Assembly (NCBI GenBank): GCA_029551925.1
Contig: JAKPEO010000028.1
Coordinates: 1-60,440, forward strand
Direction of reading: 5' to 3'
From: a bacterium
Lineage (GTDB): Bacteria; JAGOBX01
Length of the DNA: 60,440 nucleotides
Positions 1 to 60,440 of this stretch are shown here, in pieces. Numbering within the stretch: the first letter of the stretch is position 1; the number at the start of each line of letters is the position of its first letter. Below the pieces are notes generated by a model. That model was given only the letters and a program-made list of their open reading frames with translations, was not told the DNA's origin and ran no database searches. The translations under genes were made by a program, and so were the position numbers.

Positions 1-97
1 CAATCATTAATTTATTCCCATAAAAAATCATAGATGATTCTCTGCGCATTTGACACATTTTCTGGTTATTTATTTTTCAAATCATCTGTTTTTTCCG

Positions 98-129
98 TTT
101 TTTTTGCCTATTGCAATAGGCAAAAAAAA
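98..129. terminator. Bidirectional terminator-like palindrome
   Basis: A perfect 32-base palindrome: eight T, then GCCTATTG/CAATAGGC, then A residues. Read on the minus strand it gives a GC-containing hairpin followed by a T tract, 121 bases downstream of the gene ending at 251. It works equally well for transcription arriving from the left on the plus strand. Confidence 0.7.
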
Positions 130-132
130 ACA

Positions 133-161
133 TTGACTACAAATTTATAATGTTGTATATT
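133..161 (+). promoter_or_regulatory. Promoter-like sequence, no obvious target gene
   Basis: TTGACT at 133-138 and TATATT at 156-161 are separated by 17 bases, a good sigma-70 match and very like other promoters in this window. Transcription would run antisense into the convergent gene ending at 251. No plus-strand ORF follows within the visible sequence. It could be fortuitous in AT-rich DNA or drive an antisense RNA. Confidence 0.35.
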
Positions 162-250
162 TTGTTTAAATGATAATTGATTTTCCTATTAATTATTTGT
201 GCATTTGTGCAAGTATGACACTAACAATCTAAGATAACCGATGTTTTGTT

Positions 251-1210
251 TTATTGTAATGATAATTTTACTTTTCTCCAGGCTTCTTTTTGTGCTAACA
301 ATTTATTAAAACCGAGTCCTTTTTTACTTTCGTATATTCCGTCATTATCACTGCTTATATCAGATAAATTTGTTAATTTAACTGATACAGAACATTTGTA
401 AGATTCAATTTCTCCAAATTTTCCGTCAAATAAAAACGAAACACGGAAATTTATAACTCCGTCAATTTTTAAATCTTTTAGTTTACTTTTATTTTCTTCA
501 TTAAAAAAATCATTGAAAAACCGTATATTTATTTTATCTCTTATGTTTTCATAATTTATTTTTTTGGAAATAGACATTTTTTGACTAATAAAATTCGATA
601 AATCATTTTCAATTTCTGCTTTGAATTCTGAATCTTCTACTCCTTGAAAATCAAAATAAAATAAAACATTATTTAATTTTCGCTGTTCATATTCATATTT
701 TGCTTTTTCATATTCGGACTGCGGAACTTCTACTTTTACTTTTGCCTCAAAACCAATACCAGAAGTATTGTCTGAATAAACAATATTTTTTTTTGTTATA
801 AACCAACTTCTTGCTTTAACCCTGCTTACAAAAATATTTGTTATCTGACTTTCTTTTTTTTGTTCCATTATATCAGGATTTTTTATATCGCTTGCCAATC
901 CTTCAAACGAAAGATTTCTTGTTGCAATTTCTATAACTTTTATTCCGCAATATTGCGCAAACTTTTTCACAGCGTCTCTATATGCTTCATTTCGCGCTTC
1001 AACTTCACTACTTTTCAATTCTGAAGAACCGATAAAAATTAAATTATCATTTTCTTCTGTTGGTTCGTTTATGACCCAATCCGGTTTTTGCGGTGGTATC
1101 ATTTCAATTATTGATTCTGAAATAATACTTCGGATATTACTTTTTTTACTAAAAGGTGAATCCTTTAATTGAACAAGCATATCAGTTTTCACTTTTTTTT
1201 TTGGATTCAT
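251..1210 (-). CDS. LPP20-like envelope protein, possibly the second half of a split gene
   Basis: A 319-residue protein of unknown function. Residues about 41-100 (KPDWV, then a GSS turn, then an EARNEAYRDAVKKFAQ helix) look like the LPP20 fold found in small lipoproteins and in the flagellar H-ring protein FlgT. That is recognised by pattern only. LPP20 proteins are normally exported, yet this one starts with a lysine-rich stretch and has no signal peptide or lipobox. Its start overlaps the end of the upstream gene by 29 bases, and the overlap contains a run of ten A. Losing one A would fuse the two frames and supply the missing signal peptide. A cell-envelope role is inference. Confidence 0.6.
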   Translation of the reverse strand: MNPKKKVKTDMLVQLKDSPFSKKSNIRSIISESIIEMIPPQKPDWVINEPTEENDNLIFIGSSELKSSEVEARNEAYRDAVKKFAQYCGIKVIEIATRNLSFEGLASDIKNPDIMEQKKESQITNIFVSRVKARSWFITKKNIVYSDNTSGIGFEAKVKVEVPQSEYEKAKYEYEQRKLNNVLFYFDFQGVEDSEFKAEIENDLSNFISQKMSISKKINYENIRDKINIRFFNDFFNEENKSKLKDLKIDGVINFRVSFLFDGKFGEIESYKCSVSVKLTNLSDISSDNDGIYESKKGLGFNKLLAQKEAWRKVKLSLQ

Positions 1211-2033
1211 TTTTTTTTATTTTAATTTTCATATTATTTTTGCCGATATCTTCGATTATCCCTTCGGCAACAGTAATCTGATATGCTGAAATTTTTCCAT
1301 CTATTTTTTTTAATTCTTCCTCGAAAATTATGACATCGCTATTTTTTGTAAAAAATTTTTCGTCATTAATTTTTACTTGAAAATTTTCTTTATCAATTTT
1401 ATCTACAATCAATCCACGAGGGAAAAAATAATTTTTTAAATTATTTTTTAATTCCTCTATGCATTGTTCAAACAATTTGCTCAATTTTTTACTTGTTGCT
1501 TCCCGATAAATCCATTCATTTTCATAAAAAATTGCTTTTTCTTTCATATCCTTTTTTACTGATGTGGAATAAAAAGTTTCTCTTGATTTAGAATTAGCGT
1601 CAAAAATTTTTAATGAAATAGATAATTCTGTAAATATATAATAATAACCGCTTCTATTTTCCTCAGTTTCTTTAATATCTGTTATTTCAAATATACATAA
1701 AAAATCAGGATTTTGTTTTTCAATATCTGTTATTTCATTTCGATATAATCCTAATTGAGTTTTTTTTGAATAGTCTTGAAAAAGACTAATATTTCGATTT
1801 GTATATATTTGAAAAATATTTAATTCATTGAATATTCCTTCTACAGAATCTATCATTGATGAAGGTTCAATAAAATATATATCAGAGTATTGTCCAGTTT
1901 TTTCAAAAAGTTTTTTATTCAATAGGTCTTGGGCAAATCTACATTCAATTATTTCTAATATCGGTTTTTGGTTATTAGCATACATCATTGAATTACTAAA
2001 AATAAAAATTATAAATAATAATATGTATTTCAT
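1182..2033 (-). CDS. Exported protein of unknown function, weakly FlgT/CsgG-like
   Basis: A 283-residue protein with a clear N-terminal signal peptide (MKYILLFIIFIF core, probable cleavage near residue 20). The middle (about 60-200) has the alternating strand/helix character of CsgG- or LpoB-like periplasmic domains, including ILEIIECRF near the start and a PDFLCIFEI strand. The last 80 residues form a beta-rich segment (RGLIVDKI, FQVKIND, AEGIIEDIG) resembling the small C-terminal domain of FlgT-like proteins. These resemblances are weak and by eye. The gene ends inside the next gene, just past an A10 tract at 1193-1202, so a slippage product joining both reading frames is possible. Confidence 0.6.
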   Translation of the reverse strand: MKYILLFIIFIFSNSMMYANNQKPILEIIECRFAQDLLNKKLFEKTGQYSDIYFIEPSSMIDSVEGIFNELNIFQIYTNRNISLFQDYSKKTQLGLYRNEITDIEKQNPDFLCIFEITDIKETEENRSGYYYIFTELSISLKIFDANSKSRETFYSTSVKKDMKEKAIFYENEWIYREATSKKLSKLFEQCIEELKNNLKNYFFPRGLIVDKIDKENFQVKINDEKFFTKNSDVIIFEEELKKIDGKISAYQITVAEGIIEDIGKNNMKIKIKKNESKKKSEN

Positions 2034-2048
2034 AAATCATCACTTTAA

Positions 2049-2104
2049 AATAACAGTAACGGGCATTATATATTTTTTTAACATAAAAGCCCGCTACTGT
2101 TATT
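2049..2104. repeat. Long-armed inverted repeat between genes
   Basis: Arms 2049-2064 (AATAACAGTAACGGGC) and 2089-2104 pair over 16 bases with one mismatch around a 24-base loop. It lies between the end of the coiled-coil gene and the start of the 2033 gene, both on the minus strand. It may terminate the former or regulate the latter. No strong T tract follows on the minus strand. Confidence 0.45.
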
Positions 2105-2113
2105 TATATTCAA

Positions 2114-2647
2114 TTATTCTTTATCCTTATTGATATCTTCACCTTTCATAGCTTTTGCAAATCTATTAATTCGATTTAAATTTTTAACAGTTTCACCTAT
2201 TTGTGAAACAAATTTAGGAACAACAACTACCCCTGTAGCAAATGCTGACACATATTTTCCGCCTTTAATCGGGTCTTTTTGTGCATCGTCTTTAATAGAT
2301 TTAGACAATTCCGTTATATCTTGAACAGCGTCTTTTACAAGAAAAAATACTCCTGCATTAAGTCCTAAAGCCACAACTGTCCGTAATTTTAAATCGTCTA
2401 AATCGTCTTTATATTTCTTTAATCCTTCTTCACTTTTAGCAATTTGAGATAATTGACTTTCTTTTGTTTTCTCTAATTCTTCAATTTCATCTTTTTTCGG
2501 ATCAATTGCCTTAGTCAATTTTTTTGCTTCCTCTTCTGGATTAAGTTTAGAAATAGTTTTATCATTTTTAATTTTTTCATCAATTTTTTTTAATTGGTTG
2601 TTTAAATCCTTCAATTCTTTTTCCTTTTCTTTTTGCTCTTTTTCCAA
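2114..2647 (-). CDS. Coiled-coil protein, 5'-truncated
   Basis: A 177-residue protein, unrecognised. Residues 1-85 are an almost uninterrupted Lys/Glu/Leu coiled coil. A hydrophobic stretch follows (about 87-108, VVALGLNAGVFFLV) and a second weakly hydrophobic segment (GVVVVPKF). The only start is a TTG with no ribosome binding site. The frame stays open upstream to 2710 and reads LNETQKGDLER, the same coiled-coil style, until it meets the transposase remnant at 2682. The true N-terminus therefore appears to have been lost at that junction. It may once have encoded a membrane-anchored or exported coiled-coil protein. Whether it is still expressed is unknown. Confidence 0.5.
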   Translation of the reverse strand: MEKEQKEKEKELKDLNNQLKKIDEKIKNDKTISKLNPEEEAKKLTKAIDPKKDEIEELEKTKESQLSQIAKSEEGLKKYKDDLDDLKLRTVVALGLNAGVFFLVKDAVQDITELSKSIKDDAQKDPIKGGKYVSAFATGVVVVPKFVSQIGETVKNLNRINRFAKAMKGEDINKDKE

Positions 2648-2681
2648 TCGTTCTAAATCCCCTTTTTGAGTTTCATTTAAG

Positions 2682-3083
2682 ATGGATATTTTCAGCAGAA
2701 AAATTTTAAGTTATAAAATTTCAAATTCGCTTGATGCTCAATTTTGTATTGACGCATTAAATGAAGCATTGGCGAAATATCCATCGCCAGAAATTTTTAA
2801 TACAGATCAAGTGTCTCAATTTACTTCTGAAAATTTTTGCAAAATCATTATTGATAAAGATATTAAAATTTCAATGAACTCTACTGGCATAGCGCTTGAT
2901 AATATTTTTGTTGAACGCTTTTTTAGAACGATTAAATATGAAAATATTTATCTTTATAATTATGAATCTATATCTGTTTTATTTAATGCGCTCAATTATT
3001 TTTTTTATAAATATAATTTTTTACGCAAACATTCAGCGCTTGCTAATTTATGTCCTTAACAAGTTTATTATGGAAGCGAGTAG
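2682..3083 (+). pseudogene. IS3-family transposase (OrfB) fragment
   Basis: C-terminal part of an IS3-type DDE integrase. MDIFSRKILSYKISN at the start, NTDQVSQFTSE (second catalytic Asp; the usual G is V) and LDNIFVERFFRTIKYE (catalytic Glu) are diagnostic. The upstream part with the first catalytic Asp (TDITY region) is absent. A TAA at 3057-3059 interrupts the conserved tail, after which the same frame still reads QVYYGSE to a TAG at 3081. The usual DGRGR segment is altered to NSTGI. An inactive, decaying remnant. Confidence 0.85.
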
Positions 3084-3170
3084 GTGGTTAATTTAGTTTT
3101 AAAAAAAGGAAAAGGCACTTATTTTTTTTTTTAACTTTTCTCAGTCCACTATACTTAACTTTTGGCTGTT
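2682..3170 (+). mobile_element. Remnant of an IS3-family insertion sequence
   Basis: The transposase fragment plus about 90 bases of trailing sequence. The left boundary is the abrupt change at 2682 from coiled-coil coding (opposite strand) to transposase coding. The right boundary is not defined: no matching terminal inverted repeat or target duplication was found. Nothing else is visible between 3084 and the pth stop at 3254. Confidence 0.6.
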
Positions 3171-3253
3171 ATTTTAGCATTTTTACCATTTATTATATCC
3201 TCATATCTATCAATGATTTTAATTAATAATGAGGTAAAGGAGAGTATATCATT

Positions 3254-3820
3254 CTATAAGTGTTTTTTATTATATTCATTCATTGCTCTATCTATACCGG
3301 AATCTAATATTGAATTTAGTGCGGCAGTAGCGGCATCTAAAAAAAACGGCAGTTCTTTTTTTTCTTCTTTATTAAAATTAGATAATACATAATTAGCCAA
3401 ATCTTCGCTTTTTGGAGAATTTATACCTAATCTAATTCTGGCAAATTTATTAGTTCCTAAATATTCTATTATTGATTTTATACCATTATGTCCGCCCGCG
3501 CCGCCGTCTCTGCGTATTCGTATAACGCCAAACTCTAAATTAATATCGTCATATACTACTATTAAATTTTCAGGAGAAAATGAATAATAGTCTAGAATTT
3601 TACGAACTGCTCGACCGCTATTATTCATATAAGTCAGCGGTTTAACCAACATTATTTTTTTTTTTCTTATAAATTCGCAATATTCGCATTCAAAACGCAT
3701 TTGAGTTTTGAATTGAACATTATTTTCCTCTGCAAGTTTTTCAATAACCATAAAACCTATATTATGTCTTGTATTGACATATTCGCTGCCGATATTGCCT
3801 AGCCCTACGATTACCATCAT
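3254..3820 (-). CDS. pth: Peptidyl-tRNA hydrolase
   Basis: Cleaves the ester bond of peptidyl-tRNAs released from stalled ribosomes, recycling tRNA in the cytosol. From the ATG at 3820 the protein is 188 residues, normal for the family. The catalytic set is visible: Asn9 in GLGNIG, His19 in NTRHNIGF and Asp92 in VYDDINLEFG. The tRNA-binding motifs KPLTYMNNSG and GAGGHNG are also present. A longer reading from 3823 would need a TTG. The gene is monocistronic, divergent from the aldolase gene, with a promoter-like TTGACT-N16-TTTAAT upstream. Confidence 0.96.
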   Translation of the reverse strand: MMVIVGLGNIGSEYVNTRHNIGFMVIEKLAEENNVQFKTQMRFECEYCEFIRKKKIMLVKPLTYMNNSGRAVRKILDYYSFSPENLIVVYDDINLEFGVIRIRRDGGAGGHNGIKSIIEYLGTNKFARIRLGINSPKSEDLANYVLSNFNKEEKKELPFFLDAATAALNSILDSGIDRAMNEYNKKHL

Positions 3821-3861
3821 CAATAAAAATTACTAATAACCAGAATTGTTTAGAATTTATC

Positions 3862-3889
3862 ATTAAATATCCAACAAGAAAAAAGTCAA
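3862..3889 (-). promoter_or_regulatory. Candidate pth promoter
   Basis: On the minus strand TTGACT (3889-3884) and TTTAAT (3867-3862) are 16 bases apart, 42 bases before the pth ATG. The -35 box lies inside the inverted repeat at 3875-3900. Confidence 0.45.
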
Positions 3890-3900
3890 GTTTTTTCTTG
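3875..3900. promoter_or_regulatory. Operator-like inverted repeat between divergent promoters
   Basis: CAAGAAAAAA and TTTTTTCTTG are perfect 10-base arms around GTCAAG. The repeat covers the pth -35 box and touches the -35 box of the divergent aldolase operon at 3898. It sits between divergent genes, so it is not at a gene end where a terminator would be expected. A regulatory role is inference. Confidence 0.35.
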
Positions 3901-3925
3901 ATTTTTTTTAAATTAAAAATATAAT
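3898..3925 (+). promoter_or_regulatory. Candidate promoter of the aldolase-rsmD operon
   Basis: TTGATT (3898-3903), 16 bases, TATAAT (3920-3925), followed 42 bases later by the ATG at 3968 with AAGGA just upstream. Confidence 0.5.
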
Positions 3926-3967
3926 AAATTATTTGGAATTTGACGATGATTTTTTTAAGGAATTAAG

Positions 3968-4783
3968 ATGATACTCGGAAAAAAAATAAGATTAGAACGA
4001 ATAATGAATCGTTTGAATAAAAAAACAATAATAGTACCGTTAGATCACGGAGTCACTGTCGGACCTATTGACGGGTTAATTAATTTAACAAAAACAGTTG
4101 ACCAAATAGCGGAGGGCGGCGCTAATGCTGTTATAGGCCATTTGGGTTTACCTATTTACGGGCATCGTAATTCTGGCAAAGACATAGGATTGATACTACA
4201 TTTATCTGCAAGCACAAGTTTAGCACCTGATCCGAACTCCAAAGTTTTAGTAAATAATGTCAGACGCGCTATTAAAATGGGCGCTGACGCTGTTAGTATT
4301 CACATAAATATTGGCGCAGAAGATGAAAAAGATATGCTTCGCGATTTCGGAAATGTGGTTGAAGAATGTATGGAATGGGGGATGCCGCTTATTGCAATGA
4401 TGTATCCGCGCGGCAAAAAAATCAATCAAGAGAACGATGTAAATGTTGTCAAGCACGCGGCAAGGGTGGGAGCGGAACTTGGCGCAGATATAATAAAAAC
4501 CAATTATACTGGCTCGCCTGAAACATTTGCAGAAGTAATAAAGACCTGTCCGGCGCCTGTGATAATTGCCGGCGGCGAAAAATTAGAATCTGACGATGAT
4601 TTGCTTGAAATGGTATATTACGCTAATCAAGTTGGCGGCGCGGGCATATCAATCGGTAGAAATATTTTTCAGCATTCATCGCCAACAGCGATAGTTAAGG
4701 CGGTGGCTGCAATTATACATAATAATGCTTCAATAAAAGAAGCGCGCGAAATTTTAAATGAAGAGTTGAGAAAAAAGAAATGA
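3968..4783 (+). CDS. ADH synthase / class I DhnA-type aldolase
   Basis: A 271-residue class I (Schiff base) aldolase of the DhnA family. Its closest-looking members are 2-amino-3,7-dideoxy-D-threo-hept-6-ulosonate (ADH) synthases, which make the precursor of 3-dehydroquinate in the archaeal-type aromatic route. Relatives act on fructose 1,6-bisphosphate. Active-site residues expected for the family are present: Asp26 in PLDHG, Tyr146 in YPRG and the Schiff-base Lys177 in IIKTNYTG. The phosphate-binding IAGGEK and GISIGRN segments follow. The partner dehydroquinate synthase II is not in the window, so the substrate is not settled. First gene of an operon; its stop overlaps the next start by four bases. 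Confidence 0.8.
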   Translation: MILGKKIRLERIMNRLNKKTIIVPLDHGVTVGPIDGLINLTKTVDQIAEGGANAVIGHLGLPIYGHRNSGKDIGLILHLSASTSLAPDPNSKVLVNNVRRAIKMGADAVSIHINIGAEDEKDMLRDFGNVVEECMEWGMPLIAMMYPRGKKINQENDVNVVKHAARVGAELGADIIKTNYTGSPETFAEVIKTCPAPVIIAGGEKLESDDDLLEMVYYANQVGGAGISIGRNIFQHSSPTAIVKAVAAIIHNNASIKEAREILNEELRKKK

Positions 4784-5403
4784 CTAAAATTTATGAAGAG
4801 TTAAAGAAAATTGCCGATAATTACAATATAAAAATTTATGATGATTTTATTGGCGAAAAAACATTTATATGGCGAATATCGAGACAAAATGAAGTTTTGA
4901 TAATGCCCGCCCGCGATATGGATATTCAAAAAAAGATCGAATTATTGTTAACTGAACTAAAAAATCTAAATTTAGAAAATTCGTTTATTATGCCGAATAT
5001 CCGAGAATTAATAGAAAATTACAATAAAGATTCGTACGAAAATTTAGATGAAGAAAAAAAAATATATTGCGAAGTATGCGGCAAAGAAATAGACGAAAAA
5101 ATATCTAATAAAACATCTATGTTGCAAATTTGTAATTTATGTTTGAGAATGCAAATACGACACAATATTGATTATCTGAATTGCACAAAAAAAACAATGG
5201 GCAGATATTGTTTAGATTGTCCAGTAAAAATTTTTAAGAATTGCACGATTGCTCAAAAAAAAATACAACCTGAAAAATTTCAAAATTCAGACAACAATGA
5301 CGAGGTTGAAAAAACTAATATTAATATTTCAAAAGTCAATAGAATTAATAAAAACGAAAATTTAATATTAAGCAATGATAAAAATTTTGTCAGGCGAACT
5401 TAA
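4780..5403 (+). CDS. Cys-rich putative zinc-binding protein
   Basis: A 207-residue protein, unrecognised. The N-terminal 95 residues are a mixed alpha/beta stretch without known motifs. Residues about 97-165 carry nine cysteines, arranged CEVC, then CNLC, then C, then CLDC and a final CTIA. This arrangement suggests one or two zinc ribbons or, less likely, an iron-sulfur site. The C-terminus is Asn/Lys-rich and probably disordered. It is coupled to the aldolase upstream by an ATGA overlap and overlaps rsmD by 29 bases, so all three are likely co-translated. No function is proposed. Confidence 0.65.
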   Translation: MTKIYEELKKIADNYNIKIYDDFIGEKTFIWRISRQNEVLIMPARDMDIQKKIELLLTELKNLNLENSFIMPNIRELIENYNKDSYENLDEEKKIYCEVCGKEIDEKISNKTSMLQICNLCLRMQIRHNIDYLNCTKKTMGRYCLDCPVKIFKNCTIAQKKIQPEKFQNSDNNDEVEKTNINISKVNRINKNENLILSNDKNFVRRT

Positions 5404-5971
5404 AGCCGCTAATATAAAAACGCCGGATATTATAAGACCTACAAAGGCAATTGTCAAACAAGCATTATTTAATATAATAAGAAATCATATTGACAATTTT
5501 AATAACAAAATATTTTTAGATGTTTTCAGCGGTTCTGGAAATATTGGAATTGAAGCTGTGAGCAATGGTTTTTTATGCGTATTCGTAGAAAAATTCAAAA
5601 GCGTATATGAAATACTAAAATATAATTTAGAAAAATATAAAATACAATTTCAAACTTATCAATTTAGCGCATTAAAAAAATTAAATGATGTGGAGGCAAT
5701 AGATAAAAATATTGTTATTTACGGAGATGCATTAAAAACTATAAAATTGCTAAACTCAAAATTTGATGTTATTTTTATTGACCCGCCCTATAATTCTAAT
5801 TTAGCGGAAAAAATTTTATCTAATGATAATCTAAAAAATATAATTCATAATAAGACGCTTATAATAATAGAAACATCAAAACAAAATTTTAATGCTAATG
5901 TCCCTGATTATTTAAAACTCCTTTCACAAAAAAAATACGGCGAAGCGTATTTATATATTTTCCAAAAATAA
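5375..5971 (+). CDS. rsmD: 16S rRNA (guanine-N2)-methyltransferase RsmD family
   Basis: SAM-dependent methyltransferase expected to modify G966 of 16S rRNA. The opening MIKILSGELKAANI followed by RPTKAIVKQALFNII is the RsmD signature. Motif I is DVFSGSGNIGIEA (SAM binding) and motif IV is FIDPPYNSN, the NPPY-type catalytic motif. At 198 residues the length is normal. The start lies inside the preceding gene. That choice is firm because the family motif begins at once and no other Met fits. Confidence 0.9.
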   Translation: MIKILSGELKAANIKTPDIIRPTKAIVKQALFNIIRNHIDNFNNKIFLDVFSGSGNIGIEAVSNGFLCVFVEKFKSVYEILKYNLEKYKIQFQTYQFSALKKLNDVEAIDKNIVIYGDALKTIKLLNSKFDVIFIDPPYNSNLAEKILSNDNLKNIIHNKTLIIIETSKQNFNANVPDYLKLLSQKKYGEAYLYIFQK

Positions 5972-5991
5972 TGGTAAATTGTTTTTTTGGA

Positions 5992-6007
5992 GCGGCGCGC
6001 CAGCCGC
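5992..6007. repeat. GC-rich hairpin in AT-rich spacer
   Basis: GCGGC and GCCGC (5992-5996, 6003-6007) pair around GCGCCA, 20 bases after the rsmD stop. The all-GC block stands out sharply from its surroundings and resembles in composition the palindrome at 41136-41153. It may terminate the rsmD operon, although the T run precedes rather than follows it. Confidence 0.4.
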
Positions 6008-6091
6008 AAGAATAAATTAAAAAAAAATTGACAAATAACAAAAATATATTAATTTCATTAGACATAATATTTTTGTTTATTTTAAGAAAAA

Positions 6092-6487
6092 ATGGAGAAT
6101 ATTGAAAATAACAAAAAATATAAAATACTCATAGTTGAAGATGAAATATTAATATCATTGAATTATAAAAAATTTTTAGAGCAAGAAGGATATCTAATAG
6201 ACATTGTAAAAAATGCAAATGAGGCATTAGAAAAAATACATAATGGCGTGAAATATGATTTAATAATAACAGATTTAGAAATGCCTAAATGGGACGGGAC
6301 ATATGTAATATCCGGTTTATATTCAAAATTAAAAGATTTAAAAATTATCGTCGTATCCGGCTGCGTTAATGATCCGCAATATAATGTAATAATTTCAAAT
6401 TTTCCTAATGTTTGCGCTACAATTGAAAAACCCATTGATTTGCATAAATTGTCTGAACTTATAAAGAAAATTCTGTATGAAAAATAA
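6092..6487 (+). CDS. Single-domain response regulator (CheY-like)
   Basis: A 131-residue stand-alone receiver domain. The acidic pocket is Glu16/Asp17 (VEDE), the phosphoacceptor is Asp61 in ITDLEMP, the switch Ser is Ser89 in VVSG and the invariant Lys is Lys113 in EKP. There is no output domain, so it must act through partners, like CheY or Spo0F. The MCE permease gene begins 30 bases downstream on the same strand, so the two may be co-transcribed. No histidine kinase is in the window. Whether it belongs to chemotaxis or another phosphorelay cannot be told. Confidence 0.88.
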   Translation: MENIENNKKYKILIVEDEILISLNYKKFLEQEGYLIDIVKNANEALEKIHNGVKYDLIITDLEMPKWDGTYVISGLYSKLKDLKIIVVSGCVNDPQYNVIISNFPNVCATIEKPIDLHKLSELIKKILYEK

Positions 6488-6517
6488 ATAATACTATGAT
6501 AAAATAATATAGAAATT

Positions 6518-7294
6518 ATGCCGTTAAAAAACTTCCTAAAAAAAAAATTTAAGCCATTAGAAGGAGTAATCTATTTATTTTTTTACAATTTAAAAATTTT
6601 GTTTAGCGGCGAATGGCATCGTAGAAAGATGATTTCTACTCAAATGTTTAAGCAGATATTATTTACAGGAATAGATGCGCTGCCGCTAATTTTATTTTCC
6701 GCATTTTTAGTCGGATTTATTGTAATAGCGCAGTCGATAGTATATCTTCCGCAAATTGGTGGAAATGAATATATCGGAAAAGTATTGGCATTTGTTATTC
6801 GAGAAATTGGCCCGATAGTGATAATGTTTATTATTATAGGACGCAGCGGCAATGCTGTCAGCGTAGAAATGGCAAATATGAAATTAAACGGCGAAATATT
6901 TTATTTAGAAAAAATTTTGAAAATCGACGGTTTTTTATTTTTGATGTTTCCGCGATTTATCGGATTTGTTATCGCTATTTTATGTTTATCTGTATTTTTC
7001 AATGTTTTCACGATTTTAACTGGTTATATAAGCGCATTGTTTTTTATATATTCGCCAATTGGTGTTTTTCTTGAAAAATTGCTGCAATCCATCACAATTG
7101 TAGATATGATTGTCTGGATTATAAAAATATTAGTTTTTGGAATGATTATTTCGTTAGTAGCGTTTTATCAAGGCGTGAGTATTGAAAATACAGTGCGCGA
7201 AGTGCCACGAGTGACTACTCGCTGTTTTATACAAGCGATGACTTATTGTTTAGTTGTTGATGCTGTTATAACATTCATAGTTATTTTTATTTGA
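6518..7294 (+). CDS. MlaE-family ABC transporter permease (MCE lipid transport)
   Basis: A 258-residue inner-membrane permease of the MlaE family, which moves phospholipids between the inner membrane and a periplasmic MCE protein. The family pattern is clear: an amphipathic N-terminal helix, ALPLILFSAFLVGFIVIAQS, REIGPIVIMFIIIGRSGNAVSVEMANMKLNGE (residues about 93-127) and the C-terminal FYQGVSIE with V/TTR. Five membrane segments are apparent. It is the first transport gene in an operon with the degenerate ATPase-like subunit (4-base gap) and the MCE protein. Confidence 0.92.
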   Translation: MPLKNFLKKKFKPLEGVIYLFFYNLKILFSGEWHRRKMISTQMFKQILFTGIDALPLILFSAFLVGFIVIAQSIVYLPQIGGNEYIGKVLAFVIREIGPIVIMFIIIGRSGNAVSVEMANMKLNGEIFYLEKILKIDGFLFLMFPRFIGFVIAILCLSVFFNVFTILTGYISALFFIYSPIGVFLEKLLQSITIVDMIVWIIKILVFGMIISLVAFYQGVSIENTVREVPRVTTRCFIQAMTYCLVVDAVITFIVIFI

Positions 7295-7298
7295 TAGT

Positions 7299-7862
7299 AT
7301 GAAGGAAAAAATCGAATTTTTTTTTGATAATTATAATTACGAATTTCTTTTAAAAGAAACTATTCTAATTGTCGGCCATCAGAAATTTTTAAATTTTGCT
7401 ATTAAATCAATAAAAACACAATTATCTAATGATTGGACAAAATCTAATAATTTATTTTTTATAGCGCAGGTTGATAAAAACGCCGTGATGTTGAGCAATA
7501 TGAATATTCAACAAAATATGATACTGCCATTGTTATTTCATAAAAATTATAACGAGACGGAATCGCAAAAAATCATCAATGATTTGGCGGAATTATTTGA
7601 TTTAAAAATTTATGTTAATGTATTTCCTGAAAGTTTGAATATACAGCAGAAAAAAAAATATTCAATTATCCGCGCATTATCTTTGCAGCCGCAAATAATT
7701 ATAATTGACGAATGTTCAACTTTTGAACAGTCCGAATTTTTAGAAATTTGTAAAAAAATTAATGATATGGGAATAGTTGTAATTGCGACAACGGAAATTT
7801 TAACACTTGCAGATTATTATAAAAATATTATAATTATTAATGAAAAAATATGTTCTCATTAG
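7299..7862 (+). CDS. Degenerate ABC-ATPase-like subunit of the MCE system
   Basis: A 187-residue protein in the position of mlaF. It aligns by eye with MlaF-type ATPases: an IFIAQ-like Q-loop region (LFFIAQ, then ENVALPL-like QNMILPLLF), a helical segment, ESLNIQQKKKYSIIRALSLQPQ at the signature position, and IIIIDECST as Walker B with Glu. However, the Walker A site reads IVGHQKFLNF, without GxxGxGKS/T. The LSGGQ motif is LNIQQ, and the H-loop His is replaced (VIATTE). It cannot be expected to bind and hydrolyse ATP normally. No frameshift is apparent, and the gene is tightly packed: 4 bases after mlaE and 13 overlapping the MCE gene. Confidence 0.7.
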   Translation: MKEKIEFFFDNYNYEFLLKETILIVGHQKFLNFAIKSIKTQLSNDWTKSNNLFFIAQVDKNAVMLSNMNIQQNMILPLLFHKNYNETESQKIINDLAELFDLKIYVNVFPESLNIQQKKKYSIIRALSLQPQIIIIDECSTFEQSEFLEICKKINDMGIVVIATTEILTLADYYKNIIIINEKICSH

Positions 7863-9394
7863 CATTTAAGTTTAAACATTTGAATAAGTTTGTATTAACT
7901 TTCATAATAACAAGCAGTTTATTATTTATCGGAATAATTTATTTAATCGGTAATAAACAAAAATGGTTTGCTGAAAAGACCAAATATTATACTTATATTT
8001 ATGACAGTTCAAATATTTCTGCAGGCGTGCCTATAAAAATAGCTGGATTTGACATTGGCTTTGTTGATGAATTAAAACTTATAAAATTAGATAACAAACT
8101 CATTGTGCGCGTAGAATTTTATATTTTAGACAAATACAATGAATATGTTACTCAAGAATCGCGATTAATTTTGTATAAACCGGTAGTGGGTTTTCCGTTT
8201 TTTGAATTAGCGCAGAGCGGCGGAAAAATTATACGAACAGAAAATGATTTAACATTTATCCCAACAATTCGAGAAAATGAAATTATGGTTGGCGCGATGA
8301 ATCTTATGAATGATGTAAAAAATGAATTAATGCCGCTATTGGAAAATGTTAGAAAAATAAGCGAAGAAGTATTGATAATAACAAAACAGATAAACGAGCC
8401 GCATGGCAATATTCAAAAAATAATAGGACACAGCGAATATTTATTGAATAATATAAATTATGGCGAAGGAATAATAAGCAAATTATTAGCGGATACGCAA
8501 TATGCTGCTATGGCAATGAAAATGACAGACCAACTTAACAACATAATGGAAAAAATAAATATTACAATTATTGAATTAAATAAGATTGCCGTGCAGCTCC
8601 CTGAATATTCTAAAGATTTGCATTCTTTGATAAATACTAGCAATGAGCTTTTGAAAAATGTTAATGTTATATTAGGTTCACAAAATATTGATAAAATCAA
8701 TGCGATGGCTGCTACCTTTGAAGATTTAAGCAAAAATTTGAATGTGTTAACCGCTAATTTACGAGATATAACTACTCGTATAAATCGCGGAGAAGGCACA
8801 ATCGGAAAGATAATAACATACGATACAGTATATAATAATGTTGAAACAATAGTTGACGATTTGAAATCAACAATAAAAATTTCAAATGATTGGATAAAGA
8901 AAGTAGATGCATTAAAAATTCAGCCTGGCTTTGAACTCGGTTATAATTTCAAAGAAAAATTCGAACAATATAAAATTAGTTTGGGAGTGGGACGCGATAA
9001 AAAAAGTGGTTTTATGTTTAGCGCTAATATTTTGAATGGTATAGAATTTCAAAATAACCAAACAGCATTTAGGAATACAAATTTAACAGATGCGGAATTT
9101 GACAAATTAAAAGTAACTTTTGACGCTACTTATAAATTACAAATTTATGAATATCCGCTTCGCGTATATTTTGGTATTTTAAATTCTAATTTAGGTGTGG
9201 GTATTGACGCTGATATTTCTAAAAAAATTAATATTATCGCGGCGCTGCGCAAGACAAAAGATTATGAAAAATTGGAAAAGTCATATAATCCTAATTTTTT
9301 TGTAAGTTATGAAATATACAAAAAAATCAATATTTTTAGCGGAATAAATAGTTTATTTAATAAAAATGAGTTTGTAGCGGGGATAAAATATTAA
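7850..9394 (+). CDS. MCE/MlaD-family lipid transport protein with barrel-like C-terminus
   Basis: A 514-residue envelope protein. Residues about 12-33 are one transmembrane anchor. An MCE domain follows (about 42-120: YDSSNISAGVPIKIAGFDIGFVDEL, then KPVVGFPFFEL). Residues about 140-350 are helical and coiled-coil-like, typical of MCE needle or tether regions. From about 360 to the end, alternating hydrophobic strands with Gly/Tyr turns (FELGYNFKE, YKISLGVG, LRVYFGIL, NFFVSYEI, FVAGIKY) and a terminal Tyr look like an outer-membrane beta-barrel. That part is inference. It would let one protein bridge both membranes. It overlaps the ATPase-like gene by 13 bases. Confidence 0.85.
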   Translation: MFSLAFKFKHLNKFVLTFIITSSLLFIGIIYLIGNKQKWFAEKTKYYTYIYDSSNISAGVPIKIAGFDIGFVDELKLIKLDNKLIVRVEFYILDKYNEYVTQESRLILYKPVVGFPFFELAQSGGKIIRTENDLTFIPTIRENEIMVGAMNLMNDVKNELMPLLENVRKISEEVLIITKQINEPHGNIQKIIGHSEYLLNNINYGEGIISKLLADTQYAAMAMKMTDQLNNIMEKINITIIELNKIAVQLPEYSKDLHSLINTSNELLKNVNVILGSQNIDKINAMAATFEDLSKNLNVLTANLRDITTRINRGEGTIGKIITYDTVYNNVETIVDDLKSTIKISNDWIKKVDALKIQPGFELGYNFKEKFEQYKISLGVGRDKKSGFMFSANILNGIEFQNNQTAFRNTNLTDAEFDKLKVTFDATYKLQIYEYPLRVYFGILNSNLGVGIDADISKKINIIAALRKTKDYEKLEKSYNPNFFVSYEIYKKINIFSGINSLFNKNEFVAGIKY

Positions 9395-9395
9395 A

Positions 9396-10532
9396 ATGCC
9401 TAATATGATTCTTGATAATTTTTCCGAATTATTATTGGCTATAAAAGAAGACGAAATTTTAAAAAAGAAATTAATAGATATATGCAAATTACCAGCGCAG
9501 CAGCGGATAGTAGAGGCGGAAAAATTAAGTTTTGAAAATAAGCAATTAACGCTTGCATCAGTAATGCATTTATTGAAAAATGATTTGATTGCCAATGAAA
9601 TTGTAAAATATCTTACTGAAACAGATAAAAAAACAGAAAAAAAATTTTTAGATATTATTAAAGAAAAACCGCTGATATTTATTATTCCTTTAATTGCGAT
9701 AGTAATAATTCTTGCAGTTATGGTAGTTGTTAAAAGCGGCGGCAAAACCAATCATCCGACCGGCGCGATGACAATAGAAGTTAATAATAAATTAGTGCTG
9801 CCTACAAATTATCAGAGTTCGCCGTTAGTAGAATATCAAAAAATTATGAATGAAAAAGACGAACAATCTGTAATACTTAAAATCGAGAAATTTTTTGAAA
9901 AGTTTCCGAATAGCGATTATACAGAAGATTTAAAGGTCAAGTATCTGACTTTACTTTTTAAGACAAATCAAACTGATAAGATCCCGATATTTCTTGAAAA
10001 AAATATGGATTACAATCAGCGGTATTTTTTTCAGAAAATAGATGTATTATTAGACAATAATTATTTAGATTATCCTAAAAAATTAATCACTGAACAATTG
10101 ACATTAAATTATGATTTAACGACTAAATTAAAATTAAAATTTTATTTAGCGCGTATAAATGATTTGCAGAAAAAATATAATCTTGCGCTGCATAGTTATT
10201 TAGAAGTATTGAAAGATGCTGAGAAGACATTCGAATATTACGACGAAATATTTTTGAGATTATCGAATATTTATAGAACTGAACGCAATGACAAAAAACT
10301 CGAAAATATTTTGATAAATGCGGCAAATAATGCGAAGGATTTAAGATACAAGGTTTTGGCGCTTATGATGTATAGCGAACTATTATCAGCAAAAGGCGAA
10401 GTAAAAAAAATGAAAGATTTATGTCAGCAGATATTGAATCTACCTGAACAGCGAATAACTTACAATTTATTAGGCAGGCAATTTTATACATCGTATAGTT
10501 TCGCTACTTTTATGATGAATAAAATTGACTGA
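9396..10532 (+). CDS. Single-pass membrane protein with TPR-like periplasmic domain
   Basis: A 378-residue protein, not recognised by name. The cytoplasmic N-terminus (about 85 residues, helical) leads into one transmembrane segment (about 89-112, IFIIPLIAIVIILAVMVVV). A large helical domain follows with TPR-like features such as KNLALHSYLEVLKDAEK and paired FYLARI/YDEIFLRLSNIY helices. It starts one base after the MCE gene stop, so it is probably part of that operon and could be an accessory scaffold of the lipid transporter. That is context-based inference. Confidence 0.6.
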   Translation: MPNMILDNFSELLLAIKEDEILKKKLIDICKLPAQQRIVEAEKLSFENKQLTLASVMHLLKNDLIANEIVKYLTETDKKTEKKFLDIIKEKPLIFIIPLIAIVIILAVMVVVKSGGKTNHPTGAMTIEVNNKLVLPTNYQSSPLVEYQKIMNEKDEQSVILKIEKFFEKFPNSDYTEDLKVKYLTLLFKTNQTDKIPIFLEKNMDYNQRYFFQKIDVLLDNNYLDYPKKLITEQLTLNYDLTTKLKLKFYLARINDLQKKYNLALHSYLEVLKDAEKTFEYYDEIFLRLSNIYRTERNDKKLENILINAANNAKDLRYKVLALMMYSELLSAKGEVKKMKDLCQQILNLPEQRITYNLLGRQFYTSYSFATFMMNKID

Positions 10533-10638
10533 TACGCTAAAATCTGTATTATTCACGATTTTTAATTTTTATTTCACTGATAAGAATACAATGCGGCTAT
10601 TTGTTATTATGTTTAGAATATTTTATTATTTATTTTAA

Positions 10639-10666
10639 TTGATATTTTTAGTTGGACGATTATAAT
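10639..10666 (+). promoter_or_regulatory. Candidate aminotransferase promoter
   Basis: TTGATA (10639-10644), 16 bases, TATAAT (10661-10666), 55 bases before the ATG at 10722. A second, weaker pair (TTGACT at 10525, TATTAT at 10547) lies further upstream. Confidence 0.5.
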
Positions 10667-10721
10667 TATTTGTCATCGAACCAAAAAATGTATTTTTAAA
10701 AAAAGCAGATATAGAATAAAA

Positions 10722-11903
10722 ATGAATATCAAATTTAATCGTCATATAAATAATTTAAAACAGTCTGATATTCGGCGGATGAGTATAGAATGCGCTAAAC
10801 ATCCGCAGGGCATTAATTTAAGTCAAGGTATTTGCGATTTAGAGTTGTCCGAACAACTTATCAGCGCTGTTGATAAAGCAATACGCGATGGCTATAATAT
10901 TTACACGCGTTATGATGGATTAGACGAATTAAGAACAGCAGTAGCAAGAAAATTAAAAATATATAATCAACTTGACTACAATCAGGAAAAAGAAATACTT
11001 ATAACAAATGGCTCAACTGGCGGTTTTTATATAGCATTAGCAGGATTATTTGAAAAAGGCGACAGCATAATTTTATTTGAGCCGTATTACGGATATCATT
11101 ACAATACGATTTTAAGTTTGGGGCTTAATCCTATTACTTGCGAATTAAATTATAATGACAAAAAAAATCAATGGCTTATAAATTTTGAAAAATTATCAGA
11201 GTTAATAGAAAAAAATAAAACTGTCAAAGCAATAGTAATAAACACTCCTGCAAATCCGAACGGCAAAATATTTTCAAAAGAAGAAATAAAAAAAATATTT
11301 GAAATATTAGAAAAAAACGATATTTTTTTAATAACTGACGAGATTTATGAATACATTATTTTTGATAATAACGAGCATATCAGCCCAGCGGCTGTATCAG
11401 CAAACAAAGAAAAAGTTTTGACTATTGGTGGTTTTTCAAAAACTTTTAGCATTACTGGGTGGCGTTTAGGTTATCTTTGCGCGTGTGAAGAAATAATTAC
11501 AAAACTCGGAATATTAAATGATTTGATTTATATATGCGCTCCTGCGCCTTTGCAAAAAGCGGTTGCTGATATTTTAATTCAAAGCGATTGTACGTTTAAA
11601 GAATTAAAAGATTTTTATCAAAACAATCGAGATATTTTAGTCAATACTTTAAATGAAATTGGATTAACGCCGTGCGTCCCAGAAGGCGCTTATTATTTAC
11701 TCGCTGATATTTCTAAATTGAATTGCAAAAATAGCAGACAGGCAGCTGATATGATATTGCAAAATACCGGCGTTGCTACTGTGCCGGGCTCTGCGTTTTT
11801 TAACACTAAATCAGGCGAACGATTTGTTCGCTTTTGCTTTGCTAAAAAAAAAGACATTCTTTTACGCGCTTGCGAGCAATTAAAAAAACTATCATTTTTT
11901 TAA
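10722..11903 (+). CDS. Class I PLP-dependent aminotransferase (AspC family)
   Basis: A 393-residue fold-type I aminotransferase. The N-terminal INLSQGICD loop, YTRYDGLDELR, NGSTGGFYIAL (PLP phosphate site), NTPANPNGKIFS, ITDEIYEYI (Asp/Tyr contacting PLP) and GGFSKTFSITGWRLGYL with the Schiff-base Lys identify it. RFVRFCFA near the end holds the carboxylate-binding Arg. It resembles the aspartate/aromatic/methionine aminotransferase group (PatA, YbdL, kynurenine type), so the amino donor cannot be fixed from sequence. It has its own promoter and no operon partner. Confidence 0.9.
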   Translation: MNIKFNRHINNLKQSDIRRMSIECAKHPQGINLSQGICDLELSEQLISAVDKAIRDGYNIYTRYDGLDELRTAVARKLKIYNQLDYNQEKEILITNGSTGGFYIALAGLFEKGDSIILFEPYYGYHYNTILSLGLNPITCELNYNDKKNQWLINFEKLSELIEKNKTVKAIVINTPANPNGKIFSKEEIKKIFEILEKNDIFLITDEIYEYIIFDNNEHISPAAVSANKEKVLTIGGFSKTFSITGWRLGYLCACEEIITKLGILNDLIYICAPAPLQKAVADILIQSDCTFKELKDFYQNNRDILVNTLNEIGLTPCVPEGAYYLLADISKLNCKNSRQAADMILQNTGVATVPGSAFFNTKSGERFVRFCFAKKKDILLRACEQLKKLSFF

Positions 11904-12043
11904 AATGCAAAAACTAAATTCTTTTTGTAAAAAATATTTTTTTATTTATTGGTTAGAATAGAAAAAATAAAGCATCAGAAAAATTCTAAATAATTATTTT
12001 CAAATCTAAAAAAAAGAAAATCCATATTTCTGCTAGTAAAAAA

Positions 12044-12175
12044 ATGGTTAAATCACATTCATCAGAGCTAATAGAGTTAATTTTAATGGCGTTTATTGAA
12101 TTGTCATATAAAAATCAATTTTTAAAAAAAAATCATATTCAAGTGCAATTTAATAATATGATAAAAAAAAACTAA
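12044..12175 (+). other. Small unassigned ORF in a 359-base spacer
   Basis: A 43-codon ORF (MVKSHSSELIELILMAF start) whose frame is open upstream to about 11984. No ribosome binding site is evident and the protein is not recognised. It occupies the centre of the gap between the aminotransferase and the J-domain gene. It could be a real small protein or a gene remnant. Apart from the promoter at 12187, nothing else is visible in the gap. Confidence 0.2.
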
Positions 12176-12186
12176 CGCAAAAAAAA

Positions 12187-12215
12187 TTGACAATTTCCAA
12201 AAAATGGTCTATATT
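12187..12215 (+). promoter_or_regulatory. Strong sigma-70-type promoter
   Basis: TTGACA (12187-12192), 17 bases, TATATT (12210-12215): a consensus -35 with optimal spacing, followed by GGAAGG and the ATG at 12263 of the J-domain gene. Confidence 0.7.
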
Positions 12216-12262
12216 CAAAATAAGAAAAATAGGAAAAAAGAGAAAAATAGGAAGGTAAGAAT

Positions 12263-12865
12263 ATGAACGGAAAAAATAATAAAATTCTTGATGATAATAA
12301 ATTAAATAAAATTTCATATTATTATGCCTTATTCGATATTGACGAAAATGCGCCAGAAGAATTATTAAAAAAAAATTATAGAAAACTTGTTCTAAAATAT
12401 CATCCCGATAAAAATACTTCGCCAGAAGCAGTTGATATTTTAAAAGAAATTAATGAAGCGTATCACTACATAATCGAATACAGAAAATCTCAAACTGAAT
12501 TTGATAATCATCATAATGGCGTTTCTTCTTCGATTTTTAAAAAGAACAAATCTAAAAAAAGAAAAGGCACAATATCCCCAAAAACGCAAGTATATGCAGC
12601 GCCGTGGGGCGAAATTTATTATGATTTGCAAACTTATGAATATTCAATCGTCAGATTTTTAATAAATTTAACCAATATTCCAGACTATAAATTGCGCATA
12701 CAAATAAGAGAAATTTTAACTACAAATCTTAAAACTAAAAATTTTTTTACATTGAACAAGATTATAGATTGTATCATAAAATCTTCGATTGCAGTCAAAG
12801 AATGGGCTGTTAACGCTCTATTTAAAAATATCGGTTCAAATTATTTGCTTCAATATATATCTTAA
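12263..12865 (+). CDS. J-domain (DnaJ-like) protein
   Basis: A 200-residue protein with an N-terminal J domain (about 18-80). It includes YYALFDIDENAPEELLKKNYRK helix I-II, the HPD triad at 47-49 that stimulates Hsp70 ATPase activity, and INEAYHYI helix III. A basic linker follows (KKNKSKKRKG). The C-terminal 100 residues have no Gly/Phe region, zinc fingers or DnaJ substrate domain. It is therefore a class III J protein that probably recruits DnaK to a specific client. A strong promoter and GGAAGG ribosome binding site precede it, and it is a single-gene unit. Confidence 0.85.
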   Translation: MNGKNNKILDDNKLNKISYYYALFDIDENAPEELLKKNYRKLVLKYHPDKNTSPEAVDILKEINEAYHYIIEYRKSQTEFDNHHNGVSSSIFKKNKSKKRKGTISPKTQVYAAPWGEIYYDLQTYEYSIVRFLINLTNIPDYKLRIQIREILTTNLKTKNFFTLNKIIDCIIKSSIAVKEWAVNALFKNIGSNYLLQYIS

Positions 12866-12940
12866 AATTAACTTATAAATTAAAAACAAAATTAGTTATG
12901 TGAATTAATGATTGAGTGAAAAAACAAAAAAATTCCGCGT

Positions 12941-13471
12941 TTATAAATATAAATTTTCAAATTCTAATAATTTTTTTTTGATATTTATTCCTGCTTGAAA
13001 ATTGCCGAGCATGCCATTTGATTTAATTACGCGATGGCAGGGAAAAATAATAGGAAACGGATTTTTTGCCATAGCATTGCCTACTGCTCGACTATAATTT
13101 TTGTTATATCCCGCTAATTCCGCTAATTTTGAATAGCTAATAGTATCGCCGTATTTTGTATTATTGTATAAACAAAATAATATTTTCCGTTCAAAATTTG
13201 AACATTTGCTAAAATCAAAATCACTGAAATCTATTTCAATTTTTTTCAATTTGAAAATATCGTCTAAATAATCAAAAATTTTTTTTATAATTTTTTTATG
13301 ACGGTGTATTAACAAAACATTTTGTATTATTTTAATTTTTGTTTTAGCGAATACATTTTTAAAATATATCCGTGATAATTTTATTATTTGATCATTTTGG
13401 TTTTTATCAATTTTAAACGCCAAAATTAAATCGCAAATTTTTTCTACCTTATATTCGCAAAAATACAACAT
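12941..13471 (-). CDS. ogt: Methylated-DNA--protein-cysteine S-methyltransferase
   Basis: Repairs O6-alkylguanine by transferring the alkyl group to its own cysteine. The DNA-binding helix region (YSKLAELAGYNKNYSRAVGNAMAKNPFPIIFPCHRVI) contains the acceptor Cys in PCHRV and the Arg finger in YSRAVGNAM. The start is taken at the ATG at 13471, giving 176 residues. A longer frame from 13561 would run 80 bases into secA coding sequence. Eleven bases separate it from the secA stop, so it is probably the last gene of the fabD-TPR-secA operon. Confidence 0.92.
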   Translation of the reverse strand: MLYFCEYKVEKICDLILAFKIDKNQNDQIIKLSRIYFKNVFAKTKIKIIQNVLLIHRHKKIIKKIFDYLDDIFKLKKIEIDFSDFDFSKCSNFERKILFCLYNNTKYGDTISYSKLAELAGYNKNYSRAVGNAMAKNPFPIIFPCHRVIKSNGMLGNFQAGINIKKKLLEFENLYL

Positions 13472-13481
13472 AAAAAAATAT

Positions 13482-16448
13482 TTATTTATTTTGACCGCAG
13501 CATTTTTTGTATTTTTTACCGCTGCCGCAAGGACAAGGTGTATTTCTTCCAATTTTTTCAATATCCATATTCGCCATTTTTGAAGAAGCAGCGCTTATAT
13601 TTTTAGCTGCAACTGTTTTTTTACGTTCTTCAAATGCTCCACTGTTGTCCGAATGTTTGGTTTCTGTAATACGATATGAAGACGAAATCATTTCGCGTTC
13701 TTTTCGTTCATCTTCATCAGAAGATATTGTTATTTTCAATTTAAAAAGATATTCGATTATGGTTTCTTTAATATTTCTAATCATTCCCCCGAACATTTGC
13801 ATACTCTGATTTTTATAAGCCACTACCGGATCTTTCGATGCCCACCCCTGTAAATGTATGCCTTCTTTTAAATAATCCAAATTATGCAGATGGTCTTTCC
13901 AATTTTCATCTAATATTCTTAACATAATGACTCTTAAAAAGTAATTCACATCTTTTTCAGGGATTAATTGTATGCGTTCGTTAAATAATTTTTTCCCTTC
14001 ATCAGCAAGAAAATTAAATAATTCCTGTTGCATTGATATTTCGGACAGTTCGTTTTTCTTTCTATATAAATCAAATGAAAATGTTTTATAAAAAATATCT
14101 ATTAATCCGTCAATATCCCATTCTGTATAATGTTTTTTTTCCGGGCAATATTCCAACACAAGATTTTCTATTACTTCTTCCATTACTTCAATAAAGTAAT
14201 TTTTCAAATTTTCTTCAACTAATATTTTTTTGCGTTCTTTATAAATAATATCGCGCTGCGTGTTCATTACATTATCAAAGTCAATAAGATGTTTTCTAAT
14301 TTCAAAATTATGCGCTTCGACTTTTTTTTGAGCGCGTTCTATTGCTTTTGAAATAAACGGATGTTGTATCTCTTGCGTATCGTCCATTCCCAAACGTTCC
14401 ATTATTCCTGCTACTCTATCAGACCCAAACAATCTCATTAAATCATCGTCTAATGCCACAAAAAACACAGTTTCTCCCGGGTCTCCTTGTCTGCCTGCAC
14501 GACCGCGCAACTGATTATCTATTCTTCGTGCTTCGTGCCGTTCAGTGCCGATAACTAACAATCCACCGAGTTCCGCTACGCCTTCGCCTAATACTATATC
14601 AGTTCCTCGACCAGCCATATTAGTTGCTATTGTTATAGAATTTTTCAATCCGGCATTTGCAATAATTTCCGCTTCGCGCTCGTGATATTTAGCGTTTAAT
14701 ACGCTGTGCGTCAATCCACAGCGCGTAAGCATCTTGCTTAATAATTCAGATACTTCAATTGAAATTGTGCCGACCAAAATCGGTCTGCCTACTTTATGGT
14801 TTTCTTTGATTAATTCTACTACTGCTTGATATTTGCCGTTTTTCGTGCGATAAATTTTGTCGTCATAATCTTTTCGACAGACCGGCATATTTGTTGGAAT
14901 AACTACTACATCGAGTTTGTATATTTCCCAAAATTCTTGCGCTTTTGTATCCGCTGTGTCTGTTATACTGGCGAGTTTTGAATACATTCTAAAATAATTT
15001 TGCAATGTGATAGTCGCTAATGTTTGCGATTCCATTTCTACTTTCAAGCCCTCTTTTGCTTCAATTGCCTGATGCAGTCCGTCAGACCATCTACGGCCCG
15101 GCATCAAGCGTCCGGTAAATTCATCAACTATCACTATTTTTCCATCTTTAACAATATAATCAACTTCTTTTTTAAAAAGATTATGGGCTCTCAACATCTG
15201 ATGAATGTGGTGGACAATACGCATATTTTCAACTGAAAATAAATCCGGCATATTCAAAAATTTTTCGCATTTGCGCGCACCGGTCTCTGTTAGTGCCACA
15301 GAATTAGATTTTTCATCAATCCAATAATCGCCGGTTTCTATAATTTGTTCGTTTTCTTCTTTGCGTTCGCCTTTGACAAGATAAGGAAATAATTTATTAA
15401 TTTTATAATATTTTTCCGTAGTGTCTTCCGCTGCGCCTGATATAATCAAAGGCGTGCGCGCTTCGTCAATCAATATAGAGTCAACTTCGTCGATAATAGC
15501 AAAATTATGCCCACGTTGCACGCAGTGATCAATAGATACTACCATATTATCACGCAAATAATCAAAGCCAAATTCACTATTAGTTCCAAAGGTAATACTG
15601 CATTTATACGCTTTGATTTTTTCGTTATGGGGCATTTCATTCAAAATCAAGCCAACGCTGCGTCCTAAAAAATTATATAATTCGCCCATCCAGATACTGT
15701 CGCGTTTTGCTAAATATTCATTAACAGTCACCATATGTACGCCTAAATCAGTAAGCGAATTTAGATATACCGCTAATGTCGCAACAAGCGTTTTACCTTC
15801 GCCTGTTTTCATTTCAGCGATTTTCCCTTGATGTAAAACCATTCCGCCCATTAATTGCACATCAAAATGCCGCAAGCCCAATCTACGCATTGACGCTTCC
15901 CGAACAATTGCAAATGCTTCTGGCAAAATAATGTTCAAAGGATTTTCATTATCTACATTTTTCAAATAATCATTCCAATTTTTTGTTAAATCATTTTCTA
16001 ATTGCCGCAAATTTATTTTTAAATAATTTTCTATTCTTTTTTTTAAATCATTTATGAGTTTATCAAGCCGTGCATCAATTAAAGAATTCATTATAACATT
16101 ACGCATTTTGTCTTTTTGATATTTTTTGTCTAATTCTTCGCGATTATCTAAAAATAATTTTTTATAGCGTTTAGCATATTCGTCAACAGCACTCTCGCCT
16201 TTTTTTTGAAGCGCGCTATAAGCATTTATAATTTGACGATTCAGCCCGTCTATATAATTTTCCGGTATCTCGGTTTTTATATAATCAATAAATCGCGATG
16301 TGCAATTTTTTAAATCGTCGTTTGAATAATCTAAAAATAAAATTTCCATAGCATTGATTAAATTAACAGCAGGTAGTAATTTTTTTATATCGCGTTCATG
16401 CTTGCTACCAAATATTTTTTTTAATGTATTTTGAATTGTAGTCAACAT
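13482..16448 (-). CDS. secA: Preprotein translocase ATPase SecA
   Basis: Motor of the Sec translocon: couples ATP hydrolysis to export of unfolded proteins through SecYEG. At 988 residues it is longer than the roughly 900 usual. Walker A is MKTGEGKT (about 213-220), Walker B is IIDEVDSILIDEARTPL, and the helicase motifs VGTISIEVSE, TNMAGRGTDI and LRGRAGRQGDPG are present. The C-terminus ends in the zinc-binding PCPCGSGKKYKKCCG used for SecB or lipid contact. Compared with E. coli SecA, whose Walker Lys is residue 108, about 110 extra residues lie between residue 60 and LPEAFAIVREAS, mostly charged helix. Preceded by a TPR gene four bases away. Confidence 0.98.
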   Translation of the reverse strand: MLTTIQNTLKKIFGSKHERDIKKLLPAVNLINAMEILFLDYSNDDLKNCTSRFIDYIKTEIPENYIDGLNRQIINAYSALQKKGESAVDEYAKRYKKLFLDNREELDKKYQKDKMRNVIMNSLIDARLDKLINDLKKRIENYLKINLRQLENDLTKNWNDYLKNVDNENPLNIILPEAFAIVREASMRRLGLRHFDVQLMGGMVLHQGKIAEMKTGEGKTLVATLAVYLNSLTDLGVHMVTVNEYLAKRDSIWMGELYNFLGRSVGLILNEMPHNEKIKAYKCSITFGTNSEFGFDYLRDNMVVSIDHCVQRGHNFAIIDEVDSILIDEARTPLIISGAAEDTTEKYYKINKLFPYLVKGERKEENEQIIETGDYWIDEKSNSVALTETGARKCEKFLNMPDLFSVENMRIVHHIHQMLRAHNLFKKEVDYIVKDGKIVIVDEFTGRLMPGRRWSDGLHQAIEAKEGLKVEMESQTLATITLQNYFRMYSKLASITDTADTKAQEFWEIYKLDVVVIPTNMPVCRKDYDDKIYRTKNGKYQAVVELIKENHKVGRPILVGTISIEVSELLSKMLTRCGLTHSVLNAKYHEREAEIIANAGLKNSITIATNMAGRGTDIVLGEGVAELGGLLVIGTERHEARRIDNQLRGRAGRQGDPGETVFFVALDDDLMRLFGSDRVAGIMERLGMDDTQEIQHPFISKAIERAQKKVEAHNFEIRKHLIDFDNVMNTQRDIIYKERKKILVEENLKNYFIEVMEEVIENLVLEYCPEKKHYTEWDIDGLIDIFYKTFSFDLYRKKNELSEISMQQELFNFLADEGKKLFNERIQLIPEKDVNYFLRVIMLRILDENWKDHLHNLDYLKEGIHLQGWASKDPVVAYKNQSMQMFGGMIRNIKETIIEYLFKLKITISSDEDERKEREMISSSYRITETKHSDNSGAFEERKKTVAAKNISAASSKMANMDIEKIGRNTPCPCGSGKKYKKCCGQNK

Positions 16449-16452
16449 ATTA

Positions 16453-17811
16453 TTAAGCCATCCTTAATATTTGATTTAAAATATCTGCAAATTGTTTTTT
16501 CTCGATAATCGCAATTTTTTTGAATTCATCGTTTTGCAATAAATGATAGGTCTGCTGATTCAGACCATTTGCCAAAAATATCAAACCTTTATTGAATTTT
16601 TTAAGAGTCAACGCATCATTAAAGTCTAATAAAACAATATCATTTGCCGGTTTCTCCCATAATTTTATAGATATTAGAATTTTCTCAAAATTTGTTTTAT
16701 CTGACGCTTCAATTAATAATTCTGATTTAGGTAAAAATTCGGATTTTAAAATTTTGTAATTGTAATACTTTCCGAAATTTTCAAGAAATTTGGCATATAC
16801 GGATTTATCCATATCATTAAGATAAGTTATTATTTGCGGTATTGTTTTTTTTGGAACAAGTTGATTAAGCAGCACAGAAATATTTTCATAATGCGGTTTG
16901 TGTTTGGAAATTTCTAAAAATAATTTATACGCTTCATCTTTTCTATCTGTATAATAATAAGAAAGCGCCAAAAAATATTGAAGTTCTATTTTTTTTTCTA
17001 AATCGCCGCTAAATTCATTCAATCCTAATATCAGATATTCTATCGCCGCTTCATATTCTGATGATTTAAAAAATGTTCGGACTAATGCTGACAATATATC
17101 AAATTTTAAGTTGCCTGTTGATATTTCTAATGCGCGAGTATATGTTTCTATCGCCTTCAACGAATTTTGAAGAATATTATAGCTATTTCCTAATTTATAA
17201 TATATCTCGCTATTATTCGGCTGTAGTCTAATGATTTTTTCATAAATATTAATTGCATTTTTTATATCGCTAAGTTTTTGATATGTTTCGGCAAGTAATG
17301 TCAGCGCGAAAATATCAGAACTATCAACTGTGATAATTTTTTTTAATAATTGTTGAGCGTCTTGCAGCTGATTATTTTTTATTTTTAATTCTGCGAATTG
17401 CAAAAAAATCTTTTTATTTTCAATATTAAACTCAAAATGTTCGATAATTTTATTAGCATTGATAATATCGTTTAAATTGACATAACAATAAAAAAGGCGA
17501 TTATATACCATATCTTCTGTAACATTTGACGATTTATCTATATTATTCAAAACATTGCGGAATGTCATAATTGCAGTTGAATAATTTTTTAATCTTTCCT
17601 GACATTCGCCAATTTTATATAAATAATCATTATTGTGGGTGTTTGAATATAGCAACTGAAAAATCTCGAGCGCTTCGCTGTATTTTCCTTTATTAAAAAG
17701 CGCAATCGCTTTTTGAGAATTATTGCGCATTGTTTTTTTGATTAAATTATATAAAAAAATCAAAATAATTAAAATTAGTATCGCTATTAATGAAAAAAGA
17801 AAAAGATTCAT
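16453..17811 (-). CDS. Membrane-anchored TPR protein
   Basis: A 452-residue protein with an N-terminal transmembrane helix (about 3-24) and six or more tetratricopeptide repeats, such as ALFNKGKYSEALEIFQLLY, YKIGECQERLKNYSTAIMTFRNVL and YYKLGNSYNILQNSLKAIETYTRALE. The C-terminal 110 residues are mixed alpha/beta and contain no TPRs, and their family is not recognised. TPRs normally mediate protein-protein contacts. It sits between fabD and secA, four bases from secA, so it is co-transcribed with them. Its partner is unknown. Confidence 0.8.
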   Translation of the reverse strand: MNLFLFSLIAILILIILIFLYNLIKKTMRNNSQKAIALFNKGKYSEALEIFQLLYSNTHNNDYLYKIGECQERLKNYSTAIMTFRNVLNNIDKSSNVTEDMVYNRLFYCYVNLNDIINANKIIEHFEFNIENKKIFLQFAELKIKNNQLQDAQQLLKKIITVDSSDIFALTLLAETYQKLSDIKNAINIYEKIIRLQPNNSEIYYKLGNSYNILQNSLKAIETYTRALEISTGNLKFDILSALVRTFFKSSEYEAAIEYLILGLNEFSGDLEKKIELQYFLALSYYYTDRKDEAYKLFLEISKHKPHYENISVLLNQLVPKKTIPQIITYLNDMDKSVYAKFLENFGKYYNYKILKSEFLPKSELLIEASDKTNFEKILISIKLWEKPANDIVLLDFNDALTLKKFNKGLIFLANGLNQQTYHLLQNDEFKKIAIIEKKQFADILNQILRMA

Positions 17812-17820
17812 AACAAAAAC

Positions 17821-18750
17821 TTAAATATTAAAATTTTCCAATGTTTCGAGATTATTAACATTTATTAAAGTTATATCTTTATTTATGCGTTTTATTAATC
17901 CTGTCAAAACCTTGCCCGGACCTGATTCGATAATAGTAGAAATCAAAAAATTATTAATCATTAACTCAACAGATTCTATCCATCTCACTGGCTCACATAA
18001 TTGTTTTATTAATGCGCTTTTGATTTTTTCAGGGTCTGTTTCAGCAGTCGCTGTGTAATTACTGATAATTGGAAAAATAGGATGATTGAAATTTATTTTG
18101 CTAAGTTCATTAGCAAGATTATCCTGCGCCTTTTTCATTAATTTGCTGTGCCAGGCGCCGCTTACTTTTAATTCTATGCATTTGCCGGCGCCAGCTGATT
18201 TCGCTGTTTCTATAAATTTATTTACAGCGGCAAGTTCGCCTGATATTACTACTTGTCCCGGCGAATTTAATCCGGCAATGCCTACAATACCGTCAATAGC
18301 ATTGCATAATTCTTTAATTCTTTCTTCTGTTAAGCCCATAACAGCATACATTGCGCCATTTGTCTGCCGCGCGCATTCGTCCATAAATACTGCGCGCTTT
18401 TCTAATAATCGCAAGCCGTCTTCAAATGAAATTACATTTGCAGCGTATAATGCGCCGTATTCTCCTAAACTATGACCTGCGGCAATCGTAGGTTTTACGC
18501 CTTTTTGCTTCAATAACTCATAAATCGCTACGCTTACAAGATATATTGCCGGCTGGGTGTTTATTGTCAATTGCAATTCCTCTTCGCTTGCATCAAAACA
18601 CAAACCAGCATAATCTTTATTCGGATAGATACTATTTTTTTTTGACTTTTCAAATAAATCCCTTACTATTTCAAATTTATCATATAAATCTTTGCCCATA
18701 CCTTTTGATTGAGCGCCCTGCCCAGGAAATACAACAGCAATATTATTCAT
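17821..18750 (-). CDS. fabD: Malonyl-CoA:ACP transacylase
   Basis: Transfers malonyl from CoA to acyl carrier protein, supplying two-carbon units for fatty acid synthesis. It is 309 residues, normal length. The active-site Ser94 is in GHSLGEY, His201 in GAWHSKLM and Arg119 in EKRAVFMDE. FPGQGAQSKGMG forms the oxyanion-hole loop. It is first gene of the operon fabD-TPR-secA-ogt, behind a promoter-like TTGCCT-N17-TATAAT and a GGGAG ribosome binding site. No other fatty acid synthesis gene is adjacent. Confidence 0.95.
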   Translation of the reverse strand: MNNIAVVFPGQGAQSKGMGKDLYDKFEIVRDLFEKSKKNSIYPNKDYAGLCFDASEEELQLTINTQPAIYLVSVAIYELLKQKGVKPTIAAGHSLGEYGALYAANVISFEDGLRLLEKRAVFMDECARQTNGAMYAVMGLTEERIKELCNAIDGIVGIAGLNSPGQVVISGELAAVNKFIETAKSAGAGKCIELKVSGAWHSKLMKKAQDNLANELSKINFNHPIFPIISNYTATAETDPEKIKSALIKQLCEPVRWIESVELMINNFLISTIIESGPGKVLTGLIKRINKDITLINVNNLETLENFNI

Positions 18751-18799
18751 AAATATTTATCTCTCCCGCTTAAAAAAATATTTTTTTATAAAATTTTGT

Positions 18800-18828
18800 A
18801 TTATATATCTTTTTTTAGTTAAAGGCAA
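18800..18828 (-). promoter_or_regulatory. Candidate fabD-secA operon promoter
   Basis: On the minus strand TTGCCT (18828-18823), 17 bases, TATAAT (18805-18800), 50 bases before the fabD ATG. Divergent from the promoter at 18881. Confidence 0.55.
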
Positions 18829-18880
18829 GAAAAAAAGAATCATATTATTAATTTTAATGAAATAAAAACTAATTTTATAA

Positions 18881-18909
18881 TTGTAAATTTTAAAATGTAT
18901 AACTATAAT
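18881..18909 (+). promoter_or_regulatory. Candidate rfbD promoter
   Basis: TTGTAA (18881-18886), 17 bases, TATAAT (18904-18909), 55 bases upstream of the ATG at 18964, which also has a GATAAAGG ribosome binding site. Confidence 0.5.
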
Positions 18910-18963
18910 TTGTGTTTCGAATGTTTGGATTTAAGAATATATTTTAAAAAGAGATAAAGGGTT

Positions 18964-19830
18964 ATGAATATTTTATTAACAGGCGCAAACGGAATGTTGG
19001 GAAAATCAATAGAATATTGGATATTCAAAAATTTTCCTAATGTAAAATTATATTCGACGGATATTAAAAATTTGGATATTACAAATTATGAGCAATTATC
19101 AATTTTTTTTGATAATCATCCGATTGATATTGTTATAAATTGCGCGGCATACGCAAATGTCGACGGTTGCGAGCAGAATCCGGAAATTGCATATTCTGTA
19201 AACGCTGCGGCAGTTGGATATTTAGCGAAATTAACTGAAAAATACTCAAAAAAAATCTGTCATATCAGCACTGATTATGTCTACGCTCAAATTGGAGAAA
19301 ATATGCCGTTCACTGAAGAATCAAAACTTGAACCGCTCAGTATTTACGGCAAATCAAAATTATTAGGCGAAAAAAAATTAATGGAAAACACAGATAAATA
19401 TTTTATTTTACGCACTTCATGGATGTTCGGATTTTTCGGCGAAAATTTTTTGAAATGGATATATTATTCATCTTCTGACAAACCGCTGAGATTGATAGTC
19501 GATAGTTTTGGCAATCCGACATATTCTATAACATTATCTGAAATAATAATGAAAATTATATTTACTGAAAATTACGGGATTTACAATGCTTCAAATTTCG
19601 GATATACAAACTGGTATGATTTCGGAAAATATATTCTTAGCAGCGCCGGCTTGACAAACCACAAAATTGAAAAAGTCCAAAGCGCTGAATTAAAAAGACC
19701 TGCGCAGCGCCCTAATTACAGCGTGATGAATATTAACAAAATTATAAAAACTTTAAATTACACTCCGCCGAGTTGGCAGGAAGCGGTTGACTCTTGCGTA
19801 AAAATATTAAAACAAAAAAATGAATTTTAA
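18964..19830 (+). CDS. rfbD: dTDP-4-dehydrorhamnose reductase-like SDR
   Basis: A 288-residue extended short-chain dehydrogenase of the RmlD type, which reduces dTDP-4-keto-L-rhamnose to dTDP-L-rhamnose. The NAD(P) site GANGMLGKS is at residues 7-15. NCAAYANVDGCE, HISTDYVY and the catalytic YGKSK (Tyr-xxx-Lys) follow. LRTSWMFG and RPNYSVM near the end are typical RmlD segments. rfbA, rfbB and rfbC are not in the window, so the related methionine-adenosyltransferase beta type or another sugar substrate is possible. It overlaps the DUF115 gene by 11 bases, which suggests a surface or flagellin sugar role. Confidence 0.85.
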   Translation: MNILLTGANGMLGKSIEYWIFKNFPNVKLYSTDIKNLDITNYEQLSIFFDNHPIDIVINCAAYANVDGCEQNPEIAYSVNAAAVGYLAKLTEKYSKKICHISTDYVYAQIGENMPFTEESKLEPLSIYGKSKLLGEKKLMENTDKYFILRTSWMFGFFGENFLKWIYYSSSDKPLRLIVDSFGNPTYSITLSEIIMKIIFTENYGIYNASNFGYTNWYDFGKYILSSAGLTNHKIEKVQSAELKRPAQRPNYSVMNINKIIKTLNYTPPSWQEAVDSCVKILKQKNEF

Positions 19831-21589
19831 AATTTCGATAGCAAAAGATAAAAATAATATCAATGATATTTTGTATATAGATAATCAGCCGATATATAGT
19901 ATTTACTCGCTCGAAAAACAAATTAAGCGTCAGATAGATTCGCAATTAAAATCTAATACTAAAAATATAATATTATTCGGCATTGGTCTCGGCTGGCATT
20001 TAGAATATATTACTAATAATTTTTCTAATATAAATGTATTTGCATTTGAACCAATAGCGGAAGTTTATAATTTATTTAATTCTAAATATTACGAGCAATT
20101 AAAAATTGCAAATATTAATTTTAAAATATTTTTTTATAAATCAGCAGATGAATTGCTTTTTCAATTTGATAAATATTTATCATACAGAAATTTTAATAAT
20201 CTTGCTATTATAAATATCTATCAATCTATAAAAAATTGCGAGCCATTATATTCTGAATTTATTGCCGTATTGCGGACCGCTATTGATACAAAACATAAAA
20301 ATTTTTGGACAAGTTTGATGTTTTCGGAATTATGGCAAAATAATATTACTGAAAATTTCAAATATTTATCTGAAAGTTATCCGATAGAATTGTTATTTAA
20401 TAAATTTGACAAAATCCCAGCGCTTATTATCGCGGCTGGTCCGTCACTTGATAAAAGCATAGACGAGATAAAAAAATATCAAGAAAAATTCATAATTATA
20501 GCAGTAGATACTGCGCTTCGAACATTAATAAAAAATAATATTAAACCGGATTTTGTAATTACATTAGATGCGCAAAAATATAATTTTAAAGATTTTGAAG
20601 GAATTGATTATTCAGATATTATATTAGTTTATGAAATGACTGTATATCCGGAAATTTTAAGGAATTATAATGGTAAAAAAAAGATTTGTTATATTATAGG
20701 CAGACATTTCAAAGATTTTCAGGGACAGGAATATCTCAAATTTGAGCCGTTGATTGATTTTTTAGCCGATTGTTTTGAATTTCCCGGATATTTGCAGACC
20801 GGCGGGTCAGTATCTACCGTAGCGTTTGATTTAGCGCGAAGAATGAACTGCGACCCAATAGTATTTATTGGACAGGATTTAGCATACAGCGATTTCAAAT
20901 TGCATACATCAAACGCATTTGATATGCTCGAAATTTATAAAACGCAAAGTAAATTTCAAACAATTGAAACATTCATTTTTTCGCATTTTGCCGAAAGGTC
21001 GCTAATGCCTGTAAAAGGAAATTATAGCGATATTGTATTTACTGATTTGACATTAAAACATTATTTAAATTGGCTGGCTGACGGCATCCAAAAAATGCGG
21101 CAGAAAGTAATAAACGCAACGCTCGGCGGCGCTTATATACCGCACACAGAAATCAAGAGATTATCCGAATTTTCTGATAAATATAAAACGCTTAACAAAA
21201 AAGAAATGTTTAGATTAACTGATAAAATAAAAATAAACGATGCGGCACTTAAATTAAAATTAAATAATATGCTACAAAAATTTTCTGTTTTATTAGATGA
21301 TATTAATGAATGTATCGAGATTACGAAAGATTCAAATATTCCGATGAACTCAAATGAAAAATCCGAATTGTTATTTCAAAAAAAGAAGGAACTACTAACT
21401 TTGAATTTAGCGATTTTTGATGTTTATATTGACAAATATTATTGGACATTGAAAGATTTGCAGGCATTAAATTTAAACGAAGATAATTATTTAAGATACG
21501 ACTATCAATTATTTTTTATGATACTGCAAGACGGATTGATTAAAATAATAAATATATTAAAAAAAATTCTCAGTAATTATTTTAAATAA
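19820..21589 (+). CDS. DUF115 / motility accessory factor-like protein
   Basis: A 589-residue cytosolic protein with a central DUF115 (MptE-like) domain at about 185-400: LFGIGLGWHLEYI upstream, then ALIIAAGPSLDKSIDEI, FIIIAVDTALRTLI and IKPDFVITLDAQ. The Gly-rich AAGPSLD loop is the presumed nucleotide-sugar site. Relatives next to flagellin genes (Maf proteins) glycosylate flagellins with nonulosonic acids, and archaeal relatives pyrophosphorylate hydroxymethylpterin. With fliS and fliN in the same window, a flagellar glycosylation role is plausible but not shown. Its end overlaps the convergent glycosyltransferase by 13 bases. Confidence 0.82.
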   Translation: MNFKISIAKDKNNINDILYIDNQPIYSIYSLEKQIKRQIDSQLKSNTKNIILFGIGLGWHLEYITNNFSNINVFAFEPIAEVYNLFNSKYYEQLKIANINFKIFFYKSADELLFQFDKYLSYRNFNNLAIINIYQSIKNCEPLYSEFIAVLRTAIDTKHKNFWTSLMFSELWQNNITENFKYLSESYPIELLFNKFDKIPALIIAAGPSLDKSIDEIKKYQEKFIIIAVDTALRTLIKNNIKPDFVITLDAQKYNFKDFEGIDYSDIILVYEMTVYPEILRNYNGKKKICYIIGRHFKDFQGQEYLKFEPLIDFLADCFEFPGYLQTGGSVSTVAFDLARRMNCDPIVFIGQDLAYSDFKLHTSNAFDMLEIYKTQSKFQTIETFIFSHFAERSLMPVKGNYSDIVFTDLTLKHYLNWLADGIQKMRQKVINATLGGAYIPHTEIKRLSEFSDKYKTLNKKEMFRLTDKIKINDAALKLKLNNMLQKFSVLLDDINECIEITKDSNIPMNSNEKSELLFQKKKELLTLNLAIFDVYIDKYYWTLKDLQALNLNEDNYLRYDYQLFFMILQDGLIKIINILKKILSNYFK

Positions 21590-22704
21590 ATATTATTCAT
21601 TTGTTCAACAAAACGGCTGACACTAAATTTTGTTGAAAGTGTAAATATCGCATTTTTTCTGATTTTTGCATACTGTTCGTCGTCTAATTTTAAAACTTTT
21701 TCAAGAGTATCTGATAAATCGCGAATATCAAACGGCGTAAATAAAAAACCGTTTTTATTGTCTTCAATAATTTCAGGGACGCCGCCAGCATTTGAACCTA
21801 ATACTATACAGCCTGCCGCCATTGCTTCAATCAACACTAATCCAAAAGTTTCGTTTTTACTCGCTAACACAAAATAATCAATACAATTCATTAGTTCTGG
21901 AATATTATCACAATATCCTAATAATTTAATTTTATCAGATAGATTATTTTCAAAAATATATTTTTTTAAATTTTCATAATACTCTTCTTCTCCTTGCGGA
22001 GTTTTACCGACAATAACTAAAAAAAAATTATTATAGCGCTGCGCGAGATTTTTAAATGCTTGTAGTAGAATATGCTGACCTTTACCTTCTGTCACTTGTC
22101 CGACAATCCCGATAATTTTTTTATCTAACGGCAGATTATATTTTTTTTTTAATTCATTTTTTGAAAGAGCAATATTATATTTTGTTTGGTCTATTGAATG
22201 ATAAACAATTTCAATTATATTTTCAGAAACAGGCCAAAATTTCAAAACATTATTTTTCATCTGTTCTGTTATTACGCAGAGTTTATCCAAATATTTATAT
22301 AAAAATTTGTGGATAATATCTTTGCGCGGTTTACCCGGTAGCATTTGAAGATGATGAATAATTTTTATATTTTTTAGTCCTAATAATTTTGAAGAAATTA
22401 CGCTGAATCGAATATCTGATGATTTAAAAGTATGAATAATTTCTATATTTTTAGATTTTATAAATTGATTTAATTTTCTATAAGTCTGAAAATTTAAAAT
22501 TTTTGGATGGGGAAATTCAATAATGTTATTCTTATCTCTTGAATTTATCAATCTTTTTGCAAGTTCGGTATTTTGACGAGCTGCGAAAAAAATATTATAG
22601 CTACTTTGTTGAGACATTAATTGATATAAATTAAATGAAAAAATTTCAAGACCGCCCCAGCCGCTTGAAAAATTTATATATAAAATATTTTTTTTTATTT
22701 GCAT
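21577..22704 (-). CDS. GT4-family glycosyltransferase
   Basis: A 375-residue GT-B fold retaining glycosyltransferase. The N-terminal GWGGLEIFSFNLY glycine loop binds the acceptor side. IGIVGQVTEGKGQHILLQA opens the donor-binding half. ETFGLVLIEAMAAGCIVLGSNAGGVPEII carries the E-x7-E motif contacting the nucleotide sugar. It probably works at the inner face of the membrane on lipopolysaccharide-like or capsular glycans. Donor and acceptor cannot be read from sequence. It is monocistronic, convergent with the DUF115 gene and sharing 13 bases of 3' coding sequence with it. Confidence 0.88.
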   Translation of the reverse strand: MQIKKNILYINFSSGWGGLEIFSFNLYQLMSQQSSYNIFFAARQNTELAKRLINSRDKNNIIEFPHPKILNFQTYRKLNQFIKSKNIEIIHTFKSSDIRFSVISSKLLGLKNIKIIHHLQMLPGKPRKDIIHKFLYKYLDKLCVITEQMKNNVLKFWPVSENIIEIVYHSIDQTKYNIALSKNELKKKYNLPLDKKIIGIVGQVTEGKGQHILLQAFKNLAQRYNNFFLVIVGKTPQGEEEYYENLKKYIFENNLSDKIKLLGYCDNIPELMNCIDYFVLASKNETFGLVLIEAMAAGCIVLGSNAGGVPEIIEDNKNGFLFTPFDIRDLSDTLEKVLKLDDEQYAKIRKNAIFTLSTKFSVSRFVEQMNNIYLK

Positions 22705-22827
22705 AACTTTTTTATATTAAAACATCGAATTTAAACTGTAAAGAAAAAAAATTACAATTCAAACAAAAAAATATATTTTGCATTTTTTTAGTTATAAAAA
22801 ATACATGTTTTATTTATGCAACTACCA

Positions 22828-22871
22828 AAAAAACTATTTTAGAATTTTAGAAATTTCTAAAATAGTTTTTT
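22828..22871. repeat. Perfect 16-base inverted repeat in a divergent spacer
   Basis: AAAAAACTATTTTAGA (22828-22843) and its exact complement (22856-22871) flank a 12-base loop. It looks like a bidirectional terminator with a T run on either strand. Yet it lies between the starts of two divergent genes (22704 minus, 23011 plus), where no transcript should end. It may be an operator, or may insulate the two units. Otherwise the 306-base spacer shows only weak promoter-like boxes (minus-strand TTTACA at 22742 and TAATAT at 22719). Confidence 0.5.
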
Positions 22872-23010
22872 ATAAAATAAATCGCTTTGATTTGGAGTTG
22901 TGGGTTAAAAAACTAAAAATAAAATCTTCATTACGAAGCAGTCAAAAAAAAAGCGCATTCTAAAGATTTTAATCTTGTTTTTTATCATATAAGAATATAA
23001 TATTTTAATT

Positions 23011-24837
23011 ATGAAAACAATAACAGTTAAAGGAAAAAGTTTAGAAGAATGTATTGAAAAATTATCTAATAAATTAAGATGTCCTGCCTCATCTATCAAA
23101 AATTATAAGATTTTGAAAATTGGTAAAAGTTTTTTATTTGGTCTTATAAAAACAGATTATGTGGTGCAGTATATATCTTATACAAATCCCGTATCAGATA
23201 ATTATCGAATTAATGAAGCATTAAAAATAGCATTAGATTTTGACGGTTTTTTTACTATTGACTATCAAGATGGCGCTGCGTATTTGACAGTTTTTCCGCC
23301 CGGTGAAAACGGTAAAAGCGTTGAATTTGACGATATTATAAACAAACTAAAAACAATCAATGCGCAAAATATCGACGAAACAAAAATTCGCGAAGCATTA
23401 GAAACAACATTAAAAACACCAGTAAAAGTAGCGGACTGGCCTGACGGTGAATCATTTAATGCCTGTTTTAAAATTGAAATTGCATCTGATAAAATGACTG
23501 CATATTGTATTTTATATCCGCCCAAACCCGGCGGAAAATTATTAAGATTTGAAGATATAATAAACGGCTTGAATAATAAAGGAATTATAAGCGATATTCA
23601 AACTGATGTGATAAAAAAAGCAATAGAAAATCAAGAATATAATCAAAAAATATTAGTAAGCAAAGGCAGACAGCCGATAGATGGTGAAGATGCCTATTTA
23701 AAATTTTATTTTAACGCAAAAAAAGAAATTAATTTAGTAGAAAAACCTAACGGACGTGTAGATTTCAAAGAATTAAATATAATTGAGACAGTAAAAAAAG
23801 ATACGCTGTTATGCGAAAAAATTGATCCTACTAGTGGTATTGACGGCTGCGATGTTTTCGGCAAAGTATTAAAAGCCAAACCTGGTAAAGATTTGATTAT
23901 CAAAAATGGAACTAATACTTATATTGACGCTAAAAAACAAAAAGTCTATGCTGCGCGCGACGGTGAGCCGATATTAAATGAAGCAGGCGAAGTATCAGTA
24001 AATGAAATTTGCACAATTGACGGCGATGTAAATTATTCCACTGGCAATATAAATTTTGAAGGCACTGTGATAATTGAAGGCAGAGTAGAAGACAATTTTA
24101 CAGTTAAAGCAACTGGCGATATTGTAATAAAAGGCAATGTCGGCAAATCTCATATAGAGGCAGGCGGCAATATTTATGTTGACGGCGGCATAATCGGCAA
24201 AAACGAAGCGATAATAAAATCTCAAAAAAATGTGTATGCTAAATTTATAGAATCAGCGAATGTTTTTGCGAAGTACAATATAGTTTGCAAAAAAATGATT
24301 ATGCATTCTAATATAACTGCTGGGGTGCAAGTGCGCGTGAACGGCGACAGAGGCGCATTAATTGGCGGCACAACGCGAGCTGGTGAAAGCGTGATTGTCA
24401 ATGAATTAGGCGCAATTGGCGCGGCAATAACAACTGTCGAGGTAGGTATTAAACCTGAAATTATTGAAAAATTATGCGAATTAGAAAATAAAAAAATAGA
24501 AATGCAAAAAACAATAGACAAAATAAATTTAGGGATACAGACGCTACATAAACGGGAAAGCGAATTAGGACTTTCTGAAAATGAAAAAATTCAGATATTG
24601 CAACTTGAAAATATGTTGAAATCTGCAACTGAAAAAATAAATAGCATCAAATTCGAAATAATCCAAATTAAACGAAATAGCGAAATTAATCCCAAAGCAA
24701 AAATTCAGGTATTCGATAAATTATATGCAAACGTCCATACATATTTCGGCAATATCCAGCGCAATTTTTCTAAGGAAGAAGTGCATGTCAGATTGGGCTT
24801 GATAGATTCAAAAATTGTAGTTTTACCGCACGATTAA
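23011..24837 (+). CDS. FapA-family (DUF342) protein with Jag-like N-terminus
   Basis: A 608-residue cytosolic protein. Residues 1-55 (MKTITVKGKSLEECIEKLSNKL, then the ILKIGKSFLFGLIKTDY strand) resemble the Jag-N domain. Residues about 60-330 are the FapA N-terminal beta/alpha region with repeated PPGENGK/PPKPGGK loops. Residues about 330-480 form a right-handed beta-helix (VNYSTGNINFEGTVIIEGRV, IVIKGNVGKSHIEAGGNIYVDGGIIG). Residues about 485-570 are a coiled coil. FapA/DUF342 proteins polymerise or scaffold near the envelope and flagella in several phyla. The molecular role here is unknown. Single gene followed by a hairpin. Confidence 0.88.
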   Translation: MKTITVKGKSLEECIEKLSNKLRCPASSIKNYKILKIGKSFLFGLIKTDYVVQYISYTNPVSDNYRINEALKIALDFDGFFTIDYQDGAAYLTVFPPGENGKSVEFDDIINKLKTINAQNIDETKIREALETTLKTPVKVADWPDGESFNACFKIEIASDKMTAYCILYPPKPGGKLLRFEDIINGLNNKGIISDIQTDVIKKAIENQEYNQKILVSKGRQPIDGEDAYLKFYFNAKKEINLVEKPNGRVDFKELNIIETVKKDTLLCEKIDPTSGIDGCDVFGKVLKAKPGKDLIIKNGTNTYIDAKKQKVYAARDGEPILNEAGEVSVNEICTIDGDVNYSTGNINFEGTVIIEGRVEDNFTVKATGDIVIKGNVGKSHIEAGGNIYVDGGIIGKNEAIIKSQKNVYAKFIESANVFAKYNIVCKKMIMHSNITAGVQVRVNGDRGALIGGTTRAGESVIVNELGAIGAAITTVEVGIKPEIIEKLCELENKKIEMQKTIDKINLGIQTLHKRESELGLSENEKIQILQLENMLKSATEKINSIKFEIIQIKRNSEINPKAKIQVFDKLYANVHTYFGNIQRNFSKEEVHVRLGLIDSKIVVLPHD

Positions 24838-24840
24838 ATT

Positions 24841-24880
24841 ATTTTATAATGTCAACTTAAAATAGTTGACATTATAAAAT
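24841..24880. terminator. Terminator-like hairpin after the FapA gene
   Basis: Perfect 17-base arms, ATTTTATAATGTCAACT and complement, around a 6-base loop, beginning three bases after the FapA stop. The stem is AT-rich and no T tract follows on the plus strand, so it may instead stabilise the transcript 3' end or serve as a protein site for the next gene. Confidence 0.5.
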
Positions 24881-24956
24881 ATAAAAATATCATTGTTTTT
24901 TTTAAAGGATTAGATATATTATAAAATTTTGAAATTTGAAGCGAGTTTTTTGAATT

Positions 24957-25874
24957 ATGGAATTGCAAAATTTAACAAAAGTAGGATTTCGCTGTTATAC
25001 TAAAGATAAAACCAATGTCGGTTTTGCCGATATAGAAAAAATAAATTTAAAAGTCGGCGATAAAGTTATAGTAAAATACAAAAATAATAATATTGATTTA
25101 GGATTGATAACATACATTTCTAAATGCGAAAAAGAACCCAAAAAAACAATAAAAAATATTGAAGATTATCCGATAATCGAACGATTAGCACAAGATAAAG
25201 AAATAGCCGAAGCGCAAAAAAATCGCGAATTTTGCAAAGACGCGCTAAAAAAATGTTATGACTTAATAAAAAAACATAAATTGCCAATGTTTTTGCTTGA
25301 TGCTCATTATACATTAGACAAATCAAAATTGACATTTTATTTTTCTGCTGCAAACAGAGTAGATTTTCGCGAGTTGGTAAAAGATTTAGCGCATATATTC
25401 AGAACGCGTATAGAATTATTTCAAGTAGGCGTGCGCGACGAAGCAAAAAGATTGAGCGGTTTAGGAATTTGCGGTATGGAAATTTGCTGTTCAAGATTTT
25501 TATATGATTTTAATTCTGTTACTATAAAGATGGCTAAAAACCAAAATTTAAATTTAACGCCAACGAAAATATCCGGGATATGCGGAAGGCTATTATGCTG
25601 TTTAAATTACGAAAATGATTTTTATATAGAACAACTAAAAAAATTCCCGCCGCAATTTTGTCAATTTAAAATCAATGATAACATTGGAAAAATTATAAAT
25701 TTTAATGTTTTGACTATGACGGTTTCGTATAATATAAATGACGGTTATACAAAAGAAATGCCGCTTGATGAATTTATGAAAAATTTTGGTAATACATTAA
25801 TTTACACAGATATTCTGCAGCAATCAGAAGATGAATTAATAAATGAAGAACTAAAAAAATTAGAAGAAGAATAA
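24957..25874 (+). CDS. PSP1-domain protein (RicT/YaaT family)
   Basis: A 305-residue cytosolic protein. Hallmarks are VGDKVIVK near the N-terminus, the FYFSAANRVDFRELVKDLA strand-helix, and the cysteine cluster GICGMEICCSRF plus ISGICGRLLCCLNYE. In Bacillus, YaaT/RicT with partners carries 4Fe-4S clusters and modulates RNase Y and phosphorelay signalling. Elsewhere the domain is linked to DNA polymerase III clamp-loader genes. Those partners are not in the window. The next gene follows after 24 bases, so co-transcription with the STAS protein is likely. A weak promoter (TTGTTT at 24893, TATATT at 24915) lies upstream. Confidence 0.9.
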   Translation: MELQNLTKVGFRCYTKDKTNVGFADIEKINLKVGDKVIVKYKNNNIDLGLITYISKCEKEPKKTIKNIEDYPIIERLAQDKEIAEAQKNREFCKDALKKCYDLIKKHKLPMFLLDAHYTLDKSKLTFYFSAANRVDFRELVKDLAHIFRTRIELFQVGVRDEAKRLSGLGICGMEICCSRFLYDFNSVTIKMAKNQNLNLTPTKISGICGRLLCCLNYENDFYIEQLKKFPPQFCQFKINDNIGKIINFNVLTMTVSYNINDGYTKEMPLDEFMKNFGNTLIYTDILQQSEDELINEELKKLEEE

Positions 25875-25898
25875 ATTTTTTTAAGAGGTGATAGAACT

Positions 25899-27128
25899 AT
25901 GTCGCCAATAAACATCAAATCAGGATTAAGAGTAGAGGATTATGTTTACAAAAAAATTCAAGTAGTGGAATTCACCGGCAGTTTAACTGAACAAAATCTA
26001 ATGCCAGTAAGAGAAGAATTAGTGTCAAAATTTCCGAATTTTTTAGAATATGTAGCGTTTGATATGAGTAAAGTGCCGTTTATTTCTATTGACACTTTAA
26101 GAGAATTGATTGAATTAAATAAAAAATTAAAAATGCTCAACAAAGTTGTTTTTTTAATAAGATTGCACAAACCTGTTTATAAATTTTTATCAACAACGCC
26201 AATAACTACAATATTCAAAATATTAGAAAATGAAGAACAGGTATTTCAAACATATTTAGCGGATAAAAATTTAACAGAAGACGATGTTGAAATTTTTTCG
26301 GCGGGCAATAAATTAAACAAATGGTATAATAAAATTCAGCAGTTATTATTAGAAATAAAAGAAGACAGCGACCCATTATTAAAAAACAATTTTATTCCAG
26401 AGGATGTAAATAATAATTTAACAGTTGTAATAGTGTCGCGAAATATCGCATTAGGCAGGAGTTTAATTGAACTTGCAGCAAAATATAAATTAACGCCTGT
26501 ATTATCGTCATTTGAACAAATAATGGATGTTATAGGAAAAGCTGACAATCTTTGCGGCTATATTATTGATGGTTATGAAGAGTTAGACCATTTGAGCAGA
26601 GTAATAAATAAAATTCGTAATACGGAGACTGATTTCTGTAAATCGCTATTACCGATATTAGTTTCTTTAAAATTAAAAACTCTCGGAATAGAACGCATTC
26701 CGAAATTAAATGAAATGATATATTATATAGTAGATGATTCCGTTGACCGCGAAGCTAAATCTATAAAGAAAATTCGTAATTTATATGAAAATATAGACAA
26801 AGTTGTTATTTATATTACTCCAAATATCAAATTTGAATTGACTACCGAAATTTGCACTTTTTATTTTTATAATGTTATTTCGCCTAATGACGCTGAAATA
26901 TTTGAAGCGTTTGTTGACGATGAGTTTGTCGCAAATTTATTAAAAGATATGTTTACAATCAATTTTAATCATTATGATTGCAAAGAAGCTGACAGTTTAT
27001 TTATTTCTGTTTTGCATAAATTAAGCGAAACATACGAGCAGAGCGTGCATTTTATGACAAAAGCAGACACTCCTTTAAATAAAGCGATACGCGAATTACC
27101 AATAGAATTAAATGTAAATATTTTATAA
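25899..27128 (+). CDS. STAS-domain protein with a degenerate receiver-like middle
   Basis: A 409-residue cytosolic protein. Residues about 18-115 look like a STAS/anti-sigma antagonist domain: VVEFTGSLTEQN, YVAFDMSKVPFISIDTLRELIELNKKL, VVFLIRLHKPVYKFL. Residues about 165-285 have the alternating strand/helix order of a receiver (LTVVIVSRNIALGRSLIELA, YIIDGYEEL, LLPILVSL). There Asp186 of YIIDGYEE could stand where a phosphoacceptor lies, but the acidic pocket is missing. The last 120 residues are unassigned. A signalling or scaffold role is inference. GAGGTGATAG precedes the ATG, and ruvC starts 9 bases downstream. Confidence 0.6.
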   Translation: MSPINIKSGLRVEDYVYKKIQVVEFTGSLTEQNLMPVREELVSKFPNFLEYVAFDMSKVPFISIDTLRELIELNKKLKMLNKVVFLIRLHKPVYKFLSTTPITTIFKILENEEQVFQTYLADKNLTEDDVEIFSAGNKLNKWYNKIQQLLLEIKEDSDPLLKNNFIPEDVNNNLTVVIVSRNIALGRSLIELAAKYKLTPVLSSFEQIMDVIGKADNLCGYIIDGYEELDHLSRVINKIRNTETDFCKSLLPILVSLKLKTLGIERIPKLNEMIYYIVDDSVDREAKSIKKIRNLYENIDKVVIYITPNIKFELTTEICTFYFYNVISPNDAEIFEAFVDDEFVANLLKDMFTINFNHYDCKEADSLFISVLHKLSETYEQSVHFMTKADTPLNKAIRELPIELNVNIL

Positions 27129-27137
27129 TTTGCAATA

Positions 27138-27632
27138 ATGTCTGATAAAAATTCTTTAAGAATAATGGGAATAGATCCGGGTATTGGCATTACTGGCTAT
27201 GGAATAATATTAGCGGATTTTCCAAAACCGAAACTACTCGAAGCCGGCTGCATAAAAATCAAAAAAACAGGAGCATTAGACAAAAGATTAAAACAATTAT
27301 TTGATGAACTAAATATTATTTTACAAAATAATAAACCTGATGTAATTGTAGTAGAAGAATTATACTCTCATTATAGTCATCCAAAAACCGCGATAATTAT
27401 GGGGCATGCGCGCGGGGTAATTTATTTATGCGCGGCATTGAATAATTTATTAGTTAAAAGTTTTTCAGCGAACAAAATAAAAATATCACTTGTCGGCAAT
27501 GGTCATGCGTCAAAACATCAGATGCAAAATATGATAAAAAATCGTTTTAATTTAACAAAAATACCGGACCCGCCGGATGTCGCTGATGCGCTTGCCGCGG
27601 CATTATGTTATTATAATACTTTGCAATATTAA
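27138..27632 (+). CDS. ruvC: Holliday junction resolvase RuvC
   Basis: Endonuclease that cuts four-way DNA junctions during recombination with RuvAB. It is 164 residues, normal. The catalytic acids are visible: Asp in MGIDPGIGITGYG, Glu in VVVEELYSHYSHPKTA and the C-terminal Asp pair in DPPDVADALAAALC. IMGHARGVIYL is the usual helix. It follows the STAS-domain gene by 9 bases and precedes the lipoate-ligase family gene by 18, so the three form one unit. ruvA and ruvB are not adjacent. Confidence 0.95.
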   Translation: MSDKNSLRIMGIDPGIGITGYGIILADFPKPKLLEAGCIKIKKTGALDKRLKQLFDELNIILQNNKPDVIVVEELYSHYSHPKTAIIMGHARGVIYLCAALNNLLVKSFSANKIKISLVGNGHASKHQMQNMIKNRFNLTKIPDPPDVADALAAALCYYNTLQY

Positions 27633-27650
27633 AATTAAAAAATCACTAAA

Positions 27651-28355
27651 ATGAAAATCAAACATTTGGAATACGGCGTTTTTTCTGGTATTGAAAATAT
27701 GGCCGAAGATTGGAGATTATTAGAAATATCGGAAAATCAAGGTATTTCATTTTTTAGATGCTACGGCTGGTGCGCGCCAGCAATTACTATTGGCCATCAT
27801 CAAAAAATCGATAATACGATAAATATTCAATTTTGCCAAAACAAAAAAATTGATATTATTAAAAGACCTACTGGCGGAAAAGCGATATTTCATAATAATG
27901 ATTTTACATTTGCTGTTATTTTAAATAAAAATATCGCAATAGAAAATTTAACATTACAAAACGCGTATGCATTAGTAAATACTGCGCTTTTTCAAACATT
28001 GAAAAAATTCAGTTGCGCTATTGAAATAATCGAAAAATCATTTGACCGCAATAAAATAAAAGACCCTATTTGTTTTAATTATTCGTATAATCATGAAATT
28101 ATTGCAAATGACAAAAAATTAGTAGGTATTGCCCAGCGACGTTTAAAAAATGCAGCGCTTATACAAGGAAATATACATTTGACAATAGACTTTGATTTAT
28201 ATGCTAAAATATTTTATACAGATAAAGAACCTTTAAAATCTAAATTTTGCGCATTATCGGAAATTTTAGATTTATCTAATTTTGATATTTTAAAATTTGA
28301 AAAAGTTTTTTTTGAAAAATTCAGAGAAATGCTCGATTATAAAAGAAATAAATGA
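27651..28355 (+). CDS. Lipoate-protein ligase / LipM-type octanoyltransferase
   Basis: A 234-residue protein of the BPL_LplA_LipB fold, attaching lipoyl or octanoyl groups to the lipoyl domains of 2-oxoacid dehydrogenases and glycine cleavage H protein. RPTGGKAIFHNND (about 72-84) is the substrate-binding loop. Cys141 in PICFNYS and Lys156 in NDKKLVGIAQRR match the LipM-like CF and K-x2-G-x-AQ motifs, while the ligase-specific ATP features are not obvious. An octanoyltransferase is therefore somewhat more likely than a scavenging ligase. Glycine cleavage T protein is encoded at 57561, so a need for lipoylation is consistent. Confidence 0.82.
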   Translation: MKIKHLEYGVFSGIENMAEDWRLLEISENQGISFFRCYGWCAPAITIGHHQKIDNTINIQFCQNKKIDIIKRPTGGKAIFHNNDFTFAVILNKNIAIENLTLQNAYALVNTALFQTLKKFSCAIEIIEKSFDRNKIKDPICFNYSYNHEIIANDKKLVGIAQRRLKNAALIQGNIHLTIDFDLYAKIFYTDKEPLKSKFCALSEILDLSNFDILKFEKVFFEKFREMLDYKRNK

Positions 28356-28365
28356 TAAATTATTG

Positions 28366-28394
28366 GTATGTGCGTATGGACGCACATACGCACA
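28366..28394. repeat. Overlapping alternative hairpins between convergent genes
   Basis: GTATGTGCG/CGCACATAC (28366-28374 with 28381-28389) and TGTGCGTATG/CATACGCACA (28369-28378 with 28385-28394) are two perfect, mutually exclusive stems. It is GC-richer than its surroundings and lies in the 71-base gap between the lipoate-ligase-type gene and the convergent GT2 gene. Probably a bidirectional termination structure, although no T tract follows. Confidence 0.5.
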
Positions 28395-28426
28395 TTGCAT
28401 CACATTGTAAAGTTTATCTATGACAT

Positions 28427-29152
28427 TTATCTAAAAAATTCTTTTATACGAAAAATCAACAGATTTTTCAAAAATTCAAATATTGCTCCAAATTTTACAA
28501 AAGATGTCCGCGTGGTAATATTATAAAAATGTATTGGAAATTCTTCAAATTTCATTTTGTATCTTCTAACATTAATCATTATTTCCGCATCAATAAACCA
28601 ATCATTTGATGTCAAATTTAGTTTTTTATATGCTTCGCGTGTTAAAATTTTCGGTTTAGAATTAGCGTCTTTACATTTAATATTTGGAAACAAAATTTTA
28701 AAAATAAAATTATAAATTTTAGATATACAAATACGATAAAATCCGTCGTCTCGCTTTATTCTATATGTTTTTACTAAATCAAGATTTTTTTCTTTTATTA
28801 ATTTAAAGCATTGTCCTATGCTTTCAATAGGAAATTGTCCATCTCCGTCAATTACACAAATATATTTACCATCTGCTGCAGCCATACCTTTACGCATATC
28901 CCAGCCCATCATTCCGCGTTTCGGTTTGATTACTGTTTTAATGCGCGCATCTGCTTTTGCTAATTCCCTAATAATATCTTTTGTCTTATCTTGACTGCCT
29001 TTTATATAATTTCCTACTAATACCAACTGCCAAGCGTCTGTCAAATTTTCCAAAATTTTTTTTAATTTATCAACAAAAGGTATTACATTTTCTTCTGAAC
29101 GGTAGCAAAGCACAACAACAGAAAGTTCTATTTGTTTATTTTCTAAATTCAT
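28427..29152 (-). CDS. GT2-family glycosyltransferase (polyprenyl-phosphate type)
   Basis: A 241-residue GT-A glycosyltransferase. The start LSVVVLCYRSEENVIPFV is the nucleotide-binding strand. VIKPKRGMMGWDMRKGMAAADGKYICVIDGDGQFP contains the DGDGQ (DxD-like) metal site typical of dolichol/undecaprenyl-phosphate mannosyl- or glucosyltransferases. ANSKPKILTREAY and ADAEIMINVRRYKMKFEEFPI follow the DPM1-like pattern. No C-terminal membrane helices are present, so it would be a membrane-associated soluble enzyme. It is 13 bases downstream of glmM and probably co-transcribed with it. Confidence 0.85.
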   Translation of the reverse strand: MNLENKQIELSVVVLCYRSEENVIPFVDKLKKILENLTDAWQLVLVGNYIKGSQDKTKDIIRELAKADARIKTVIKPKRGMMGWDMRKGMAAADGKYICVIDGDGQFPIESIGQCFKLIKEKNLDLVKTYRIKRDDGFYRICISKIYNFIFKILFPNIKCKDANSKPKILTREAYKKLNLTSNDWFIDAEIMINVRRYKMKFEEFPIHFYNITTRTSFVKFGAIFEFLKNLLIFRIKEFFR

Positions 29153-29165
29153 AAGTCATAAATTT

Positions 29166-30515
29166 TCAACCTAATTTTTCTTTTATTACTGACGCAATAT
29201 TTTTTGTGATTTTATCAGCTAATTTTTCGGTCGGCGCTTCGACCATTACTCTACAATACATCTGCGTGCCTGAATATCTAACAAGCAATCTACCGCTTTC
29301 TCCTAATTCTTTCTCGGCTTTATTTATAGCATCAGATATCTCTTTGATTTCATCTAAATTTTTCTTTTCGCGCACTTCGACATTTATCAATTTTTGCGGA
29401 TAGGTCTTCATTACTTTTGCAAGTTGCGATAACGGCTCCCGCGTTTCTTTCATAATAGATAATAATTGTAATGCGCTCAATATTCCATCGCCAGTCGTAT
29501 GATAGTCTGTAAAAATAATATGTCCAGAATCTTCGCCACCTAAATTCACATCGTATTTCAGCATATCAGCGATTACATATCTATCGCCAACCTGTGACTT
29601 ATAATGTTTTATCCCTAAATTATTCAGCATTTCAGTTAACCCTAAATTGCTCATTACAGTTGTCACAACCGCGTTATTTTTCAATTTGTTTTTTTTGTGC
29701 ATATAATTCGCGCAGATTGCAATTATTTTATCGCCGCTGATTTCATTGCCGTTTTCGTCAACCGCAATAAATCTGTCGCCGTCGCCATCAAAAGCAATAC
29801 CTATATGCGCTTTCTTTTCTTTAACTAAATTTTGTAAATCCGAAGTGTATTGCGAACCGCAATTGAAATTGATATTAGTGCCATTAGGATATATGTGTAT
29901 TGGATAAACCTCTGCACCAAGTTCGCGAAAAACAGTCGGCGCTACTTTATATGTCGCGCCATTAGCGCAGTCAATTGCTATTTTCATTCCGTCCAGCGTC
30001 AAATCATCAGGAAAAGTTTTTTTTAAAAAAACAATATATCTGCCGAGCACATCTTCAATACGATATGCTTTACCTACATCATCTGCCGTAGGTCTTAATG
30101 AATCTATTGTTCGTGAAAAAATTATATCTTCGATTTTTTCTTCTAATTCATCAGGCAATTTATAGCCCTTTCTCGAAAAAATTTTTATGCCGTTATCTTG
30201 AAAAGGATTATGCGAAGCTGATATTACTATTCCGGCGTCAGCGCGCATATCGCGAGTAATAAACGCTATCCCAGGAGTAGGCACAGGCCCGACTAAATAC
30301 ACATCTACGCCCATTGAACAGATTCCGGCAGCCAACGCATTTTCCAACATATAACAAGACAGCCGCGTATCTTTGCCTATTAATATTTTATGGCGATATT
30401 CTTTACGCTTCGCAATATAAGCGACAGCGCGGCCTATTTGCATCGCTACTTCTACTGTCATCGGATAAATATTTGCAATGCCGCGCACTCCGTCAGTTCC
30501 AAATAGTTTAGTCAT
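29166..30515 (-). CDS. glmM: Phosphoglucosamine mutase
   Basis: Converts glucosamine-6-phosphate to glucosamine-1-phosphate for UDP-GlcNAc, feeding peptidoglycan and lipopolysaccharide. It is 449 residues, normal. FGTDGVRG opens the protein and the phosphoserine is Ser101 in [14 protein letters not shown]. The metal loop is DGDGDR, GGEDSGH is the sugar loop and [12 protein letters not shown] is the phosphate-binding C-terminal loop (RxSGT). A paralogous hexose mutase at 52903 handles a different sugar. Probably in an operon with the GT2 gene. Confidence 0.96.
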
Positions 30516-30685
30516 ATTTTTTTACTCCCTTTATCATTTTACATTTTAGGCATTTGTTTAAAAATAATATTAAAACATTAGTTTATAAAAAACAAATATT
30601 TTTTCTATTGTGGTAAAATAAGAATTAATCGTAAAAGCGATAGAACACTTAAAAAAACTTACTCTTTTTTCTCATTTCAATTTTT

Positions 30686-33349
30686 TTATTTTAAATTAAG
30701 CCATTTTTTATAAATTACAGCTGACGGCGATAAATAAAAATACGGCGGCGGATTAAGAAAAGGATTGCAATTAGCCGCTGTCTCAAATCTAACATCTATA
30801 TTGCCGCGAGTTTTAATAAAACGTCCAGAATAAATGCTGCCGTTAATTTTTAAATTGTCAATATCGATATTTCTATCAGCGAAAATCAATCCGTAAATAT
30901 TCGGACGATAGGGATCTGTCACAGCTGTGCCATTAAAATAAATATTGCCTTTTGTAACTATTGCAGGGTAAGTGTCTGAGCTTTTACTAATATTTATGCC
31001 GTTTAATCCGACAATAATCACATCGCCTGCAACGCATAATGTGCCATTAATATTTGTATTACCTTCCGGCACAATAGATACAGTCGGCTCAGGCGAAATA
31101 AATCTGCGGACAAGTATATTATCGAGCCAGCCGCGCTGCTGCGACGCTTCAAATACCACATTACCATCGTTATTTGATTTTCCGCCGCCGACATTAGTAG
31201 CAGATGCTCTTAATATATTATTCACCCAAAAAAAATAATCAGACCTACTTGGACCAATTCGAGATGATTCTCCACTTGCAAAAGTAAAAGTATAAAAATT
31301 CCCGTCATCTGGAAAATAAAAATCGCCGGGCGGATCAGCTATCGCTCCGTTTCGCGTGCCGTCTGTGCCTATCTGTGGAGAGTTATACACGCCGTTTGAA
31401 ATATGCGCTAATACATTATTATTATCTGTTCGGTATTTTGTAGATAGAGCAAAAGTTCCGCTATTAGGATATGTTAAATTTACAGCTACATCGCATTGAA
31501 TCAATACATTTTGTTCATCAATAAAATTTAATCTTATGCCGGCATCGCTATTATCGCCAGTATCAAAATACAATGCACGAATTACTGGATCATATGACAT
31601 AAAAGATGTGCCAGCCCCGTGTAAATCTAAATGCCTGCCATTATTATATGTTGCTAATGAATTTACAGAAAAATCGTCATACCATAAAAATACCTGATTA
31701 GAATCAGCTGGCGGTATACCTGCTGACGGATTAGCATAATAAACATAATAATTTTCTATTGAATTACCGGCCGCAATATTTTCCTGCAATCTAAACCAAA
31801 GTCCGCGATCCGCTTCATTTGTCATATATACGCGATGTAATTCTGTATATATGCCGGCATTATATCGCACAACGCGCAAATCGCGCAAATCTGCGCGCAG
31901 TAATCCAGCATTTATTAATGATGTAGTATCTAAATCTAAACGCACGCTGTAACCGCTTTGGACATTCACATTTTGAGTATTATTATTAGTAACTCTTAAT
32001 TTAAAGCGCCGTCTGTAATTTTTATTCCACCAAGGTACTCCGCCAATTGTAGCATCGCCGCTAATATACCATTGATTAAAATAATTTGTATTTTCTAAAA
32101 ATGCAAAATTGCCGGCTATCGCTTGACCAAACGGCAGCGCTTCGTTTCTATAACCATTAGTGTCAAATGAAGTTATATTAACATACGAATCGCCTGTGTC
32201 AACAGATGTAAAATTAACAGCATTAGTAATTGCATTCGGCGAGATAATCATAGTATCATTTGAATGGACATTGTTGCCTTCTAAATAACATAATAATGGT
32301 TTAGCGCTATGAGTAGATGGCGCAGTAGCGCCGTTAAAGCCAAAACTTACAACATCAAAATCAGTTTGGCGATTATTCAAATTGCCCACGCCGGCCCAGC
32401 CAGAAATATGCGTATTATCAATTACTGAAAAAGTCCAAGCGCCGGGTTCAGGCAAACCATCTTGCCAAATTTTCATTCTAATATTATTACCTTGCGCGCG
32501 CAAACGCGTCCAGTAATAAGTATCATTTGCTAATACATATCCAGTGCTACTTAAAACCGCCACTATACCATTAGTACGCCGCGCAAGATAAATTATACCT
32601 GCAAGATAAATCGCAGAATAATTATTTTCGCTGCCGGAATTACCGCTAGCGCGAATAAATAAATAATCTATTTGCGCGGCAACAGAAGAAAATTTGTGTT
32701 TTGCTAATATTTCAATATCCTGCGAGCCGTCAGCTAAATTAAATGACAGCATTGTTCGCAAATCATTGCTTAATGTTTTTCTTAAAACTTTGCCGCCAGT
32801 AGCGAAAGCATCATTTGCTATTGTAAATGTTATGCCCGCAGTAGCCCAGCGGTGCGTCCAACCTGCCGGCATTTGTCCTGTCGGATATTCTGAAAAATCA
32901 GTATAATAACTAATAAGCGCATCAGCTGAAATATTTATTCCGGAATCAGCTAAAATAAGATGATTGAACATAGCAGGCGTGTTGAGCGATGGCTCATAAA
33001 AAAATACAATTGTATCATAATAATTTTTATAATTGCCGACCGATGTAATTTTACTAATATTAGCACCGGCTGTTTCTATCGATACATTAAAATATCCGAT
33101 TGTCTCGCCTAATGAATTTACAAATGGGAAATTACTAAATCCAGTATTCCATGCGGGATCTGCAGCCAATTCTTTTTTTGAGTATTCTATACCTGCCTCT
33201 GCTATATAAAACGCTTGTTTTTTAGCGGTTTCGCTTATTGATAATTCAATAGATTTTTTTGTAATATTAGAAATCAATAAACTCAAAGCAAATAAAACAA
33301 ATAAAACTAACAATACATAAATAATAGCAAAGCCGCTATTTTTTTTCAT
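30686..33349 (-). CDS. PilX-like type IV pilus protein with DUF2341
   Basis: An 887-residue exported protein. The N-terminus (MKKNSGFAIIYVLLVLFVLF to about residue 30, then AFYIAEAGIEYSKKEL) is the PilX/pseudopilin type found in minor pilins. Residues about 135-340 resemble a LamG/concanavalin-like sandwich. Residues about 438-545 match DUF2341 (WWNKNYRRRFKL, then YYVYYANPSAG). A second jelly-roll-like segment reaches about 770. The end (VAGDVIIVGLNGI, IYFNGTAV, IKTRGNIDVRFE) is a beta-helix-like tail as in bactofilin-like pilus proteins. It could act as an adhesive pilus tip. It is four bases upstream-ordered after gmk. No other pilus gene is in the window. Confidence 0.8.
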   Translation of the reverse strand: MKKNSGFAIIYVLLVLFVLFALSLLISNITKKSIELSISETAKKQAFYIAEAGIEYSKKELAADPAWNTGFSNFPFVNSLGETIGYFNVSIETAGANISKITSVGNYKNYYDTIVFFYEPSLNTPAMFNHLILADSGINISADALISYYTDFSEYPTGQMPAGWTHRWATAGITFTIANDAFATGGKVLRKTLSNDLRTMLSFNLADGSQDIEILAKHKFSSVAAQIDYLFIRASGNSGSENNYSAIYLAGIIYLARRTNGIVAVLSSTGYVLANDTYYWTRLRAQGNNIRMKIWQDGLPEPGAWTFSVIDNTHISGWAGVGNLNNRQTDFDVVSFGFNGATAPSTHSAKPLLCYLEGNNVHSNDTMIISPNAITNAVNFTSVDTGDSYVNITSFDTNGYRNEALPFGQAIAGNFAFLENTNYFNQWYISGDATIGGVPWWNKNYRRRFKLRVTNNNTQNVNVQSGYSVRLDLDTTSLINAGLLRADLRDLRVVRYNAGIYTELHRVYMTNEADRGLWFRLQENIAAGNSIENYYVYYANPSAGIPPADSNQVFLWYDDFSVNSLATYNNGRHLDLHGAGTSFMSYDPVIRALYFDTGDNSDAGIRLNFIDEQNVLIQCDVAVNLTYPNSGTFALSTKYRTDNNNVLAHISNGVYNSPQIGTDGTRNGAIADPPGDFYFPDDGNFYTFTFASGESSRIGPSRSDYFFWVNNILRASATNVGGGKSNNDGNVVFEASQQRGWLDNILVRRFISPEPTVSIVPEGNTNINGTLCVAGDVIIVGLNGINISKSSDTYPAIVTKGNIYFNGTAVTDPYRPNIYGLIFADRNIDIDNLKINGSIYSGRFIKTRGNIDVRFETAANCNPFLNPPPYFYLSPSAVIYKKWLNLK

Positions 33350-33352
33350 AAC

Positions 33353-33910
33353 TTACCGATATTTTTTTATTATTGTTTTTAATTCAGCAATCGCTTGTTC
33401 TAAATCGTCGTTTATTATGCAATATTCGTATTTGTCTTTGTATTTCATTTCTTCTTCGGCATTTTTTAAGCGAGTAGCAATTACTTCCTCAGTTTCTGTT
33501 TTTCTGCCGCGCAATCGCTTTTCAAGTTCTGCCATTGACGGCGGCGCGATAAAAACAAGAATGCTTTCAGGCAGCCGTTCTTTTACTTGCATACCGCCCT
33601 GCACATCAATATCTAAAATTATATCTTGACCTTGATTAATTTTTTCGCGCACTAATGATAGCGGCGTGCCGTAAAAATTATTATGCACTTTCGCCCACTC
33701 TAAAAATTCGCCTTCGCTAATTAATTTTTTGAATGTTTGTTCATCTATAAATTTATATTCGACTCCGTCTGTCTCGCCAGGACGAGGTTTGCGCGTTGTC
33801 ATTGATACTGAAAACGCAATATTATCAAGTTCACTCAACACTCTTTTACAAATCGTAGATTTACCGGCGCCAGACGGTGCTGAAATCACAAATACTTTCC
33901 CGATACGCAT
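33353..33910 (-). CDS. gmk: Guanylate kinase
   Basis: Phosphorylates GMP to GDP with ATP in the cytosol. It is 185 residues, normal. The P-loop SAPSGAGKST is at residues 9-18. The GMP-binding segment SVSMTTRKPRPGETDGVEYKF carries the expected Ser, Arg and Tyr contacts. ILDIDVQGGMQVK and RLKNAEEEM (lid Arg) complete it. GGAGAAGC precedes the ATG. It lies 37 bases downstream of yicC, a pairing very common in bacteria. Confidence 0.97.
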   Translation of the reverse strand: MRIGKVFVISAPSGAGKSTICKRVLSELDNIAFSVSMTTRKPRPGETDGVEYKFIDEQTFKKLISEGEFLEWAKVHNNFYGTPLSLVREKINQGQDIILDIDVQGGMQVKERLPESILVFIAPPSMAELEKRLRGRKTETEEVIATRLKNAEEEMKYKDKYEYCIINDDLEQAIAELKTIIKKYR

Positions 33911-33947
33911 TGCTTCTCCTTTTTAGTTAATCTAAATAAAAAAATAT

Positions 33948-34850
33948 TCAAACTATATTCATTATTTGTTCTTTGATTTTTTCAAGTAAATTTTTTATAT
34001 TCACTACTCTTTGCGATATTTCAGCGTTCATTGATTTTACGCTGCAAGTATTTATTTCGCGCTGTATTTCCTGGACTAAAAATTCTAATGTTTTACCAAT
34101 CGGCTCGTCATCTTTTTTATTTAATAATTTTTCAAATTGCAATAAATGACTTTTCAAACGCTCTAATTCTTCAGAAACATCAATTTTATCAGCAAACAGC
34201 GATAATTCGCACATTATTTTTTTTTCTAAATTGTCAGATTGTAAATCTTGGCGAAATTCATTAATGATTTTATGCAGTTTTTCTTTATAATTAATCAATG
34301 CCTTCGGTAATTCTTGTTTTATTATTTCAATATTTTGCTTGATTTCATTTATATAATTTTGTATAGAAGACAGTAAATTATCCGCTTCTTTTATTCGCAT
34401 ATTATCAAGCGCATCTAATGTTTTCAAAAGTAATGTAGTCACTTGCATTTTTATTTTTTCTATTTCAATTTTATTTTGATAATTTTGATTTATTACTTCC
34501 GGCAGCCGCAATAAATTTGTTAAATCAATTGAATTTGAAAATAAACTTTTTTCGGCTCGCATTAATTCGTTAATTTTTTTTAGTTCATTAATATACTGAA
34601 TTAAAACATTAGAATTTACAGCAATCGTATTAATTTTATATTCTGAAAATAATAAATTGACATATATTTTTCCACGCTTAAGTTTTTCACGAATCAGCGC
34701 AATTAATTCCTGTTCTATTTCATTTAAAAAATTAGGCGATTTTATTGATATATCGCAATATTTGTTGTTATACGCTTTAATAGAAATCTCAAGCAAACCA
34801 ATATCTGTTTCACCGCTGCAATATGCATAACCGCTCATACTTTTAAACAT
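33948..34850 (-). CDS. yicC: YicC family endoribonuclease
   Basis: A 300-residue protein of the YicC/YloC family. These act as endoribonucleases, and E. coli YicC promotes decay of the small RNA RyhB. The opening MFKSMSGYAYCSGETD, SIKAYNNKYCDISIKSPNFLNEIEQELIALIREKLKRGK is the YicC-N signature. The C-terminal DUF1732 segment (EPIGKTLEFLVQEIQREINTC-SVKS) ends the protein. The start is set at the ATG at 34850. A longer frame would need a TTG at 34901 and lies outside the conserved region. It probably shares an operon with gmk. Confidence 0.92.
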   Translation of the reverse strand: MFKSMSGYAYCSGETDIGLLEISIKAYNNKYCDISIKSPNFLNEIEQELIALIREKLKRGKIYVNLLFSEYKINTIAVNSNVLIQYINELKKINELMRAEKSLFSNSIDLTNLLRLPEVINQNYQNKIEIEKIKMQVTTLLLKTLDALDNMRIKEADNLLSSIQNYINEIKQNIEIIKQELPKALINYKEKLHKIINEFRQDLQSDNLEKKIMCELSLFADKIDVSEELERLKSHLLQFEKLLNKKDDEPIGKTLEFLVQEIQREINTCSVKSMNAEISQRVVNIKNLLEKIKEQIMNIV

Positions 34851-34935
34851 AATATTTTTTTCCCAACAAATATTTTTATAAATACATACTCTAAAATTCA
34901 AAAATAATCAAGAAAAAAATATGTTATTTATATTT

Positions 34936-37131
34936 TTATTTGTATAAATGTTTGTAAATAGAATATGATTTATACACGCGGTCAACATATCCGCGCGTTT
35001 CTTTATAAGGTATTAATTCAGCAAATAAATCAATGTCTCGCAAATGATTATAAAATCGCGGGATCCAGCGTTTTACCGCATTTTCGCCGGCATTATAGCC
35101 AGCGATAGTAAATATCAAAGCTGTAGTAAAATCATAATTCATAGATGTCCATAAATCTAATAATCTTTTTAATTCAAATGTTCCGAACATAACATTTATT
35201 GCAGGTTCAAATAATCGGTCTCGTGTAAAATCTGGTATTTGCAATATTTTATTAATATCCAAGCCGGTAGGATACATTACTTGCATTAAACCAATAGCGC
35301 CGGCGCTTGATACTGCTTTTATAGTATATCTGCTTTCTTCGCGCATTATTCCAAATGCTAAAGCTTTATCTATTCCAAAATTTGCGCAGTTAGTTATTAC
35401 ATATTCATAGTAAGCATAAGGATACAATACTGACCAATAAAATTCTTTATCGCTATTTACACTTTTAGATGTTGCTATTGCATCTGAAAATTTTTCAAAT
35501 ATAATCATTAATAAAATAGGAATTTTTTTTTGATTGAGAGATAAATTATCAACTTTATGCGAGACTAAATATAAACCGTTATAATCTTTTATTTCTGAAA
35601 GTATCGAATATAGCGGATGATTTTTTGAATATTGTTCAATATCTACTATAATTTGTTCAAATGTATAAATTTTTTTTAAAGGCGTTAATGTTGAGTTTTT
35701 TTTGCCTGCCAACAAATCAAGCGCTCGCCAATAATAATAACTATCATAGTTATTAGTTTCAACTATACTATTCAAATATTTTTCATTTTCTATCCTATTA
35801 TTATTCAAACGTTGTTTAGTTTTATATATCCAAAAATTTAATTTTGCTTTTTCATCATTGTTCATTTTTAAATTACTCAATGCAGTTAAGATTTCATCTG
35901 CATTTTGAAAATTTTGCATACGATAAGCATAGAAAAAAGCATACCATAAACTGTCTATTAAATACCGCGTTTTATTTGGGACATTAAAAAATTCAATCAT
36001 TCTACTAATAGTATTATTTATATCCGCAACGGATTTTAAATCGTCATAATATTCAACAATTTCTTTAAATGCTGCAAATGCATAATAATCATTTTGTTTA
36101 TTATTTATTATTATTTCCATTATTTCTTTTTCTTTGTCATATTGTTTTTGTTTTTGATAAATTATACCTAAATGAAATAACGCGCGTTCAGTAAATTCCG
36201 AATTTTTATATTCATTTAGAAATTTACTAAATATCGGAATAACATCATTATACGGCCTGTTTAATTTGTAATAACACCAGCCGATTAAATATTCGAATTC
36301 CGCATCCACAGTGTATCCTGATTTTTTTAATTCTTCTAATATTGCTAATCCTTCGCTGAATCGTCCGCGATTTATATTTAATTGAGCAATCTTGAATTTT
36401 ACTGGCGGCGTTAAAAAACTTTCAAAATTTTTAGGATTTCTAGTTAATATGTTTATTGCGCTGCGAGTAGCATCGGATTTCTCGTAATTATTAATCAAAT
36501 TCCAAAGATTATCAAATGCTTTTTTATATTGCTTTCTCAAAATTTCAATCCGCGCTATTTCCAATATTATATCGGTTTTTACAGGATGATTGAGAAAGAC
36601 ATCTTTAAAATAAGAATAGTCATTTACATAATCTTTTAATAAAATATTTAGATATTGTTCCGCTGCCGCTAATTGATTGGCGTTTTTGCAGTTTTCTACC
36701 ATCTTAAAAAGAATATCCTGAACTAATGCAGGATAATGACGATGATGTTCAAGTATCTGTTTATAAAAATTATTAGCCGCTGTATATTCTTTATTTTCTG
36801 TTTTGATATTTCCTAAATGATATAAAATCAAAGGTTTAAGAATAACGACAGTTTTATTCAAATCGCTTAATATTTTGAATGCTTCGTCATTTTGCTTTAA
36901 TGCGCGATATGACAGCGCTAATAAATATTTATCGCGCGATTTTAATGGCTCGCTTGAATTATTAAGATTTTCAATTATTTGTTCATATTTTTTTTCCAAA
37001 AATAAAACGTCGAAATTATCGGCAATAGTATATTTTTTTATGTTCGTATCTGTTTCGTTGGCGCAGACATTTACTTTAAAAATATAAAATATGAGCACAA
37101 AAAAAAACAGGATTTTTTTTAAGTTACACAT
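34936..37131 (-). CDS. Soluble lytic murein transglycosylase (Slt-like)
   Basis: A 731-residue periplasmic enzyme that cleaves the glycan strands of peptidoglycan. A signal peptide covers residues 1-24 (ILFFFVLIFYIF core, ANETD after cleavage). A long superhelical TPR-like region covers about 40-560 (YLIGWCYYKLNRP, ERALFHLGIIYQKQKQYDKEKEI). The C-terminal SLT domain is about 580-725: AFGIMREESRYT with the catalytic Glu, SSAGAIGLMQVMYPTG, and AGYNAGENAVKRW. YKETRGYVDRV is the usual end. Its location immediately upstream-ordered after fliN may reflect flagellar assembly through the wall. Confidence 0.9.
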   Translation of the reverse strand: MCNLKKILFFFVLIFYIFKVNVCANETDTNIKKYTIADNFDVLFLEKKYEQIIENLNNSSEPLKSRDKYLLALSYRALKQNDEAFKILSDLNKTVVILKPLILYHLGNIKTENKEYTAANNFYKQILEHHRHYPALVQDILFKMVENCKNANQLAAAEQYLNILLKDYVNDYSYFKDVFLNHPVKTDIILEIARIEILRKQYKKAFDNLWNLINNYEKSDATRSAINILTRNPKNFESFLTPPVKFKIAQLNINRGRFSEGLAILEELKKSGYTVDAEFEYLIGWCYYKLNRPYNDVIPIFSKFLNEYKNSEFTERALFHLGIIYQKQKQYDKEKEIMEIIINNKQNDYYAFAAFKEIVEYYDDLKSVADINNTISRMIEFFNVPNKTRYLIDSLWYAFFYAYRMQNFQNADEILTALSNLKMNNDEKAKLNFWIYKTKQRLNNNRIENEKYLNSIVETNNYDSYYYWRALDLLAGKKNSTLTPLKKIYTFEQIIVDIEQYSKNHPLYSILSEIKDYNGLYLVSHKVDNLSLNQKKIPILLMIIFEKFSDAIATSKSVNSDKEFYWSVLYPYAYYEYVITNCANFGIDKALAFGIMREESRYTIKAVSSAGAIGLMQVMYPTGLDINKILQIPDFTRDRLFEPAINVMFGTFELKRLLDLWTSMNYDFTTALIFTIAGYNAGENAVKRWIPRFYNHLRDIDLFAELIPYKETRGYVDRVYKSYSIYKHLYK

Positions 37132-37167
37132 TATAAAAAATTCTAAAAAAGCGGGAAATATATTATT

Positions 37168-37515
37168 TTATATTAATTTTTTTTCAATTTCTGTCATCCG
37201 CACAATTTCTGTAATTCTAACTCCAAATTTATCATCAATAACTACAACCTCGCCTTTGGCAATTAATTCATCGTCAACATAAATATTAACAGATTCTCCT
37301 GCCTGCTTGTTTAATTCTATAACTTCTCCTACTTCTAATTCTAATGCCTCGCGCAATGTCATTTTAGATTTGCCCAATTCTACAATTATATCCTTTTGTA
37401 AATCTACATATATAGCCAAATCTCGCGGATTTAATTTTGTTTCATCATTAAAATCTGTAAATTCTACAGGAGTAACTAATTTTTTTTCTTCTTCATTTTT
37501 TATTATTGATGTCAT
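37168..37515 (-). CDS. fliN: Flagellar motor switch protein FliN
   Basis: A 115-residue protein whose C-terminal 75 residues are the SpoA/FliN domain: ILVELGKSKMTLREALELEVGEVIELNK-like text here reads IIVELGKSKMTLREALE, then GEVIELNKQAG, then VYVDDELIAKGEVVVIDDKFGVRITEI. FliN forms the lower C-ring and binds CheY-P together with FliM. The N-terminal CheC-like domain of FliY is absent, so this is the short FliN type. fliM is not adjacent. Neighbours are slt and the secDF pair, an unusual setting. AGGAG precedes the ATG. Confidence 0.93.
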   Translation of the reverse strand: MTSIIKNEEEKKLVTPVEFTDFNDETKLNPRDLAIYVDLQKDIIVELGKSKMTLREALELEVGEVIELNKQAGESVNIYVDDELIAKGEVVVIDDKFGVRITEIVRMTEIEKKLI

Positions 37516-37603
37516 TAAAAATTATCTCTGCTCCTATTTTTTTTAATAATAACTAATTATTTTAAAAAAAAAAATATTAAAGTCAATAACAAAAATTATT
37601 TAT

Positions 37604-38941
37604 TTATTTTTTTTGTTTTTTTAACTTTTGCTCTTTTAATATAAACACAACAGGACTAGCTATAAATATAGACGAATATGTCCCCACAACTATTCCTATT
37701 ATTAATGCTAATGCAAAACTTTTATACACTTCGCCGCCGAATATATATAATGCCGCTACTGCCAATAATGTAGTAAATGATGTCATTATTGTTCTTGTTA
37801 ATGTTTCTATTATGCTGCTGTTCAATGTATTTTCTAAATTTTTATAAGCAACAGACCCAAGCATTTTTATTTTTTCGCGGACCCTGTCAAATACAATTAT
37901 CGTATCATTTAAAGAATAACCTATGATCGTCAAAAGCGCAGCCAATATCTGAGTATTAAACTCTTTATCGAGCAGCGAAAAAATTCCGATTGTTATTAAA
38001 ACATCGTGTATCAACGCTGTAACTGCTCCAACGCCATATTCTATTTCAAATCGCCAAGCAATATAAATCAACATACCAATAACAGAAAATATAATAGCCA
38101 GTAATCCAGCGCGTCTGTAATCAGCACCTATTGACGGACCGACCATATTATTTGTTTCAATTATATAAGAGCCAATAGTAAAATTGCTTTTTAATGTTTC
38201 AAATAATTTTTCTTCTAATTTTAATACTGGTTTTAGTTCTTCTATTGATCTTAATAATCCGCCCTGCGCATCAATATATTTTATTATATTATCGGCAATT
38301 TCTGAAAAATAATTGTTGAATTTGCCAGAAGAATATAAATCTAAAAAAACTTTTTCTAAAATTTCAACGCTTGCATTATTGATATTTTTGCGCGGTTCAT
38401 TTATTGCAGGTTCTACTAAAATAAAATTCGCAGATATTTCTTCATTACTCAAATTATAAATTTTAAGTTTTTCCAGTAATTGTTCTGTATTTGCAAAAGG
38501 TCTATTTTCACTTATTGTTTTTATTGTGTTCGTTAAAAAAACTTTTTTTAGCACATCTATTATTTGCGATTTGCTGCGTAAAGCATTTATATCCAATCCG
38601 CCTGCAGTAGCATTGTTTTTAGCAAATACTTTATCGAGAATTTCATAAATTTTATTTGAAGTTAATGTCGTCGCTAATGTAGAAATTTTTAATTTATCAG
38701 TATTGCCTACATCTCCGAATACCTGTAAATTAGCATTGATATTTTCTTTTGCAAATTCAGCGCGTAGTTTTTCTAATAGTTCTATTGTCACCGGCTGATT
38801 TATCTTTATAATTAAATTTGAACCGCCGGCAAAATCAATACCGTATCTCACTCCTTTATGAAATATAATTGAAAACAACCCTATTAAAATAATTATAATA
38901 GAAAATGTAATCATTATTTTTCTTTTACCCATAATATTCAT
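37604..38941 (-). CDS. secF: Protein translocase subunit SecF with periplasmic insertion
   Basis: Inner-membrane partner of SecD, using the proton gradient to pull exported proteins into the periplasm. TM1 is about 8-26, followed by GVRYGIDFAGGSNLIIKI. After GPSIGADYRRAGLLAI five further membrane helices follow, with SLNDTIIVFDRVRE the SecF signature. At 445 residues it is about 130 longer than usual. The extra part is in the first periplasmic domain (about 95-240) and contains two segments resembling helix-hairpin-helix repeats (RPFANTEQLLEKLKIY and LLRSIEELKPVLKLEEKLFETL). It lies 50 bases downstream of secD. Confidence 0.95.
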   Translation of the reverse strand: MNIMGKRKIMITFSIIIILIGLFSIIFHKGVRYGIDFAGGSNLIIKINQPVTIELLEKLRAEFAKENINANLQVFGDVGNTDKLKISTLATTLTSNKIYEILDKVFAKNNATAGGLDINALRSKSQIIDVLKKVFLTNTIKTISENRPFANTEQLLEKLKIYNLSNEEISANFILVEPAINEPRKNINNASVEILEKVFLDLYSSGKFNNYFSEIADNIIKYIDAQGGLLRSIEELKPVLKLEEKLFETLKSNFTIGSYIIETNNMVGPSIGADYRRAGLLAIIFSVIGMLIYIAWRFEIEYGVGAVTALIHDVLITIGIFSLLDKEFNTQILAALLTIIGYSLNDTIIVFDRVREKIKMLGSVAYKNLENTLNSSIIETLTRTIMTSFTTLLAVAALYIFGGEVYKSFALALIIGIVVGTYSSIFIASPVVFILKEQKLKKQKK

Positions 38942-38991
38942 AATTTTATTTATCTCCTTAATTAACCTTTTAACTTTATCATAAAAAATTA

Positions 38992-40509
38992 TTAATTAGT
39001 TTTCGGTAATATTTTTTCTATAAATCTCGATAAAGGCGAACTTATCGGAATATTATCAACATTTGGATTATTTGTTATAATCATTAAAATCGTCTTTGAT
39101 ATAAAAATTGCAGTGAACATACTTGTTAATATTCCGATAATCAATGTCACAGCAAATCCGCGTATCGGACCTGCGCCATATTGATATAATACAATTGCCA
39201 CTATGATTGTTGTTATATTGGCATCTGCAATAGTTAAAAATGCTTTTGAATAACCTGTATCAATTGCGCCGCGCAATCGTTTGCCGATTTTTAGTTCTTC
39301 TTTTATGCGCTCGTATATTATAACATTAGCGTCAACAGCCATACCGATTGTTAAAACAATACCAGCGATACCCGGCATAGTTAAAGTGGCATTAAATAAT
39401 GCAAGCGCTCCTAAAATTAATAGTAAATTTACAATAAGCACAATATCTGCAATAATCCCAAATACTAAATAATATATAATCATAAATGTGATTACAGCAA
39501 ATGTGCCTATATACGCTGCTTGAATACCACGTTTTATTGAATCAGCGCCTAATGTTGGGCCTACTGTCTGCTCTTCTATTATATTTATCGGAACAGGCAA
39601 ACTGCCACTGCGTAATTTTATCGCCATATCTTGCGCTTCGGTTAATGTGAAATTACCTTCTATTATACCGCTGCCACCTGATATTCTGCTATTAATACGC
39701 GGAGCCATTATAACTTTATTATCTAAAATAATTGCTAATCTATTATTATCTGTCGTGTTGCGCGGTCTGTATTTTTCTGTTAGCTCTTCAAACTTTTGCG
39801 CCGCTTCGGTTTTTAATTTGAATGCTATTACTGGTTTGTTATATTCTTGATGCATTGTAACATCTGCGGTCTTTAAATCTTCGCCGCGTAATTCTATTTT
39901 ATTTGAAATTAAATACGGAATTTTTTTACGAGTAATTCCATCTTCTTCCATAATAAATTGTCCGTCCGGGCGGCGCGGATATTCGTATAATAAAATATAA
40001 TTTTCAGGCACAACTTTACCGGGCAATAAATTTCCTTTTTCATCTACAAGATCGCGGAGCAGTAAATCATTATCTTTATGTACCATTCTAAATTCTAATA
40101 CCGCTTGCTCTTTGGCTAAATTTTTTGCGCGTTCTGGATCGCGTAAACCCGGAAGTTCGATTTCTATTCTATCATCTGATAATTTTTTTATCGACGGCTC
40201 GGCTACACCAAATTCGTCTATTCTGTTTCTTAAAATATCTAATGTCTTTTGTAGCGCGATATTTTTGTATTCTTCGACATTTATTGATTTATCTTTTGCC
40301 GCCATTTCTTCAATATATTTTGTGTCTATCTGAATAATCATATGCATACCGCCCTGTAAATCCAAACCTAATGTAAGAGTAGGCGGCAATTTTTTGAATA
40401 TTCCGAAATTCATATCAAACAACCATAATCTCGGCGGATATAAAGAAATTAAAGCTGTTAAGATAACAGCAATTATTAAGATTATGCGATAAGTTAAATT
40501 TTTCTGCAT
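38992..40509 (-). CDS. secD: Protein translocase subunit SecD
   Basis: Works with SecF in the late, proton-driven step of Sec export. 505 residues from the ATG at 40509. TM1 is about 6-24, followed by LGLDLQGGMHMIIQID and FGVAEPSIKKL. The periplasmic P1 domain contains IELPGLRDPERAK, and GNFTLTEAQDMAIKLRSGSLPVPI leads to TM2-6. TIGMAVDANVIIYERIKEEL is the SecD signature with the functional Asp. The start is fixed by an AGGAGG at 40522-40527 and a promoter at 40552-40580. A longer frame from a TTG at 40548 would begin at or before the predicted transcript start. Confidence 0.96.
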   Translation of the reverse strand: MQKNLTYRIILIIAVILTALISLYPPRLWLFDMNFGIFKKLPPTLTLGLDLQGGMHMIIQIDTKYIEEMAAKDKSINVEEYKNIALQKTLDILRNRIDEFGVAEPSIKKLSDDRIEIELPGLRDPERAKNLAKEQAVLEFRMVHKDNDLLLRDLVDEKGNLLPGKVVPENYILLYEYPRRPDGQFIMEEDGITRKKIPYLISNKIELRGEDLKTADVTMHQEYNKPVIAFKLKTEAAQKFEELTEKYRPRNTTDNNRLAIILDNKVIMAPRINSRISGGSGIIEGNFTLTEAQDMAIKLRSGSLPVPINIIEEQTVGPTLGADSIKRGIQAAYIGTFAVITFMIIYYLVFGIIADIVLIVNLLLILGALALFNATLTMPGIAGIVLTIGMAVDANVIIYERIKEELKIGKRLRGAIDTGYSKAFLTIADANITTIIVAIVLYQYGAGPIRGFAVTLIIGILTSMFTAIFISKTILMIITNNPNVDNIPISSPLSRFIEKILPKTN

Positions 40510-40521
40510 TTTTAATAAAAT

Positions 40522-40527
40522 CCTCCT
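40522..40527 (-). promoter_or_regulatory. Consensus ribosome binding site deciding the secD start
   Basis: AGGAGG on the minus strand, 12 bases before the ATG at 40509. Such a full match is rare in this window. It lies inside the alternative TTG frame, ruling that start out. Confidence 0.65.
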
Positions 40528-40551
40528 AATTTTTAAATAAACAGGCAAAAT

Positions 40552-40580
40552 ACATTAATTTAATTTGGCAATTATGTCAA
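40552..40580 (-). promoter_or_regulatory. Candidate secDF promoter
   Basis: TTGACA (40580-40575), 17 bases, TAATGT (40557-40552) on the minus strand. The predicted transcript start is near 40545. It overlaps the 3' end of the broken gene at 40572-41012. Confidence 0.5.
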
Positions 40581-41012
40581 TGTTTTTTTATTTATATTTT
40601 TATTCCAAATTTTCTCAAAGTAAAAATTTCTAAAAAATATAATAAAATTATTATGATGCTCGAAAAAAATAATAACAAGTAAAAAATTTATTTTGTATTT
40701 TAAACAGATAGGCAGCGATCTAAATAAACTTAAAGGCGGCAATACCAGCAAAAAAATATAGGGCGATAATTTTGAAATTTTTGCAAGGTCTTTGGTTTCA
40801 TAATACAGTCAGATAAAAGCCAAAATAGAAATTAATAAAACTGACACTAAAATCCCGACAATTAAGTTTGATATTTTTAATAATTCAGAAATAGCGACAA
40901 TTATAATCGCTGATATATTTATTAATAAATAATACATTTCACTAATTAAAACATCGTTTTTTGCAAAACTGCTATTTATTTTTATCTTATTATGAAATAA
41001 AAATTTATTCAT
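40572..41012 (-). pseudogene. Membrane protein gene interrupted by an in-frame TGA
   Basis: From the ATG at 41012 the frame reads 67 codons with two hydrophobic segments (YYLLINISAIIIVAI, LIVGILVSVLLISILAFI) to a TGA at 40809-40811. It then stays open for 78 further codons, beginning LYYETKDLAKISKLSPYIFLL and ending at TAA 40572. The downstream part is protein-like, with another hydrophobic stretch (PYIFLLVLPPLSLF), and so long an open frame is unlikely by chance in DNA this AT-rich. A TGG-to-TGA change after LAFI is the simplest explanation. Family not recognised, apparently a membrane protein of about 145 residues. Confidence 0.5.
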
Positions 41013-41645
41013 AATTTTTTTGTGTGATTATTTCTTTTAATGAACTTTGAATGAACGCAACAAAAAAAATCTAATATTTTTTTAATAAATGAACAATAGC
41101 AATTAATACTGCTGAATACTATATTACTTCAGTCCCGCGCCGCTTGCGGCGCGAACAATTGTCATAAGATAAATGCTGTCTAATGATTTTAACATTGTAT
41201 ATTTTTTCTAAGTCACACAAATATTCGGACTACTTTTTTGGAATTATTTTTTTAAGCATTTTATTATTTTTTTGCAGTGTTTATTATTTCTTCAACAATA
41301 GTATCATTTATTATTTTTGCTCTCCAAAAATTCTTCTGATATGCATATAATATAATCTACGCAAAATTTTTTCGACATCAAGTTAAAGATATAGGATAAA
41401 ATACAGAATAAAACAAAATCTTATAAAATAAAAAAGACAAAAAAAAATTAGTTCCTAACAAAACATAAAACAAACTTAAAAAAATGTTTTTGATGAATTA
41501 CAAAATAATGTTTTAAAAATCGAATTTTTGACTAAATCATTTTTATAATTATTTTGTCGAATTATTTATGAGCATTTATGTATCTATGTATCTATATGAT
41601 AGGTTTTTACCGATGTTTTGCATTTTTTTTGATTTTTATTTAATT
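41013..41645. other. Gene-free, probably decayed stretch
   Basis: No credible gene. One fragment at 41264-41356 (minus) reads 31 protein-like codons (NFWRAKIINDTIVEEIINT) between stops, with an overlapping frame starting MSKKFCVDYI. This suggests remains of a frameshifted coding sequence. Apart from the palindrome at 41136 nothing else is recognisable. Confidence 0.4.
41136..41153. repeat. GC-only palindrome in decayed intergenic DNA
   Basis: CGCGCCGC and GCGGCGCG are perfect 8-base arms around TT. It is an isolated GC island in AT-rich DNA and resembles the block at 5992-6007. Possibly a dispersed small repeat or a terminator-like structure. Confidence 0.45.
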
Positions 41646-42878
41646 TTACACGTCTAACTTAGACGATAATTTTGCTGTTGGAACACAGTGTCTTATTTTT
41701 TTGAAAACAATATACCAGATAGCGCAGAGCGCAAATAATTTTATGTTGACAAATAACTGAAGGATATTAGCATTTAAGAAAATTTTATTATCGTATGGTA
41801 TAGGCAGAAAAATAATAAAAAACATCAAAAATAACGGAATCCTGTAATTTTCAAATAGCGTGTAATCTTTAATAATAAGCAGCAGACTAAAAATCAAAAT
41901 AGTATAATGATATTCCCAATTAATACTATGAATTAAAACCATCATTAAAAAAATCAAATTAAGTTGCGAATGTTCAAAATTTGAACACTTGCGATTTTTA
42001 TATAATAGCGCCAATGTATAAACTACAAAAAAAAGTTTTATTATTATTGGCAGTTTCAGCGCCAGAAAATGCGATTTAAAAAGTTCGATTGTATATTCAT
42101 TATAATCCAAAAATAATCGTTTACACATAGCGTCAATTGATTGAATATACGGCGCAGCGCTCGCACCTTCAAAAAATAAATTCGGCACAACTACAAAAAT
42201 ATATTTTTGTGTTTGATAAAATAATTCTGTTTTATTATTAGCGCCTGCGACAGCCAAAAACATAAGAATAATCACAGCACAAAAAGCAACTATTAAAAAT
42301 TTATATTTTTTTTTTATTAGAAAATAAAACGATAAAATTATCGGCTGCACGCTTAACACAATCAAAAATCCATAAACAATCCCAGCCCAAATATATTTTT
42401 TTTTGTCATAAAATATATGTAAAAGAATAAAAAGAAAAAGCAAAATCAATTTGATATTTCCATATTTTAGATTATCGCGCAGCGGCTTGAAAAACACGAT
42501 AAACAATGTCAACAAAAAAAACTTGACATCTATTTTAGTATAATAAAATTTATAAACCAAAACAATGATTAGAATTAAAACAGAGTAATTTATAAAAATC
42601 CATAATAATTTTGCGGTTTCAAAATTATTGCTAATAATATAAAATATCGAATAAACCATAGAAACAATCGGCGGATAAGTATAGCCGCCGTTATAAGGCA
42701 CAATAGCATACAATAAATCCGGCGCATTCAAATAATTATAACTGGCTTGATAATTAGTTTTAAAATCTACAAACCAGGAATCTAATAATGGCAGATAATT
42801 AAATTTATAGAACAGCCAAAGCAAGATTAAAATTATCGAAGAATAGATTATAATTTTAAAAACATTACTCTTTTTCAT
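41646..42878 (-). CDS. Polytopic membrane glycosyltransferase, GT87/DUF2029-like
   Basis: A 410-residue inner-membrane protein with about ten hydrophobic helices. After TM1 (about 8-25) comes a periplasmic loop, SWFVDFKTNYQASYNYL then GGYTYPPIVSMVYSIFY. It matches the D-x-x-(Y/F)-Y and Y-PP motifs of GT87 enzymes, which use polyprenyl-phosphate mannose or similar donors to build envelope glycans. The substrate is unknown. The ATG at 42878 is preferred because it overlaps the upstream gene by only 14 bases, while the longer frame from 42941 runs deep into it. Last gene of the cysS operon. Confidence 0.75.
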   Translation of the reverse strand: MKKSNVFKIIIYSSIILILLWLFYKFNYLPLLDSWFVDFKTNYQASYNYLNAPDLLYAIVPYNGGYTYPPIVSMVYSIFYIISNNFETAKLLWIFINYSVLILIIVLVYKFYYTKIDVKFFLLTLFIVFFKPLRDNLKYGNIKLILLFLFILLHIFYDKKKYIWAGIVYGFLIVLSVQPIILSFYFLIKKKYKFLIVAFCAVIILMFLAVAGANNKTELFYQTQKYIFVVVPNLFFEGASAAPYIQSIDAMCKRLFLDYNEYTIELFKSHFLALKLPIIIKLFFVVYTLALLYKNRKCSNFEHSQLNLIFLMMVLIHSINWEYHYTILIFSLLLIIKDYTLFENYRIPLFLMFFIIFLPIPYDNKIFLNANILQLFVNIKLFALCAIWYIVFKKIRHCVPTAKLSSKLDV

Positions 42879-43896
42879 CAGATTTCTTTGGCGGCGCTTT
42901 TTCTGTGTAGATGGTAATAGCACTGCCATTAGATACGACATAAATATTGCCGTGCAAATCAGTGCGATAAATTTCGGAATTATAGTCTTTTAAACGTTGC
43001 AATATTTCTTGCGAAGGATGTCTAAACTTGTTATTTTCGCCGACGCTTATAGCGGAATATTTCGGCTGCACAACATCGAGCCAAATTTTGTCAGTTGATG
43101 TATTGCTACCGTGATGCGCCACTTTAAGAAAATCCGCTTTAAGATTTTTACCGTAGCGCGCCGCTACTTCCTGTTCCATATTTTTTTCTAAATCTGCAGG
43201 AAGGATAAAGGTATTATTTTTATATTTTAACAGCAAAGTTATAGAAGCGTTATTGACTTTATCAGGAAATTGATTTGAATACAATACTTGACAAAACACA
43301 TCTTCGCCAAAATCCAAAATATCATTACTTTTCGGTATAATGTATTTAATTTGTTTTTCTTTGATTTTATTAAGAAATCTTTTATAAACATCAGAAGAAT
43401 AACTATATCCGCTATCAAAAACTTTTTCAACTGTGATATTATCAAATATCCAAAGTAATCCGCCGATATGGTCAGAATGTGGATGCGTCGCAACAACAGC
43501 GTCTAATTTTTTTATACCTCGCCTTAACAAATGCGGATATACATATCTTTTACCAGCTTCAATTCTGGCAGATAAATCAAATTCTGATGATTGCCCTTCG
43601 CCACCGTCTATTAATATTGCTTTGCCGTTTGGCGTCTCGATTAATATCGCATCGCCTTGTTTGACATCTATAATTGTAATTAATAATTCATCATCTTTTA
43701 ATTCAAAAGGCAGCGGTCTAAAAATCACGCTGCTCTCGCTTAATCTTTCGCGATAGACCGCTGAATATTTATAGATATTCAGCGCTGTCAATATTACCGC
43801 AGCACAAGATAATATAGTAATTATACTAATAAAAATTATTCTTGTTTTATTTATCGATTTTTGTTCGCGTCTGTAATTTTGAAAAATATCGCTCAT
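42865..43896 (-). CDS. ComEC/Rec2-like metallo-beta-lactamase-fold hydrolase
   Basis: A 343-residue protein with one N-terminal transmembrane anchor (about 20-42) and an extracytoplasmic metallo-beta-lactamase domain of the ComEC C-terminal type. ITIIDVKQGDAILIETPNGKAILIDGG opens it. The metal motif is VVATHPHSDHIGGL, VAHHGSNTSTDKIWL supplies the second His, and ISVGENNKFRHPSQEIL the last. The competence channel domain of full ComEC is missing, so it is probably a stand-alone nuclease or phosphodiesterase at the membrane. The ATG at 43896 is chosen over a TTG at 43908. It is 19 bases from the cysS stop. Confidence 0.85.
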   Translation of the reverse strand: MSDIFQNYRREQKSINKTRIIFISIITILSCAAVILTALNIYKYSAVYRERLSESSVIFRPLPFELKDDELLITIIDVKQGDAILIETPNGKAILIDGGEGQSSEFDLSARIEAGKRYVYPHLLRRGIKKLDAVVATHPHSDHIGGLLWIFDNITVEKVFDSGYSYSSDVYKRFLNKIKEKQIKYIIPKSNDILDFGEDVFCQVLYSNQFPDKVNNASITLLLKYKNNTFILPADLEKNMEQEVAARYGKNLKADFLKVAHHGSNTSTDKIWLDVVQPKYSAISVGENNKFRHPSQEILQRLKDYNSEIYRTDLHGNIYVVSNGSAITIYTEKAPPKKSDEKE

Positions 43897-43915
43897 AATA
43901 TCAAACAACCCAAAA

Positions 43916-45334
43916 TTAATCTTTTATAATATATTTTGTTCCTTCTTTTGTATCTCTGATTTCTATTCCTATTTTTTCAAGTTCTGCGCGGATAAAATCC
44001 GCAAGTTTAAATTGCTTTTCAATGCGAACAGTAGTGCGAACATTTAATAATATCTTCATTATCTCATCAATTTTTTTCAAATGTTTATCTTGATTAGAAT
44101 GCAAATCTTGCGGTTGCAATCCCAAAATTGCGCAATAATTCAAAAACTCGCTTTTTATAAGAGATTTTAAATCTTGCGAAATATATGAAGCCGCTGTTTT
44201 TTTTTGGATAGTATGAATAAAAGTATGGAGCGCTGCTAATGCGCCGGCAGTATTGAAATCATCGTCCATTGCTTCAATAAACGCCAATTGCATATTTTTT
44301 ATTGACTGATTGTAAAACTCACGGCTCTCGACATCAACAATATCGCATTTTGCAGATTCCAATTCAAACAAGAAATTTTTCAATTTTTCAAATGCGGATT
44401 TGCTTGCTTCCAAATGTTCATCGGAAAAATCTAATGGCGAACGATAATGCGACGAAATTAAAAAATATCTCAATACCTGCGGATTATATTTTTTCAAAAT
44501 GTCTTTTATAAGAAAAAAATTATTTAGAGATTTAGACATTTTTTCTTTGTTAATAGTGACAAAACCATTATGCAGCCAATATTTCACAAATTGTTTATTC
44601 AGCGCCGCTTCTGATTGCGCTATTTCATTTTCGTGATGCGGAAAAATCAAATCCATTCCGCCGCCGTGAATATCTATAGTGTCATCATTAAAATATTTCA
44701 AACTCATTACAGAGCATTCAATATGCCAGCCGGGTCTGCCGTTAGACCACGGCGACTGCCAATACGGCTCATTCGGTTTAGCTGGTTTCCATAAAGTAAA
44801 ATCTAATGGATTTCTTTTTTTTTCATCAGTCTTTACTCGCGCGCCAGCTTTTTGTTCAGACAAATTTCTATTAGATAATCGCCCGTAATTTTTAAATTTT
44901 TCAACATCAAAAAATACTTCGCCGTCTATAACATAGCCAAAGCCATTATCAATAATTTTTTTGATAAACTCTATAATTTCATCGATATTTTCCGATACAC
45001 GCGGATAATAATCAGCATCTAAAACATTCAATTGTCTAATATCTTCAAAATAACTTTCAATATATTTATCCGCTAATTTTAACGGCTCTATTTTTTCGGC
45101 ATTTGCAGCATTGATTATTTTATCGTCTATATCAGTAAAATTTTGGATATAATGCACTTTATATCCTTTAAATGTTAAATATCTTCTAATAGTGTCAAAA
45201 GCGACATAACAGCGCGCGTGGCCTATATGACAATGATTATAGGGCGTAATACCGCAGACATACATTTTCACTTTCGACGCGTCTGTAGGTTCGAATTTTT
45301 CTCTTGTTTTGGTAAAAGTATTATAAACAAACAT
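43916..45334 (-). CDS. cysS: Cysteinyl-tRNA synthetase
   Basis: Charges tRNA-Cys. It is 472 residues, class I synthetase. The zinc/ATP site CGITPYNHCHIGHARCYV contains the HIGH motif. WHIECSVMSLKYF and the HGGGMDLIFPHHENEIAQSEA segment bind zinc and cysteine. The KMSKS loop is KEKMSKSLNNFF. The C-terminal anticodon-binding helical region extends to the end. First gene of an operon with the ComEC-like and GT87-like genes, behind a near-consensus promoter. AAAGGAA precedes the ATG. Confidence 0.97.
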   Translation of the reverse strand: MFVYNTFTKTREKFEPTDASKVKMYVCGITPYNHCHIGHARCYVAFDTIRRYLTFKGYKVHYIQNFTDIDDKIINAANAEKIEPLKLADKYIESYFEDIRQLNVLDADYYPRVSENIDEIIEFIKKIIDNGFGYVIDGEVFFDVEKFKNYGRLSNRNLSEQKAGARVKTDEKKRNPLDFTLWKPAKPNEPYWQSPWSNGRPGWHIECSVMSLKYFNDDTIDIHGGGMDLIFPHHENEIAQSEAALNKQFVKYWLHNGFVTINKEKMSKSLNNFFLIKDILKKYNPQVLRYFLISSHYRSPLDFSDEHLEASKSAFEKLKNFLFELESAKCDIVDVESREFYNQSIKNMQLAFIEAMDDDFNTAGALAALHTFIHTIQKKTAASYISQDLKSLIKSEFLNYCAILGLQPQDLHSNQDKHLKKIDEIMKILLNVRTTVRIEKQFKLADFIRAELEKIGIEIRDTKEGTKYIIKD

Positions 45335-45388
45335 AAAATATCTATTCCTTTAAAAAAATAGTAACCTTAAAAATATTAAAAAAAAAAT

Positions 45389-45417
45389 ATTATACTAAAT
45401 ATCCAAAGATTAATCAA
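45389..45417 (-). promoter_or_regulatory. Candidate cysS operon promoter
   Basis: On the minus strand TTGATT (45417-45412), 17 bases, TATAAT (45394-45389), 54 bases before the cysS ATG. Confidence 0.6.
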
Positions 45418-45515
45418 GTGATTTTTGAAAGTTCAATTTTTTTTAAATTTTTCTTGAAATATTTTTTTTTGGTAGTATGATAAAAAAAATTTTTGTGTTT
45501 TTGCGTAGGAAATTT

Positions 45516-45995
45516 ATGGGGCAAAATCCGTATAATCAATATAAAAAATCAGCAATACAAACAGCAAGTCAAGGCAAATTGATTCTGATGATGTATGAAG
45601 GCGCTATACGTTTTATAAATGTTGCGATAGAAAATATGCCGGAGAAACGTTATGATATAGTAAATAAAAACATAATAAAAGCGCAGGATATTATTACAGA
45701 ATTAATGCTGGCATTAAATATGGAACAAGGCGGCGAGATTGCAAAAAATTTGTATAGTTTATATGAATATATGAATCGTAGATTAGTTGAATCAAATTTA
45801 AAAAAAGATCCGAATATTGCTTCCGAAGTGATAAAATTATTAACTGAACTGAAATCAGCGTGGGATATAGCAGTAAAAAAAACAAATGAAATGCAGCAGT
45901 CAAAATTTGTTCAACCGCAAATGCAACAACAGAGCACAGACTATCAGCCGCCGGATAAAAATATTCCGGGCGGCACTTTGAATATTTCAGGGTAA
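45516..45995 (+). CDS. fliS: Flagellar export chaperone FliS
   Basis: Binds the C-terminus of flagellin in the cytosol and keeps it unpolymerised until export. From the ATG at 45516 it is 159 residues. NPYNQYKKSAIQTASQGKLILMMYEGAIRFI is the FliS N-terminal signature, followed by NIIKAQDIITELMLAL and SLYEYMNRRLVESN. The C-terminal 30 residues are Gln/Pro-rich. A TAGGAAATTT ribosome binding site directly precedes this ATG, whereas the frame from 45477 has none. It starts a plus-strand unit with a FliT-like gene, a helicase and a glycosyltransferase. The flagellin gene is not in the window. Confidence 0.94.
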   Translation: MGQNPYNQYKKSAIQTASQGKLILMMYEGAIRFINVAIENMPEKRYDIVNKNIIKAQDIITELMLALNMEQGGEIAKNLYSLYEYMNRRLVESNLKKDPNIASEVIKLLTELKSAWDIAVKKTNEMQQSKFVQPQMQQQSTDYQPPDKNIPGGTLNISG

Positions 45996-46001
45996 TTTTT
46001 T

Positions 46002-46373
46002 ATGATTGAAAAAAAATTTTTGCTATTAAAAGAAATAAAGGAAATAATCAGCGCGCAAAAAACAAAATTAGACAAGGTCGAAGAACTCGAAAATTTAATA
46101 AATCAAGAGCAAGAAAAAATTGATGAACTCAAAAAAATCGATGAAAATTTACAAAAAAATAAATACATCTATTCAAAAAGCGAAAGAGAAAAACTTATTG
46201 AAATAATAGAAGAGATAAACACTCTAAAACAAAATATAATCGCCGAATATTCAGTAAAACTCGAAGATTATAAAAAGCAAGAAAAACAATTAAATACGTC
46301 GCGAGAATTAGCCAATAAATATTATCAAAAACCGCCAATTATGCCGAGATTTTTTGATACATTATTAAAATAA
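46002..46373 (+). CDS. Small coiled-coil protein, possible FliT-like chaperone
   Basis: A 123-residue, almost wholly helical and highly charged protein (LKEIKEIISAQKTKLDKVEEL, ENLQKNKYIYSKSEREKL) ending in a proline-containing tail (KPPIMPRFFDTLLK). No signal peptide or membrane segment. It has no motif that assigns it. Its size, helical nature and place six bases after fliS resemble FliT/FlgN-type flagellar export chaperones, which often follow fliS. That is inference from context. Its stop shares one base with the start of the helicase gene. Confidence 0.55.
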   Translation: MIEKKFLLLKEIKEIISAQKTKLDKVEELENLINQEQEKIDELKKIDENLQKNKYIYSKSEREKLIEIIEEINTLKQNIIAEYSVKLEDYKKQEKQLNTSRELANKYYQKPPIMPRFFDTLLK

Positions 46374-48916
46374 TGAAATTGCAAAATTATATCAGCGCTA
46401 CGGCAATTGAAAAAATTCAAAATGCTATTGTCGCAGCAAAATTTAACGAGGTTTTTTTTCGCGGATTAACTGATGACAACAAATTAGTAATAGATGTAGA
46501 AATAATTGCCCGCGGCAATAGTTTCAGCGTGCCTGCTATTCTTAGAAATTTATCAGTAGGCGATGTTGTCATACACAATCATCCTTCTGGCAGTCTAACG
46601 CCTTCTGATGCTGATAACAATATCGCTTCATATTTAGGTAGTTTTGGTGTAGCTTCATATATAATAAATAACGCGGTTTCAGAAATTTATGCGATAGTTG
46701 AGCCATTTGAAAAAGAACATTTAAAAAAAATCGAGAATAGCGAAATAGAAAAATATTTTTCAGAAAACGGTATTTTAAAAAAATTATTTCGCGGATATGA
46801 ATACAGACCACAGCAAAAAACAATGGCTCTGAATGTTTTGAATACATTTAATAATAATTCCATTTCTTTAATTGAAGCGAGCACCGGCACCGGCAAAACA
46901 ATATCTTATTTAATACCTGCAATTTTATGGTCAATAACCAACAAAGAAAAAGTAGTAATTGCGACAAACACAATAAATTTACAAGAACAGATTATAGAAA
47001 AAGATTTGCCGGTCATCCGAAAAATTCTGCCGTTAAAATTTGAATACATTTTAGTCAAGGGCCGCAATAATTATATATGTCTAAATAGATTATACAAAGC
47101 GTCTGAGCAGCCGGAATTATTCAATATTACCGATAAAAAACATTTACAATTAAATGAAATATTGGAGTGGATAAAAATTACTGATAACGGTTCTAAAAGC
47201 AGTTTGAATTTTATACCATTATCCGAACTATGGGACGAGATATGTTCAGAAACAGATAATTGTATGCATACTAAATGCAAATATTTTCAAGAATGTTTTG
47301 TGAACAAAATGCGGATAAAAGCGAACAGCGCTAATATTTTAGTTGTAAATCATCATATATTGCTGTCTGATATAATGCTGAAATTTATCCAAAAAAATTA
47401 TAAGATATTCGGCGTGCTTCCTGAATTCAGAAGATTAATAATTGATGAAGCGCATAATATTGACGATACGGCAATAAAACACTTAGGCGCTGATTTTTCG
47501 AGTGCCGGGCTTGATAAAATATTGTCTAAATTTTATCATTTGTGGCACGGCAAAGAAAAAGGAAAATTAGCGTATATCCGCAACAAAATCATATTCGACA
47601 GTAAAATCGAGAAAAAAGAGAAAATTCTAGAATTCATCAATAACGAAGTAATTGTAAATATAAAAGAACTTCGCGATGAACAAAAAGAATATTTCTTGAT
47701 AATTAAAAATTATTTTTGCGAGCGGCAAAATAGCAAAAAAAATAATTTATTGAAAAGTTTGAAAATTAGAATAACAGATGATATATTATGCGATAAATAT
47801 TATTTAGATGAATGCGAGATATTATTATCAGAACTTTTAAAAAAATATAATGAATTATCTAAAAAAATTGAAAAAGCAATTAAACTCTATGAAAAATTAA
47901 TCAGCGATAACGATAAAGAATCGCAAAAAGAAATAAATAACACAATAATAAACGAATTAACTGCGATTATGCGGAAAATAGATAGCATTAGCGCGAATAT
48001 CAAAGAATTTGTAAATCCGCAAAATTTTGATAATAATGTGCGGTGGATAGAAATACCAAATATTGAAAAAGATCATATTGAATTTTATTCGATGCCGATT
48101 GATGTCTCTGAAATTTTTTTTGAAAGCGTTATAGTCCCGCATAAAACAATAATATTCACTTCTGCGACATTGACAATATCAAAAGAATTTAATTTTTTCA
48201 AAAAGTCATTGGGCGTGGATAAATTAGAAGAAGACAATATTACAAAATTAATTTTAGATACTCCTTTTAATTATAAAGAACAGGCAAAATTAATCATACC
48301 GCGCGATTTGCCTGAACCTGATAATGAAACATTTACTGACCGCACTTCTAATTTTTTAAAAGATCTTTTATTTAAAACTGAACGCAATACATTTTTATTA
48401 TTCACTTCGTATCTGCAACTGCAAAAAACTCTGAATAAATTAAGAGCCGAACTTTCAGAAGCAAAATTCAATGTGCTTGTGCAAGGCGAAGAATCAAGAA
48501 GACAGTTGATAGATAAATTTCGCAAGCAATATAAATCTGTATTATTTGCAACTGACAGTTTTTGGGAAGGCGTAGATGTGCGCGGCGACGCTTTAGAAAT
48601 TGTGGTATTATTCAAGTTGCCGTTCAAAACGCCGGATGATCCGATAGTTGAAGCGAAAACAGAATATTTAAAAAGACACAGACATAATGCTTTTAACGAA
48701 TATCAATTGCCAAAAGCAGTTATAAAATTAAAGCAAGGCGTAGGCAGATTAATAAGAACAAAAAACGATAAGGGAATAATAGTTATACTCGACAACAGAA
48801 TAAAGACAAAAAATTACGGCTCAAAATTTTTGAAATCGCTGCCCGCTGATATTCCGATAGTTTACGAAGTCTGCAAAGAATGTATGAATGAAATTGAATT
48901 TTTTTTTAAGAGATGA
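46373..48916 (+). CDS. DinG-like Fe-S helicase with N-terminal RadC-type JAMM domain
   Basis: An 847-residue two-part protein. Residues about 1-115 are a RadC-like JAMM domain with an intact metal motif: His68, His70 and Asp81 in HNHPSGSLTPSDAD, with Glu26 as candidate catalytic Glu. From about 140 a superfamily 2 helicase of the DinG/XPD group follows: YRPQQKTM, Walker A ASTGTGKT (169-176), four or five cysteines (236, 291, 297, 302, 308) for an iron-sulfur cluster, VVNHH and DEAH (358-361). ATDSFWEGVDVRGD and LKQGVGRLIR sit near the end. DinG unwinds forked DNA and R-loops. The JAMM part may be a nuclease-like or peptidase module. Confidence 0.88.
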   Translation: MKLQNYISATAIEKIQNAIVAAKFNEVFFRGLTDDNKLVIDVEIIARGNSFSVPAILRNLSVGDVVIHNHPSGSLTPSDADNNIASYLGSFGVASYIINNAVSEIYAIVEPFEKEHLKKIENSEIEKYFSENGILKKLFRGYEYRPQQKTMALNVLNTFNNNSISLIEASTGTGKTISYLIPAILWSITNKEKVVIATNTINLQEQIIEKDLPVIRKILPLKFEYILVKGRNNYICLNRLYKASEQPELFNITDKKHLQLNEILEWIKITDNGSKSSLNFIPLSELWDEICSETDNCMHTKCKYFQECFVNKMRIKANSANILVVNHHILLSDIMLKFIQKNYKIFGVLPEFRRLIIDEAHNIDDTAIKHLGADFSSAGLDKILSKFYHLWHGKEKGKLAYIRNKIIFDSKIEKKEKILEFINNEVIVNIKELRDEQKEYFLIIKNYFCERQNSKKNNLLKSLKIRITDDILCDKYYLDECEILLSELLKKYNELSKKIEKAIKLYEKLISDNDKESQKEINNTIINELTAIMRKIDSISANIKEFVNPQNFDNNVRWIEIPNIEKDHIEFYSMPIDVSEIFFESVIVPHKTIIFTSATLTISKEFNFFKKSLGVDKLEEDNITKLILDTPFNYKEQAKLIIPRDLPEPDNETFTDRTSNFLKDLLFKTERNTFLLFTSYLQLQKTLNKLRAELSEAKFNVLVQGEESRRQLIDKFRKQYKSVLFATDSFWEGVDVRGDALEIVVLFKLPFKTPDDPIVEAKTEYLKRHRHNAFNEYQLPKAVIKLKQGVGRLIRTKNDKGIIVILDNRIKTKNYGSKFLKSLPADIPIVYEVCKECMNEIEFFFKR

Positions 48917-48920
48917 CTAA

Positions 48921-50081
48921 ATGAAAAAAATATTATTTGTTGAAAAAGCAGGACAATATAATGTTATTGGATTAATGCTCATTCATATAGCGGACGCATT
49001 TCAAAAATTAGGATATGCGGTAGAAATAGCGCATTATGAATATTTAAAAAAAATTGATTTTCAAATTAAAGCGGATTATATATTTAGTATCAATGGTTTT
49101 TTAGGTGACGGAACTTTCAGCGAAATATTGAAAAAAATTAATTCTAAATGGATTACTTTATTAGTAGATAGCCCGTATTATCATACTCAAACATTAGATT
49201 ATGTAACAGATAAATTCATTCCCGTCAGTATAGACAAAGCGCATCAAGAAATAATAAAAAATGTATTTTATCATAAAAATGCGCTGTTTATGCCGTTTGG
49301 CGCACCTGAAAATATTTTTCAAGAAATGAAAGATATAAACACCAGAAAAATTCCGATTGCGTTTTTCGGGTCGCTCGGCAGCAAAAACGAATGGCGTAAC
49401 AGAGCGCTTGAATATTTTAATAATCTTACTATTTTAGTGGAGTATCTTGAAAATAAATTGAATGAATATGCGGAAAAATATAAATTAATTTATACTGATT
49501 TGCTATTTGAAGAAATAAAAACAGATTTTTTTAAAATTATATCAATTGCCGAAAACGAAAAATTTTTGTTAGAAATCAAATTGTATCATATTGTAGATAG
49601 TTATTTTAGAATGAATAATCGTTTGAATATTTTAAATGCTTTGAAAGATATGGCGCTTGCGATATTCGGAAATATTAATCCAGAAGATTTTGAAAAAAAC
49701 AAATTTGTCATAAATAAAAATTTGCCATTTGATAAAACATTAATGTTTATGGCTAACACTGCTGTTGTATTAACTATTTCGCCAAGTATGATTTATTCAA
49801 TGTCAGAGCGATTGACTTACTCGATGTCATTAGGAAATATAATAGTCGCTGATACTAACAATTATATTGCAGAAAATTTCAATGATCAAAAAATCGGATA
49901 TTTTTTTAACAGCGATGATTTGGCTAATTTGAAAGAAAAAATACAAAATATTTTGGCTAATCCTAAATTAAAAAAAGAATATTCAGAATTTGCGCGCAGC
50001 GAATTTTTGAAAAATCACACTTGGACAATACGAATAAAACAATTAATTAAAGATTTAAAACAACTGCATTACGATATTTAG
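48921..50081 (+). CDS. CgeB-like glycosyltransferase
   Basis: A 386-residue GT-B type protein. The start KKILFVEKAGQYNVIGLML and KADYIFSINGFLGDGTF form the first Rossmann half. WITLLVDSPYYHT and IPIAFFGSLGSKNEWRNRALEYF are typical of the CgeB/DUF3880 glycosyltransferase group. Near the end, MIYSMSERLTYSMSLGNIIVADTNNYIAENF is the donor-binding region, followed by a Glycos_transf_1_2-type tail (LKEKIQNILANPKLKKEYSEFARSEF). Relatives lie in spore-coat and flagellin glycosylation clusters. It follows the helicase by four bases in the fliS unit, so flagellin glycosylation is a reasonable guess. Confidence 0.78.
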   Translation: MKKILFVEKAGQYNVIGLMLIHIADAFQKLGYAVEIAHYEYLKKIDFQIKADYIFSINGFLGDGTFSEILKKINSKWITLLVDSPYYHTQTLDYVTDKFIPVSIDKAHQEIIKNVFYHKNALFMPFGAPENIFQEMKDINTRKIPIAFFGSLGSKNEWRNRALEYFNNLTILVEYLENKLNEYAEKYKLIYTDLLFEEIKTDFFKIISIAENEKFLLEIKLYHIVDSYFRMNNRLNILNALKDMALAIFGNINPEDFEKNKFVINKNLPFDKTLMFMANTAVVLTISPSMIYSMSERLTYSMSLGNIIVADTNNYIAENFNDQKIGYFFNSDDLANLKEKIQNILANPKLKKEYSEFARSEFLKNHTWTIRIKQLIKDLKQLHYDI

Positions 50082-50118
50082 TTTTTTAATTATATTATTC
50101 ATAGCAAAGACGCAGAGA

Positions 50119-50361
50119 ATGCAAAGAAAAAAAGTTTCACTGCTTTTAAACCAGCAAAATTTTTCTGTGCGAGAATTTGTAAAAAAAAATAAAAAAACGA
50201 AGGCGTTTAATTATTATAAGACACAAATATTGGAACTTTTTACAAGCACCATCCATAATAAAAAAATAATGTTCATATTAAATGCATTAAAAAAATATTC
50301 ACAAAAAAATTCGAAAAAACTTGATTTTTATTTTGGGATGTGCTATATTATCAATAGGTAA
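50119..50361 (+). other. Doubtful 80-codon ORF
   Basis: Reads MQRKKVSLLLNQQNF, rich in Lys and Asn, with no recognisable domain and no ribosome binding site. Its 3' end overlaps the strong promoter at 50321-50349. This spacer of about 310 bases otherwise contains only the phrase GCAAAGACGCAGAGAATGC at about 50104, which resembles low-complexity repeat remnants. Probably not a gene. Confidence 0.15.
50321..50349 (+). promoter_or_regulatory. Strong promoter of the 50398 small gene
   Basis: TTGATT (50321-50326), 17 bases, TATATT (50344-50349). The predicted transcript begins near 50356, about 40 bases before the ATG. Confidence 0.6.
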
Positions 50362-50378
50362 GGTAACAAATAAGGATG

Positions 50379-50390
50379 TGAGGGGGGGAG
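50379..50390 (+). promoter_or_regulatory. Unusually strong purine-rich ribosome binding site
   Basis: TGAGGGGGGGAG, with a run of seven G, ends 4 bases before the first and 7 before the second of two adjacent ATG codons (50395, 50398). G runs are otherwise almost absent from this AT-rich window. Confidence 0.65.
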
Positions 50391-50394
50391 AACC

Positions 50395-50712
50395 ATGATG
50401 GTTACAAGCGAAATTTTAGCTTCCAGCTATCAAACTGCGATTGCTCAAAATTCAGCCCGCGCAGAAGACACAGCAAAAGAAGAAAAGGTTGCCAAAGAAG
50501 AGCCAAAAACTTCTGAGCAGCCGAAAAAAGTAGAAAGCGATGTTGTGTCTATTACTCGCGAAAATATGCGGGCAGTAGAATTTAGTTTGTCTAGTTTTAT
50601 GGAAGCAATTGAAAAATTAAATAGCGTCAAGGATTATCTCAATACTAATCCAGCTGGCGCTGTGTCATTACAAGGGAATATTGCCGCTGAAGCTGCTGCA
50701 TTACTCTTGTAA
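50395..50712 (+). CDS. Small, probably highly expressed protein of unknown function
   Basis: A 104-105-residue protein. The N-terminal 20 residues are weakly helical (SEILASSYQTAIAQ). Residues about 22-48 are a Lys/Glu linker (AKEEKVAKEEPKTSEQPKK). Residues about 49-88 form an amphipathic helix (MRAVEFSLSSFMEAIEKLN). The end is hydrophobic (LQGNIAAEAAALLL), reminiscent of the polymerising C-termini of flagellar filament or rod-type proteins, but no family is recognised. It has no signal peptide. Its own promoter, an exceptional GGGGGGGAG ribosome binding site, and a near-perfect terminator show a monocistronic, strongly translated gene. A motility role is suggested only by neighbouring fliS. 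Confidence 0.75.
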   Translation: MMVTSEILASSYQTAIAQNSARAEDTAKEEKVAKEEPKTSEQPKKVESDVVSITRENMRAVEFSLSSFMEAIEKLNSVKDYLNTNPAGAVSLQGNIAAEAAALLL

Positions 50713-50740
50713 TTAATTATTTACATACTTGCCTATCTTG

Positions 50741-50780
50741 GGCGGAATACTTAATCAGTATTCCGCCTTTTTTGTTTTTT
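50741..50780 (+). terminator. Rho-independent terminator
   Basis: GGCGGAATACT (50741-50751) pairs perfectly with AGTATTCCGCC (50757-50767) around TAATC, followed by TTTTTTTGTTTTTT. It is the best terminator in the window, 28 bases after the small gene stop, and overlaps the 3' end of the convergent radical SAM gene. Confidence 0.9.
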
Positions 50781-52354
50781 TACCAGTCAACCGCACCGTA
50801 TGGCAATTCAAAATTTTGCAAATGTTCATAAAATTCATAGATAAATTTATTTTTGTTTTTCACTATTTTGTTTATGCCATAAATTTTATTAAATTTTTTT
50901 AGTAAATCCCTTAAAATATAAAACAATTGTTCGTCATTAAATTTCGTAAAAGTTTCAATTTTCAAATTTTCAAATTTATAATCGAATTTATCCAATACAC
51001 GATACATTTTAGATAAATTTATAAAGCGAATAAATCGTAAAAGCGTTAATTGCGTCAATCTATCTAAATATTGAGTTTCATAGCCAACTGCCGTCATTCG
51101 CATCTGCGTCCATTTAATATTGGAAATGTCAATAAAATTATTCAATGGCATATCTGGCAAAGCATAAAAAATACTCGGTCCGATTATCGCTTGATGGCGA
51201 TTTAAAAAATTGATTATATTGATAATTTCAGAAATAGTTTGATTTGGCAAGCCAATTATAAAATATACTGTTAAATTTAATTTTTCGTTTTGCGCAATTT
51301 TTATTATCTCTTCGAGTTTTGAAAAATCTGCGCGACGCATTAATATATCAGTATTTGTATTGACAATTGAAACATTAAGATTTTTCAATCCTGCGAATTT
51401 CAACGCTTTGATTTTTTGTTCGTTTAAATTAAGATAATGCAAACCGTTCATAAAATATAAGCGTATATTAGGAAATTCAGTTTTTAAAAAAGAGCAAAGT
51501 TCTAAAAAATAATTTTCGTCTAATCCGAAATTATCGTCTTCGACATTTAACGCTTGTATCTGATATTTTTTTATATTTGCTATTAATTCGCGTTTCAATA
51601 GTTCAATATTTTTTGTTTGATAAATTGCTGAAATATTATTATTTACAGTGCAAAATTTACAATTATACGGGCAGCCGCGCGATGTTAATATTGTCATCAA
51701 TTTATTTTTGCCGATGCGATATTTATTAGTATCTATGTATTTTAAATCCAATGGATATTCGTTTATATCAAAATTCGCCAAGACCGATGTTTTCAATATT
51801 TCACCGTTTTTGAGAAATGCGATATTATTGACTTTTTCTGGGATTTGCAGATTTTTCAATAATTCAACAAGCGTTCGTTCGCCTTCATAAAAAACAATGA
51901 AATCAAAATATTTGCTCTTTAAAAAATAGTCAAACATAATTTTAGCATTATATCCGCCGCCGATGACTATGGCTTCCGGATAAATTCGCTTTATAATTTT
52001 AGCTAATTCAAAGGCGGTTTTATAATATGCTGTAAAATTAGAAGAAATGCAATAAACATCAAACTTTTCGGATTTGATAATTTCAGTTAATTCTTCAATG
52101 CTGTGACCAAATCTATAATAATCTGAAAAAATACGAGTGGGGGCAAAATCTTCTAAATAATAATCTTTTAAATATTTCAAATCATCGTCAATTTTTATTT
52201 TTTTTGGGTTGATGCCAGTAATGCAATCAAGTATCTTCACTTCAAAATTATTAATGGATAAAGCGCTGGCAATATACAATAACCCTAATGGAAAAGTGCG
52301 CTGGTTTGTAATATAAAAATCTTCAATCGGCGGCTGTATTAGTAAAACCTTCAT
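50780..52354 (-). CDS. B12-binding-domain radical SAM protein
   Basis: A 524-residue enzyme. The N-terminal cobalamin-binding-like domain (about 1-190) opens KVLLIQPPIEDFY and contains PLGLLYIASAL and IVIGGGYNAKIMFDYF. The radical SAM core begins TILTSRGCPYNCKFCTVNN, whose CxxxCxxC binds the 4Fe-4S cluster that cleaves SAM. VEDDNFGLDENYFLELC and YFIIGLPNQTISEIINI are usual core segments. Such proteins methylate or rearrange unactivated carbons in lipids, tetrapyrroles or natural products, and the substrate here is unknown. It is downstream of the LOG gene by 7 bases. Confidence 0.88.
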   Translation of the reverse strand: MKVLLIQPPIEDFYITNQRTFPLGLLYIASALSINNFEVKILDCITGINPKKIKIDDDLKYLKDYYLEDFAPTRIFSDYYRFGHSIEELTEIIKSEKFDVYCISSNFTAYYKTAFELAKIIKRIYPEAIVIGGGYNAKIMFDYFLKSKYFDFIVFYEGERTLVELLKNLQIPEKVNNIAFLKNGEILKTSVLANFDINEYPLDLKYIDTNKYRIGKNKLMTILTSRGCPYNCKFCTVNNNISAIYQTKNIELLKRELIANIKKYQIQALNVEDDNFGLDENYFLELCSFLKTEFPNIRLYFMNGLHYLNLNEQKIKALKFAGLKNLNVSIVNTNTDILMRRADFSKLEEIIKIAQNEKLNLTVYFIIGLPNQTISEIINIINFLNRHQAIIGPSIFYALPDMPLNNFIDISNIKWTQMRMTAVGYETQYLDRLTQLTLLRFIRFINLSKMYRVLDKFDYKFENLKIETFTKFNDEQLFYILRDLLKKFNKIYGINKIVKNKNKFIYEFYEHLQNFELPYGAVDW

Positions 52355-52361
52355 CTATTTG

Positions 52362-52916
52362 TTAAATGTTAGATATGTCTAACATTTTTTTCAATAAAAC
52401 ATCTGCCGTATTCGTAATAATCAGTTTTTTGATAATATGTGAAGAAATAAAATTTTCTGAAACTGCATATTCAAGAAACTCAATCAGTTTATCATAATAA
52501 CCGTTTATATTCAAAAAAGCGCAGGGCTTGACTATTTTATTTAATTGTGTTAATGCAATTACTTCAAATATTTCGTCTAATGTCCCGATGCCACCCGGCA
52601 AAGCAATAAACGCATCAGATTCTTCAATCATTCGTTTTTTGCGTTCTGCCATTGTATTCACTAAAATTAATGAAGTAATATTTGTATCCGCTATTTCGCG
52701 CAGCATCATAAATTTTGGAATAATACCAATTACTTTACCGTTATTTTTCATCATTGTATCAGACAACACGCCCATCAGCCCTACATTAGCGCCGCCGTAA
52801 ACTAATGTAAGATTATTTTTTACTAATAATTTCGCTAATTTTTCTGTTTCGGATTTATAGGGCTCATTAATATTTTTATTTGACCCGCAAAATACGCAAA
52901 TATTATTTATTTTCAT
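52362..52916 (-). CDS. LOG family nucleotide phosphoribohydrolase
   Basis: A 184-residue Rossmann-type protein of the LOG (lonely guy, formerly lysine decarboxylase-like) family. It hydrolyses nucleoside 5'-monophosphates such as AMP or cytokinin ribotides to free base and ribose 5-phosphate. ICVFCGSNKN at the N-terminus, LVYGGANVGLMGVLSD, ERKKRMIEESDAFIALPGG and GIGTLDEIFEVIAL carry the PGGxGTxxE active site and the conserved Arg. The start is the ATG at 52916; the longer frame begins with TTG at 52925. It overlaps the mutase stop by 14 bases. Confidence 0.9.
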   Translation of the reverse strand: MKINNICVFCGSNKNINEPYKSETEKLAKLLVKNNLTLVYGGANVGLMGVLSDTMMKNNGKVIGIIPKFMMLREIADTNITSLILVNTMAERKKRMIEESDAFIALPGGIGTLDEIFEVIALTQLNKIVKPCAFLNINGYYDKLIEFLEYAVSENFISSHIIKKLIITNTADVLLKKMLDISNI

Positions 52917-54258
52917 TTTTGTCAAATTGCCTTATATCATCTAAAATTTGATCGCGCATTTTCTGCATAGTCTCAAAATTTCGCGCTTCTAAATTTAATC
53001 GAAGTTCCGGCTCGGTATTAGATTTGCGGAGATTAAACCAATAATCAGAAAATTCTATTGATAATCCGTCTAATCTAAAAATTTTTAATGCTTGATTTTT
53101 ATATTTTTCTTCAATTAAATTTATAATTTTATCTGGATTTTTGACTTTTGAATTTATCTCGCCGCTCGCATAATATTTACGAAGCGGTTTAATTATCTCG
53201 CTTAATTTTTGACGAGCATTTGATAAAAATTCTAATACCTTCAAAAATGCAAGCAAACCATTATCGCAATAATAATTATCGCGAAAATAATAATGTCCAG
53301 ATAATTCTCCAGCAAAAATTCCATTTTCTTCAGCGAGCTGCTGTTTAATATAAGCGTGTCCTACTCGCGAAATTATCGGGGTACCGCCAAATTTTTGGAT
53401 TTCTTCAAAACATACTTTTGACGAACGCAAATCATACAAAATTTTTTGCTGCGGATTTTTTTGTAATAATATTTTTGCTATTAATATTGTTATTAAATCG
53501 CATTGTATTATCTCGCCGCGTTCGTCGACAAAACATACGCGGTCAGCGTCGCCGTCAAACGCCGCGCCTATATCTGCGTTTGTTTCTTTAACCTTTTTTT
53601 GTAAATCTTTTAGATTTTCGTATTTTAATGGATTAGCTTCATGATTTGGAAAACTGCCATCTAATTCAAAATATAAAGGTATCAAATCAATATTATATAC
53701 GTTTAATAAATCTTTTATATATTTGCCAGCCATACCATTACCGGCATCTACGACTATTTTCAATTTTTTTATATCTGTAATCTGTGAACGCAGCCAATTT
53801 ATATAATCGTTTTTTATATCCTTTTTAATAATTTTACCTTTTATTTCTGATTGACGCGGCATAATGTTATTTTTAAAATTATATTCTATTTTATTTATGC
53901 CGTTGTCATAATTTATTGGACGAGCATTATAAGTACATAATTTTAAACCATTATATTTAGCGGGATTATGAGAAGCTGTTATTTGTATGCCGCCGCAATA
54001 ATTATAATAACCTACAGCAAAAGATACAGACGGAGTATCGACTATGCCTATATCAATTACATTTATCCCGGCATTAATAAATGCAGCGGATATAGCGTCA
54101 AAAAAATCTGCGCCTGATATGCGCATATCCCTGCCGATAACTATATTTTTCGCATTTTCATAAAATTTGGCAAGAGCATTGCCGAGCCGAGGCAAATCTT
54201 CTTTTTTTAAATCTTCGCCATATATCGCTCTAATATCGTATGCTTTAAATATACTCAT
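52903..54258 (-). CDS. manB: Phosphomannomutase/phosphoglucomutase
   Basis: A 451-residue alpha-D-phosphohexomutase interconverting mannose or glucose 6- and 1-phosphates for sugar nucleotides. FKAYDIRAIYGEDL opens domain 1 and the phosphoserine lies in QITASHNPAKYNGLKL. The metal loop is FDGDADRVCFVDE, the sugar loop GELSGHYYFRD and the phosphate loop RKSNTEPELRLNLEA. GELSGH and the domain 4 sequence fit the PMM/PGM branch rather than GlmM at 29166. First of three overlapping minus-strand genes (mutase, LOG, radical SAM). Confidence 0.92.
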   Translation of the reverse strand: MSIFKAYDIRAIYGEDLKKEDLPRLGNALAKFYENAKNIVIGRDMRISGADFFDAISAAFINAGINVIDIGIVDTPSVSFAVGYYNYCGGIQITASHNPAKYNGLKLCTYNARPINYDNGINKIEYNFKNNIMPRQSEIKGKIIKKDIKNDYINWLRSQITDIKKLKIVVDAGNGMAGKYIKDLLNVYNIDLIPLYFELDGSFPNHEANPLKYENLKDLQKKVKETNADIGAAFDGDADRVCFVDERGEIIQCDLITILIAKILLQKNPQQKILYDLRSSKVCFEEIQKFGGTPIISRVGHAYIKQQLAEENGIFAGELSGHYYFRDNYYCDNGLLAFLKVLEFLSNARQKLSEIIKPLRKYYASGEINSKVKNPDKIINLIEEKYKNQALKIFRLDGLSIEFSDYWFNLRKSNTEPELRLNLEARNFETMQKMRDQILDDIRQFDKNENK

Positions 54259-54286
54259 TTTTATCCTCGCCTATTAAATATGTTTT

Positions 54287-54358
54287 TTATTTCACTTCTT
54301 CGACTTTTGCAATTTCTGCGCCGACTATGACCATCGCATATTTGCGCAAATATTTTTC
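54287..54358 (-). pseudogene. Detached C-terminal tail of the AAA-ATPase/DUF1703 gene
   Basis: Directly after the TAA at 54359-54361 the same frame continues for 23 codons (EKYLRKYAMVIVGAEIAKVEEV) and ends at a TAA at 54287. A beta strand like YAMVIVGAEI at this position is typical of the nuclease domain end in this family. The TAA is therefore a premature stop or a sequencing error. Confidence 0.6.
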
Positions 54359-55957
54359 TTACGATAATTCCTTTGCTGTGCAATAACGTTCTACCTGTCT
54401 GCGCGCCTCTGATAGTTTCTCCGCGATAATCTCCTCGCTCGTATTTTCTTTTTTTAAATATTTTAATTCTATCATTAATTCATATTTTATCTCTTCGTAT
54501 CTACACCACAGCATTATGTCTATATATCCGCCTTCGACTTCGTATTCGCTTTTTACTATATATACTTGATGAGGCATTTGCAATATGTATGTTATGATTA
54601 CTAATTTAATATGTTTTTCATCGAATTTTATAAAATCGCGATTTAATAAATTTTTCAATATTTCATTTATCTTTTCGCATAATTTTGTGATGCCGCCGTA
54701 ATACGCCATTTTTTTTATGACATCAGGTATATCTATTTTTTCTAATTTTAATAAGTTAGCAAAATAATCATAATATAAAACTTGCATTCCATAATTCGGC
54801 ACGCTTAATATTGTCTCTACTGTGTTTCCGCGTCTTATTGTCAAAAATCCGAGATAAAACATTAATGACAAAAAATCATCGCGAGTCTGTTCGCGTTCTA
54901 AATTAAATTCGCGGGTGATGGTTGTCGAGATTTCTTCGTTATTCAATATTTCTGTTAACAGATTTTTATAATTTGGATTTAGTTCTATTAGTTTTTGAAT
55001 TTTTGTATAATCGCTCGAAATATTTGGGTCAACTATCACCTGCGGACTTTTTTTACTCGATTGATATTTAGTTAAAAAATATAGCACCTTATCGCTGTTA
55101 AATACTTTTTCAACATTTGCATCTGTCGAAAATTGATAACCGTCATAACAGCACTGTAATTCTTCAAATATCTTTTCATCGCAATTATAATATTTAGTCA
55201 TCTCTAATACTTCTTCTTTTGTGAATCCGAGCATTGAATTAAATTCCGGTTCTAATGTGATATTCATTGCTATATTAAATTCGCTCATCATACTATCGAG
55301 CGTAATCGGACTTACGCCTGTTATAAATATTCTATCTACTACGCTCTTTGCGCCGTCTTTGATTGTCTCAAAAAATTTTCTAACAAAACCTGTTTTGCTT
55401 ACTATCGCTTTAAATGATTCTATTCTAAAACCCACCAACTCATTTGCAAAATGGTCATATTCGTCGATTATTATATAAATTTTATTGGATAATTGCAGAG
55501 TTTGAAAACCATTAAATAATTTTATTAGCATATCAGCAGGTTCAGAGTTTTCAATTATATCGTTCATTAAATGTTCCATTTTATAGAGCGTTGCAAATAA
55601 TTTAATACTACTATAAACTTTATTGCGAAAACTTTCAAATAATGCTCGCTCATCTCTTATCGTCAGCCCGGAAAAATCAAAATTTAATACATAATACGAA
55701 TTACGTAATGGCGTGGGATTCTTGCCTATATACAAGTTTCCAAATAATTTTTCAAATTTGTCTTTATGACGAATATCATAATAATAATTCATCATTACGA
55801 CCCACAAACTCTTGCCGAATTTGCGCGGTCTTAAAAATACAGGATAACGAACATTCAAGTTTTCTAATACTTCTATATATTTCGTCTTATCTACATAATA
55901 ATGGTTGTCCATTATTAAGGTCTCAAAATTTTGCAAACCATAAGGTATTTTTTTCAT
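54359..55957 (-). CDS. AAA-ATPase with PD-(D/E)XK nuclease domain (DUF1703)
   Basis: A 532-residue accessory protein of the AAA-ATPase_like/PDDEXK_9 type, common in many copies in spirochaetes, fusobacteria and Bacteroidetes. The start KKIPYGLQNFETLIMDNHYYVDKTKYIEVLE and FLRPRKFGKSLWVVMM (Walker A variant) are diagnostic. IYIIIDEYDHFANEL is Walker B. The nuclease domain near 480-525 contains GGYIDIMLWCRYEEIKYELMIELKYLKKE, with the D and ExK catalytic pattern. Function in vivo is unknown; a defence or mobile role is assumed for relatives. An in-frame TAA cuts off the last 23 codons. Confidence 0.88.
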   Translation of the reverse strand: MKKIPYGLQNFETLIMDNHYYVDKTKYIEVLENLNVRYPVFLRPRKFGKSLWVVMMNYYYDIRHKDKFEKLFGNLYIGKNPTPLRNSYYVLNFDFSGLTIRDERALFESFRNKVYSSIKLFATLYKMEHLMNDIIENSEPADMLIKLFNGFQTLQLSNKIYIIIDEYDHFANELVGFRIESFKAIVSKTGFVRKFFETIKDGAKSVVDRIFITGVSPITLDSMMSEFNIAMNITLEPEFNSMLGFTKEEVLEMTKYYNCDEKIFEELQCCYDGYQFSTDANVEKVFNSDKVLYFLTKYQSSKKSPQVIVDPNISSDYTKIQKLIELNPNYKNLLTEILNNEEISTTITREFNLEREQTRDDFLSLMFYLGFLTIRRGNTVETILSVPNYGMQVLYYDYFANLLKLEKIDIPDVIKKMAYYGGITKLCEKINEILKNLLNRDFIKFDEKHIKLVIITYILQMPHQVYIVKSEYEVEGGYIDIMLWCRYEEIKYELMIELKYLKKENTSEEIIAEKLSEARRQVERYCTAKELS

Positions 55958-55966
55958 AATTTAATT

Positions 55967-55994
55967 ATTATAATTAACATTTATCATTTTTCAA
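55967..55994 (-). promoter_or_regulatory. Candidate promoter of the AAA-ATPase gene
   Basis: TTGAAA (55994-55989), 16 bases, TATAAT (55972-55967) on the minus strand. The -10 box is only 9 bases from the ATG at 55957, implying a very short leader. Confidence 0.35.
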
Positions 55995-56125
55995 GATAAA
56001 TCAGTGATTTAATAATGAAAATAAGAAAATATAACACAAGTGCCACCTAAAAAAATAATAAAAATATCAATCAAAGCGCAGTATATACTGAACGGGGATA
56101 ATTTTTACAGAAAAATATTATAAAT

Positions 56126-56365
56126 ATGACTGATTAGCCGAAATCTCTTGTTGAAGGTTTAGAAAAACTTTTAAAAGGCGGAATAATTGTAGATGAAAAT
56201 GATTCATCAAAAATAATGGGATTTCGGCAAAGTAAATTATATGGTGGCTTGAAAACCGTTTCAGATTTAGCAGCACGTCTTATAATAAGTGCAGCAATAA
56301 AAGATAAACGACAGATAAATCTTGTAAAAATAATATTATCTGTTTTTTGGTTTCAGTTTTTTTAG
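56126..56365 (+). pseudogene. Broken ORF with early in-frame TAG
   Basis: ATG ACT GAT TAG opens the frame at 56126. After the TAG it reads 75 protein-like codons (PKSLVEGLEKLLKGG, then TVSDLAARLIISAAI) to a TAG at 56363. No family recognised. It lies in the 610-base gap between the AAA-ATPase and corA, where nothing else is visible. Either a decayed gene fragment or chance. Confidence 0.3.
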
Positions 56366-56569
56366 CGAAGTTTACGTAAATCTTTGCAGACTTTACGGTA
56401 TTTTTTTTTAGCACAAATATTCCTTAATTTTTGAGGAACAATTTATAACTGCGCTCTCTGAAAATTTTCAGAAAATAATTTTTTTTTTGTTGATTTTTTT
56501 AGGGTTGATTTTTATAATAATATATTATATTACATATCTTCATAAAAAAGTTAAAAAAGGGAATTCAAA

Positions 56570-57544
56570 ATGATAACAATCATATATTTCGATGGAATAA
56601 AATCTCAAAATATTTCATTTGAAGAATTTAAACAAAAATTTCCTAATAGTCAAGGCTTTTTTTGGATTGATTTGTCAGCACCGACAGATGAAGAAAATAA
56701 TCTTATTCTAAAAGATACTTTTAAATTCCATCCTTTAACAATCGAAGATGCTATTATTTTCAATGACCATCCGAAAATTGATGAATATGATGATTACTTA
56801 TTTATCGCTTTTCATTCTTTATTTTATCACGATGAAGACAATAGAATAGCAACTTGGGAGATAGATTTTTTTGTTGCAAAAAATTTTCTTGTCACGACAC
56901 ACTTAAAACCTATTCCGTATGTTGAAGAAGTTAAACAGGAATTATTAATAAAAGATCAATTAGCGACAAAAGGTATTGACTTTATTGTCGCGCGAGTCAT
57001 GGGGTTGATGATTAAATCCTATATTCCGGTATTAAAAAAAGTTGCAAAAAAATTAGATGAAGTGGAAAAAGAAGTATTGTCAAAAGCAGAAGACGATACA
57101 ATTAATGACATTTATAAAATAAAAAGAAATCTATCTCTTGTTAGAAAAATATTAATGCCGCAATTAGAAGTTATTGAAGAATTAATGAAATATGAAAACT
57201 CTTATTTTTCAGAAGACAGCATAATGTATTATAATGAAATAATAAATGACTTGGAACAAATAAAAAATACATTAAACGATTATATAGAAATGTCAAGAGA
57301 CACGCTCGACGCGCAATTGTCAATTTCATCTTACAAAATGAACATAGTTATGAAAAGATTAACTGTAATTATGACTATCGTGATGCCTTTAACTTTTTTG
57401 ACTGGCGTCGGCGGAATGTCTGAATATACTATGATGACCGGCGGCGAAGATAAATGGGTTTGGAGTTATTTAGGCTTTGGCTTCAGCTGTATAATAGTAG
57501 GTTATCTAACATACTTATATTTAAAGAAAAATAAATGGGTATAA
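56570..57544 (+). CDS. corA: CorA-family divalent metal transporter, GMS variant
   Basis: A 324-residue protein of the CorA (2-TM-GxN) family, pentameric Mg2+/Co2+ or Ni2+/Zn2+ channels. The cytosolic N-terminal domain (about 1-150) includes FFWIDLSAPTDEE and HPLTIEDAI. A long stalk helix runs about 165-280. TM1 (LTVIMTIVMPLTFLTGV) and TM2 (SYLGFGFSCIIVGYLTYLYL) are at the end. The loop that should read GMN reads GGMSEYTMMTGG, so the selectivity Asn is Ser. This variant loop is known in some CorA relatives, and its ion preference is unclear. AAGGGAATTC precedes the ATG. Confidence 0.88.
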   Translation: MITIIYFDGIKSQNISFEEFKQKFPNSQGFFWIDLSAPTDEENNLILKDTFKFHPLTIEDAIIFNDHPKIDEYDDYLFIAFHSLFYHDEDNRIATWEIDFFVAKNFLVTTHLKPIPYVEEVKQELLIKDQLATKGIDFIVARVMGLMIKSYIPVLKKVAKKLDEVEKEVLSKAEDDTINDIYKIKRNLSLVRKILMPQLEVIEELMKYENSYFSEDSIMYYNEIINDLEQIKNTLNDYIEMSRDTLDAQLSISSYKMNIVMKRLTVIMTIVMPLTFLTGVGGMSEYTMMTGGEDKWVWSYLGFGFSCIIVGYLTYLYLKKNKWV

Positions 57545-57560
57545 GTTCGCAGCAAAAATA

Positions 57561-58661
57561 ATGAAAAGAACAATTCTATACGACTGCCAAAAAAAACTTA
57601 ATGCTAAATTCGTAGATTTTCACGGTTGGGAATTGCCTCTACAATTTTCTGGTATTATAGACGAACACAAATACACACGCAATTATGCAGGATTATTTGA
57701 TGTCTCGCATATGGGCGAAATTTTTGTTCAATCTAAAGAACAAAATAACGCGGCGCAAAATTTTCTTGCTAAAATACTAACAAATGATATTGTCAATATT
57801 CCTAACAACAAAGCGGTATATACTCTAATGCTAAATTATAATGCCGGGATAATCGATGATTTAATAGTATATAAATTCCATTCAGACAAATTTTTATTAA
57901 TAGTTAATGCTTCAAATATTAAAAAAGATTACAATTGGTTGATTAATATACAAAATTCTGAAAACTACAAAAATATAAAAATTTCAAATGTAAGCGATAA
58001 CTATTCTTTACTTGCGCTGCAAGGACCAAAAAGCAAGGAAATTATATTATCATTATGCGGCAAATCATCTACGGAATTACAGAATTTGCCGAGATTCAGA
58101 TTTTTAGAAATTTCATTAAAAAATATTCCGTGTTTAATCGCAACAACAGGGTATACTGGTGAAGATGGGTATGAAATATTAATTGAAAATCAATACGCTG
58201 GCGAAATTTATGAAGTGTTAATCAAAAATGATTTTGTTAAACCAGCAGGACTAGGGGCGCGGGATACTCTACGCATCGAAGCCGGATTAATGCTCTACGG
58301 AAATGACATTGACGAAACCACGAATCCGCTCGAGGCGAATCTATATTGGACATTAAAAGGCAATGGCTATATTGGCGAGGATATAATAGAAAAATTAAAA
58401 AACAATGGAATTAATAAAAAGATTATTGGTATCGAAATGATTGATAAAGGGATATGTAGGCAGGGACAAAAAATTTTTATAAATAATCAAGAATGCGGTA
58501 TTATCACAAGCGGCACGCATTCGCCGACACTTAATAAAGCAATCGGCATCGGCTATATTAATATTAACTATGCTGAAATTAATACAGAAATTTTCATTGA
58601 CATTCGCGGCGCTTTAAAAAAAGCGCTTATCACAAAATTACCATTCTATAAAAAATCCTGA
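57561..58661 (+). CDS. gcvT: Glycine cleavage system T protein (aminomethyltransferase)
   Basis: A 366-residue tetrahydrofolate-dependent enzyme that takes the aminomethyl group from lipoyl-H protein, releasing ammonia and forming methylene-THF. KFVDFHGWELPLQFSGIIDEH and GLFDVSHMGEIFV open the protein. GIIDDLIVYKF, LALQGPKSKEI, TGYTGEDGYEI, GLGARDTLRIEAGLMLYGNDID and the C-terminal GIITSGTHSPTLNKAIGIGY are family segments covering the folate site. gcvH and gcvP are not in the visible part. 16 bases after corA, so possibly co-transcribed. Confidence 0.95.
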   Translation: MKRTILYDCQKKLNAKFVDFHGWELPLQFSGIIDEHKYTRNYAGLFDVSHMGEIFVQSKEQNNAAQNFLAKILTNDIVNIPNNKAVYTLMLNYNAGIIDDLIVYKFHSDKFLLIVNASNIKKDYNWLINIQNSENYKNIKISNVSDNYSLLALQGPKSKEIILSLCGKSSTELQNLPRFRFLEISLKNIPCLIATTGYTGEDGYEILIENQYAGEIYEVLIKNDFVKPAGLGARDTLRIEAGLMLYGNDIDETTNPLEANLYWTLKGNGYIGEDIIEKLKNNGINKKIIGIEMIDKGICRQGQKIFINNQECGIITSGTHSPTLNKAIGIGYININYAEINTEIFIDIRGALKKALITKLPFYKKS

Positions 58662-58849
58662 GAGCGCGTTTCTAAAAAATTACATCTTTTTAACAAACGA
58701 ACAATAATTTATTTCATAGTAAATCGCAAAATAGCGTCGACTATATGCTTTTTTTATTCAATCACTTATTATGATGGTAATATGATTATTTTTACCGTAA
58801 GTTTGTCACTACAGCTATTCTTCTTAAATTAATTACTTTGCTATTTCTT

Positions 58850-60220
<1,371 letters not shown>

Positions 60221-60287
60221 TTACTTTTCCTCCGATTCTATATTTCATATTTTTTTATAAAATCAATTTTCAAACTTTACAAACTCA

Positions 60288-60440
60288 TTATTTAAATTGC
60301 ATTTCTATAAATTTCAATACTTCTCGCAAATTTGTCATTCTATAAAGATTATTGCATTGTTTATCTTCTTGACGATTCCACGGATAATCTATCAATATCA
60401 CAGGTATATCATACTTCAAAATTTTTACAGCAAATTCATA
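60288..60440 (-). CDS. C-terminal end of a HAD-like 5'-nucleotidase-type protein (partial)
   Basis: The last 50 codons of a minus-strand gene running in from beyond the window. YEFAVKILKYDIPVILIDYPWNR followed by an NLYRMTNLREVLKFIE tail is the typical end of small HAD-superfamily nucleotidases (NT5C/YorS-like), where the DYPWNR phrase closes the Rossmann core. The catalytic DxD part lies outside. The stop is 70 bases before the thrC start. Confidence 0.6.
   Translation of the reverse strand, partial: YEFAVKILKYDIPVILIDYPWNRQEDKQCNNLYRMTNLREVLKFIEMQFK

Follow-up and report, generated by a model that had tools for sequence, protein, structure and literature searches.

Does an MlaE-type lipid transporter need a working ATPase at its MlaF position? 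The energy source and the direction of phospholipid transport by MCE systems are disputed, and one operon in the window (the whole 60,440-nucleotide stretch of bacterial DNA analyzed here) raises this question directly. Between its mlaE and MCE genes, in the position of mlaF, stands an open reading frame whose product has lost most of the motifs expected of a nucleotide-binding subunit.

An operon with a degenerate MlaF

The genes of the operon, and the motif positions within the second gene, are as follows:

6518 to 7294, + strand: mlaE-type permease of a divergent ("X-type") clade, 258 aa, by its PF02405 match, tree placement and Pro230
7299 to 7862, + strand: degenerate MlaF-like subunit (putative pseudo-ATPase), 187 aa, by motif alignment and HMM scores
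7374 to 7385, + strand: Walker A position, GHQK replacing GxxGxGKS/T (GQSGCGKS in the canonical sequence; alignment)
7491 to 7541, + strand: helical-subdomain motif LSNMNIQQNMILPLLFH, diagnostic of X-type MlaF (SN for NS/DS) and the most conserved part of the subfamily
7635 to 7649, + strand: signature position, LNIQQ replacing LSGGQ/M (alignment)
7695 to 7712, + strand: Walker B, IIIIDE, intact including the catalytic Glu (alignment)
7779 to 7796, + strand: H-loop position, VIATTE replacing VVTHD (alignment)
7850 to 9394, + strand: MCE (MlaD-type) protein, 514 aa, by PF02470
9396 to 10532, + strand: 378-aa open reading frame without a family match, one base past the MCE stop

The permease matches PF02405 over its full length (E = 8.7e-44, profile positions 2 to 211 of 212) and falls under the cut-off of TIGR00056 (114.6 versus 212.2 bits). 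The MCE protein matches PF02470 at cut-off, with E = 2.1e-5 in a search of the window and 5e-6 in a search of the genome. Its N-terminal membrane anchor is followed by the MCE domain (residues 44 to 106) and a long helical region (approximately 140 to 350), and its last 150 or so residues are made up of strand-like segments, with GIKY at the very end, which possibly form an outer-membrane barrel, judging from the sequence. A single-sequence fold of this protein, with no relatives aligned, had a pLDDT of 35. No mlaA, mlaB or mlaC gene was found adjoining the operon.

A preliminary description of this DNA, made from the letters alone, had noted the absence of a frameshift and the tight packing of the genes, and both observations hold: the frame at 7299 to 7862 is uninterrupted, begins after a 4-base gap from the mlaE stop (7294) and is overlapped at its end by 13 bases of the MCE gene. 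Given the base composition of the window, the chance of a 187-codon open frame is ∼1.6e-7. Alignment to canonical MlaF also confirmed that this is a degenerate MlaF, that Walker A, the LSGGQ signature and the H-loop are lost (GHQK, LNIQQ and ATTE, respectively), and that Walker B is intact. The same description had the Q-loop-like region as kept, which proved mistaken, as the Gln is replaced (VFQN to VDKN). Four nucleotide motifs are thus gone rather than three, and Walker B alone remains; its retained DE is a point against reading the protein as a pseudo-ATPase.

The window MlaF is also short, at 187 aa compared to 243 to 302 aa in the canonical MlaFs aligned with it. The stretch from Walker A to the Q-loop is reduced by ∼20 residues, and there is no C-terminal tail, which in Escherichia coli MlaF contacts the other subunit and MlaB (PMC7784689). 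PF00005 matches it weakly, over residues 56 to 140 (E = 3e-4; 21.9 bits against a gathering score of 25). An HMM of X-type MlaFs, built without the window copy, scored it at 65.9 bits, compared to 42.6 bits for an HMM of canonical MlaFs, and this order is the reverse of that in every canonical MlaF tested. Identity to the other X-type MlaFs ranges from 15 to 25%, and the window copy is the shortest among those compared. Folded as a single sequence, again with no relatives aligned, it gave a pLDDT of 40.

The permease belongs to a divergent MlaE clade

We searched 386 genomes with the window MlaE and then with a profile. Twenty-two loci grouped at 353 to 258 bits, followed by matches at 222 and 221 bits and a remainder at or below 211; the 222-bit match (G139) was added as a member by its neighbor genes, giving 23 X-type loci. 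A further collection of contigs, searched with the same MlaE, yielded a single, distant match in Rickettsiales. In an IQ-TREE analysis (LG+C20), 34 X-type MlaE rows including the window split from canonical MlaE with 100/100 support, a value that applies to the clade as a whole and not to the position of the window within it, where its branch is long. The split has a marker in the alignment: position 230 is Pro in all 32 X-type rows but Gly in all 15 canonical ones, the GGAxGVG loop of canonical MlaE becoming xTEIPQ, and the window has this Pro. The coupling region keeps the general ExGxMxVxxE pattern. Divergence of the window's coupling helix was considered as a feature of this genome alone and rejected, since the alignment showed it to be mostly the common clade pattern. 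Also rejected were G418 as a clade member, which the tree puts with canonical MlaE, and decay of mlaE in G424, G431 and G459; apparent stops arose there because the alignment extended past the true start, and each gene has an uninterrupted, shorter frame.

The clade occurs in at least four phyla, namely, those of the window, of G262 (probably Nitrospirota), of G276 (in all three genomes sampled) and of G171, these four being demonstrably distinct. Across X-type loci the operon order E-F-D is conserved, often with a gene for a TPR lipoprotein after the MCE gene, whereas the window has in that place the 378-aa frame, for which a search of G001, a genome of the same family, gave no match.

MlaF motif loss across the clade

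The adjacent MlaF was read at all 23 X-type loci. The H-loop His is gone from 20 of them, the catalytic Glu from 17 and Walker A from 12, and a complete ATPase set was found in only three (G358, G230 and G090). The preliminary description had asked whether the degeneration is lineage-wide, and it turns out to extend well beyond a single lineage. A canonical MlaF in this place in close relatives would have pointed to a strain-specific decayed copy, but none came to light; G001, the only sampled genome of the same family, lacks this MlaE.

Loss is uneven among the degenerate members. Walker A is present in 8 of 20 sampled, some of which may therefore remain able to bind ATP, and the state of this motif needs at least six changes on the tree. 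The MlaF of G532 is intermediate: its Walker A and DEP are intact, but the H-loop reads VVTND and the signature position SLGL. Almost every stage of the decay can be seen within a single phylum (L236 and L250 in G532, L133 in G171 and L238 in G555), from MlaFs that have both Walker motifs and lack the H-loop His to MlaFs without Walker A, and this series helps to order the loss steps.

At the other extreme, L148, L213 and L214 (in G358, G230 and G090) combine an X-type MlaE with a fully canonical MlaF, with no adjoining MCE gene found; this state is possibly like an active ancestor or possibly a secondary re-pairing. Absence of MlaF was considered for G554, G557 and G521; in the first two it lies nearby, behind other genes, and in G521 the contig ends. 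In G398 none was found in the vicinity.

Selection and conservation in degenerate MlaF

In five genomes of the G262 family, MlaF lacks Walker A, the signature, the catalytic Glu and the H-loop, and its dN/dS is 0.11 to 0.19, near that of MlaE from the same genomes (0.05 to 0.15). Many of these pairs are near synonymous saturation; the two least diverged gave MlaF values of 0.12 and 0.19. Two other groups gave 0.16 to 0.34 and 0.23. These low ratios, indicative of purifying selection, imply that those genomes maintain the degenerate subunit as a protein. The preliminary description had drawn the same conclusion for the window gene from its intact frame and packing. Selection elsewhere supports it; as regards the window copy, which has no relative close enough for the test, we infer selection from the other genomes.

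What is conserved has shifted along the protein. Among 23 thinned X-type MlaFs, the catalytic columns rank among the least conserved, with mean pairwise identities of 0.11 (Glu), 0.15 (H-loop) and 0.17 (Walker A), compared to 1.00, 1.00 and 0.74 for the same columns in the canonical set. The most conserved segment compared in X-type MlaF is the helical segment at residues 90 to 107, at ∼0.46. Position 94 within it is Asn in 23 of 23 X-type MlaFs, the window included in having Asn, and Ser in 13 of 13 canonical ones. Going by general ABC architecture, this MlaF segment would contact the coupling helix of MlaE. We read it as a docking surface for MlaE that would have been kept while the ATP site was dropped.

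A possible structural role for MlaF

We favor, with somewhat better than even confidence, the reading that the window gene encodes a pseudo-ATPase, kept for its structural role in a lipid conduit of MlaE and MCE that operates without hydrolyzing ATP. Binding of ATP has probably been lost as well. ABC sites are composite, each combining the Walker A of one subunit with the signature of its partner (PMC7756269, PMC7784689). Because the window MlaF has neither its own Walker A nor its own signature, a homodimer would be left without a site, and a mixed dimer with either canonical MlaF of the genome (see below) without a complete one. In E. coli MlaF, the single substitution E170Q removes ∼80% of ATPase activity (PMC7784689).

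In the mechanism that we propose, the pseudo-MlaF would keep the part of the ABC fold expected to dock on the permease, the ATPase motifs of the X-type subfamily having been lost stepwise, apparently the H-loop and signature first and then the catalytic Glu and Walker A. Two pseudo-MlaF subunits would clamp the cytosolic face of an MlaE dimer, and the dimer would bear a hexamer of the MCE protein, whose helices would form a long tube in the periplasm, making a lipid conduit from the inner to the outer membrane. Lipids would move through it by diffusion, or along a gradient made elsewhere, rather than by ATP strokes of the complex. Whether the entire branch of MlaE-type ABC systems, across the four or more phyla in which it occurs, has given up ATP hydrolysis and become a lipid bridge that is passive or powered in some other way, its former ATPase remaining as a structural clamp, seems to us evenly balanced.

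Canonical MlaF genes and alternative explanations

The preliminary description had proposed searching the genome for a second MlaF, and the search was productive: the genome does encode such an ATPase outside the window operon. Contigs C85 and C26 of the assembly (2.96 Mb, 131 contigs, 86% complete) each carry a canonical MlaF gene (372.8 and 372.5 bits), with no mlaE or mlaD adjoining. The canonical mlaE genes of C70 and C110, two in addition to that of the window, stand alone in the same way, so that canonical MlaFs equal canonical MlaEs in number when the window operon is left aside. Four MCE proteins in the genome exceed the Pfam cut-off. G001 (87% complete), the only other sampled genome of the phylum, has a C110-type MlaE and a C26-type MlaF; it gave no match for the window MlaE and lacks the X-type operon, and no close counterpart of the C85 MlaF was found in it. 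Canonical MlaF is encoded in 20 of the 21 X-type genomes tested. The exception is G304 (99% complete, in one contig), where the MlaF of the X-type operon keeps Walker A and B.

The scattering of Mla genes in this genome is general. On C25, C26, C70, C85, C97, C110 and C118, the mlaE, mlaF and MCE genes are all solitary, the window operon being the exception, and several of the solitary positions are common to G001, such as an mlaE behind dnaB.

This gene content leaves room for an ATPase from outside the operon. The degenerate subunit might form a heterodimer with the canonical MlaF of C85 or C26, the latter partner being catalytic, an arrangement that we consider unlikely. The two orphan MlaF genes would provide the partner, the C85 gene lacks a close counterpart in just the relative that also lacks the operon, and unlinked ATPases are known for MCE systems (MceG; PMC9882608). 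However, known asymmetric ABC transporters lose one composite site and keep the other complete (PMC7756269), whereas LNIQQ leaves a mixed dimer none. The two canonical MlaFs are, moreover, already balanced by the two orphan MlaEs, and in the solved complex an MlaE homodimer is served by an MlaF homodimer (PMC7784689). G304 has an X-type operon without any canonical MlaF, although its own MlaF keeps both Walker motifs, and the figure of 20 in 21 is weakened by how common MlaE systems are anyway, the MlaE search matching 306 of the 386 genomes.

It is also conceivable, but in our judgment quite improbable, that homodimers of canonical MlaF drive the X-type MlaE and that the degenerate MlaF acts in regulation or competition, replacing them under some conditions. 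The near-universal presence of canonical MlaF in X-type genomes and the retained coupling pattern of MlaE would both suit such an exchange. The pseudo-MlaF nevertheless shares one tightly packed operon with the MlaE and MCE genes that belong to it, an arrangement to be expected for a subunit, and Pro230 in X-type MlaE and Asn94 in X-type MlaF differ from all canonical ones tested.

That the window copy is instead a decaying pseudogene of a lineage-specific operon would accord with its exceptional shortness, its low identity to other copies and the absence of a close relative with the operon. We regard this as very improbable, given the improbability of so long an open frame by chance, the tightly overlapping neighbors, the intact MlaE and MCE genes, the purifying selection on the same loss in other genomes, and the retention of the subfamily-invariant SN..N motif. 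Finally, an unorthodox mode of ATP binding through the retained IIIIDE, with binding alone gating the MCE conduit, would fit the Walker A kept by some degenerate members and is highly unlikely for the window copy, which has lost its signature and Q-loop Gln along with the lysine loop that binds phosphate.

Relation to known transporters

A non-hydrolyzing, structural MlaF, the reading that we favor, can be compared with several known systems. The E. coli Mla system (MlaFEDB) and Veillonella MlaEFD share with the window a homologous permease, an MCE protein and an ATPase position. The Veillonella system is a minimal E-F-D set whose long MCE protein has been proposed as a transenvelope bridge (PMC10665443), and the 514-aa MCE protein of the window resembles that MlaD in length and layout, with the caveat that its barrel is a prediction. 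The window operon differs in an MlaF that retains Walker B alone, in the clade-specific MlaE and MlaF residues, and in having no adjoining mlaA, mlaB or mlaC. The Pqi and Let systems resemble our reading in that an MCE lipid conduit works with a membrane subunit (PqiA or LetA) without an ATPase domain (PMC12436622, PMC10897342); however, PqiA and LetA are not MlaE-type ABC permeases, whereas the window has a true MlaE with a retained, apparently dead ATPase subunit. Mycobacterial Mce1 to Mce4 likewise have operons without a functional ATPase gene and an ATPase elsewhere (PMC9882608), but these clusters as described contain no degenerate copy, and MceG is a working, shared ATPase. The preliminary description had held that an ATPase encoded elsewhere and operation without ATP hydrolysis would both be new for MCE transport, which is too strong because Pqi and Let provide the latter and MceG the former. 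Outside MCE transport, TAP, TM287/288, BSEP and Pdr5 have nucleotide-binding domains with degenerate Walker, signature or H-loop motifs. These transporters keep one full site (PMC7756269), whereas the losses in the window subunit would spoil both.

Our search of the open-access literature found nothing relevant on a degenerate or inactive MlaF, and an operon of mlaE, mlaF and MCE genes that retains a dead MlaF appears to be undescribed so far. A large survey of Mla systems found MlaF through synteny and a generic ATPase family, and called MlaF annotation uncertain (PMC10665443). An "ATP-binding protein" annotated beside mlaE should be treated with caution, as it may often be an enzyme unable to work. 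With its intact, half-degraded and fully degraded members, the clade amounts to a natural experiment in which ATPase activity is removed and the subunit kept. It suggests that a conduit of MlaE and MCE can serve a purpose even when no ATP strokes drive it and that the docking and catalytic roles of MlaF may be separable.

Genes upstream of the operon

Directly upstream of the operon and on the same strand, positions 6092 to 6487 encode a stand-alone response-regulator receiver domain. Further upstream, 3968 to 4783 encodes a 2-amino-3,7-dideoxy-D-threo-hept-6-ulosonate synthase, far over the cut-off of TIGR01949, an enzyme that belongs to the archaeal-type pathway for aromatic amino acids. A fragment at 2682 to 3059 has the look of an integrase-core transposase.
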